From IMG/VR virus record IMGVR_UViG_3300024520_000237, positions 1 through 36,687 of that record: a DNA stretch of 36,687 bases. One strand, given 5' to 3'. The notes beneath the pieces were generated by a model. That model was not told the origin of the DNA and did no database searches. It was given only the letters and a program-made list of their open reading frames with translations. Source of the stretch: a virus. The position numbers and the translations under genes were made by a program. This document shows positions 1 through 36,687 of the stretch, one piece after another (positions within the stretch are counted from its first letter, which is position 1; each line of letters begins with the position of its first letter).

Positions 1-142
1 CCAAGTAATCGTTTTGCCGTGGGCTCCCACTGATGACAACTCTCGCCGCCGCCGTAGCATCCTCGCGAATATGTCTCAATTCATCTATTGAGTATTCTTT
101 ATATTGCTCCTGAGTTTCTGCGTGCCAATTTGAATCCCTCAT
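1..142 (-). CDS. Partial small phage protein of unknown function
   Basis: The reading frame starts with ATG at 142-140 and runs off the left edge of the window, so only the first 47 residues are visible (MRDSNWHAETQEQYKEYSID and onward). The start overlaps the stop of the upstream gene as ATGA (139-142), a usual sign of translational coupling. The visible part is helical and polar, with a YKEYSIDELRHI..DA.AAA core that resembles small hypothetical proteins seen in many phages. I cannot assign a function. It is the last visible member of a leftward operon of four genes. Confidence 0.6.
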   Translation of the reverse strand, partial: MRDSNWHAETQEQYKEYSIDELRHIREDATAAARVVISGSPRQNDYL

Positions 143-333
143 AGTATTGCGCTCCCATGCATTCGCACTTGGACATCATCCAGAGGAATACCCCGCTTCT
201 CGGCAAAATGTTTTTTCAGGGCGAGCAATTCCCAAGTGCTCGGCATATAGGGCTTCATTTCTGTCAATTTGCAAAGCTTGACCCAAGACAGATATTTTGT
301 TTCGCCATTTTCTAAAATTTGAAAATCAATCAT
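139..333 (-). CDS. Small hypothetical phage protein
   Basis: This gives a 64-residue protein beginning MIDFQILENGETKYLSWVKL. A GTG at 348 and an ATG at 339 lie upstream in frame, but the GGGAG ribosome binding site on the minus strand is best spaced (about 8 nt) for the ATG at 333, so I prefer that start. The protein has no membrane segment and no motif I recognise. Its stop overlaps the start of the next leftward gene by ATGA, which supports its being real. A 145-bp gap containing two small hairpins separates it from the upstream gene. Function unknown. Confidence 0.6.
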   Translation of the reverse strand: MIDFQILENGETKYLSWVKLCKLTEMKPYMPSTWELLALKKHFAEKRGIPLDDVQVRMHGSAIL

Positions 334-368
334 TAGCATTGCTCCCACTAGTTATGGTTGCCCTGGAT

Positions 369-386
369 ACCGGGCACCCGGTTTTT
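369..386 (+). terminator. Weak terminator-like hairpin, plus strand
   Basis: ACCGG (369-373) and CCGGT (378-382) can form a 5-bp stem with the 4-nt loop GCAC, followed by a short T run (383-386). It sits between two leftward genes, so it would act only on rightward transcripts, for example read-through entering from another part of the genome. The stem is short; weak candidate. Confidence 0.25.
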
Positions 387-395
387 ATGTTGTGG

Positions 396-414
396 CCTTC
401 GACCTTCGACCTTC
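396..414. repeat. Tandem heptamer CCTTCGA, 2.7 copies
   Basis: CCTTCGA occurs twice in direct tandem, followed by a partial third copy CCTTC, in the gap between two leftward genes. No function can be assigned; it may be a binding site or simple slippage. Confidence 0.5.
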
Positions 415-445
415 TGTTTTCTAAATTTACAAATTGATACTGCAA

Positions 446-466
446 AGCGCACTGAGTAAGTGCGCT
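446..466 (-). terminator. Hairpin, possible weak terminator of leftward gene
   Basis: AGCGCACT (446-453) and AGTGCGCT (459-466) form a perfect 8-bp stem around the loop GAGTA. It lies 13 bases past the stop codon of the leftward gene ending at 479. The minus strand then reads only TTT before mixed bases, so it is a poor intrinsic terminator. It could be an mRNA-stabilising stem or attenuator between that gene and the downstream gene. Confidence 0.35.
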
Positions 467-478
467 ACACACTAGCAA

Positions 479-718
479 CTAAAATAATTTTGTTTGCTCT
501 GGGGCCTCCCCGTGATCTACTTCGATCATTTCTGATTCCGCGTAAACTTTGCGACACGCGGCGCACGTTATGTGCTCATCAATATACGCTTGCGGGCTTT
601 CAACGCCCTTCTGATAAGCTGATTGTAAGTGTATCCCCTCATCGTTACCGCGTGCAGCGCCGCAATATGGAGCCCCCGCGTATCGGCCCGTATGCGTTAA
701 ATGTGTGATTTTGCTCAT
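479..718 (-). CDS. Small Cys-containing phage protein, possible zinc binder
   Basis: This is a 79-residue protein starting at ATG 718-716, with a good AAGGGG ribosome binding site about 7 nt upstream and only 2 nt after the stop of the previous gene. It contains a GRYAGAPYCGAARG segment (about residues 11-24), a His-rich middle and a CAAC motif preceding RKVYAE (about 52-61). One further Cys at about 19 could complete a metal site. The architecture resembles tiny zinc-ribbon-like proteins of phage early regions. No catalytic motif is visible. It belongs to the leftward operon with the two larger genes upstream. Confidence 0.65.
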   Translation of the reverse strand: MSKITHLTHTGRYAGAPYCGAARGNDEGIHLQSAYQKGVESPQAYIDEHITCAACRKVYAESEMIEVDHGEAPEQTKLF

Positions 719-720
719 TA

Positions 721-1431
721 TTAACCCCTTGCAATAACGTTATTATTTAAGAAATTTGATTTTCTAGAACCGTGTACCAAGATAAAAATACTGCTCGACC
801 CGTCGCATTTCATACAATCCCGACATTCGAGTCCGTCACTATCTGCCAAGCATTCGCGTTCAAAAGGTAGCGCGTGCGCTTTGTCAGTAACAATTCGGAA
901 CGAGCCATTACCGGCCGCGTGCGCTTGCTTTGTTTGTTTGGCCGTATCGGTTGACACTTGGCAGAACTGCACCACCCGAGAATCGAAGCTTTTATGCTTT
1001 AACTGGTGCGTGTAGCCAGTGAACCCGAGCGCCGTGCCAGTTAGCTTTTTAAGCACTGAATAAGGAACTGCAGCGGGATCGCCGTAGGCGCCTAATCTAA
1101 CTTTGCGCGAGGCAATGCGCTTATCATGTTCTGGAGAATAGGCAGGATATTTACCCGCAGCCCAAGCTTTATAAACCACCGTTGGACCTTGACCGATATT
1201 TACGTAGCAGCAGCCGCCGAGGCTATGCCGATGGGAACAATTGCCACAAATAGCCGCGTCGAGTTTGCGCTTGCTCGCTTCCAGTGGCGGAAGATCCGAG
1301 CGCATGATATGCAATTGCATCATGTCGCCGGTTTTACTATTCATGCTCTTAAAAATTAAGATGGCAATAATAGGCGAACCGTCGAGAACCGACGGCCCGT
1401 TATATACTTCTATTCCGTTACATTTCGCCAT
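721..1431 (-). CDS. Conserved phage hypothetical protein (DUF7227-like family)
   Basis: This is a 236-residue protein. The middle contains the hallmark ICGNCSHR (about 61-68), a CCYVNIGQGP segment (about 74-83), a conserved Trp (KAW) and then VRLGAYGDPAAVP and TGYTHQLK blocks. I know this pattern as a widespread uncharacterised phage family, and I believe it corresponds to DUF7227, though I could not check. The C-terminal part adds a second Cys group (ECRDCMKCDG), so two metal-binding clusters are plausible. The start ATG overlaps the upstream stop by one base (TAATG), so the two genes are translationally coupled. Biochemical function is unknown; the cysteines suggest zinc or iron-sulfur binding (inference). 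Confidence 0.75.
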   Translation of the reverse strand: MAKCNGIEVYNGPSVLDGSPIIAILIFKSMNSKTGDMMQLHIMRSDLPPLEASKRKLDAAICGNCSHRHSLGGCCYVNIGQGPTVVYKAWAAGKYPAYSPEHDKRIASRKVRLGAYGDPAAVPYSVLKKLTGTALGFTGYTHQLKHKSFDSRVVQFCQVSTDTAKQTKQAHAAGNGSFRIVTDKAHALPFERECLADSDGLECRDCMKCDGSSSIFILVHGSRKSNFLNNNVIARG

Positions 1432-1823
1432 TAGTTAGCGCCTCGGATAACTAGCAGCCCATTATTGAATTCGACTTCGACACGAGAGAAACCCGCGAAG
1501 CGCTGGCGGATGGTTGTATCTGATAAATCAATTATTGGCCGAGCTTTACCATTACGCATTGATTGAGTGACGCGGCGAACTGGTAAACCGGAGACTCGCT
1601 TAGCACAGAGTTGGATTACGCCATCGGCGCGGTTATCAACTCTCGTGTATTCAGTGCCACAATCAAAACCGCATGACTTGATCAAATTACCCTCAAGAAA
1701 TATGCGACCATTACCGCGATGGTTACCGATTTTGTAGGTTTTAATTGTTACTGCAGAAGATTGTGGAACGGCAGCCGGCGCAGTATCGGCGGGTGAATCG
1801 TCAAACAGTGTAAAAGTATCCAT
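1431..1823 (-). CDS. Small protein with SymE/AbrB-like beta segments
   Basis: This is a 130-residue protein, first gene of the leftward operon, with an AGGGG ribosome binding site 7-8 nt before ATG 1823-1821. After a low-complexity Ala/Pro-rich N-terminus (1-25) come two similar beta-rich units. One is IFLEGNLIKSCGFDCGTEY at about 41-59; the other is RPIIDLSDTTIRQRFAGF followed by VEVEFNNGLLVIRG near the C-terminus. The 'EG..L...GF..G..y...' pattern recalls the SymE/AbrB-type fold and a domain I remember at the front of some phage cytosine methyltransferases, but here no methyltransferase follows. A DNA- or RNA-binding role is possible but unproven. It sits beside the large control region, as a regulator often does. 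Confidence 0.65.
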   Translation of the reverse strand: MDTFTLFDDSPADTAPAAVPQSSAVTIKTYKIGNHRGNGRIFLEGNLIKSCGFDCGTEYTRVDNRADGVIQLCAKRVSGLPVRRVTQSMRNGKARPIIDLSDTTIRQRFAGFSRVEVEFNNGLLVIRGAN

Positions 1824-1846
1824 AGTAAACCCCTAAAAATTTGATT

Positions 1847-1857
1847 TTGTACTACAG
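1847..1857. promoter_or_regulatory. Operator-like dyad TTGTA-C-TACAG
   Basis: TTGTACTACAG is the reverse-orientation copy of the TTGTAGTACAA dyads at 2194 and 2223. It lies 24-34 bases upstream of the first leftward gene, where a repressor or activator of that operon would bind. One base of the second half-site differs from a perfect dyad. Confidence 0.45.
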
Positions 1858-1879
1858 TCGAAGAGTAGCATAGAACGTA

Positions 1880-1890
1880 TTACATTGTAT
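1880..1890. promoter_or_regulatory. Operator-like dyad TTACATTGTAT
   Basis: Copy 1 of the TTACA-T-TGTAA family, with one mismatch in the last base. It lies about 60 bases upstream of the leftward operon, close to AT-rich sequence (TATACA on the minus strand) that could form its promoter. The other copies are at 2111, 2146 and 2163. Confidence 0.45.
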
Positions 1891-2090
1891 AGTTTTAATG
1901 TAATGATTAATTGTTTACAAGATGGCAAAAGCTTACATGGTTTCTTACACTGGAGCGCCAAGTAATAGCGGGCCCTCGAAAGAAAATATTAATGTAATGT
2001 AATAAAGTAAAGAAATAGAGAAGAGAGAGAGAGCAGGGTTTAAAGTTTTATTTTGCATAAAGCCGAGTGGCTAAGTGAACTCGAAACCTG

Positions 2091-2101
2091 TATATACTCT
2101 A
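2091..2101 (+). promoter_or_regulatory. Candidate rightward -10 element TATATACTCTA
   Basis: The 11-mer TATATACTCTA occurs here and again at 12032-12042, in the only two substantial non-coding regions of the rightward module. TATACT (2093-2098) would be the -10 hexamer. I see no good -35 at the usual spacing, so an activator or a phage-specific sigma or RNA polymerase would be needed. Operator-like dyads follow within 10-80 bases. Confidence 0.3.
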
Positions 2102-2110
2102 TTTATTACC

Positions 2111-2173
2111 TTACATTGTAACAATAGCTACAACGTGCAACGTGCTTACATTGTAAACCTTTTCACATTGTAA
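2111..2173. repeat. Cluster of three TTACATTGTAA dyads
   Basis: Perfect dyads TTACATTGTAA occur at 2111-2121 and 2146-2156, and a variant TCACATTGTAA at 2163-2173. Each is a 5-bp inverted repeat around one central T. Start-to-start distances are 35 and 17 bases. Between the first two is a direct repeat of CAACGTG (2131-2144). Clustering of identical dyads just downstream of a candidate -10 is typical of repressor operators; an iteron role is an alternative. Confidence 0.6.
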
Positions 2174-2193
2174 GCTTTATATATTAGGTTTAT

Positions 2194-2251
2194 TTTGTAG
2201 TACAAACATAGCCCCCATCCCCTTGTAGTACAAAATAAACGTAGCCCCCAT
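2194..2251. repeat. Two TTGTAGTACAA dyads each followed by TAGCCCCCAT
   Basis: TTTGTA-G-TACAAA (2194-2206) is a perfect 6-bp dyad with a central G. A second copy, TTGTAGTACAA, is at 2223-2233. Each is followed by TAGCCCCCAT (ending at 2218 and 2251), so the whole segment is an imperfect direct duplication. A third, inverted copy is at 1847-1857 near the leftward operon. This is likely an operator pair for a second regulator. Confidence 0.55.
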
Positions 2252-2383
2252 TGCCTCTAACTGATTTGATCTACTGATTACGCGCACGCGATTGACACAG
2301 TAGTCTGGTAACGGGATCGATTCGAGTAATAAAGTGGGGCTCGCATCACATAGGCCCCCAATTTCTACCCAGTGGACACGGGA

Positions 2384-2527
2384 TTACCCCACCTATCCCC
2401 TACCACACCGGTTGACGAGAAAAACCAGGGCCCCACTGTGTTTACTAATCTGCACGTTAGATACTTAATTTTTAAAAAACTTACCCCACCCCCTTTGTTT
2501 TTCCGTTTTTAGACCAGACCCCCACCC
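2384..2527. repeat. C-rich tracts with direct repeat TTACCCCACC
   Basis: TTACCCCACC occurs at 2384-2393 and 2481-2490. Runs of four or more C lie at 2387-2390, 2397-2400, 2484-2487, 2489-2493 and 2519-2523, plus CCC at 2525-2527. The minus strand is thus G-rich, and the four runs between 2484 and 2527 could form a long-loop G-quadruplex. No gene is present. It could be part of a packaging or replication signal. Confidence 0.4.
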
Positions 2528-2531
2528 GTGC

Positions 2532-2545
2532 GTTTCACGTGGAAC
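2532..2545. promoter_or_regulatory. parS-like centromere core GTTTCACGTGGAAC
   Basis: The 14 bases GTTTCACGTGGAAC match the core of the bacterial chromosomal parS consensus (TGTTTCACGTGGAACA type), including the central CACGTG. The two outermost bases differ (C in place of the first T, C in place of the last A). Such a match is very unlikely by chance in a window this size. In bacteria this site loads the ParB CTPase. No ParA or ParB gene is visible in the window, so any binding protein would come from the host or from elsewhere in the phage genome. Confidence 0.6.
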
Positions 2546-2591
2546 CCCCCTAGCAGTTTCAAACACAAATAGGCGGGGAGTACTATTACAA

Positions 2592-2636
2592 AATTCAAAG
2601 AAGTGTTGCAGAATTCAAAGTAGTAGCTACTACTTT
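2592..2636. repeat. AATTCAAAG direct repeat and 20-bp perfect palindrome before terS
   Basis: AATTCAAAG occurs at 2592-2600 and 2612-2620. The second copy runs into AAAGTAGTAGCTACTACTTT (2617-2636), a perfect 20-bp palindrome followed by two more T. It ends about 57 bases before the small terminase start. It could be a terminator-like hairpin, an operator or a terminase recognition element (pac/cos), since such sites often lie in or next to the small terminase gene. Confidence 0.55.
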
Positions 2637-2692
2637 TTAATTCTCCACTTGTGTTACACTTCGCAAAACCAGTACTGTCAGGTACTTGCGCG

Positions 2693-3301
2693 ATGGCTGT
2701 TGTAAAGTTAGAACCCACCGATAAACACCCGGTTCCTTATGATGTAAGTGACGAGAAGCCTTCGACTGTGCTCGATGAGGTTGCTGTCGCGGGTAATACA
2801 GCGGAAATGCAGGTTGCACTAGGGGCTCCTTTGGAAGTTTCGGTTGGAGATGAGGCCCGTGAGAAAGCTCTGTTAGACGCGGTAGCAAAGGATCGTAAAG
2901 TTTCCAATTTAAAAATCCCTACCACTGCATATGCTGCAGCGTCCTTCCTGAGAGCTTATGGGTCCCAGTTAGCCCTTGACGCAGGAGGTGCTCGCACGGC
3001 CATTACTAACAAGTTAATGGAGATAGCTAATTGCGGGGACACTCGGTATGAACTTAAAGCTTTGGAATTGTTAGGAAAACACAGTGACATTGGGATATTT
3101 ACTGAGCGCAGTGAGATAACTATTAACTATAAGAATCCTGAAGATTTGGAAAACGCGATTAAGGAGCGGGTTAAGAGGTTGCTTAACGCGGAGGTAGTAG
3201 ATGTTACGCCATTGAACGTGGATTTGGACGAGGAGCTTGGGGTTTTTACGGAGCCTGACGAGCCTGACTTGGTAAAAGAACTGGAGGATGGCAATGAGTA
3301 A
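2693..3301 (+). CDS. terS: Terminase small subunit
   Basis: This is a protein of about 202 residues that recognises the phage packaging site and recruits the large subunit. The C-terminal half has the typical small-terminase pattern: AITNKLMEIANCGDTRYELKA, then ALELLGKHSDIGIFTERSE, ITINYKNPEDLENAIKERVK and a short basic/acidic tail. The N-terminal 70 residues are acidic and less conserved. An in-frame GTG at 2651 would add 14 residues, but it has no ribosome binding site; ATG 2693 has only a weak AGG about 10 nt upstream, so the start is not certain. It overlaps the large terminase by 8 nt, the expected order for packaging genes. Confidence 0.85.
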   Translation: MAVVKLEPTDKHPVPYDVSDEKPSTVLDEVAVAGNTAEMQVALGAPLEVSVGDEAREKALLDAVAKDRKVSNLKIPTTAYAAASFLRAYGSQLALDAGGARTAITNKLMEIANCGDTRYELKALELLGKHSDIGIFTERSEITINYKNPEDLENAIKERVKRLLNAEVVDVTPLNVDLDEELGVFTEPDEPDLVKELEDGNE

Positions 3302-4820
3302 TCCTCTGGAAGACATAGCCCTCAAGGATATTCCGACCATACTCCCACTATTGTCATTACCGGAGCAGGAAAAACTGCTGGCTGAGTTGGATCATCTTGA
3401 AGAGTTGAAGAAGCGCAATTTGATTCAGGAACGGTTTATGAAGTTTGTGGAGGAGATGTGGCCTACCTTCATAGCGGGGAGGCACCACAGTCGGATGGCT
3501 TCGGCGTTTGAGCGCGTAGCCCGTGGGGATTGTAAAAGATTAATTATTAATATGCCGCCACGGCATACCAAGAGTGAGTTTGCCAGTTACTTATTGCCAG
3601 CATGGTTCCTCGGGAAGTACCCGCACAAGAAGGTGATTCAGACTTCGCACACGGCAGAGCTTGCTGTGGGGTTTGGTCGTAAGGTACGTAACCTGGTGGA
3701 TAAGGAAGTTTATACTACGGCATTTCCTGGGTTGGGGTTACAAAGTGATTCCAAGGCGGCGGGACGGTGGAACACTAGTAAAGGGGGCGATTACTTTGCG
3801 ATTGGTGTAGGCGGGGCGGTAACTGGTAAGGGTGCGGATTTGCTCATTATTGATGACCCGCATTCGGAACAGGAGGCGGCGTTAGCGGAGACTAGTCCTG
3901 AAATTTATGACAAGACTTACGAGTGGTATACCTCTGGTCCTCGGCAACGGTTACAACCTGGCGGGGCTATTGTCATAGTAATGACGCGGTGGTCGCAGCG
4001 GGACCTGACTGCACAAGTATTAAAATCGGCAGCGCAGAGAGGGGGAGAAGAGTGGGAAGTTATTGAATTTCCTGCAATTATGCCTTCGGGTAATCCCTTG
4101 TGGCCGGAGTTCTGGCCTCCTGAAGAACTGGCGGCGCTAAAGGAGGAATTGCCTAATTCCAAGTGGATGGCGCAGTATCAGCAGAATCCCACTTCAGAGG
4201 CTTCGGCTATTGTGAAGCGGGAGTGGTGGAATGTGTGGGAGGAAGAAAAGCCCCCGCCGTGTGATTTTGTTTTGATGTCGTGGGATACGGCGTTTGAGAA
4301 AACTCAACGGGCTGACTATTCGGCACTTACCACATGGGGTGTGTTCTACCATGACGACGATGCGGGGGTGAGCAAGGCCAACATTATATTACTTAATGCT
4401 TACCGGGAGAGGATGGAGTTTCCACGTTTAAAACAAGTAGCTATTGAGGAGTATAGGGAATGGGAACCGGACTCTATTATTATTGAGAAAAAAGCTTCTG
4501 GGGCCCCACTTATCTATGAGATGCGTTCGATGGGGATACCAGTGCAGGAGTTTACTCCCACAAAGGGGAATGACAAGATAGCAAGATTGAATGCGGTATC
4601 GGACTTATTTGCTTCGGGGATGGTGTGGATGCCGCCAAAAAGCTGGGCCGAGGAAGTGGTGGACGAGGTTGCAAGCTTTCCCGCAGGGGAGCATGATGAC
4701 TATGTGGATTCTACGTCTATGGCACTAATGCGGTTCAGGCGTGGAGGATTTGTAAGACTACCCTCTGACGAAGAAGATGAAGTTCCTTACTTTAGAAGGC
4801 GTAAAGGGGAATTTTACTAG
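3294..4820 (+). CDS. terL: Terminase large subunit (ATPase-nuclease)
   Basis: This is the packaging motor of about 508 residues. The ATPase half shows a variant Walker A, NMPPRHTKSE (about 87-96), and Walker B LLIIDD (about 183-188), followed by the coupling motif IVIVMTRWSQRDL. The RNase H-like nuclease half begins with MSWDTAFEK (Asp near 330), then IIIEKKASG (Glu near 397) and the final acidic pair in HDDYVDS (about 467-471). This is the full-length set of motifs. I chose ATG 3294 rather than ATG 3288 because GGAGG (3283-3287) directly abuts 3288 but is 6 nt from 3294. The protein acts with the portal at the procapsid vertex. Confidence 0.95.
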   Translation: MSNPLEDIALKDIPTILPLLSLPEQEKLLAELDHLEELKKRNLIQERFMKFVEEMWPTFIAGRHHSRMASAFERVARGDCKRLIINMPPRHTKSEFASYLLPAWFLGKYPHKKVIQTSHTAELAVGFGRKVRNLVDKEVYTTAFPGLGLQSDSKAAGRWNTSKGGDYFAIGVGGAVTGKGADLLIIDDPHSEQEAALAETSPEIYDKTYEWYTSGPRQRLQPGGAIVIVMTRWSQRDLTAQVLKSAAQRGGEEWEVIEFPAIMPSGNPLWPEFWPPEELAALKEELPNSKWMAQYQQNPTSEASAIVKREWWNVWEEEKPPPCDFVLMSWDTAFEKTQRADYSALTTWGVFYHDDDAGVSKANIILLNAYRERMEFPRLKQVAIEEYREWEPDSIIIEKKASGAPLIYEMRSMGIPVQEFTPTKGNDKIARLNAVSDLFASGMVWMPPKSWAEEVVDEVASFPAGEHDDYVDSTSMALMRFRRGGFVRLPSDEEDEVPYFRRRKGEFY

Positions 4821-5002
4821 TGGATATTGAGCTTGCAGAGATCCAGCAAACTGTAGCTACCAGGTTAGCTATATGTAATGACTGCCCTCGTCTTGCCAAA
4901 GCCGTTCAGGTTTGTAAAGAATGTGGGTGTTTTATGCCAGCTAAAGTTTGGCTTACGGGACAACGGTGTCCCTTGGGCAAATGGGCAGCAACTGAGGAAT
5001 AA
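4820..5002 (+). CDS. Small Cys-rich (zinc-ribbon-like) protein
   Basis: This is a 60-residue protein with a GTG start that overlaps the terminase stop by one base (TAGTG); GGGG lies about 10 nt upstream. The cysteines fall in the order CNDC (about 19-22), CKEC-G-C (about 32-37) and CPLGKW near residue 50, a pattern I know from small phage proteins found just after terminase genes. A zinc-binding fold is likely. Its role is unknown; position between terminase and portal suggests a part in packaging or head assembly, or simply an accessory gene carried there. Confidence 0.75.
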   Translation: MDIELAEIQQTVATRLAICNDCPRLAKAVQVCKECGCFMPAKVWLTGQRCPLGKWAATEE

Positions 5003-5005
5003 GCA

Positions 5006-7552
5006 ATGGCGATTGAGCGCAGTTTAAATGGTATGGGTGAAAGCATCGAGGGTAATGCAGGTGAAATCGGGATTGATGAAGTATTAGAAATAGAAATTGA
5101 AGCCCCCGAAATACTTACTTTGGATGATGGCAGTGTAGAAATAACCCTTATTGCAGAGGGGGCTGAAGATTTAGCAAGTGCGCCTTTTGATGCTAACTTG
5201 GCTGACTATCTAGATGAAGGGCAATTGGTCGAGTTATCTACCGAGCTGGTAGCTTCAGTCGAATCGGATACTCAAAGCCGCCGAGAATGGGCAGATACTT
5301 TTGTTAAGGGACTGGAAGTTCTTGGTTTTAATTATGAGGACAGGACGGAGCCTTGGGAAAATGCTTGTGGTGTATACAGTACGGTATTAGCCGAAGCGGC
5401 TATAAGATTTCAAGCGGAAGCTATGAGCGAAACGTTCCCTGCTGTGGGACCGGTTAAAACTCAGATCCTGGGTGAAATAACGCGGGACAAAGAAGACGCA
5501 GCGCTCCGTGTTAAAACGGATATGAACTATGAATTGACTGAGGTCATGGTCGAATACCGTCCTGAACATGAGCGGATGCTTTATAGTTTAGGGTTAGCTG
5601 GTTCCGCATTTAAGAAAGTTTATTTTGATCCCAATTTGGATCGTCAGGTTGCTTTATATATCCCCGCTGAAGACATGATTGTTCCTTACGGTGCATCTAA
5701 TCTGGAAACCGCCGAGCGTGTTACTCATGTAATGCGTAAAACCAAGAACGAAATGGTGAAGCTACAGGCAGCAGGGTTCTATAGAAATATAGAGTTAGGT
5801 GAGCCTGTTACTTTTTTTACTGATATTGAAGAGGAAAAAGCAAAAGAAGGTGGTTTCTCTTTAAATTCTGATGATCGTTACACGTTATATGAAATCCATG
5901 CGGATTTAGTGCTTGATGAAGTAGACGAAGCGGAACGGGAAGACCCGCGAGGCATGGGTTTAGCGCGTAGGGAAGAGTCTGATGATCGAGATGAACTGCA
6001 AATAGCCAAACCTTACGTAGTTACCATCGAACAAGGCACTGGCACGGTCCTTGCAGTGCGGCGAAACTGGAACCCTGATGACCCGTTGAAGCTAAAGCGT
6101 CAACATTTTGTACATTATGTGTATGTTCCTGGGTTTGGCTTCTATGGTCTTGGTTTAATTCACATTATTGGTGGGTATGCACGGGCTGGAACCTCTATAA
6201 TTCGCCAATTAGTTGACGCAGGGACACTTTCTAACCTCCCAGGAGGCTTAAAATCGCGTGGTTTGCGTGTAAAAGGGGATGATACGCCTATTGGGCCAGG
6301 GGAATTCCGCGATGTGGACGTACCCAGTGGGTCAATCCGCGATAATATCCTGCCATTACCCTATAAAGAGCCAAGTCAGACATTATTGGCGTTATTAGAC
6401 AAGATTACTGAAGAAGGCCGCAGATTAGGGGCTATATCAGACATGAATATCTCCGACATGAGTGCAAATGCACCTGTCGGTACGACCCTTGCTCTACTGG
6501 AGCGTACTTTAAAGCCAATGGCAGCGGTTCAATCCCGCGTTCATTATGCAATGCGGCAGGAATTTAAACTGCTCAGGGCAATTATGGCTGAATACGCCCC
6601 TGCTGAGTATGAGTACATGCCTGACCGTGGTGAGCAACGTGCTCGACAAGCCGACTACGCCACGGTGGAAGTAATTCCTGTCAGTGATCCCAATAGCAGC
6701 ACGATGGCACAAAGAGTTGTGCAATATCAGACTGTTATGCAACTGGCACAGGCTACCCCGCAGATATATGACCTGCCTCAACTTCACCGACAGATGATTG
6801 AGGTCTTGGGAATTAAGAACGCTGATAAGCTGGTACCAACTGAAGATGATATGACTCCGGTAGATCCTGTCAGCGAGAATATGGATGCGTTGACCAGTAC
6901 TCCGATCAAAGCTTTTATGTATCAGGACCATCAAGCCCACATACAAGCACATCAAGCTTTTATACAAGACCCCATGATTGCACAGACTATTGGGCAGAAC
7001 CCTTTGGCTAACCAAATTATGGGGGAGTTGCAAGCGCACATTGCAGAGCACACGGCGTTCTTGTATAGACGGCAAATTGAGGAGCGCATCGGAGCACCAC
7101 TCCCACCACCTAATGAAGAACTTTCGGAAGAAGTGGAAATACAACTTGCTCAGTTACAGGCCACTGCGGCTATTCAACTTACGCAAGCGCACCAGCAACA
7201 ACAAGCTCAACAAGCCGCTGAGGAACAAGCGCAAGACCCCATCATCCAAATGCAGCAAGAAGAGTTGCGTTTAAAAGCTGAAGAGCAAGAACGCAAGGCG
7301 TTGAAAGATGCTTCTGATGTGGCATTGGATCAAGCCAGGTTAGATTTAGACACTAAGAAAGCTCAGTCTACGGCAGCGTTGGAAGCAAATAGGATTGCCT
7401 CGCAGAACCAAGCTGCTGAAGCTAAAAATGATGTGGCTGAAGCTAAAGTTATTTTAGACATGGCAAAAGTAAAAGGCGAAGAAAAACGGACTAGAGCGGA
7501 AGCGCATCGTGATGCGTCCGAGGCTTACCGCGATGATAGAGAGGATAGATAG
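5006..7552 (+). CDS. Portal protein with long C-terminal coiled coil
   Basis: This is an 848-residue protein forming the dodecameric channel through which DNA enters and leaves. An acidic N-terminal segment (1-75) precedes the portal core. Core landmarks are SRREWADTFVKGLEVLG, AGSAFKKVYFDP, VPGFGFYGLGLIHIIGG and the highly conserved GAISDMNISDMSANAPVGTT (about 480-500) with ERTLKPMAAVQSRVHYAMR after it. From about residue 690 to the end the sequence becomes Gln/Ala/Glu/Lys-rich (QQQQAQQAAEEQ and heptad-like stretches), a long coiled coil or barrel extension like that of P22-type portals. It starts 3 nt after the preceding stop. Family assignment rests on the core pattern and the gene order terminase-portal-scaffold-capsid. 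Confidence 0.9.
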   Translation: MAIERSLNGMGESIEGNAGEIGIDEVLEIEIEAPEILTLDDGSVEITLIAEGAEDLASAPFDANLADYLDEGQLVELSTELVASVESDTQSRREWADTFVKGLEVLGFNYEDRTEPWENACGVYSTVLAEAAIRFQAEAMSETFPAVGPVKTQILGEITRDKEDAALRVKTDMNYELTEVMVEYRPEHERMLYSLGLAGSAFKKVYFDPNLDRQVALYIPAEDMIVPYGASNLETAERVTHVMRKTKNEMVKLQAAGFYRNIELGEPVTFFTDIEEEKAKEGGFSLNSDDRYTLYEIHADLVLDEVDEAEREDPRGMGLARREESDDRDELQIAKPYVVTIEQGTGTVLAVRRNWNPDDPLKLKRQHFVHYVYVPGFGFYGLGLIHIIGGYARAGTSIIRQLVDAGTLSNLPGGLKSRGLRVKGDDTPIGPGEFRDVDVPSGSIRDNILPLPYKEPSQTLLALLDKITEEGRRLGAISDMNISDMSANAPVGTTLALLERTLKPMAAVQSRVHYAMRQEFKLLRAIMAEYAPAEYEYMPDRGEQRARQADYATVEVIPVSDPNSSTMAQRVVQYQTVMQLAQATPQIYDLPQLHRQMIEVLGIKNADKLVPTEDDMTPVDPVSENMDALTSTPIKAFMYQDHQAHIQAHQAFIQDPMIAQTIGQNPLANQIMGELQAHIAEHTAFLYRRQIEERIGAPLPPPNEELSEEVEIQLAQLQATAAIQLTQAHQQQQAQQAAEEQAQDPIIQMQQEELRLKAEEQERKALKDASDVALDQARLDLDTKKAQSTAALEANRIASQNQAAEAKNDVAEAKVILDMAKVKGEEKRTRAEAHRDASEAYRDDREDR

Positions 7553-7561
7553 GCTTAAAGT

Positions 7562-8311
7562 ATGGCAGAACGCAAAACCCCCAAAGTTTCAGTATTATTA
7601 ATTTCTTACAATGGCCGTGCCCCTTTATTAAAAAGGGCTGTAACCAGTGTGTTGAAACAAAACTACAAAAACTGGGAGCTGATAATCCAAGACGATTGTT
7701 CAACGGATGGGTCTTTTAATTTAATTAAAACGCTAGGGCAAGCCGACCCCCGCATAAAAGTTTACAGAAACGAAACCAACTTGGGCATTTCTAAAAATAG
7801 GTTGGCCGCTTATGGCAATGCTACGGGTGAGTTGATATGCCATTTAGACAATGATGATTTTTTGTACGCGCACGCTTTAGGGTACATGGCTGCTACTTTT
7901 GTACAAAACCCAGAGATAGGGTTTGCTTACAGTGACCAAGCTTTTGTAGATGGGGAAGGAAGGCCTTTTGAATACGTAGCGAACAAAGAATTTGGTGAGC
8001 CCCTAACACAGTATGGGTGGCGGCATTTAGGAATGTTTAGGCGAAGTGCGTATGAAGCCACCGAAGGCTATAACACCAACTTGGATTGGCCTTGTGAAGA
8101 TGGCGATATATTCATGCAGATAGCAGAGAAATTCCCATTTAAGCGGGTGCCTCATGTTTTGTATGCTTATAACAATGTAGGGGAGCACGCCTCACACGGG
8201 GTGCCCCAATGTCAACATTGTTTGAGTAGAGCAAAGTGTAATTACATACGGGTATGGGCAGCGGCTTGTGACCCTCCCATAGATGTAATTACTTGGAAAG
8301 CGGCGGCATAA
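7562..8311 (+). CDS. GT-A family (family 2) glycosyltransferase
   Basis: This is a 249-residue enzyme predicted to transfer a sugar from a nucleotide-sugar donor. It has the standard GT2 start VSVLLISYNG (about 9-18), the donor-binding DDCSTDGS (about 44-51), the metal-binding DxD-type HLDNDD (about 94-99) and a downstream CEDGDIF (about 179-185) that may supply the acceptor-side acidic residue. The C-terminus has an unusual CQHCLSRAKC cluster that could bind a metal. There is no membrane segment, so it is probably soluble. It sits between portal and scaffold genes. The target could be a capsid protein, host envelope glycan or modified DNA; the sequence does not decide. Confidence 0.85.
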   Translation: MAERKTPKVSVLLISYNGRAPLLKRAVTSVLKQNYKNWELIIQDDCSTDGSFNLIKTLGQADPRIKVYRNETNLGISKNRLAAYGNATGELICHLDNDDFLYAHALGYMAATFVQNPEIGFAYSDQAFVDGEGRPFEYVANKEFGEPLTQYGWRHLGMFRRSAYEATEGYNTNLDWPCEDGDIFMQIAEKFPFKRVPHVLYAYNNVGEHASHGVPQCQHCLSRAKCNYIRVWAAACDPPIDVITWKAAA

Positions 8312-8328
8312 CAACAAGGGGATAGATA

Positions 8329-8526
8329 ATGGCTAAAACCGTCTTTGACGTTCTAATAGATAAACTTACAGACCACAAAAGGTCGAGCGAAGAATTTATA
8401 CGATCCGGTACAGCTAAAGACTATGCCGCTTATAAAGAAGTGTGTGGTGTGCTTCGGGGTCTGGATACCGCATTACGAGAAGTAAATGACCTCTCGCGTA
8501 ATTATATGGAAGATGCAGATGACTGA
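8329..8526 (+). CDS. Small conserved phage protein
   Basis: This is a 65-residue helical protein (MAKTVFDVLIDKLTDHKRSS) with a strong GGGGAT ribosome binding site. The middle AKDYAAYKEVCGVLRGLDTALREVNDL resembles small proteins that I know from many phage head modules, where they lie shortly before the co-chaperonin or scaffold. It contains one Cys and no membrane segment. The next gene starts inside its last codons, so the two are translationally coupled. Function unknown. Confidence 0.75.
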   Translation: MAKTVFDVLIDKLTDHKRSSEEFIRSGTAKDYAAYKEVCGVLRGLDTALREVNDLSRNYMEDADD

Positions 8527-8926
8527 AATGACAGCGTTAGAAAAGAAACGCAAAGAAAAAATAGAAACAGATGAGATCGCGCAAGAAGCCTTAGATGCAC
8601 TTATCCCTAAACCTGTAGGGTATAGGTTGCTTATTGCTTTGCCTAATGTAGAAGAATCGTTTTCGGGAGGAATCCTGAAGGCCGCTAAAACACTCCATGA
8701 AGAATATATCCTGTCTACGATAGGGTTGGTATTGGATATGGGGGAGCAAGCGTATGCAGACAAAGACCGATTTCCTACGGGCCCTTGGTGTAAACAAGGG
8801 GACTACGTAATGTTTCGCGCTAATACTGGTACACGTTTTAAGGTTGGCAATCAAGAGTATCGTTTGATGAATGATGATTCTGTTGAAGCCGTTGTTGATG
8901 ATCCGAGTGTGGTCGCTCGTGCGTAA
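8519..8926 (+). CDS. GroES-like co-chaperonin
   Basis: This is a 135-residue protein of the GroES/gp31 type. PKPVGYRLLIALPNVEE (about 29-45) opens the beta barrel. SGGILKAAKTLHEEY is the likely GroEL-binding mobile loop. IGLVLDMGEQAYADKDRF, GPWCKQGDYVMFRANTG and the closing YRLMNDDSVEAVVDDP complete the fold. An earlier in-frame start exists, but ATG 8519 has a GGAAG site at a proper distance and overlaps the upstream stop by 8 nt. T4 gp31 is the known precedent: it replaces host GroES so that GroEL can fold the major capsid protein. The position directly before scaffold and capsid genes fits that role (inference). Confidence 0.85.
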   Translation: MTEMTALEKKRKEKIETDEIAQEALDALIPKPVGYRLLIALPNVEESFSGGILKAAKTLHEEYILSTIGLVLDMGEQAYADKDRFPTGPWCKQGDYVMFRANTGTRFKVGNQEYRLMNDDSVEAVVDDPSVVARA

Positions 8927-8936
8927 GGAGTAAGTT

Positions 8937-9965
8937 ATGCCCATGCAACAAGTAGAGTATGAATTTCCTGATCCTGATAAAGCGGAAGAAGGGAAAGAGA
9001 TAGAGGTAGAAACCGTTGAAGATCCTTTAGAGATAGAAGTAGAAGGGGCGGTGGGGCGAGAAGAGATAGGAAAGCCTAAACCTAAGCCCAAAGAAGAAGT
9101 TGAAATAGAAATTATCGATGATACCCCCGAAAAAGATAAAGGCAAAACGCCTTCTAACTTTAAAGAAGTCGATGATGAAGAGTTAGAAAGTTATTCTAAG
9201 TCCGTTAAAAAACGCATTGGGCAGCTTAACAAAGCTATCCATGATGAACGGCGTGCAAAAGAAGCAGCGGAACGCGAAGCAGCGGAGCTTACCAGGATCT
9301 CTAAACCTTTATTTGCAGAGAACCAACAGTTAAAAGGCACCGTTGATAAAAACCAAGCAGCTTTGTTGCAACAAGCTAAAACTACTGTGGCGGCAGAAGC
9401 AGAAATTGCTAAACGCCAATACAAAGAAGCTTACGAATCCGGTGATGCCGAAGCTATGGTGGCCGCTCAAGAAGCACTTACCCAAGCTAAAATTCGAGCG
9501 GATAGGGTTGCCAACTTTAAACCGGCACCTTTACAAACCTCACAAAATAATATACAAGTACCCGAAAGTAAGGTTCAACCCCCAACACCCCGCGATCAAC
9601 AAGCGGATAGTTGGGCGAAAGATAATTCTTGGTTTGGTTCGGACGATGAAATGACAGCGTTCGCGTTAGGGTTAGATACCAAGCTAAAGAAAAACGGGGT
9701 AGACCCCCGCAGTGCAGAATACTACGAAAAAATAAACTTTCGTATGCGAGAAGTTTTTCCTGACTATGAGTTTGGAGACACAGATACTGAATCTGCAAAA
9801 CCGAAACAAAAGTCGAGTAATGTGGTTGCACCCGCTACGCGGAGCACTTCACCTAAAAAAGTGACACTATCGCAAACACAGGTAGCTCTTGCAAAACGAC
9901 TAGGTGTTAGCCTAGAAGATTACGCTAAACAAGCTGCGGTATTAATGAGGAAACAAAATGGCTGA
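8937..9965 (+). CDS. Scaffolding protein
   Basis: This is a 342-residue, highly charged protein. The N-terminal 85 residues are strongly acidic (EEGKEIEVETVEDPLEIEVE). A Lys/Glu/Ala-rich coiled coil follows (about 95-175: KKRIGQLNKAIHDERRAKEA and on). After this comes a Pro/Gln linker, a conserved DSWAKDNSWFGSDDEMTAFA block (about 225-245) and a basic C-terminal tail with VALAKRLGVSLEDYAKQA. Basic C-terminal helices of scaffolds contact the coat protein in P22. The position between the co-chaperonin and capsid genes is classic. It has an AAGGAG site and overlaps the next gene by 8 nt. No protease motif is seen. Confidence 0.8.
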   Translation: MPMQQVEYEFPDPDKAEEGKEIEVETVEDPLEIEVEGAVGREEIGKPKPKPKEEVEIEIIDDTPEKDKGKTPSNFKEVDDEELESYSKSVKKRIGQLNKAIHDERRAKEAAEREAAELTRISKPLFAENQQLKGTVDKNQAALLQQAKTTVAAEAEIAKRQYKEAYESGDAEAMVAAQEALTQAKIRADRVANFKPAPLQTSQNNIQVPESKVQPPTPRDQQADSWAKDNSWFGSDDEMTAFALGLDTKLKKNGVDPRSAEYYEKINFRMREVFPDYEFGDTDTESAKPKQKSSNVVAPATRSTSPKKVTLSQTQVALAKRLGVSLEDYAKQAAVLMRKQNG

Positions 9966-10404
9966 ACAAAGATTAGATAGAGAACTGGAAACGGCTCAAA
10001 CGAAAACCCGAAAGCAAGCGTGGAAAAGACCAGAGCTATTGCCTGATCCTACTCCACAAGCTGGTTGGACTTTTCACTGGGTGCGTGTCAGCACTAATGG
10101 ACAGCCGGACCCTACAAATGTTTCCGCAAAGTTACGAGAAGGTTGGGAACCATGCAAAGCCTCAGACCATCCTGAAATTGAGTTGGTCAGTATTGAGAAT
10201 GAACGCTTTAAAGACAATGTTGTCATGGGCGGTCTTATGCTTTGTAAAGCACCCAAAGAACTTGTTGAGGAACGGAACGCCTACTATAAAGAATCTAGTG
10301 AGGCCCAAATACGTTCGGTAGACAATAATTTAATGCGAGAGTCTGACCCTAGAATGCCTATTTATAATGAGCGTAAATCTGAGGTTACTTTCGGTAAAGG
10401 ATAA
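9958..10404 (+). CDS. Conserved head-module protein of unknown function
   Basis: This is a 148-residue protein with a basic N-terminus (TKTRKQAWKRPELLPDP) and the conserved blocks HWVRVSTNGQPDPTNVSAKL, REGWEPCKASDHPEIE, VMGGLMLCKAPKELVEERNA and DNNLMRESDPRMPIYNERKS. I recognise this set as a family that regularly lies between scaffold and capsid genes in marine short-tailed phages, but its function is not known to me. The start overlaps the scaffold gene by 8 nt (ATGAGGAAACAAAATGGC context), so it is co-translated. A structural or assembly role is likely from position. Confidence 0.75.
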   Translation: MAEQRLDRELETAQTKTRKQAWKRPELLPDPTPQAGWTFHWVRVSTNGQPDPTNVSAKLREGWEPCKASDHPEIELVSIENERFKDNVVMGGLMLCKAPKELVEERNAYYKESSEAQIRSVDNNLMRESDPRMPIYNERKSEVTFGKG

Positions 10405-10417
10405 TTAGGAGATTCAA

Positions 10418-11023
10418 ATGGCTACTACAGCTACCCCCTATGGGCTTCGGCCTATAAATGAGGTGAGTGGTACTCCCTATGCAGGGGCCACCCGCAAACT
10501 TCCTATTGTGTCCGGTTATGGTACTAATATTTTTTATGGCTCTGTGGTCATAATTAATGCTACAGGTACTATTGAACTGTGCACGGATATAGGTTCCGCA
10601 GGCGATCCATTCCCCGCTGGTACTATTGGCGTGTTTATGGGTTGTTCTTATACGGATGCAACTATGGGTTTTGTTAACCGCCAGTACTGGCCTGCTAGTC
10701 AGGTAGCTTCTGATGCGTTGGCGTTCATCGTAGATGATCCCAATGTTGCTTTCCAAATACAAGGTGATGGAGCAATGACCCAAATTACATTGGGCATGAA
10801 TGCACCTTTGGCTAATGTACAATCGACCTCTACAGGTAGCACTGCTACTGGTAACTCGAATGTTGCATTAGACGCAACTACCGCAGCAACTACAGGTATT
10901 GCCTTCAGAGTCGTTGATTTTATCAATGCTCCAGGCAGTGAAGTAGGTGACGCATTCACTGATGTGGTGGTTAAATTTAACCCCGGATCGCATTCATACA
11001 CCAGCAATACCGGTACAGTCTAA
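10418..11023 (+). CDS. Probable capsid decoration (head fibre/cement) protein
   Basis: This is a 201-residue protein beginning MATTATPYGLRPINEVSGTP, with a TAGGAG ribosome binding site. It is Gly/Thr/Ala-rich and strongly beta, with KLPIVSGYGTNIFYGSVVII and FMGCSYTDATMGFVNRQYWP, as in small cement proteins. Genes of this kind often lie immediately before a major capsid gene of this type, and it is separated from that gene by only 12 bases. No coiled coil, signal peptide or enzymatic motif is visible. Assignment is by composition and context. Confidence 0.65.
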   Translation: MATTATPYGLRPINEVSGTPYAGATRKLPIVSGYGTNIFYGSVVIINATGTIELCTDIGSAGDPFPAGTIGVFMGCSYTDATMGFVNRQYWPASQVASDALAFIVDDPNVAFQIQGDGAMTQITLGMNAPLANVQSTSTGSTATGNSNVALDATTAATTGIAFRVVDFINAPGSEVGDAFTDVVVKFNPGSHSYTSNTGTV

Positions 11024-11035
11024 GGAGATTGACAG

Positions 11036-11947
11036 ATGGCTATTTCACGAGCGCAACTCCTCAAGGAACTATTACCGGGTTTGAATGCCCTGTTCGGCCT
11101 TGAGTACGCACGATATGGCGAAGAAACTAAAGAAATCTTTGAAACAGAGAGTTCTGACCGTTCCTTCGAGGAAGAAGTAAAGTTGTCAGGCTTTGGTGCC
11201 GCCCCCGTTAAAAACGAGGGTTCCGCCATTCAGTATGACAACGCACAAGAAACCTACACGGCCCGTTATGTGAATGAAACAATTGCTATGGGATTCTCAC
11301 TGACCGAAGAGGCCATTGAGGATAACCTGTACGATTCCCTTTCAGCACGTTACACAAAGGCACTAGCTAGAGCGATGGCTTACACCAAGCAAGTTAAAGG
11401 TGCAGCTATTCTCAACACTGGTTTTGCCGGTGGCCCTACTTATGGGGACGGTCAGGTTTTATTTTCAACCGCGCACCCGTTAGTTTCGGGCGGTGTAAAC
11501 TCCAATACTCCAGCTACTGGCGTTGATTTAAACGAGACTTCCTTGGAAGCCGCCGTTATCCAAATCGCTGGTTGGACGGACGAACGTGGTCTGTTGATCG
11601 CAGCTAAACCTCGTAAGCTTGTTATTCCACCTGCGTTGCAATTCGTTGCTACACGTTTGATGGATTCGGAGCTTAGAGTTGGCACTGCTGACAACGACAT
11701 CAACGCCATTCGCAATAACGGTGTAGTTCCAGAGGGTTATACAGTTAATAACTATCTGACTGACGGTAATGCGTGGTTCTTGATGACCGACGTTCCAAAC
11801 GGATTGAAGCATTTTGTCCGTACCCCAATGTCTACATCTATGGATGCTGACTTTGACACTGGTAATAGCCGTTACAAGGCTCGTGAGCGATACAGCTTCG
11901 GCGTATCTGACCCACTTGGTGCGTATGGTTCTGCCGGGGCTACATAA
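11036..11947 (+). CDS. Major capsid protein, Mu gpT-like
   Basis: This is a 303-residue protein forming the icosahedral shell. The pattern ALFGLEYARYGEETKEIFET, then EEEVKLSGFGAAPVKNEG, ARYVNETIAMGFSLTEEAIED, GQVLFSTAHP (about 138-147) and PNGLKHFVRTPMSTSMD is that of Mu gpT-like major head proteins with the HK97 fold. It has a TAAGGAGA site. A strong intrinsic terminator follows within about 40 bases, as expected for the most heavily expressed gene of the module. There is no fused protease or long N-terminal delta domain, consistent with a separate scaffold gene. Confidence 0.9.
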   Translation: MAISRAQLLKELLPGLNALFGLEYARYGEETKEIFETESSDRSFEEEVKLSGFGAAPVKNEGSAIQYDNAQETYTARYVNETIAMGFSLTEEAIEDNLYDSLSARYTKALARAMAYTKQVKGAAILNTGFAGGPTYGDGQVLFSTAHPLVSGGVNSNTPATGVDLNETSLEAAVIQIAGWTDERGLLIAAKPRKLVIPPALQFVATRLMDSELRVGTADNDINAIRNNGVVPEGYTVNNYLTDGNAWFLMTDVPNGLKHFVRTPMSTSMDADFDTGNSRYKARERYSFGVSDPLGAYGSAGAT

Positions 11948-11985
11948 AAGAGTCCTCCCTAAAAATCATAACTTTTTGATTTTAG

Positions 11986-12008
11986 CCCCGCCTAGTGCGG
12001 GGTTTTTT
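11986..12008 (+). terminator. Strong intrinsic terminator after major capsid gene
   Basis: CCCCGC (11986-11991) and GCGGGG (11997-12002) form a 6-bp GC-rich stem with loop CTAGT, followed directly by six T (12003-12008). It lies 39 bases past the capsid stop and separates the packaging/head transcript from the next block. A weaker AT-rich inverted repeat (AAAATCA/TGATTTT, about 11962-11983) precedes it. Confidence 0.88.
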
Positions 12009-12009
12009 A

Positions 12010-12039
12010 TTGTGTTAAAAAAGATTTATGCTATATACT
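12010..12039 (+). promoter_or_regulatory. Candidate promoter after the terminator
   Basis: TTGTGT (12010-12015) and TATACT (12034-12039) are separated by 18 bases. The -10 region lies in TATATACTCTA (12032-12042), which recurs at 2091-2101 in the main control region. It would restart transcription for the genes from 12131 onward and produce a leader of roughly 80 bases. Confidence 0.45.
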
Positions 12040-12045
12040 CTAAAA

Positions 12046-12118
12046 CAACCGGGAATAACCGGTGTATCTGACAGCTCCCGGCTGACGACATGCAGACAGA
12101 TATACCCTACTCGCATGT
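12046..12118 (+). ncRNA. Pseudoknotted 5' leader RNA candidate
   Basis: Stem P1 pairs 12061-12070 with 12097-12106 (10 bp, one G-U). Inside its loop a hairpin pairs CAGC (12072-12075) with GCTG (12081-12084). ACATGC (12088-12093), also inside the P1 loop, pairs perfectly with GCATGT (12113-12118) beyond P1, giving an H-type pseudoknot. In addition CCGGGA (12049-12054) can pair with TCCCGG (12076-12081), the inner hairpin loop. The 3' strand of the pseudoknot touches the TGAGGA ribosome binding site (about 12118-12123) of the next gene. This layout resembles translational riboswitches or autoregulatory leaders. I do not recognise it as a named RNA family. Confidence 0.55.
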
Positions 12119-12130
12119 GAGGAATCTAAA

Positions 12131-12715
12131 ATGGCTAGAACCACTTTTTCGGGGCCAGTGCGCTCTCTCAATGGGTTTGTTTCTGCCGGAACGGGGAATC
12201 TTTTTTTACTCGACGCCGACAATACAACACTTGCACTTCAACTATTTCCAACACCGGTAGTCGATGGTAACAACAACCCAACTGGCGCAATTACTGTGGG
12301 CAGTGGGGGAATTATGAATGTGTACAACAGTACTAACCCTACTGGAGCGGCACAACTTACGTTACCTGCGGTCTTGTCTACAACGCCAGATGATAATACT
12401 GACCCTAACCAGCAAAACAATCTGGGGGCTACGATTACTCTTTATATGCCCTTTGACCTAGCTAACAACCTAGTTGTCAAGCCAACAGGTGCAGACATTT
12501 TCACTGGCTTTGCTATGGCTGTGGATGCAGCGGGTCTTACTACTACGTTTATTAGTGGAGTAGGGGATACTACTTTTACTTGGAACGGTGGCACTACTGG
12601 TGGGGACATAGACAGTAAGGTTACCTTTACTGCTATAACTGCTGGTGCGTGGTTTGTAGAAGCTGTTTGTATAGGTGCTGCTGGCGGCGCTGCTGCGACT
12701 CCATTTAGTGCTTAA
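12131..12715 (+). CDS. Virion structural protein of unknown function
   Basis: This is a 194-residue beta-rich protein (MARTTFSGPVRSLNGFVSAG), rich in Thr, Gly, Asn and Ala, with no charged coil, signal peptide or enzyme motif. It has a TGAGGA site that borders the pseudoknotted leader just upstream, so its translation may be controlled by that RNA. Being the first gene after the capsid terminator and having its own promoter candidate suggests high, separately tuned expression, as for a second decoration or head-tail protein. I cannot assign it to a named family; the low-charge Gly/Thr composition fits an exposed capsid protein. Confidence 0.7.
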   Translation: MARTTFSGPVRSLNGFVSAGTGNLFLLDADNTTLALQLFPTPVVDGNNNPTGAITVGSGGIMNVYNSTNPTGAAQLTLPAVLSTTPDDNTDPNQQNNLGATITLYMPFDLANNLVVKPTGADIFTGFAMAVDAAGLTTTFISGVGDTTFTWNGGTTGGDIDSKVTFTAITAGAWFVEAVCIGAAGGAAATPFSA

Positions 12716-12737
12716 CACTAACTATAAGGAGTAATGT

Positions 12738-13148
12738 ATGGCTGATACACTTACGAGCCAAGTAATACAGGACGGCGGCCGCACTGCTGTCCTCAAGTTT
12801 ACCAATGTCAGTGACGGGTCAGGTCAAGCAGCTGCTGTATTAGTAGATGTTTCTACGCTCAGTGCTGACCCTGTGACTAGGCAAGCCTGTACTGGCGTAA
12901 CCTTGCAGACTATTACCTTTTCCAATATTGGCATGGGCGTAGAGCTGTTATGGGACGCAACCACCAATGTACCTCTACTTAACCTGCCACAAGACTGGGA
13001 AGATACTATAGACTTTTCAGCTTTTGGTATTCCGAATAATGCAGGTGTAGGAAAGACAGGAGATATTCTTGTCACTACTGTAGGGGCTACAGCAGGGGAT
13101 ACTTATTTGCTTGTTTTAACTTTAACCAAGTCTTATGCCAGCGTCTAA
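12738..13148 (+). CDS. Conserved virion protein
   Basis: This is a 136-residue protein starting MADTLTSQVIQDGGRTAVLK, with a TAAGGAG ribosome binding site. The pattern VIQDGGRTAVLKFTNVSDGSG, then TIxFSNIGMGVELLWDATTN and FSAFGIPNNAGVGKTGDILVTT is one I have seen in structural blocks of several marine phages. Predicted structure is all beta with no membrane segment. The stop lies inside the next gene (14-nt overlap). It is probably a small head or connector protein; a precise role is not known to me. Confidence 0.7.
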   Translation: MADTLTSQVIQDGGRTAVLKFTNVSDGSGQAAAVLVDVSTLSADPVTRQACTGVTLQTITFSNIGMGVELLWDATTNVPLLNLPQDWEDTIDFSAFGIPNNAGVGKTGDILVTTVGATAGDTYLLVLTLTKSYASV

Positions 13149-13431
13149 AAAAGATTCTAGGTTAGCTAGAATAGGGGTATCCGGTTATAACAAGCCTAAA
13201 CGTACCCCTAAACACCCAACAAAAAGTCATGTAGTTGTGGCTAAATGCGCGGATGGGTCTATTAAAACTATACGTTTTGGTGAGCAAGGTGCAAGTACAG
13301 CAGGTAAACCCAAAGCGGGCGAGTCAGCTAAAATGAAAGCAAAGCGAAAATCATTTAAAGCTAGGCATGGCAAGAACATAGCGAAAGGTAGATGTTCTGC
13401 CGCTTACTGGGCTGATAAGGTGAAGTGGTAA
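13135..13431 (+). CDS. Small very basic conserved phage protein
   Basis: This is a 98-residue protein with about a quarter Lys/Arg. RIGVSGYNKPKRTPKHPTKSH, IRFGEQGASTAGKPKAGESA and a C-terminal SFKARHGKNIAKG.CSAAYWADKVKW form a strongly conserved family that I recall from cyanophages and other marine phages (possibly DUF6321; not checked). The two Cys and His residues are few, so DNA or RNA binding through positive charge is more likely than a zinc site. It overlaps the previous gene by 14 nt and the next by one base. A role in packaged DNA or in assembly is possible, but unproven. Confidence 0.75.
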   Translation: MPASKKDSRLARIGVSGYNKPKRTPKHPTKSHVVVAKCADGSIKTIRFGEQGASTAGKPKAGESAKMKAKRKSFKARHGKNIAKGRCSAAYWADKVKW

Positions 13432-14015
13432 TGCCTAGCAAAAGCGCCAAGCAAGCAAAGTTAATGGCAGCAGTGGCTAATAACCCTAAGTTTGCCAAGA
13501 AGGTTGGTATTCCTACCTCCGTAGGACAAGAATTTTCTAACGCAGATAAGAGGAATAAAGATATGCCAAGTAAATTTAACAGTACGGCTAATAAGCCGGG
13601 TAAAGCGGTTAAGAAGTATAAACGGGGTGGAAGAACGGCTGCTGATACGGCAGGTAGGCGCAGTACTCTGACTCCGCACGGTAGAGCGGTGCCGAGCCCT
13701 ACACCAGTACGCGCAGTACCGAGCCCTACACCAGTACGCGCACCAACAAGGGGTCACGCCGCTGGTGGCAAGGTTCACGATGAGAAAGTCTTACGTAATC
13801 TTGATGATGAGGTTTATCGGATTGCTGACAAAGAACGTATGGGTGGTGCTACGGGGCGGGATGCCCGTGATGAGCGTTCTCGTATTAATCGGGAGAAATC
13901 CTACGAGAAACGTCAGATGGACAATATGGCTGGTGGTGGAAAAGTAGGAAAGGTTGGAAGACGCGGCGATGGCCCAATTATGCAGCGCGGGTTTACACGT
14001 GGTGGAATGGTTTAA
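13431..14015 (+). CDS. Basic Gly-rich protein with internal tandem repeat
   Basis: This is a 194-residue basic protein. I chose ATG 13431, which overlaps the previous stop as TAATG, over an in-frame GTG at 13425. The N-terminus MPSKSAKQAKLMAAVANNPK followed by KVGIPTSVGQEF is a recurrent marine-phage motif. Two copies of VPSPTPVRA form a Pro-rich linker (about 87-104) encoded by a 27-bp tandem repeat. The C-terminus is rich in Gly and Arg (MAGGGKVGKVGRRGDGPIMQ, FTRGGMV). The RGG-type composition suggests nucleic-acid binding or a disordered virion protein. No enzymatic motif is visible. Confidence 0.65.
   Translation: MPSKSAKQAKLMAAVANNPKFAKKVGIPTSVGQEFSNADKRNKDMPSKFNSTANKPGKAVKKYKRGGRTAADTAGRRSTLTPHGRAVPSPTPVRAVPSPTPVRAPTRGHAAGGKVHDEKVLRNLDDEVYRIADKERMGGATGRDARDERSRINREKSYEKRQMDNMAGGGKVGKVGRRGDGPIMQRGFTRGGMV
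13689..13742 (+). repeat. 27-bp tandem duplication
   Basis: Two adjacent 27-bp copies (13689-13715 and 13716-13742) differ at one position (GTGCC against GTACC) and encode the repeated peptide VPSPTPVRA in frame. The near-identity suggests a recent duplication. Confidence 0.8.
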
Positions 14016-14041
14016 ACTTTTAATTTATCAGGAGAAATACT

Positions 14042-14134
14042 ATGTCAACTGGACTATGGGGTGTACAAACAGCAGAAGAGGCGGCAGCGGCGGCTAAGAA
14101 AAAAGCAGCAGCTAAGAAAAAAGCAGCTAAGTAA
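14042..14134 (+). CDS. 30-residue Ala/Lys-rich mini-protein
   Basis: This short gene encodes MSTGLWGVQTAEEAAAAAKK followed by more Ala/Lys repeats. It has a strong CAGGAGA ribosome binding site 7 nt before the ATG, and its stop overlaps the next start as TAATG, both of which argue that it is translated. The sequence is an almost pure Ala/Lys helix, strongly basic, like histone-H1-type tails. It sits in a run of four small basic proteins. Function unknown; nucleic-acid compaction is a guess. Confidence 0.6.
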   Translation: MSTGLWGVQTAEEAAAAAKKKAAAKKKAAK

Positions 14135-14382
14135 TGATGCCATGTAAGGGCATGGGGAAAATAAACCCCGATAAAATGCCGAAAGCGGGTAGGAAGTCCA
14201 CTGCCTTAAAAAAGGGCGGCTGGATTCAAGATGCCATTAAGAAACCTGGGGCACTTAAACGTGAACTAGGAGTAAAGGCTGATGAAAAAATACCTGCTAA
14301 ACAGTTAAACAAAGCAGCTAAAGCCTCTGGAAAGTTGGGGCAACGCGCACGTTTAGCTAAAACCTTGAGGGGCATGGCCTAG
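14134..14382 (+). CDS. Small basic conserved phage protein (WIQDAIKKPGAL type)
   Basis: This is an 82-residue basic protein. The motif KKGGWIQDAIKKPGALKREL followed by GVKADEKIPAKQLNKAAKASGKLGQRARLAKTL is highly characteristic of a family found as short proteins or as tails of larger proteins in many phages. The repeated IPAKxLxKAAK helix is amphipathic and positively charged. Its role is not established to my knowledge; virion association is likely from its place among structural genes. It starts at ATG 14134 (a second ATG follows immediately) and ends in a TAGTG overlap with the connector gene. Confidence 0.75.
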   Translation: MMPCKGMGKINPDKMPKAGRKSTALKKGGWIQDAIKKPGALKRELGVKADEKIPAKQLNKAAKASGKLGQRARLAKTLRGMA

Positions 14383-15086
14383 TGGCAACCACTAACACAG
14401 CTACGTTTACAATGGACTTCACAGAGATTGCTGAAGAAGCATTTGAACGCGCTGGGCGTGAGTTGCATTCTGGCTATGACCTTAAAACTGCTAGGCGGTC
14501 AATGAACTTGTTGACCATTGAGTGGGCCAATCGCGGTATTAATATGTGGACTATTGACGAGGGATTTATAAACCTTGTTCAAGGTACAGCTACCTACGAT
14601 TTACCCGCTGCTACCATTGATTTGATTGAGCAAGTTATAAGAACGAATGCAGGTAGTGCTACGCTGCAAAGTGATCTTAATCTCTCACGTATTAGTGTCT
14701 CTACTTACTCTTCTGTGCCCAACAAACTAACACAGGGTAGACCTATTCAAGTATGGGTAGACAGACTTAGGGATAACCCTACTGTAACCGTATGGCCTGT
14801 GCCTGACCAAGGTACTGCTCTTGCTCCATACTATGTACTCAGGTACTGGAGACTACGGCGTATACAGGATGCGGGTTCTGGGGTACAAACCCCGGATATG
14901 AACTTTAGGTTTTTCCCTGCACTTGTAGCTGGGTTAGCCTATTACATTGCTACCAAAATCCCAGAGTTAATGCCCCGAATAGACATGCTTAAAGGGCAGT
15001 ATGACGAACAATATGCTTTGGCAGCGGGGGAAGATAGAGAAAAGGCTTCTATTAGTTTAATACCGCGTGTGTATGGGGCACGGTAG
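14382..15086 (+). CDS. Head-tail connector / adaptor-like protein
   Basis: This is a 234-residue protein starting with GTG that overlaps the previous stop. FTEIAEEAFERAGRELHSGYD, then ARRSMNLLTIEWANRGINMW, GTATYDLPAATIDLIEQVIRT and VWPVPDQ...YYVLRYWRLRRIQD are typical of adaptor proteins that extend the portal in short-tailed phages. An Arg-rich C-terminus follows after FFPALVAGLAYYIATKIPE. Such proteins form a ring under the portal and connect it to the tail hub. The second adaptor-like gene at 15589 probably forms the next ring. Assignment is by conserved pattern and position. Confidence 0.75.
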   Translation: MATTNTATFTMDFTEIAEEAFERAGRELHSGYDLKTARRSMNLLTIEWANRGINMWTIDEGFINLVQGTATYDLPAATIDLIEQVIRTNAGSATLQSDLNLSRISVSTYSSVPNKLTQGRPIQVWVDRLRDNPTVTVWPVPDQGTALAPYYVLRYWRLRRIQDAGSGVQTPDMNFRFFPALVAGLAYYIATKIPELMPRIDMLKGQYDEQYALAAGEDREKASISLIPRVYGAR

Positions 15087-15088
15087 CC

Positions 15089-15400
15089 ATGAGTGAAAGG
15101 TTTGCGTCAGGCCAAAATGCATTAGCAGAATGTGACGTTTGTGGTTTTCAGTATAAGTTACGGCAGTTAAAGCCGTTAGTGGTAAAAGCGGTTGTTACAG
15201 GGATAAAAGCGTGTCCTGAATGTTGGAACCCTGACCAACCACAATTAATGCTTGGTGTATTCCCGGTAACTGATCCACAGGCAATACGTAACCCACGACC
15301 TGATTTTACGGGGTATCCGCAGAGTCGGGCACATATTGAACCGGTAGACCAGCTTGTTGCTTTTGGGCATATTGGGTTGGTTACCATAGTAATTACTTAG
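15089..15400 (+). CDS. Small zinc-finger-like conserved phage protein
   Basis: This is a 103-residue protein with CDVCGFQY (about 15-22) and CPECWN (about 42-47), i.e. two CxxC pairs about 24 residues apart, making a likely Cys4 zinc site. After that NPDQPQLMLGVFPVTDPQAI and RNPRPDFTGYPQSR form a strongly conserved block that I know from connector regions of several phages. The C-terminus is hydrophobic (HIGLVTIVIT). It lies 2 nt after the connector gene. A structural or head-completion function is likely, but no experimental function is known to me. Confidence 0.75.
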   Translation: MSERFASGQNALAECDVCGFQYKLRQLKPLVVKAVVTGIKACPECWNPDQPQLMLGVFPVTDPQAIRNPRPDFTGYPQSRAHIEPVDQLVAFGHIGLVTIVIT

Positions 15401-15409
15401 GAGACTAAG

Positions 15410-15577
15410 ATGGATAAAATTAAAGTTAAGAAGTGGCCCGGTGTTAAAGAATACAATCCGGGTACAAAAGTAAACTCACCAGAAAACTCTTCTGCTCCTG
15501 TTAAAACTACGGGGATTAAGATACGTGGTGTAGGTGCAGCAACTAAAGGCATTATTGCCCGTGGGCCAATGGCCTAG
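15410..15577 (+). CDS. 55-residue conserved small protein
   Basis: This short gene encodes MDKIKVKKWPGVKEYNPGTK, a polar linker and the C-terminal block GIKIRGVGAATKGIIARGPM. It has an excellent TAGGAGAC ribosome binding site and fits neatly between two structural genes. The Arg/Gly C-terminal block (KIRGxGAATxGxxARGPMA) recurs in small phage virion-region proteins. Too small for an enzyme; function unknown, but the conservation supports a real gene. Confidence 0.65.
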   Translation: MDKIKVKKWPGVKEYNPGTKVNSPENSSAPVKTTGIKIRGVGAATKGIIARGPMA

Positions 15578-15588
15578 AGGTATAGCAA

Positions 15589-16218
15589 GTGAACTACACT
15601 GAACTAAAAACCAACATAGAAGACATCTGTGAACAAACGTTTACAGCGGATCAGTTGGCTATGTTCACTCAACAAGCGGAACAACAGATCTATAGTTCAG
15701 TAGATATACCTGCTATGCGGATTAATCAAACCGGTACTACCACTATTAACAATAAGTACCTGACGATGCCTACGAATATGCTCTATGTCTACTCACTGGC
15801 CGTCATAGACGGAGCCAATGATTACCATTATTTAATAAACAAAGATGTAAGTTTCATCAGGGAAGCTTATCCCGATGCAACTGATACCGCATTGCCCGTA
15901 CACTACGGGATTTTTGCAGATGGGACTTTTATTTTAGGGCCAACTCCAGACGCTGCTTATGCCTCCGAAATACACTTTGCTAAATACCCGACTTCTATAG
16001 TGACGGCAGGTACTACCTGGCTTGGCACTGAGTTTGATTCCGCATTGCTAAATGGTGCATTAGTCGAGGCTATACGGTTCCAAAAAGGTGAACCTGATAT
16101 GGTAGCTATGTATACCGACATGTATAGCCGTTCTATGATACGGCTTCAGAATTTAGGGTCAGGAAGACTTGAAACAGATACGTACCGTTCAGGGGTGGTA
16201 CGTGTAACCCCACAATAA
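15589..16218 (+). CDS. Adaptor / tail-tube-like connector protein
   Basis: This is a 209-residue protein with a GTG start and an AGAGG ribosome binding site. MNYTELKTNIEDICEQTFTA, then FTQQAEQQIYSSVDIPAMRI, YLTMPTNMLYVYSLAVI and LPVHYGIFADGTFILGPTPD are the pattern of the phage adaptor family found in many short-tailed phages, which pairs with the connector gene at 14382. The late block ALLNGALVEAIRFQKGEPDM is also typical. It likely forms a ring between portal and tail hub. The exact position in the ring stack cannot be told from sequence. Confidence 0.75.
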   Translation: MNYTELKTNIEDICEQTFTADQLAMFTQQAEQQIYSSVDIPAMRINQTGTTTINNKYLTMPTNMLYVYSLAVIDGANDYHYLINKDVSFIREAYPDATDTALPVHYGIFADGTFILGPTPDAAYASEIHFAKYPTSIVTAGTTWLGTEFDSALLNGALVEAIRFQKGEPDMVAMYTDMYSRSMIRLQNLGSGRLETDTYRSGVVRVTPQ

Positions 16219-16228
16219 AGGATAAAGT

Positions 16229-16516
16229 ATGTTAAGCACAGCAGGTAGTATGGAGATAGGGAAAGTAACAGTAGCCACTGTGTCGGGACGGGGTTTTACC
16301 CCCGAAGAAATAGCGGAACAAGCGTTAGATAGAATTATCTCTATAGGTAATAACTCACACCCTGTCATACAGGCGCAAGCAGAAGCATTTAGAAAAGAAA
16401 TTAAAGGAGTCTTGGTTAGGTATTTACACCAAGCTGTGGCTTCACATAACACTACATTAACCAATCGTTTCACGGATGCAGGACATCCAGAATTAGTTAA
16501 ATTACTAGAGGTATAA
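16229..16516 (+). CDS. Conserved small virion-region protein
   Basis: This is a 95-residue helical protein. MEIGKVTVATVSGRGFTPEE, then IAEQALDRIISIGNNSHPVI, IKGVLVRYLHQAV and a GHPELVKLLEV ending form a compact conserved family seen in marine phage structural regions. The N-terminal GRGFTPEEIAEQALDRI segment is its most typical part. It has no Cys, no membrane segment and no enzyme motif. It has an AAAGGATAAAGT site upstream and ends one base before the next start. Function unknown. Confidence 0.7.
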   Translation: MLSTAGSMEIGKVTVATVSGRGFTPEEIAEQALDRIISIGNNSHPVIQAQAEAFRKEIKGVLVRYLHQAVASHNTTLTNRFTDAGHPELVKLLEV

Positions 16517-16517
16517 C

Positions 16518-16970
16518 ATGGCTATTACAATCGCAACGGCAATGCCTACATCGTTCAAGGTAGAGCTTCTTAAAGGTCTGCATAATTTTACGGCAGGTAG
16601 CACTAGGTTTAAGATGGCTCTTTTTACAGCTGTCGCTTCAGGAAGTGGAACTTATGGCGCTGCAACCACTAACTATTCTGAGATGGGTGCAGATGAGGTT
16701 GCTACTGCTACGGGATACACCAGACCGGGCCAGTTTCTCACGTCTGTTACACCCACCGCTGATGGAACTACAGCTATCCTAGATTTCAGCGACGAAACGT
16801 GGACGTCGTCTAGTTTTACCACTTGCGGTGCTTTGATCTACGATACTTCGGACTCTGATTCAGCTTGTGCTGTGTTGAGCTTTGGAGGGGATCAGACCGT
16901 AAGCACTGGTGATTTTACTATTCAGTTCCCCGCTGCGGCAGCAGCTACGGCGATTATTCGTATAGCCTAG
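16518..16970 (+). CDS. Beta-rich virion protein
   Basis: This is a 150-residue Ala/Thr/Ser-rich protein. MPTSFKVELLKGLHNFTAGS, then TRFKMALFTAVASGSGTYGA, YTRPGQFLTSVTPTADGTTA and LDFSDETWTSSSFTTCGALI resemble a family of small phage tail or capsid proteins whose motif is 'FKxELLxGxHxF...KxALYT'. Predicted beta-sandwich, no membrane segment. The start lies one base after the previous stop with an AGAGGT site. It is likely a particle surface or tail component; the exact role is open. Confidence 0.7.
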   Translation: MAITIATAMPTSFKVELLKGLHNFTAGSTRFKMALFTAVASGSGTYGAATTNYSEMGADEVATATGYTRPGQFLTSVTPTADGTTAILDFSDETWTSSSFTTCGALIYDTSDSDSACAVLSFGGDQTVSTGDFTIQFPAAAAATAIIRIA

Positions 16971-16982
16971 TAGGAGTTTGCG

Positions 16983-17732
16983 GTGAGCGGATGGGGTCAA
17001 CGGCCTTGGGGTTTTAACCGATGGGGTGGTGCACCTGCCACTACAGTGTATCTCGGTGCTGTCTGGGGTGCTCGCGGGTGGGGGGAAGAAGCATGGGGTG
17101 CTAACGGCATCTCAACAGTTGGTACCGGCGCTATTGGGTCAGTTGTTGTAAGTCACAGCAGTATAGCTTACCCAACGGGAGTAGCAGGAACAGGTGCAGT
17201 AGGTACTGTTGTAACAAGTTACAGCAGTATAGCTTACCCAACGGGGGTAGAAAGTACAGGGGCAATAGGAACTCTATCAATAGTACCCACTTTTGCTATT
17301 ACTGGTGTACAAGGCGTAGGACAAATAAACGGTGTTAGTACTAACACCAGCGATTCAATTGTACCAAATGGAGTAGTAGGAACAGGCGCAGTAGGCACAG
17401 TTACTTTTAGTATTGGTACAGTAGTTAGTGTTACCGGAGTAGTAGGAACAGGAGCAATAGGGACAGTAACGCCAGCCTACGACTGGATTGTTTACCCCAC
17501 AGGAGTGGCGGGAACTGGAGCTGTACAAGCGGTAACCCCTACGGTTATATTTGCGGTAGCTGGAGTAGCAGGAACAGGTGCAGTAGGTACGGTAACAAAC
17601 ACAAGAAGCGCGAATATTTTCCCCACAGGGGTAGTAGGAACAGGCGCAATAGGAACCATCATACGGGGTGGTTGGACAAGCATAGACGTTTCACAAGACC
17701 CCAATTGGGTAGACATAGACGTAGCAGCATAG
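16983..17732 (+). CDS. Tail protein with nine GTGAVGTV repeats
   Basis: This is a 249-residue protein with a GTG start and TAGGAG site. The N-terminus is Trp/Gly-rich (WGQRPWGFNRWGG and RGWGEEAWGANG). Residues about 42-235 contain about nine repeats of roughly 22 residues with the core GVxGTGAVGTV, each linked to a beta-type segment such as SSIAYPTGVAGTGAVGTVVT. The C-terminus SIDVSQDPNWVDIDVAA is a short tail peptide. A regular 22-residue beta repeat suggests a solenoid or trimeric fibre shaft. The first two copies are almost identical at DNA level 66 bp apart, a sign of recent repeat expansion. Confidence 0.7.
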   Translation: MSGWGQRPWGFNRWGGAPATTVYLGAVWGARGWGEEAWGANGISTVGTGAIGSVVVSHSSIAYPTGVAGTGAVGTVVTSYSSIAYPTGVESTGAIGTLSIVPTFAITGVQGVGQINGVSTNTSDSIVPNGVVGTGAVGTVTFSIGTVVSVTGVVGTGAIGTVTPAYDWIVYPTGVAGTGAVQAVTPTVIFAVAGVAGTGAVGTVTNTRSANIFPTGVVGTGAIGTIIRGGWTSIDVSQDPNWVDIDVAA

Positions 17733-17741
17733 GAAACAATT

Positions 17742-18683
17742 ATGGCAACTTATGTAAATAATTTAAGACTTAAAGAGATCACTACCGGCGATGAAGACGG
17801 TACGTGGGGCACTTCAACCAATACCAACTTAGAACTTATAACTGATGCTTTGGGGTATGGAACCAAACAGGTAGCGGCGGATTCAAATGAGACATTTACA
17901 ATGCCTGATGCTACAGCAGACGGAACCAGAGCACTGTATTTAAAGTTCACTTCGGCTGGTTCGTTAACTGCAACCCGTACCCTGACACTTGCACCAAATA
18001 CTGTTTCCAAGATGTGGATGGTTGAGAACGCTACAACGGGTGGGCAATCAATCATTATCAAACAAGGTTCAGGCGCTGAAGTTACTATAGCCACAGGTGA
18101 AAAGACTTGGTTATACACTGACGGTGCTGGAGCAGGTGCAGCAGTTGCTCTTGCTAACCCTACGGAAACAGGTACAGGAACGGTAACTTCTGTAGCTACC
18201 ACTGGAACGGTCAACGGTATTACCCTAACGGGGGGTACTATTACTACTACAGGTACTCTGACTTTAGGTGGAACTTTATCTGGAGTTGATCTGACCTCTC
18301 AGGTTACAGGTTTATTGCCTTTGGCTAACGGTGGTACAGCGACGAATCCAAGTGTTTATAATGCGACCACTCAAGCAACGGCCCGACAAGCTCTTGTTTT
18401 ACCGGCTCTGGAGGATGTACATACCTCAACCCCAGCTACGTTGGTGGATGGGCAGTATTGTGTTGCAGGGGCTGGAAGTATTACTTTTACGTTGCCAGCC
18501 TCTCCTGCGGTAGGCGATAGCGTTATCATCAAGGATGGAACCGGAGCAGCCGCAACTACCAGTTTTACCGTAGGGCGCAATGGCTCTAACATCGCAAGCT
18601 CTGCAACAGACCTCACTTTTGACAAAAACTTTGCAGAGATAACGCTAACCTACATTGATGGCACTATTGGCTGGAGTGTGTAA
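17742..18683 (+). CDS. Tail fibre-like protein
   Basis: This is a 313-residue protein with an N-terminal MATYVNNLRLKEITTGDEDG and TWGTSTNTNLELITDALGYG, a pattern I know from phage tail-fibre and baseplate-type proteins. The rest is Thr/Gly-rich with GTGTVTSVATTGTVNGITLT, TGLLPLANGGTATNPSVYNA (a common 'LANGGTG' fibre motif) and a C-terminal beta domain (AGSITFTLPASPAVGDSVII). These features indicate an elongated trimeric virion fibre. Its stop overlaps the start of the next gene (TAATG). Probably involved in host contact. Confidence 0.75.
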   Translation: MATYVNNLRLKEITTGDEDGTWGTSTNTNLELITDALGYGTKQVAADSNETFTMPDATADGTRALYLKFTSAGSLTATRTLTLAPNTVSKMWMVENATTGGQSIIIKQGSGAEVTIATGEKTWLYTDGAGAGAAVALANPTETGTGTVTSVATTGTVNGITLTGGTITTTGTLTLGGTLSGVDLTSQVTGLLPLANGGTATNPSVYNATTQATARQALVLPALEDVHTSTPATLVDGQYCVAGAGSITFTLPASPAVGDSVIIKDGTGAAATTSFTVGRNGSNIASSATDLTFDKNFAEITLTYIDGTIGWSV

Positions 18684-20230
18684 TGAGTAATCTCTCCGAT
18701 CTGATACCCGCAGGAGGGGGTCAGAACAATACGGATTTTGTGGCTGATGGAACAATAGTTTCTGGTAAGCCTGTCATCCTGACAGCGGCGGGTAAGGCTG
18801 CGCCAATAGCGGAGAGCGCGGTTGCTGCGGCTCTTTATGATTTGGAAACAATAGCGTCTGGAACTCAGTATTATGGGGATTGGTGTTACGACCCCGTTAA
18901 TGACAAATTGGTTTTTATTTTTGTCAACGCTGCTTACTCCAGTTATCCCACTTACACTATAGGAACAGTAACTACCAATGCAGTATCATGGACTACCCCC
19001 ACGATTATTTTTTCCCGTGGTATAAACTCTCTGGGGTGTTGCTACAACGCCACGGAAGACAGGATCGCAATGGCCTGTCAGGACAACTCTTTACCTAAAG
19101 CTATTGTAGGGACATCAGATGGCTCTACTATTACATGGGGTTCTGTTGTAACCATCACTAACCCTGCTGGTTATACTCCTACTTGGGCTAACAACAATCT
19201 TGTAGAGTGGCCGGGAACGTCTAAAGTAGTTTGGTGCGGCGTTGAAGGTAATCTTAATTACCAAGGGTATGCCTGCACCGCAACTCTTTCAGGCAGCGGG
19301 GCTTCAGCAACAAGCACATGGGGTACAGCGGCTACTTTTACGACTGCTGGCATTAGTAATCGGCCTATATACATGGATATGTGCTATGACCAAGGAGTAG
19401 GCGATCAGGTCATCATAACTTATGGAAAAGGAAGCACTAATGTTGAAGCGGTTGCTGCGGCTATTAGTGGTACGACTATGACCTTCGGTACGGCTGTAGC
19501 TGCAATAAGTGCGGCTATGGGTCAGTACGCAAATGCACTAGCTTACGACACAGACAATAACAAAGCCTTAATGGTATATGGAGCGGGGGCTACATCTGGT
19601 AATGCGACAATCAGCTATAGTCGTGTAATAAGCACCACAGGAAGTGTTATAACGCTAGGAACACAGGCTGACTTTATAGGGGTAGTAGGTGGCTCTCCTT
19701 CCCAATATGCGTATGGTTTTTTAAGGGCTTTGACTTACTCTTCCCATTCTTCCAATTTTGTTTTCATGTACTTAAACACTACCGAGGAAGATGGATTTGT
19801 AACAACAGTTTCTATTAGTGGGACAACAAATACATGGTCAGATAACCAGACGGAATATAATGATAATGAGGTTCCTGATGGTAATATGTTTCCTTTGTAT
19901 GACCCTGATACCGACCAAGCTGTGCTTTGTTACCGAGATAAAGGCACAACTCAGTATCTAGTGTCACAAGTTTATACAATCCCTTATGATGCAACAAATC
20001 TAACCTCAACCAATCTTCTAGGCGTAGCGGCTGGAGCAATATCTAATACAGCTACCGGAACAATCAACACATGGGGTTCTCGTAACGAAGTGCAAACTGG
20101 CCTCACTATAGGCAGCGACTACTACGTTCAAAGTGATGGCACGATAACCACAACCAGCACTTCTCCTGCACAGCTTATTGGCACAGCCATTAGCGCAACC
20201 CAAATTAATATAAAGGATTACACCGGATGA
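18683..20230 (+). CDS. Tail beta-propeller-like protein, paralog 1
   Basis: This is a 515-residue protein, first of three tandem paralogs. The shared N-terminal tag is MSNLSDLIPAGGGQNNTDFV with GKPVILTAAGKAAPI after it. The body has repeated blades with an 'xxSGTTMTFGTAV' signature (for example VAAAISGTTMTFGTAVAAIS) and FDxxNNKALMVY-type strands. The C-terminal module LTSTNLLGVAAGAISNTATG plus TIGSDYYVQSDGTITTTS is also shared by all three. Such architecture suggests a propeller or similar beta repeat used as a receptor-binding or decorative tail protein. It has a GGAG site about 7 nt upstream and overlaps the previous stop. Confidence 0.7.
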   Translation: MSNLSDLIPAGGGQNNTDFVADGTIVSGKPVILTAAGKAAPIAESAVAAALYDLETIASGTQYYGDWCYDPVNDKLVFIFVNAAYSSYPTYTIGTVTTNAVSWTTPTIIFSRGINSLGCCYNATEDRIAMACQDNSLPKAIVGTSDGSTITWGSVVTITNPAGYTPTWANNNLVEWPGTSKVVWCGVEGNLNYQGYACTATLSGSGASATSTWGTAATFTTAGISNRPIYMDMCYDQGVGDQVIITYGKGSTNVEAVAAAISGTTMTFGTAVAAISAAMGQYANALAYDTDNNKALMVYGAGATSGNATISYSRVISTTGSVITLGTQADFIGVVGGSPSQYAYGFLRALTYSSHSSNFVFMYLNTTEEDGFVTTVSISGTTNTWSDNQTEYNDNEVPDGNMFPLYDPDTDQAVLCYRDKGTTQYLVSQVYTIPYDATNLTSTNLLGVAAGAISNTATGTINTWGSRNEVQTGLTIGSDYYVQSDGTITTTSTSPAQLIGTAISATQINIKDYTG

Positions 20231-21744
20231 CAAATCTCTCCGATTTATTTCCTGCTGGAGCGGGTAAACAAGTTAGCTTTGTTGCTGATGGCGCAATTAG
20301 CGCTGCGGGTAAACCTGTCATTTTAAACAGCGCAGGAACGGTTACTCCAGTGGGTGAAAGCACTGTTTCTGCTGATATTCCTTATGGTTCTGCTACAGAT
20401 TTAAGCACTTCCATGAATGGTAGCGGCCAACCACTGGGTATTCAATTTGATCCTTTTAACAGTGGCAAAGTGATGGCTGGTTTTATTGACGGTAGTGGGT
20501 ATCAAAATATTAGAGTAGGCAATTACTCTGGATCAACTGTTACATGGGGAACTACTTATGTTTGGCTTAGTGACTACATTGGAACTTCCCCTGTTGTTGC
20601 ATTTGACCCAAATAATGAAAATGAATTTGTAGTGGTTTTTAAAGAGACAGGAAACGACTATCGTATTCAGCCCGGAACATTAAGTGGAACTGTCCCAACG
20701 CAAGGGGTTAAGAGTCAGTTCATGGCTACTCATACCATTCAGATGACAAATGGGATGGTTGCTTTTGATTCTAATAATACAAGTACCCGTACAGGTGTTC
20801 TGGTTTATGTGGGAACGGACGGGTTTGGGAAGTTTTATGATCGAGCCTTCACGGTATCTGGGACAGGGGGTTCTGCTGCTATTACTCTAGGAACGCAAAC
20901 GGAAGTTGATGCTGGGTTTAGTGCCGAAGCCTATACTTCAATAGCTTTTAATTCTACGGGAACTTTTGTTATAGGGGGCAGGGGAGACTCTACTGCTTAT
21001 GTTTTTTGTTATGCGGGAACGGTAAGTGGTACAACAATTACGAGAGGCACGATCACTCAAGCTGCCTCTAACTACTACGCGCCCGGTAACGTAGCAATAG
21101 ACCCCAATGCGCCAACGAAATTTATTATTTCGTGGAATCAATCTGCTACAAATTATAGCGCTAGTGTGGGTACATTAAGCGGTACGGGGAATCGCACAAT
21201 AACATTTGGGACGGCCCAAGAAATTGACAATGGTGATACTGGTTGGGCGGCAGCGGTTACAGTTTTTAATCCTGTAACGACTGGCGAGTTTGTAATGGTT
21301 CATAGAGCGGAGAACCCATCTGCAATCCTTCAAGCGAGCTTGGGTACATACAGCGGAACCACCATAACGATGGGAGCTAATTATGATTTTCCAGTATGGG
21401 GTGCATACTATGGTGCAGCGTGTGATATATCCAGCGGAGTTTTTGCGGTTGCGTATAAAAATGACACTGCTACTGATTGTGAAGTGGATCAGGGAAAATT
21501 TGAAACACAGGAAACCAACCTCACCGCAACTAACTTTATTGGCATTTCCGATGCAGCTATCCTCGACACAGCCAGTGGTAATGTAACGATCAAGGGTGGT
21601 ATAGCGGCTACGGGTCTTACTTCATTGACTCCGGGCAGCGACTATTACGCGCAGGACGATGGGACAATTACCACGGCAACTGCGGGGAAAAAGATAGGCA
21701 AAGCCATGTCAGCAACATCAATTAACCTGGAGTACCAATCGTGA
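20227..21744 (+). CDS. Tail beta-propeller-like protein, paralog 2
   Basis: This is a 505-residue protein, second of the three tandem paralogs. It repeats the N-terminal tag MTNLSDLFPAGAGKQVSFVA and GKPVILNSAGTVTPVGES, then several blades with 'GTYSGTTITMG' strands and FDPNxxxxFVV segments, and ends with LTATNFIGISDAAILDTASG, LTPGSDYYAQDDGTITTAT and AKAMSATSINL-like residues. It overlaps the preceding gene by ATGA and has an AAGGA site. Compared with paralog 1 the blades have diverged strongly while both ends are conserved, as expected if the ends anchor the protein in the particle and the middle meets a variable target. Confidence 0.7.
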   Translation: MTNLSDLFPAGAGKQVSFVADGAISAAGKPVILNSAGTVTPVGESTVSADIPYGSATDLSTSMNGSGQPLGIQFDPFNSGKVMAGFIDGSGYQNIRVGNYSGSTVTWGTTYVWLSDYIGTSPVVAFDPNNENEFVVVFKETGNDYRIQPGTLSGTVPTQGVKSQFMATHTIQMTNGMVAFDSNNTSTRTGVLVYVGTDGFGKFYDRAFTVSGTGGSAAITLGTQTEVDAGFSAEAYTSIAFNSTGTFVIGGRGDSTAYVFCYAGTVSGTTITRGTITQAASNYYAPGNVAIDPNAPTKFIISWNQSATNYSASVGTLSGTGNRTITFGTAQEIDNGDTGWAAAVTVFNPVTTGEFVMVHRAENPSAILQASLGTYSGTTITMGANYDFPVWGAYYGAACDISSGVFAVAYKNDTATDCEVDQGKFETQETNLTATNFIGISDAAILDTASGNVTIKGGIAATGLTSLTPGSDYYAQDDGTITTATAGKKIGKAMSATSINLEYQS

Positions 21745-24056
21745 GCAATCTTTCCGACTTACTTCCAGCGGGTGCTTCTGGCAAGACCATTGAAGCGGTA
21801 GCCACGGCAACCATTGCGAGCAAAGCTCCGGTTATTCTTAATAGCGCAGGGACGGTTACTGAGGTTGTCTCTTCTGGCGAAACAGCGGTAATACCTGAAG
21901 GAGCCGTAGCTACCTTTATTGCAGCCCCTACTGGGCCTCCTTGGAGTACAGCGACCTATCTTGATAGTGCCTTTGATGTATCGTCTAATAAGTTTGTAGT
22001 GGTCTTTAGGAACGCCAAAAACAGTGACTACCTTAACTATGTGGTAGGTACGGTGTCAGGCTCAACAATTACCTACGGGACTGTAACTACTCTTAATTCT
22101 GCCACTACGGTTTATCCTTCGGTAGCCGCAGACCCGTCCAATAGCGGTACATTTGTTTTTGGCTACAATAACTTTGCTACTGCAATCAGCTATGTTCGGA
22201 TAGGCACTCTTTCAGGAACAACGCTCACTTTTGGCACTGCTGTACAGGTTGTGGCATCTAACCAGAATATTGTTGTTGAGTTTGATGCAACCTCTAGCAC
22301 CTTTGTTGCAGTGTACAACTGGTCGGGAGGAACCCCTGCTAACAGTTGGTACGCTAATGCCTGCACCTATTCTGGAACAACCGTAACGCTAGGAGCGCAG
22401 ACACAAATCTCTGCCAGCGTTATTGATGATACTGGATTAAGAGGTGTTTCTTTTGACCCTAATACATCTGGGAAGTTTACGGCAGTTGCTCGTGAGGCTG
22501 CATCTCCCTTCGCTGGATGGGCTATCTGTTGCACTATCTCAGGAACTACGATAACAGCAGGAACTGTGCAGTCTTTTATAGCTACACAGGCTGGTCATCC
22601 AGATGTGGCTTATGATGCTACCACAGCCGATACTCTATCTATTATCTTTAGCGATGTCGCATCCTCTAGCTATGCCACAGCTATTGCGGCCACGCTAAGT
22701 GGGACTGTGTTTACGTTTGGAACTAAGGCTGTTGTCGTTTCATCTGGTTCGGATACCTTCAATCTAATGGCTCCTACAGGCGTGGCTGGTACTTTTCAGG
22801 CAGTCTATAGGAACGATGGGTCAGGTGACAGCCCTTACTCCGTAGCCTTCACTGTCAGCTCTAGCGTAGTAACAGGAGGTACGAATACCCAAATTTCTAC
22901 TGATGCACAAGGCGCTAACAATTACTTAACGGCCTCTATGAATCCTGCGGACACGGGAGGCTTCGTTACTGCGTGGAATGAAACGGCAATTGATAACGCA
23001 AGTAAGGCCGTATACAGCCAAGCTGGATATACCTCAAGCAACCTCACCGCAACCAATTTCGTAGGTATAGCAGACGCAGGAATATCCACTTCAGCCACAG
23101 GTACGATTGTTGTGCAGGGCGGTACGGTAACAGGGATGAGCAGCCTAACAACTGGGGGCAAATACTATGTGCAGAACGATGGCACTCTAACCTCTCCCAA
23201 CGCAACGGAAGCTTACTCTATTAACGGGGCTACATACGACAGTGTTAGCTTTGATGTCACTCAAGATAGCACTATAACGGGGATGTGTTTTAACGGTGAC
23301 GGCACTAAGATGTATGTATGTGGTGAAGCTACAGATACTATTTACCAATACAGTTTGTCTTCTGCATATGATTTATCTACCGCAAGTTATGATTCTGTTT
23401 CTTTAAGTGTTGCAAGCCAACAAGGTGCGCCTAGAAGTGTTGTTTTTAATAATGATGGATCAGCTTTATATATAGTGGGAACTAGCGCCGCATCCGTCCA
23501 CCAGTACACACTTACAACACCTTATGATCTGTCTACTGGTTCGTATGCTTCCAAAACAGTCAGTGTGTCGACACAAGAACTATACCCTTGCGGCGTGATT
23601 TTTAATAATGATGGCGCTTCTATGTATGTCGTAGGTTCGCAAAATGACACGGTTTACCAATACACACTGTCAACACCGTTTGATGTATCAACTGCTTCTT
23701 ATGCGTCCAAAAGCATGAGTGTAAACAGTGAACAGACCAGTCCTACTGGATTAGCCTTTAATTCTGATGGCACTAAAATATTTGTCATAGGGGAAACTAC
23801 ACCCAAAATTAATCAGTATACCCTCAGTTCAGCTTATGATATTTCGACTGGTTCCTACGATTCGGTTAGTTATACCTATTCAGAGGGAACTGTCCCCAGA
23901 GACATAGTTTGGGGTAATTCCGGTAATAAATTTTACATACCCGACAGTGGGCCGGATGATATTTACCAATATACACCGGGAGGCGGCGCGTCAAGTTCCG
24001 TCAACGCAGGACTAGCAATATCAACAACAGCACTTCTTTTAAACGGAGACTCGTAA
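21741..24056 (+). CDS. Tail protein, paralog 3 with an added second propeller
   Basis: This is a 771-residue protein with a GTG start overlapping the previous stop (GTGA) and a GGAG site. Residues 1-430 follow the pattern of the other two paralogs: MSNLSDLLPAGASGKTIEAV, blades with 'GTVSGSTITYGT', and the LTATNFVGIADAG module. After YYVQNDGTLT (about 475-484) come about five extra repeats of roughly 50 residues with the signature FNNDGxxMYVVGxxxDTVYQ and YTLSTPYDLSTxSY, which is typical of a YVTN-like beta-propeller. It thus looks like a fusion of the common tail domain with a second propeller. This C-terminal propeller is a likely receptor-binding head (inference). Confidence 0.72.
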   Translation: MSNLSDLLPAGASGKTIEAVATATIASKAPVILNSAGTVTEVVSSGETAVIPEGAVATFIAAPTGPPWSTATYLDSAFDVSSNKFVVVFRNAKNSDYLNYVVGTVSGSTITYGTVTTLNSATTVYPSVAADPSNSGTFVFGYNNFATAISYVRIGTLSGTTLTFGTAVQVVASNQNIVVEFDATSSTFVAVYNWSGGTPANSWYANACTYSGTTVTLGAQTQISASVIDDTGLRGVSFDPNTSGKFTAVAREAASPFAGWAICCTISGTTITAGTVQSFIATQAGHPDVAYDATTADTLSIIFSDVASSSYATAIAATLSGTVFTFGTKAVVVSSGSDTFNLMAPTGVAGTFQAVYRNDGSGDSPYSVAFTVSSSVVTGGTNTQISTDAQGANNYLTASMNPADTGGFVTAWNETAIDNASKAVYSQAGYTSSNLTATNFVGIADAGISTSATGTIVVQGGTVTGMSSLTTGGKYYVQNDGTLTSPNATEAYSINGATYDSVSFDVTQDSTITGMCFNGDGTKMYVCGEATDTIYQYSLSSAYDLSTASYDSVSLSVASQQGAPRSVVFNNDGSALYIVGTSAASVHQYTLTTPYDLSTGSYASKTVSVSTQELYPCGVIFNNDGASMYVVGSQNDTVYQYTLSTPFDVSTASYASKSMSVNSEQTSPTGLAFNSDGTKIFVIGETTPKINQYTLSSAYDISTGSYDSVSYTYSEGTVPRDIVWGNSGNKFYIPDSGPDDIYQYTPGGGASSSVNAGLAISTTALLLNGDS

Positions 24057-24057
24057 G

Positions 24058-24363
24058 ATGAGCAAGACACTAACTTTTAATGACACAGGACGATCACCTT
24101 ACCTGTTTGGCGATTCCAAGAACGTCACAATGGGTGCTGACAAGATCACGGTAGGCGATGAAGCTAATCCTGATTTTTACATAGGTGACATGAACTCTGG
24201 TAATGCAACCTTGCATGAAGGCGTTACTGGGCCAGCCGATTGGCAGGGCAATCGTTATACTTTTGACGGTACAGACTGGACAGAAGTAGATGGCTGGGTT
24301 GACCCAAAAGTGGCTGAGATAGCTAGGCTACAGGCTCAAATAGACGCGCTGAATGCTGAGTAA
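24058..24363 (+). CDS. Small tail-associated protein
   Basis: This is a 101-residue protein (MSKTLTFNDTGRSPYLFGDS) with a GGAG site upstream. It has a beta-rich front part with MGADKITVGDEANPDFYIGD and a C-terminal FDGTDWTEVDGWVDPKVAEI followed by a short coiled coil ARLQAQIDALNAE. Such short proteins after fibre genes are often fibre caps or chaperones, and the terminal coil would allow trimerisation. This is a guess from position and form. Its stop overlaps the next start (TAATG), linking it to the lysis genes. Confidence 0.65.
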   Translation: MSKTLTFNDTGRSPYLFGDSKNVTMGADKITVGDEANPDFYIGDMNSGNATLHEGVTGPADWQGNRYTFDGTDWTEVDGWVDPKVAEIARLQAQIDALNAE

Positions 24364-24608
24364 TGACCGAAGCCGAGATGGAAGCGATGATTGAGAAAGC
24401 TGCTGCTGCGGGGGCTAGAACGGCCCTCCGTGAAGTAGGTCTTTCCGATGAAGATGCAAATTCTGACGTAAGAGAACTCAGAAACTTGCTAGACTCCTTC
24501 CGCTCTGCAAAACGTACCGTTGGTAAGACCATTATTCAGGGGTTAACTACGTTGTTTCTTGCGGCACTGATGGCAGGTGCTTATTTTAACTTTTGGGATA
24601 GGCAATGA
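24363..24608 (+). CDS. DUF6127-like membrane protein, putative holin
   Basis: This is an 81-residue protein. MTEAEMEAMIEKAAAAGART followed by ALREVGLSDEDANSDVRELRNLLDSFRSAKR is the pattern of the DUF6127 phage family. A single hydrophobic segment spans about residues 57-76 (KTIIQGLTTLFLAALMAGAY) close to the C-terminus, giving one transmembrane helix. Located directly before a hydrolase, a small lipoprotein and a lysozyme, it is the best candidate for a holin or pinholin-like protein, but no holin activity has been shown for this family to my knowledge. Confidence 0.7.
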   Translation: MTEAEMEAMIEKAAAAGARTALREVGLSDEDANSDVRELRNLLDSFRSAKRTVGKTIIQGLTTLFLAALMAGAYFNFWDRQ

Positions 24609-24611
24609 GGG

Positions 24612-25358
24612 ATGTCCAATAAACTTGATCCTCTTTTGTTAAACATGGCGTGTGGGTGGAGCATTAAAGCCTACGAAGATAAAAACACTAACGCTTTGAA
24701 GATAGAAAACAAGTTTACTTCTACTACAGCTTTTGTCGTAAAGCGTAAAACAATAGATATTATAGCGTTTAGAGGCACCCAGGAGGGCTGTGACTGGATA
24801 TTTAACGCCAGTGCTATACCGGTTCCCTATGCAGGGAGGTTGTGCCACGGGGGTTTTGTTGCTGCTCATGCTTCTATCTGGGGTAAAGTAAAAAAACATA
24901 TAGACATGAAGAAACGCACACTTGTTTGTGGGCATAGCCTTGGTGGTGCGTTAGCAGAGCTAAGTGCGGCTAAGTTGTGGAAAGAGCACCCTAACTTGAA
25001 CCTTGTGGCTTTTGGTAAACCTAATACGTTCTTTAAAGGGTTTAAACGGTCTATGACGCTGGATAACCAAATATCCTGTGTGCAAGGTAGTGATATGGTA
25101 GCTAGAATACCCAGGTTTTGTTATGGGCCTTCTAAGAGCCAGACCATGCTCTATTTCAGTAACGATGGGAACGACTATATAAACCCCCATAAAGACCTTA
25201 AAGAAGATGACAAACGCATTAAAGACTACATTTCAGATCATTTTATGGGTGGGTATAAAGAAAGATTAGGTAAGTTTTTAGAAGAACAAGATAAGATACC
25301 AAATGATGACGAGTTAAAAGAATTACACAAGATGGCTGATGAGGTGGAAAATGCTTAG
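24612..25358 (+). CDS. Lipase class 3 family hydrolase
   Basis: This is a 248-residue alpha/beta hydrolase. The lipase-3 motifs are present: IIAFRGTQ (about 50-57) supplying the oxyanion hole, the nucleophile elbow CGHSLGGALA (Ser about 109), GSDMVARIP with Asp about 161, and SDHFMGGY with His about 210, completing a Ser-Asp-His triad. There is no signal peptide. Class 3 lipases cleave acylglycerols or phospholipids. Lying between a putative holin and a lipoprotein, it may help to disrupt membranes during lysis, or alternatively act in the particle; both are inference. Confidence 0.82.
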   Translation: MSNKLDPLLLNMACGWSIKAYEDKNTNALKIENKFTSTTAFVVKRKTIDIIAFRGTQEGCDWIFNASAIPVPYAGRLCHGGFVAAHASIWGKVKKHIDMKKRTLVCGHSLGGALAELSAAKLWKEHPNLNLVAFGKPNTFFKGFKRSMTLDNQISCVQGSDMVARIPRFCYGPSKSQTMLYFSNDGNDYINPHKDLKEDDKRIKDYISDHFMGGYKERLGKFLEEQDKIPNDDELKELHKMADEVENA

Positions 25359-25587
25359 GGTATTGTGTTTATGCAGTGTATTCCTGTTTACAGGGTGTGC
25401 TGTTTCCGAAGAAGCTATAAAAAACAAAGAGTTGTACTGTTCTGAAATATACAAAGGTATTAGAGCGGTGGGTCGTGTGGCTACTGAAGTAACCACAGGC
25501 GTTAGTATTCCCGATGTATGCGACACTATAGACGAGATCGTCGAGGAGGACGCTGAAGCAACCTCCAAAAGTGTCGAGGAATCTTGA
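25351..25587 (+). CDS. Small lipoprotein, possible spanin
   Basis: This is a 78-residue protein with a lipoprotein signal peptide: MLRVLCLCSVFLFTGC ends in the lipobox FTGC (acylated Cys 16). The mature part is short and contains KELYCSEIYKGIRAVGRVAT and an acidic tail. An in-frame ATG at 25339 exists, but 25351 has a better spaced GAGG site and gives a normal signal peptide. It overlaps the lipase gene by 8 nt. A small outer-membrane lipoprotein next to lysozyme recalls the o-spanin (Rz1) place, but it has no Pro-rich sequence and no i-spanin is visible, so this is tentative. Confidence 0.6.
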   Translation: MLRVLCLCSVFLFTGCAVSEEAIKNKELYCSEIYKGIRAVGRVATEVTTGVSIPDVCDTIDEIVEEDAEATSKSVEES

Positions 25588-25617
25588 AGCTCTAATCAAG
25601 CTGTATTTGTTAACTAG

Positions 25618-26061
25618 ATGAAACAACTAATTGCAATGCTCAAACGGCACGAAGGTGAGGTTAAAACCAATGGCCGTCACTTGTTGTACAAGTGCCCAGC
25701 AGGGTACTGGACTTTGGGTATTGGACGTAATGTAGATGTCAACGGGGGCATAGGGCTTTCCGAAGACGAAGTAAATTACTTGTTAGAAAATGATATTGTC
25801 AGGGTTACCAAGGAGTTAAGTAGAGAATACCCTTGGTTTAGTGATCTTGATGACGGTAGAAAAGATGCTATGATTGACATTGCATTTAACCTCGGGGCCA
25901 CGAAGTTACGTGGTTTTAAGAGAGCGATAGCTGCTATGGAAGCGGCTGACTACGACACGGCTGCTACTGAATTTTTGGATTCAAAGTGGGCTAAATATCA
26001 GGTTGGTGGTAGAGCGTTAGAGCTTACTGACATGATTAAGTTTGGAGACTACGTAGAATGA
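25618..26061 (+). CDS. T4-type lysozyme (GH24 endolysin)
   Basis: This is a 147-residue muramidase that cleaves the peptidoglycan MurNAc-GlcNAc bond. The motif LKRHEGEV carries the catalytic Glu 12, and YKCPAGYWTLGIGRNVD carries Cys 26 and Thr 32 in place of the T4 Asp 20 / Thr 26 pair. VNYLLENDIVRV and RKDAMIDIAFNLG are further family motifs. T4 lysozyme keeps activity with Cys at this site, so the enzyme should be active. There is no signal or signal-anchor segment, so export would depend on a holin. No clear ribosome binding site precedes ATG 25618, an oddity among its neighbours. Confidence 0.9.
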   Translation: MKQLIAMLKRHEGEVKTNGRHLLYKCPAGYWTLGIGRNVDVNGGIGLSEDEVNYLLENDIVRVTKELSREYPWFSDLDDGRKDAMIDIAFNLGATKLRGFKRAIAAMEAADYDTAATEFLDSKWAKYQVGGRALELTDMIKFGDYVE

Positions 26062-26070
26062 GGTTAAACA

Positions 26071-27963
26071 ATGCCATTAAAAAAACTCCAGTTAAAACCA
26101 GGAGTTAACCGAGAAAACACCCGCTATACCACTGAAGGTGGTTGGTACGAGTCCGATAAAGTCCGGTTCCGTCAGGGTATGCCTGAAAAGATTGGCGGTT
26201 GGGAACGTATTTCTGCCAATACGTTTTTGGGTGTGTGTCGTTCATTGTGGAACTGGATTACGTTAGGTGGGCAAAACCTTGTTAGCGTAGGCACTAACCT
26301 TAAATACTACATAGAGCGTGGTGGGCAGTACTACGATATAACACCAATACGTACAACTACTTTAGCAGGGGCTATAACTTTTTCCGCTGTAAACGGGTCT
26401 TCTACGCTTACCATTACTAATGTTTCCCACGGCGCTAATGCTGGAGATTTTGTAACGTTCTCAGGTGCGGTGTCTCTGGGTGGGAACATAACCGCTGCTG
26501 TCCTAAACCAAGAATATGAAATCTCTACTGTACTAACGGATGATACTTACACCGTAGCCGCTAAAGATACTTCAGATGTTACAGTTACCGCCAATGCCTT
26601 AGACACAGGGAACGGTGGTGTTGCTGTAATAGGCGCTTATCAGTTAAATACGGGGGCCGCTACTGCTGTACCGTTTAGTGGTTGGGGTGCAGGGCCGTGG
26701 GGGTTAGGTACTTGGGGTTACTCTCAAACTTCTTCCTCTGCTATTCGTCTGTGGAGTCAGTCTAACTTTGGAGAAGATTTGGTCTTTGCTTATCGTGCTG
26801 GGCCTATTTGTTATTGGGATGCAAGCACTGGAGCTACGGTGCGGGGAGAAGTAATTGATATTACCAACTACCCTGCTTCTTCAGATGTTCCCACGGTCGT
26901 TAATATAGTTAGTGTTTCAGACATAAATCGTTTTGTATTTGCCTTTGGCGCTAATCCTCTGGGAAGTGCTACTCAAGACCCTATGTTGGTGCGTTGGTCT
27001 GACCAGGAAGATGTATTTAACTGGACCCCTTCAGCTACTAATCAAGCAGGTAGTTTGCGAGTTTCACACGGCACCGAAATTATTGCTGTAGTGCAAGCCC
27101 GTCAGGAAGTTTTGATCTGGACAGATTCGGCACTTTACTCCATGCAGTATTTGGGTGGGGATATTGTGTGGAACGTCCAGTTGTTGGGCGATAACATTTC
27201 CATTGCAAGCCAGAACGCTACAGCTTATGCGGGTAGTACCGCTTACTGGATGGGCAAAGATAAGTTTTATAAATATGATGGCACAGTAATGACGCTGCCT
27301 TGTAATGTTAAACGCTACGTATTTAATGACGTTAACACCGCACAATTTAATCAAGTAGTATCGGGTACTAACGAAGGGTTTAACGAAGTGTGGTGGTTTT
27401 ATTGCTCAGATGGTGAAACTGCTGTTGACCGGTATGTAATTTACAATTACCTAGAAGATATATGGTACTACGGTAATCTAGCACGCAGTGCCTGGTTAGA
27501 TTCCGGTCTTAGAGATAGGCCAATAGCAGCTACGTACAACAACAACTTGGTAGACCACGAAAAAGGTAACGACAACAAAGAAACGGCTGTTACTACGGCT
27601 ATAGCAGCCTCTATAACTTCTTCTGAGTTTGATCTGGATGATGGGCATTCTTTTGTACTTATCAATCGAATGCTACCAGACGTAACGTTTGATGGCTCAA
27701 GTGCTACTAACCCCGCAGCTATTATGACTATTTCTCCTATGGCTAATTCGGGATCAGGTTATAACAGTCCTTTATCCGAAGGAGGTAATTCGGCTAATAC
27801 CGTAACTCGTTCAGCTACTGTTCCTATTGAACAATTTACAGGGCAAGTGTACTTGCGCGTGCGGGGAAGACAGGTGGCTTTTAAAATGGAGTCTACAGCA
27901 GAGGGCGTAGCGTGGCAGTTAGGTTCTCCACGTTTGGATATGCGTCCTGATGGTAGACGCTAA
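26071..27963 (+). CDS. P22 gp10-like tail hub / DNA stabilisation protein
   Basis: This is a 630-residue protein. It begins MPLKKLQLKPGVNRENTRYT with TEGGWYESDKVRFRQGMPEK, a start I know from P22 gp10-like 'packaged DNA stabilisation' proteins. LVRWSDQEDVFNWTPSATNQ, EVLIWTDSALYSMQYLGGDI and the end AFKMESTAEGVAWQLGSPRL with MRPDGRR are also family marks. A GWGAGPWGLGTWGY segment (about 205-218) recalls the Trp/Gly motif of the repeat protein at 16983. The function is to plug the portal-adaptor channel and bind the tail. It has a GAGG site 6-7 nt upstream. Confidence 0.75.
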   Translation: MPLKKLQLKPGVNRENTRYTTEGGWYESDKVRFRQGMPEKIGGWERISANTFLGVCRSLWNWITLGGQNLVSVGTNLKYYIERGGQYYDITPIRTTTLAGAITFSAVNGSSTLTITNVSHGANAGDFVTFSGAVSLGGNITAAVLNQEYEISTVLTDDTYTVAAKDTSDVTVTANALDTGNGGVAVIGAYQLNTGAATAVPFSGWGAGPWGLGTWGYSQTSSSAIRLWSQSNFGEDLVFAYRAGPICYWDASTGATVRGEVIDITNYPASSDVPTVVNIVSVSDINRFVFAFGANPLGSATQDPMLVRWSDQEDVFNWTPSATNQAGSLRVSHGTEIIAVVQARQEVLIWTDSALYSMQYLGGDIVWNVQLLGDNISIASQNATAYAGSTAYWMGKDKFYKYDGTVMTLPCNVKRYVFNDVNTAQFNQVVSGTNEGFNEVWWFYCSDGETAVDRYVIYNYLEDIWYYGNLARSAWLDSGLRDRPIAATYNNNLVDHEKGNDNKETAVTTAIAASITSSEFDLDDGHSFVLINRMLPDVTFDGSSATNPAAIMTISPMANSGSGYNSPLSEGGNSANTVTRSATVPIEQFTGQVYLRVRGRQVAFKMESTAEGVAWQLGSPRLDMRPDGRR

Positions 27964-28856
27964 TGCCTACTGTAACAGATGAGAGTAGTAGAGTAGTTGC
28001 TCCCGCTTTACCTACCGGGCCAGTTACTTACAGTAAAAGTTATATAGACCGTTTTAATAACATACTACGTCTATATTTTAACCAGTTAGATAACGCACTA
28101 AGGAACGCCGTGGCTACTTCCGTACCCTACAGTTTACGAGTTGCAGAAGGTCAAGTTACAGGGGCTACTTCCCTGTTTAAGTTTGGTTTTAATGCTGACG
28201 TAGACACGACTGAAGAAACGGTATGGAGCGGGGGTGGCGATTTAGTCTATCCCGGTGCGGCAGGTGAGGTGTATATCTCTAGTGATGACACTAATGATGT
28301 TAGCCCTGGTGGGACGGGGGCACGCACTATAAAGATACAGGGGCTGGATGCAAGCTACCTTGAGATAGAAGAAGACATTGCTCTTAATGGGCAAACTCAA
28401 GTAGTTACTACAAAAGAATATCTAAGGATCTTTAGAGCTTATGTACTTACAGCAGGGTCTAACGGAGGAACTGCTGGTACTGTTTACGTAGGCACAACAG
28501 GCGCTACTGCGGGTGTACCTGCTGTAATATATGCAAGCTTTGGAAGTGCTAATCAGACGCAGATGGCTGTGTACACTGTCCCTGCCAGTAAGAAGTTGTA
28601 CGTTGATGACATTACTTTTACCGCAGCTCTTTCGGCAGCAGATCATTCGGTTACAGCAAAGTTTAAGACGCGAGAAGTTGCTACTAATACGTTTAGAACA
28701 CAGTTTATACAGGTGATGCAGAGCGATAATAATGTCTCACCTTTTAATTACCCTTTAGCTATCCCTGCTAAAACAGACATAGAGTGCCGTGCCGTGGCCT
28801 CTACCACTAATAACCAAGTAAGCGCCTCGTTTCAAGGCGTGTTGATAGCTAGTTAA
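27963..28856 (+). CDS. Conserved virion protein
   Basis: This is a 297-residue protein. The N-terminal part has YIDRFNNILRLYFNQLDNAL, then FKFGFNADVDTTEETVWSGG, AGEVYISSDDTNDVSPGGTG, ARTIKIQGLDASYLEIEEDI and YTVPASKKLYVDDITF. I recognise the 'FNxDVDTTxETVW' pattern from a conserved structural family in marine phages. It is all beta after the N-terminal helix, and may form a tail knob or shaft component. The start overlaps the previous stop by TAATG with a poor ribosome binding site, so translation is coupled. Function not known precisely. Confidence 0.75.
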   Translation: MPTVTDESSRVVAPALPTGPVTYSKSYIDRFNNILRLYFNQLDNALRNAVATSVPYSLRVAEGQVTGATSLFKFGFNADVDTTEETVWSGGGDLVYPGAAGEVYISSDDTNDVSPGGTGARTIKIQGLDASYLEIEEDIALNGQTQVVTTKEYLRIFRAYVLTAGSNGGTAGTVYVGTTGATAGVPAVIYASFGSANQTQMAVYTVPASKKLYVDDITFTAALSAADHSVTAKFKTREVATNTFRTQFIQVMQSDNNVSPFNYPLAIPAKTDIECRAVASTTNNQVSASFQGVLIAS

Positions 28857-28857
28857 T

Positions 28858-31692
28858 ATGTCTAAAGATTTTGACTTAATAGAGTTTATTACTTCTCACA
28901 CAACTCCTGAGAAATTTGAAAGGGGCGATGAAGTTATAAACGTGCTTGCAGAATTAGACATGGGGAGTCCTGTGCAAGGGTTTGCTCCGGGTGGTGTTAT
29001 AACGGATCAAACTCCAAACTATGACAAACCTTACAACAAAGCTTTAGCCGATGCAGCGGCCAAAGCTTTGGCGGCATATTACGCGGGGATGTCAAACGAA
29101 GGAGGGTTTGCAGCAGATACACCTGCTTGGGCAATGACCCCCCAGTTGGGAAGTGCTGGCTCCGCTGCAGATATGTTCTTTAAAAATTTAATAATTGAAG
29201 CCGGAGTAGCAGAGCTTGACGATCTTACTAAGTTCCTTAACAGCCCAGAGGGGGGAGATTCAGTAAGTAAAACCATCCAAGAACAATTGGTAGATACTAT
29301 GGGGGGTGGGACAGGGGCACAGGATACTTTTTATGATTTAGTAAATATAGCTGAATCTGAGCCCGTGTCCATGACGCAAGCAGAGTTAAATCAACTCACT
29401 GTTAAAGTATTAGCCGCCTCTACTAAGGAGGAAGCATCTCAAATTTTAGCCGATGCCAATATTTTTCACGATGTGGATACGCTAGATATTTCTACGGGGG
29501 CTGATGCGGGAGGTTCGTTAGCAGATAGGGTGCAAGTTATCACTGAAGAGGAGTCTTCTTCTGCCGCTTCTTCTGCCGCTTCTTCTGCCGCTTCTTCTGC
29601 CGCCGCTGATGCTAATCCTGCTGGCACTTGGTATGACGAAACTGGTAAAGCTCTCCCTGGTTTCGACCCTAATACAGGTATGTGGGACGGGGGTACTTTT
29701 AGTGGGTATTTTCCTACGTTTGTTCCCGAAGAAACGGAAGAGTCTTCTTCTGCCGCTTCTTCTGCCGCTTCTGCCGCTGCCGCTGCCGCCGCTGCCGCTG
29801 CCGCTGCTGATGCTGATCCCACTGCCGCCGCTGCCGCTGATGCGGCGTCTAGTAATGTGCTTGCCGGTGGGGAAGGTAGCGAGGCGGCTACTTGGGACGA
29901 TTTTATAAACACTATTTTTGATTTACCTACCGAAACAGGGTCCGTGGCTTTTGAGGGTAGTGACGACGCTACAGTTATCGCCCAACTAGAAGAAGCAATT
30001 GATGCCGAAACTGACCCTATATTGCAGAAAAAATTAGAAATTGAATTGGCTAAATACAAAGGTGCAGACACTACTGCATTGGAAGAAGAATTAACGGCTC
30101 TAGAAACCGCAGCGGCAGCTACTGCTGAAAGTAACAACCCCGTACTTTCGGGGGAGGGGACTGTTACTTATGACGATCTCGTAGATTTGACAGAAGCATC
30201 GGCGGGTGCATTAGAAGCTGCATATGGAGGGACTTATGTTCCCGTTGAAAAAGTTATTGGCGGCAGTCCCACGAATGTTACGGTATCGGGTAGTCCATTG
30301 CCTATTACAGTTACGGGCTCTACGGTAACTACACCTACACCTACACCTACACCTACTACCACTGTAACTACTGGGTCCACTGGGTTGGTAATTACTGGGC
30401 CTACTGTAACGCAAGGCCCTACTACAACTACTGGCCCTACTACAACTGTGACTACTGGTCCTACTGGCCCTACTACAACTGTGACTACTGGTCCTACTGG
30501 TCCTACTACCACCGTGACTACTGGTCCTACTGGTCCTACTGTTACTGTGGCTACAGCCCAAAGTAAATGCAAAGATAGTGGTGGTACGTGGGATTACGAC
30601 AATAAAGTTTGTGCTGATTGCCCCCCTAATAAAGAAAATTTATTTGGGGTCTGCGTAGATAAATGTGCTGAGGATGAAGAACGAAAGAATGGAGTGTGTG
30701 TAAAGAAAACAGTCATTACTATCCCTACACCTACACTTACACCTACACCTACTACAACTACTGGCCCGACTGGCCCTACTACAACTGTGACCACTGGTCC
30801 TACTGGCCCTACTACAACTGTGACTACTGGTCCTACTGGTCCTACTGGCCCTACTACAACTGTAACTACTAATGGCACTTGCACTGGTGGAAAAGTTAAG
30901 GATGCTAGTGGCAATTGTGTGTGCCCAGCTACTAAACCCAATTGGAATGCAACTACTGGAAAGTGTGAAGCTGGTGGGGGAACTGGTCCCACTGGTACAG
31001 GAACAACTACTCCCACTGGAACGGGTACTACAACTACTAAGGGCACTTGCACTGGTGGAAGAGTTAAAGATGCTAGTGGCAATTGTGTGTGCCCAGCTAC
31101 TACACCCAATTGGAATGCAACTACTGGAAAGTGTGAAGCTGGTGGGGGAACTGGTCCCACTGGTACAGGAACAACTACTCCCACTGGAACGGGTACTACA
31201 ACTACTAAGGGCACGTGCACTGGTGGAAGAAGTAGAAATGCTAGTGGCAATTGTGTTTGTACTGGCAATACTCCTAACTGGAATGCAACTACTCAAAAAT
31301 GTGAGGGGACTGGTAGTGGGGAATGTACTGGTGGAAGAAGTAAAAATGCTAGTGGCAATTGTGTTTGTACCGGCAACACCCCTAATTGGAATGCAACTAG
31401 TGGGAAGTGTGAAGGAGCGGGTAGTGGAGAAAGTCGTTTTCCTACTTCATGGGGATCAAGCCCGAACGTAATAGAAGGTGAGCCAGGGGAACTTGTAGAC
31501 ATTGATTATCTTTACGACATTGGAGGAAAAAGCATTTTTGCACCGACTATGGAAGAAGATGACGATTCTTTGGAAACTGTTTATTCAACTTTTAGCGATA
31601 TGGCCTATGGCAACAGTGGTGGTATAGTAGCTGATGGCGATATAGACGATTTAATACTCTATTTGAGAGGAAAAAATGATAACAATACCTGA
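28858..31692 (+). CDS. 944-residue low-complexity, Cys-rich virion protein
   Basis: In order: an alpha-helical N-terminal domain (1-220) with the FAPGGVITDQTP motif; Ser/Ala runs (SSAASSAASSAA); an Ala run of more than 12 residues (near 310); an acidic helical part; a Thr/Pro stretch TPTPTPTPTTT; collagen-like repeats TGPTGPTTTVTTGPTGPTTT; a Cys-rich knot (CADCPPNKENLFGVCVDKCA); a second GPT repeat block; four modules with CTGGRVKDASGNCVCPATTP and C at the end; and a C-terminal ENDxx acidic domain. No Shine-Dalgarno is visible at ATG 28858. The shape suggests a fibrous, partly disulfide-linked particle protein. Homology to a named family is not recognised. Confidence 0.65.
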   Translation: MSKDFDLIEFITSHTTPEKFERGDEVINVLAELDMGSPVQGFAPGGVITDQTPNYDKPYNKALADAAAKALAAYYAGMSNEGGFAADTPAWAMTPQLGSAGSAADMFFKNLIIEAGVAELDDLTKFLNSPEGGDSVSKTIQEQLVDTMGGGTGAQDTFYDLVNIAESEPVSMTQAELNQLTVKVLAASTKEEASQILADANIFHDVDTLDISTGADAGGSLADRVQVITEEESSSAASSAASSAASSAAADANPAGTWYDETGKALPGFDPNTGMWDGGTFSGYFPTFVPEETEESSSAASSAASAAAAAAAAAAAADADPTAAAAADAASSNVLAGGEGSEAATWDDFINTIFDLPTETGSVAFEGSDDATVIAQLEEAIDAETDPILQKKLEIELAKYKGADTTALEEELTALETAAAATAESNNPVLSGEGTVTYDDLVDLTEASAGALEAAYGGTYVPVEKVIGGSPTNVTVSGSPLPITVTGSTVTTPTPTPTPTTTVTTGSTGLVITGPTVTQGPTTTTGPTTTVTTGPTGPTTTVTTGPTGPTTTVTTGPTGPTVTVATAQSKCKDSGGTWDYDNKVCADCPPNKENLFGVCVDKCAEDEERKNGVCVKKTVITIPTPTLTPTPTTTTGPTGPTTTVTTGPTGPTTTVTTGPTGPTGPTTTVTTNGTCTGGKVKDASGNCVCPATKPNWNATTGKCEAGGGTGPTGTGTTTPTGTGTTTTKGTCTGGRVKDASGNCVCPATTPNWNATTGKCEAGGGTGPTGTGTTTPTGTGTTTTKGTCTGGRSRNASGNCVCTGNTPNWNATTQKCEGTGSGECTGGRSKNASGNCVCTGNTPNWNATSGKCEGAGSGESRFPTSWGSSPNVIEGEPGELVDIDYLYDIGGKSIFAPTMEEDDDSLETVYSTFSDMAYGNSGGIVADGDIDDLILYLRGKNDNNT
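30874..31427 (+). repeat. 168-bp tandem repeats coding Cys-rich modules
   Basis: Units begin at 30874, 31042 and 31210, exactly 168 bp (56 residues) apart. The first two are nearly identical. The third lacks the GTGPTGTGTTTPTG tail, and a fourth short copy starts at about 31322. Each encodes a module with four Cys in the spacing C-x(11)-C-x-C-x(14)-C and ends in a Gly/Thr-rich linker. Upstream, similar GPT(TTTVTT) repeats occur. Confidence 0.85.
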
Positions 31693-32731
31693 CTATAGAG
31701 GTATCCGTGCAGTCGTTCCGGGTACCTATGACCCTCAGCGTAGGCCAGGGAGTGGGGGACAACGTTATTTTACGGATGTTGAATATGTGCGCGGTCCTCA
31801 ACTTGATAGGTTGGTAGAAGGTGCTGAACCCTATGATGCTGCGGGGCAAGCCGCCTATGAAACTCGATACAACACTGCTATGGATGCGTTAGTTAGTGGT
31901 GCCAATACTAGGGCAGCAAACCAACAGACAGCACTGGCTGCGGCCAACAAAGCTAACCCCGCACAAGGTGGGTTGTCGAGTTTGCAACGGGTAACAGATT
32001 CAGTGTTGGCTACAGATATAGGAGACATACAGGCCAGTGACGTTACGGACAGACAGAAAATAGATCAGGCCATAGGGTATATGAACGAACAAGCTGTTTC
32101 CCCTTACCGCCTTTCTCAAGTTACTGGTACGCCATTATCGAATGTATACGATACGATGAACCCTTATTATCGTACCGAGGCAGAACAAACAGCACAGGCC
32201 GCTGCCAGCCCTCATGCGGGAATAAAAGCCGCCTTAGCCACTGCGGGTACGGATTTACAGACACGCCCCTATCAAAACTTTTTGCGCCACATACCCATGG
32301 ACGGTGTGTACTCTACAGAAGAAATAGGATCGGTTACTGATCTGCTCAATAGTGGCAACATTACTGTCGATCAAATAGCTACTTACTTTAATGTACCTGT
32401 AGAAGAAGTTCGCCAGTACTACAGAGAACAAGGTAACCGCCAAGGGTTTAATCGTGGAGGGTTGGCTTCGATAGGAGCACGAGGGATGTACTTGGGGGGT
32501 TCCACTGATGGTATGGCAGATAAAGTCCCTGCTTCTATAGATAATAATGAACCCGCTCGATTAAGTGATGGAGAGTTTGTAGTACCGGCTGATGTAGTTA
32601 GTCATTTAGGTAACGGCAACTCAGATGCGGGGGCAAAACAACTTTACGGGATGATGGACAAAGTGCGTAAAGCTCGCACGGGGACAACCCAACAAGGCCG
32701 TCAAATAAACCCTAATAATTTTTTAGCGTGA
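31676..32731 (+). CDS. Marine-phage virion protein with DGMADKVPASID domain
   Basis: This is a 351-residue protein starting inside the last codons of the preceding gene (17-nt overlap) with a good AGAGGA site. A middle Ala/Gln-rich region is followed by the block STDGMADKVPASIDNNEPAR, LSDGEFVVPADVVSHLGNGN and SDAGAKQLYGMMDKVRKART (about 273-335). That block is a recurrent C-terminal domain in virion proteins of uncultured marine phages. The NRGGLASIGARGMYLGG segment before it is of the same GG-type as in the next proteins. A structural or ejection role is likely. Catalytic residues are not evident. Confidence 0.7.
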   Translation: MITIPDYRGIRAVVPGTYDPQRRPGSGGQRYFTDVEYVRGPQLDRLVEGAEPYDAAGQAAYETRYNTAMDALVSGANTRAANQQTALAAANKANPAQGGLSSLQRVTDSVLATDIGDIQASDVTDRQKIDQAIGYMNEQAVSPYRLSQVTGTPLSNVYDTMNPYYRTEAEQTAQAAASPHAGIKAALATAGTDLQTRPYQNFLRHIPMDGVYSTEEIGSVTDLLNSGNITVDQIATYFNVPVEEVRQYYREQGNRQGFNRGGLASIGARGMYLGGSTDGMADKVPASIDNNEPARLSDGEFVVPADVVSHLGNGNSDAGAKQLYGMMDKVRKARTGTTQQGRQINPNNFLA

Positions 32732-32738
32732 GGTAGGT

Positions 32739-33656
32739 ATGCGGTATTTTAATAACGGTGGTACTACATCTGACCCAGCAGGGCAAATAGCGGGTACTGA
32801 AGAATCCCTTTCAACTTGGGCCGCTCCGTATGTAACAGACATGTTGGCTAAGGGTAAAGCGTTAGCTGATCAACCCTATACCGCGTATACGGGCCCTCTT
32901 ACGGCGGGGCAATCAGGGTTACAAACCCAAGCTTTCCAAGGTATTGCAGGGCTTACTGTGCCTACCGCGCAGATGGGGGCTTACAACCCTACGTCATTTA
33001 CTTCTGGCACCACCGCTCAACAGTATATGAACCCGTATTTGCAAGCTTCATTAGAGCCTCAAATAGCGGAAGCACAACGTCAGGCACAAATACAACAAGT
33101 TGCAAACGCTTCACGGTTAAACCGAGCTGGCGCGTATGGTGGATCGCGTCAGGCCATTATGGATTCGGAGTCACAACGTAACCTTTTACGTAACTTGGCA
33201 GACATTACATCTACAGGCTACAGCAGTGCTTATGATAAGGCCCAAACGCAGTTTAATACCGAAGAAGACAGGCGTAGAGCCGCACAACAGGATGCTAATG
33301 TTTATGGGCTTAGAGCATTAGATCAAATGCGTACCTTTGGGGATGCAGAGCGAGACATAGAGGCCCAAGGTATTGCGGCTGACATAGCGCAGTTTGAATC
33401 GGAACGAGATGATCCGTATAAGAAATTGCAGTACCAACAGTCATTGCTCCAAGGACTACCGGTCCAAGCGCAAACCAGAGATTACGTAGAACAAAGTGGT
33501 CTTTCAGAAATATTGGGTCAAATAGGTGCGGTAGGTGAAGCGGGGGAAAGCTGGAGTGCGTTCATGGCGGCTTGGCCGTGTGCGCCTACCAACGTTACTG
33601 CACAGAACCCAGCCGGTACTCCGAGAACACGAAATGCATTTGGCTTTTGCGTATAA
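32739..33656 (+). CDS. Putative internal virion / ejection protein
   Basis: This is a 305-residue protein (MRYFNNGGTTSDPAGQIAGT) with a GAGGTAGGT site. Helical and Gln/Ala-rich: GPLTAGQSGLQTQAFQGIAG, YMNPYLQASLEPQIAEAQRQ, AGAYGGSRQAIMDSESQRNL and FESERDDPYKKLQYQQSLLQ are conserved in proteins of this position in marine short-tailed phages. Such helical, Gly-tagged proteins near the end of the structural region are commonly ejected with DNA. The C-terminus (from about 270) has an unusual WPCAPTN and GFCV with two Cys. Role inferred from family pattern and place. Confidence 0.65.
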   Translation: MRYFNNGGTTSDPAGQIAGTEESLSTWAAPYVTDMLAKGKALADQPYTAYTGPLTAGQSGLQTQAFQGIAGLTVPTAQMGAYNPTSFTSGTTAQQYMNPYLQASLEPQIAEAQRQAQIQQVANASRLNRAGAYGGSRQAIMDSESQRNLLRNLADITSTGYSSAYDKAQTQFNTEEDRRRAAQQDANVYGLRALDQMRTFGDAERDIEAQGIAADIAQFESERDDPYKKLQYQQSLLQGLPVQAQTRDYVEQSGLSEILGQIGAVGEAGESWSAFMAAWPCAPTNVTAQNPAGTPRTRNAFGFCV

Positions 33657-33680
33657 CTATTAAGAACAGAGGGCAGTAAG

Positions 33681-36600
33681 ATGGCATACGGTATCGGGCA
33701 AGAGATTGAGGATCTTACAGAACTTGGTGTAGATGAACTTACACGAAGGCAGTCTATTAATCCTCAGTTAAAGTATGCGTTGGCTTTGCAGGAAGCGACT
33801 AACCTTGTTAACGCTGCTGCGCGTGAGCGTGAGATGGCAATGGAACAACCCCAACCCCCGCAGGTAATAGGTCAATTGGAACAGGGTTTGGCAGAACGTT
33901 TAATGCCAGGGGTAAACCAGATGGTCCAGCAGCAACCACAACCCCAGCCTATGATGGAACAGGGTATATCGGGTGTACCAGCGCCTAACATGATGATGGC
34001 GGGTGGCGGCATTGTCTCTTTTGCGGAAGGTGGCATCCCCATAGGTAACAACCAACCTATCCCTAACTTAATGGATAAGTATGGTAGTGAAATGGTGACG
34101 GGCTTTTTGGAAGGGGAAAAACAACTACGAGAAGAAGCCAAATACGTAGCACCTGAGTATGCCGATGCGTATAAACAAAAGAGAGATAACTTTTACTCGC
34201 ATTACCCCATAGAATTTATTCAAGAGTTGTATGAAACGCGAAAGGGCTCCATCGGCATGGAAGAAGAAGTATCAATGGCTGGTGGGGGGACTGTTAGTTT
34301 TGCTGAAGGGGGTGAAGTAGAAGAACCATTAGTTCCTATTTCTTGGCTAGAAAGATTTTTAGACACCTTGTTTCCACCCAAGAGTGATGTAGAGAAAGAA
34401 GCATTTGAGAACCGTCCTCGACCGGGGTCGGATGAATGGAGAGAGCGACAATACATAAGTTCAGGCGGCATACCAACACCGCAGATGCAAAGTGAGGATG
34501 CGAAGAGATTTAGAGAACGTATGGAAGGTATGGGGCCGACAAGAGAAGAAATGGCTGGTGGGGGGACTGTTAGTTTTGCTGGCCCACAGGGTAGTTTTGT
34601 TGGGAGAAATAACCCTTACAATATTCGTGACTACAACCAAGGCTGGGATGGACAAACTGGTGCTACCAAGGGCTTTGTAGACTTTGAAAATGAAGCGGCA
34701 GGAGTAAGAGCAGCAGATAAGTTACTAGAAAATTACCAATCTTTGCATGACATCAGCACCGTGCGGGAAGTTGTTGCCCGTTTTGCTCCACCTAATGAAA
34801 ATGTTACCGAAGAGTACATTGCGTTTGTATCCGATAGAACTGGATTTACCCCAGACCAACCTATAGATCTAGGTGACCCTCAAACACGCAACGTTTTGTT
34901 AGGGGCTATGGGAAAAATAGAAAGTGGTTATGACTTTGATGAAAATATACTGGCGCAAACAGATAGAGCACGGGGCCCTTCTGAGTTCCAACAAAGCCTA
35001 ACAGATGCTAGGGGAACCTATGACGATCTTTTAGAACGGGAAGATGCTGCAAATGAAGCGCAACAAACTGATGCAGAAGCAGAAATTAATTTGCTTAATG
35101 CCGCTACGCAAACTGGTGATGGAAGAGATATAGCTGATCAAGCTAGAAGGGCTGCTGAGTCTGCACGACGAACGATTGCAGCAAGAGAAACAGAAGATAC
35201 CGGTGGTATTGGTGGAGCACTAAGGCGCTTATTAGGACAAACAGATGCTAAATCAGCCGCTTTGTCTGTGCCTGAAGATGAAACAGGTATAGCTGCTCAA
35301 GCTAGAAGGGCTGCTGAGTCTGCAAAACAAACAATTGCAGCAAGAGAAGGCACCCAAGACAGGTCAGGCTATTCAATAGACGGTATTAAAGAGGCGTTGG
35401 TAAATTTATTAGACTTAGGCCCTAGAGAAAGGGGAGCAGAAACTTTTACTGATGCCGCTGGAAATGAATACCCAACTAATCCTACGGACGCGCAACGTAT
35501 GCGCCAAACTTTTCCACAATTGGCAGCACGTAGTGATGCCCAACAACAAGCTGATGCAGATGCTGAGGTTGGGTTGTTAAGTGCTGCACAAGGTAGGGTA
35601 GATGACAACCGCGCCCGAATCCAATCTATTATGGACTTGCCTTCAGCACAAGAAGCTGATGCAGAAGCAGAGATTAACTTGCTTAATGCAGCTGCACAAT
35701 CCCCAGACACCAGTGGTATTGGTGGAGCAGGAACAGCCCCCTCTGCTGAAATAGAAGATACCGCTGCTACAAATGAGCGGAGTATACGAGATAGGATATT
35801 GGGAGCTATAAATCCTGAGTTGGCTAGTGATTACGCCACAGTACCAACTCCCTCAGAGCAACAAAATATGCAACGTCGTGCGTTACAAGAGGAGCGCCGA
35901 GCGTTGATAGATCAACAACGACAATACTCCCCATTTGGTGATGAGAAAGTTATTTATGATGCCATACAAACAAAAATTAATGGCATGACTGCACAAATTA
36001 ATGCTATGCAACGAAGGGACATAGGTGGGGCCCAACGCATCGCAGAAGAAGAATATGAGGAGCAATCAAATACCAATCGCATACTCAGAGAATTGGGTTT
36101 AGAAGAAGCGATAGTAGAACTTCCTAATCCTTATGGCACGCAGGTATCGGAAACAATAAGTGATGCTCCAGTAGACCCAGTAGAAGAGATTCTTACTTCT
36201 TCTACTAATGAAGTCATTGATGACGGCACATCACTGGTTGAGGAGACAGTAACAGAGGAACTAACACCCGAGGCCCGAGAGTTTGCAAAGATGTTTCCTG
36301 GTGCAAAATCCGCAGTTGATAGGTACACCATCACAAACCAAAGAGATCCTGAGCCTAGTGTAAGCCAACCACAGAGCGCGGTTTCTTCCGTCCAAGACCG
36401 GTATGACCAACTGACTACCCCACAAAGTGGTTCCGAAGCTTTCTTTGATCTGCTTAAAACATTAGGTGGGGGAGGTGGCAGAAGTGAAGGGTATGAGTTT
36501 TCTGGCATTGCTGAGCGAGGCGCTGAGAATCGCGCTGCCCGAAGCAAGGAAGCAATGGATATTATCGATGCAGAGAATCGCCTTAGAGCAATAGAGGCAC

Positions 36601-36687
36601 AAAATCAAACTGACCAACGAAGTTTTATTGCTAATTATCAACAGGCTAATGCGGGTAAAGGTACTCCGTCACAGTTGTACGTAGAAG
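33681..36687 (+). CDS. Giant putative ejection protein with muralytic-like domain (partial)
   Basis: The frame opens at ATG 33681 with AGAGGG upstream and stays open to the window edge (more than 1002 residues). Three motifs MAGGG-(I/T)-VSFA, two of them followed by EGG, occur at about 104, 199 and 291. From about 301 to 430 a domain reads GRNNPYNIRDYNQGWDGQTG, VDFENEAAGVRAADKLLENY, VVARFAPPNENVTEEYIAFV and MGKIESGYDF, which matches a lysozyme-like 'structural protein P5'-type domain I associate with peptidoglycan degradation. After this, Ala/Gln/Glu-rich helices contain repeats (QARRAAES, DAEAEINLLNAA). This composition fits a protein that enters the host with the DNA. The stop is not seen. 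Confidence 0.75.
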   Translation, partial: MAYGIGQEIEDLTELGVDELTRRQSINPQLKYALALQEATNLVNAAAREREMAMEQPQPPQVIGQLEQGLAERLMPGVNQMVQQQPQPQPMMEQGISGVPAPNMMMAGGGIVSFAEGGIPIGNNQPIPNLMDKYGSEMVTGFLEGEKQLREEAKYVAPEYADAYKQKRDNFYSHYPIEFIQELYETRKGSIGMEEEVSMAGGGTVSFAEGGEVEEPLVPISWLERFLDTLFPPKSDVEKEAFENRPRPGSDEWRERQYISSGGIPTPQMQSEDAKRFRERMEGMGPTREEMAGGGTVSFAGPQGSFVGRNNPYNIRDYNQGWDGQTGATKGFVDFENEAAGVRAADKLLENYQSLHDISTVREVVARFAPPNENVTEEYIAFVSDRTGFTPDQPIDLGDPQTRNVLLGAMGKIESGYDFDENILAQTDRARGPSEFQQSLTDARGTYDDLLEREDAANEAQQTDAEAEINLLNAATQTGDGRDIADQARRAAESARRTIAARETEDTGGIGGALRRLLGQTDAKSAALSVPEDETGIAAQARRAAESAKQTIAAREGTQDRSGYSIDGIKEALVNLLDLGPRERGAETFTDAAGNEYPTNPTDAQRMRQTFPQLAARSDAQQQADADAEVGLLSAAQGRVDDNRARIQSIMDLPSAQEADAEAEINLLNAAAQSPDTSGIGGAGTAPSAEIEDTAATNERSIRDRILGAINPELASDYATVPTPSEQQNMQRRALQEERRALIDQQRQYSPFGDEKVIYDAIQTKINGMTAQINAMQRRDIGGAQRIAEEEYEEQSNTNRILRELGLEEAIVELPNPYGTQVSETISDAPVDPVEEILTSSTNEVIDDGTSLVEETVTEELTPEAREFAKMFPGAKSAVDRYTITNQRDPEPSVSQPQSAVSSVQDRYDQLTTPQSGSEAFFDLLKTLGGGGGRSEGYEFSGIAERGAENRAARSKEAMDIIDAENRLRAIEAQNQTDQRSFIANYQQANAGKGTPSQLYVE
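34274..34581 (+). repeat. 32-bp exact direct repeat coding MAGGGTVSFA
   Basis: The 32-base segment at 34274-34305 is repeated exactly at 34550-34581, 276 bp apart, both in frame. It encodes MAGGGTVSFA. A third, diverged copy at about 33993 encodes MAGGGIVSFAEGG. Exact nucleotide identity over 32 bases suggests a recent copy event rather than only protein-level selection. Confidence 0.85.

Follow-up and report, generated by a model that had tools for sequence, protein, structure and literature searches.

Two Interlocking Pseudoknots Lie Upstream of the Gene at 12131

A leader RNA of roughly 80 bases with two interlocking pseudoknots lies between the major capsid protein gene and the gene at 12131 of the window, i.e., of the whole 36,687-nt (36.7-kb) virus record IMGVR_UViG_3300024520_000237. 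The structured leader at 12049–12118 was confirmed by sequence comparison. It likely acts in cis as a 5′ leader RNA controlling how the putative virion surface protein gene at 12131 is translated, and represents a variant of an already known but functionally orphan RNA kind, Mu-gpT-DE. Comparative sequence analysis supports the helices, the placement at the 5′ end, the contact with the Shine-Dalgarno (SD) site and the near-obligatory link to the downstream gene, while repression or switching of translation and the factor sensed are what we infer. The leader spans about 12046–12130, is followed by the gene at 12131 and occurs as a single copy within the window. The features of the locus are as follows.

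11036–11947, plus strand: major capsid protein gene, Mu-like gpT fold, directly upstream of the leader (PF10124 Mu-like_gpT, E 4e-10; PF25209, E 2e-15; phrog_371)
11984–12004, plus strand: intrinsic terminator 3′ of the capsid gene, 8-pair stem with a T run
12034–12039, plus strand: TATACT, a −10-like hexamer ending 9 nt before the PK1 5′ strand
12049–12054, plus strand: PK1 5′ strand CCGGGA, pairing with TCCCGG at 12076–12081, near the predicted mRNA 5′ end
12061–12070, plus strand: P2 5′ arm GGTGTATCTG, pairing with 12097–12106
12071, plus strand: conserved junction A, nearly invariant in the alignment of relatives and at the same position in the RF03012 consensus
12072–12084, plus strand: P2a hairpin, CAG (12072–12074) with CTG (12082–12084), its loop holding the PK1 3′ strand TCCCGG (12076–12081)
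12085–12086, plus strand: conserved junction AC, conserved in the alignment of relatives and also in the RF03012 consensus
12088–12093, plus strand: PK2 5′ strand ACATGC, pairing with GCATGT at 12113–12118
12094–12096, plus strand: conserved junction AGA
12097–12106, plus strand: P2 3′ arm CAGATATACC, pairing with GGTGTATCTG at 12061–12070, with covariation among 67 leaders
12110–12121, plus strand: P4 hairpin CTC-GCATGT-GAG (12110–12112/12119–12121), its loop (12113–12118) being the PK2 3′ strand
12119–12123, plus strand: SD GAGGA, read from the sequence, its first three bases within P4
12131–12715, plus strand: candidate virion surface protein gene with the conserved N-terminal tag MARTTFSGPVRS; its DSL-LC04 counterpart is annotated 'cement protein', and its product has a weak spike fold match

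All pairings proposed in a preliminary description of this stretch are present in the sequence, namely CCGGGA/TCCCGG, GGTGTATCTG/CAGATATACC, CAGC (12072–12075)/GCTG (12081–12084) and ACATGC/GCATGT. Its label 'H-type' understates the fold. A simple H-type pseudoknot has two helices, one hairpin loop being paired to an adjacent strand, whereas the window leader is a chain of two pseudoknots, PK1 and PK2 crossing on one stem, plus P4. The 4-bp inner helix that had been described is a conserved hairpin, but its conserved stem comprises the 3 bp CAG/CUG, and the fourth pair, C75–G81, competes with PK1 for G81. Since GCATGT is also the loop of the hairpin CUC-GCAUGU-GAG, the 3′ strand of which is the SD, the PK2 contact is kissing-like.

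Covariation among Close Relatives

Homologous loci were gathered in three ways, by the downstream protein, by the capsid protein and by a DNA pattern, and 67 leader sequences were aligned with MAFFT without structure information. All helices had compensatory changes. Standard pairs were observed in 94.3% of the pair cells, and changes on both sides occurred at 19 of the 28 pairs, including 7 of 10 in P2, 4 of 6 in PK2 and 2 of 3 in P4, in which CUC/GAG is replaced by CUU/AAG and others. The P2a stem was 100% paired, with AU, GC and CG variants at its middle pair, and 99.5% of the PK2 cells were paired. The number of cells changed on both sides was 125, as compared to 30.1 in shuffles (none of 500 reached 125) and at most 24 when the partners were slid. 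The preliminary description had named a lack of covariation in 12061–12070/12097–12106 or 12088–12093/12113–12118 as the result that would speak against the element; covariation was present in both helices. With nested pairs only, the fold of the window was not significant by itself (z = −1.25), since nested MFE folding cannot represent crossing helices.

A tree-based null was written for this analysis, and about 4,500 column pairs were scored. The eight best column pairs comprised three of P2, one of P2a, one of PK2, two of P4 and one that is a one-column neighbor of P4. Three P2 pairs lay above every tree-null value, while P2a reached an E of 0.12 and PK2 an E of about 1 in this pattern-selected set. 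The PK2 value is explained by the choice of the set, which was made partly by a pattern that fixes most of PK2, and was resolved by the tag-selected set described below. PK1 was only 78.6% paired on the MAFFT alignment and was not significant under the tree null. Since the 5′ strand of PK1 slides, it scores poorly on such an alignment, and an alignment-free swap test was therefore used instead. When the helix columns were excluded from tree building, the inferred both-side events numbered 52 for P2, 7 for P2a, 8 for PK2, 11 for P4 and 12 for PK1; PK1 also had 51 breaking changes, which appear to reflect mostly misalignment of the 5′ strand. A covariance model built from the nested part of the leader found the element once per locus in 38 of 80 loci chosen by the capsid protein alone. 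The hairpin P0 (CCGG 12049–12052/CCGG 12059–12062) was rejected as a switch partner of PK1; it is without significant covariation and absent from other leader classes.

One Architecture in Leaders Selected by the Protein Tag

A second sample of 120 loci was chosen by the N-terminal tag of the downstream protein, using its coding sequence and ignoring the leader. The sequences of these leaders look unrelated and have one common architecture, in the order P2 stem, A, a 12-nt hairpin with a loop that pairs with the mRNA 5′ end (PK1), AC, the PK2 strand, AGA, P2 and the PK2 partner at the SD. Automatic parsing succeeded for 95 of 102 distinct leaders. By eye, four of the seven unparsed leaders belong to the Mu-gpT-DE type, the other three are long-type leaders in which a junction base demanded by the parser is altered, and L277, although parsed, is a Mu type that was parsed wrongly. 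Among 78 diverse leaders, the stem and loop of P2a together measured 12 nt in 71, and AGA stood just before the P2 3′ arm in 72, although junction counts are partly by construction, since the parser demands the A/AC/GA junction. The closing pair of P2 was G–C in 73 of 78, with 49 distinct P2 arms. The conserved junction bases thus number about six, and the helix sequences vary freely.

PK1 and PK2 were not demanded by the parser. All 78 long-type leaders formed their own PK1 and PK2 (score of at least 12); with strands swapped between phages, 15% formed PK1 and 13% formed PK2. A swapped strand did at least as well as the true partner in 3.8% of cases for PK2 (23 motif classes) and in 4.5% for PK1 (20 motif classes). 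The complete layout was found in 77 of the 78 long-type leaders, as compared to none of 2,340 dinucleotide shuffles. With their wide sequence turnover and fixed architecture, these leaders are well suited for testing methods of RNA structure prediction.

The leader and the N-terminal tag form a conserved border before exchangeable protein modules, as would a DNA-level element, i.e., a palindrome bound by a protein or a hot spot of recombination where modules meet. However, an element acting as DNA rather than RNA is very improbable in view of the crossing helices and the SD coupling, and is further disfavored because the G–U pairs (55 of 756 P2 cells in the 78 diverse leaders; UG is the commonest type at one P2 pair of the 67-leader alignment) become A–C mismatches on the other strand.

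The long type is present in the sequenced phages HTVC027P, HTVC023P, 023Pt_psg01 and DSL-LC04. Both marine and freshwater phages carry it, among them the most abundant phages known to infect the ocean bacterium Pelagibacter (HTVC023P and HTVC027P are Pelagibacter phages). In the GC-rich Synechococcus phage MinM2 (L223, 1527–1660), another structured-looking intergenic region occupies the slot downstream of the capsid gene and, by eye, does not follow the architecture. The capsid protein of such GC-rich phages is 72% identical, and the capsid matches of Pag-Yong1 and Pra-JY27 had identical statistics.

Predicted Position at the Start of the mRNA and Contact with the SD

The best hexamer resembling TATAAT ended 6–9 nt ahead of the PK1 5′ strand in 52 of 75 leaders selected by the tag; therefore, the mRNA should begin almost directly with this strand. 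Since the hexamer scan is permissive, with 28 of 75 shuffled controls reaching five of six matches, the evidence for a promoter is the fixed distance and not the hexamer match. A new transcript starting after a strong terminator had been described for the window. Both the terminator (11984–12004) and TATACT are present, but no full sigma-70 consensus promoter was found by a consensus scan in the window, and the promoter call there consequently relies on comparative placement. The predicted 5′ end can be checked in existing data, as RNA-seq of HTVC027P infection has been published. In six loci (L103, L130, L132, L164, L173 and L215), the leader abuts the upstream terminator without room for a promoter, and these leaders may therefore come from read-through or processing.

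With regard to the SD, the PK2 partner overlapped it in 42 of the 78 long-type leaders, abutted it (0–1 nt) in 26 and lay within 6 nt in 10. In some classes PK2 itself is the SD, as in CCUCA/UGAGG (L093, L256, L307) and CCUAG/CUAGG-AGG (L321). Helices, 5′ placement and SD contact support the earlier description of a structured 5′ leader that starts a new transcript and ends at the SD.

The capsid gene was located upstream in 82 of 92 tag-selected loci, and the link to the downstream gene held in about 100 loci. Where endonuclease-like ORFs follow the capsid gene (L025, L031, L032, L035, L039), the leader stays with the downstream gene. Endonuclease-like or unrelated ORFs are inserted directly after the capsid gene in L080, L081, L091 and L098 as well.

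A leader that senses nothing might also be considered, the fold of which would guard the mRNA 5′ end from decay and set a fixed translation rate, with PK1 hiding the 5′ end. The position of the PK1 5′ strand at the predicted transcription start in 52 of 75 leaders would fit such a role, as would conservation confined to about six junction bases amid freely varying helices. We regard this ligand-free leader as rather unlikely; it leaves unexplained the tie between PK2 and the SD in every class and the retention of A/AC/AGA across hosts.

Relation to the Orphan RNA Mu-gpT-DE

The preliminary description had matched the leader to no named RNA class. Accordingly, Rfam gave no match at gathering for the window, and RF03012 none even at E up to 5; nothing was found at gathering for the diverse long-type leaders, including L034, L038, L053, L055, L084, L065 and L042. 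However, slot and junction tie the leader to RF03012 (Mu-gpT-DE). This model matched at 61–71 bits in the capsid-downstream slot of the relatives L048, L090 and L029. The Mu-gpT-DE type was carried by about 30 of 80 capsid-selected loci (regular expression and by eye) and by roseophage CRP-902. Like the window leader, Mu-gpT-DE is found 3′ of a Mu-gpT-like capsid gene, to which in the window the PF10124 match of the 11036–11947 product corresponds, and before a tagged gene of the same family. The RF03012 consensus, CCUG-A-CAG...CUG-AC-...GA-CAGG-AG...AUG, has in common with the window leader a core of outer stem, A, inner hairpin, AC, a segment ending in GA and outer stem, the junction bases being located in the window at 12071, 12085–12086 and 12095–12096. 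The 3′ end of Mu-gpT-DE, CAGG-AG, also lies on the SD, and the RF03012 model includes AUG.

The two differ in that RF03012 is 53 nt long, with a 4-bp outer stem (CCUG/CAGG) and a model without PK1 or PK2, whereas the window leader has a 10-bp stem and two pseudoknots. Instead of a CCUG/CAGG stem with its 3′ strand on the SD, the window has its 10-bp stem, which stops 12 nt short of the SD. Since neither the model nor the short SD-bearing stem applies, the window leader was filed as a superfamily variant and not as a member of RF03012. Hybrids (L248, L287, L311, L317) in which a long P2 and PK1 are joined to a Mu-like GCCAAGA segment point, together with slot and junction, to homology of the long type and the Mu-gpT-DE type, and we read the window leader as the large, SD-coupled branch of a Mu-gpT-DE superfamily. 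Elsewhere in the contig of one hybrid (L287, 12397–12446), a glutamine riboswitch (RF01739) was matched at 48.5 bits (gathering 35).

Rfam types Mu-gpT-DE as 'Gene; sRNA', and this label is what speaks for a free-standing small RNA. Such an RNA is hardly credible, as the element runs into the SD and the start codon, the RF03012 model ending with AUG, and is coupled, across about 100 loci, to a single downstream gene. The type assigned to RF03012 looks wrong because the model contains the start codon.

The Downstream Gene Probably Encodes a Virion Surface Protein

The N-terminus MA-x-TTF-x-GPV-x-S of the downstream protein is nearly fixed across phages (window and about 125 homologues), and the remainder is highly variable; lengths range from 57 to 239 aa, of which the shortest may include early stops or contig artefacts. 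The fixed tag and exchangeable remainder resemble an anchor plus a displayed domain. In DSL-LC04, the gene in the matching position, with an identical tag, is annotated 'cement protein'. The AlphaFold model of the 12131 product (pLDDT 66) weakly matched the fold of the Pseudomonas phage Pa223 capsid spike (E 0.012) as well as unnamed phage proteins and fibre-like domains; due to the moderate quality of the model, the spike match is only suggestive. The 12131 product had no PHROG and no significant Pfam family, and no close relative of it was found among the isolated phages in the collection. PDB sequence searches gave no match for the capsid protein and the downstream protein of the window, and weak chance-level matches only for the DSL-LC04 protein. 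The product is therefore a probable virion surface protein.

Proposed Mechanism and Comparison with Known Systems

The leader probably governs the timing of ribosome access to the gene of the putative virion surface protein. Transcription would resume downstream of the capsid terminator, and the first mRNA bases would therefore form the PK1 strand. The leader would fold while emerging: P2 and P2a would form, and the P2a loop would capture the mRNA 5′ end (PK1). The junction strand would pair with bases that adjoin the SD or overlap it (PK2, here with P4) and hinder 30S binding. A factor at the conserved A/AC/AGA junction would then shift the PK2-closed state, or ribosome competition alone would set translation. 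Since phages that infect different hosts have retained the junction, the factor is most likely phage-encoded, and the capsid protein, as a conserved neighbor across hosts, would be the best candidate. Self-binding by the downstream protein is less easily envisaged because it is variable beyond the N-terminus. As no conserved alternative fold was found among the leaders, switching remains something that we infer. A translational riboswitch, coat-protein autoregulation and ribosome pausing had been offered at the outset; the SD coupling across many classes favors translational control.

In preQ1, SAM-II and related riboswitches, the pseudoknot 3′ strand contains or abuts the SD. The long-type leaders likewise are conserved structured leaders reaching the SD, and a compact pseudoknot aptamer beside the SD with few invariant junction bases would suit a metabolite riboswitch of the translational SD-pseudoknot type, working like preQ1 or SAM-II. 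Nevertheless, this is improbable: beyond the SD pseudoknot there is neither a sequence match nor a metabolic gene context, the element always precedes one virion-protein gene and never occurred with metabolic genes among the loci examined, and the leaders had no Rfam riboswitch matches.

Leader-RNA control of capsid genes is classic in RNA phages; to our knowledge, few cases are known in tailed DNA phages. The ligand of the E. coli rpsO operator is S15. The rpsO (S15) gene is autoregulated and has a pseudoknot in its translational operator (mentioned in PMC3014915), which differs from the window leader in topology and sequence. In the T4 gene 32 leader, protein spreading is nucleated by one pseudoknot, which lies 67 nt 5′ of the start codon (PMC3014915). 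Like the window leader, this T4 leader has a pseudoknot at a phage mRNA 5′ end, where it serves as translational operator (PMC3014915). Unlike the T4 gene 32 leader, the window leader has two pseudoknots and ends directly at the SD, and a binding protein is only predicted.

More tentatively, double-pseudoknot operators may be very widespread in tailed DNA phages, a possibility that we hold with less confidence than translational control itself. The orphan Mu-gpT-DE would be their reduced branch, the six-base junction would sense capsid assembly (e.g., free capsid protein) and time virion surface protein synthesis, and the pairing sequences would change too quickly for ordinary RNA family models to capture more than fragments.

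Elsewhere in the window, an ORF (7562–8311) that is flanked in the head module by the portal gene and the GroES-like position resembles by eye a family 2 glycosyltransferase. Segments of two kinds, long repetitive ones of the TTTGPTGPTTTV type and repeated ones of the TGGR-ASGNCVC type, are found at 30200–31300 in the ORF at 28858–31692.
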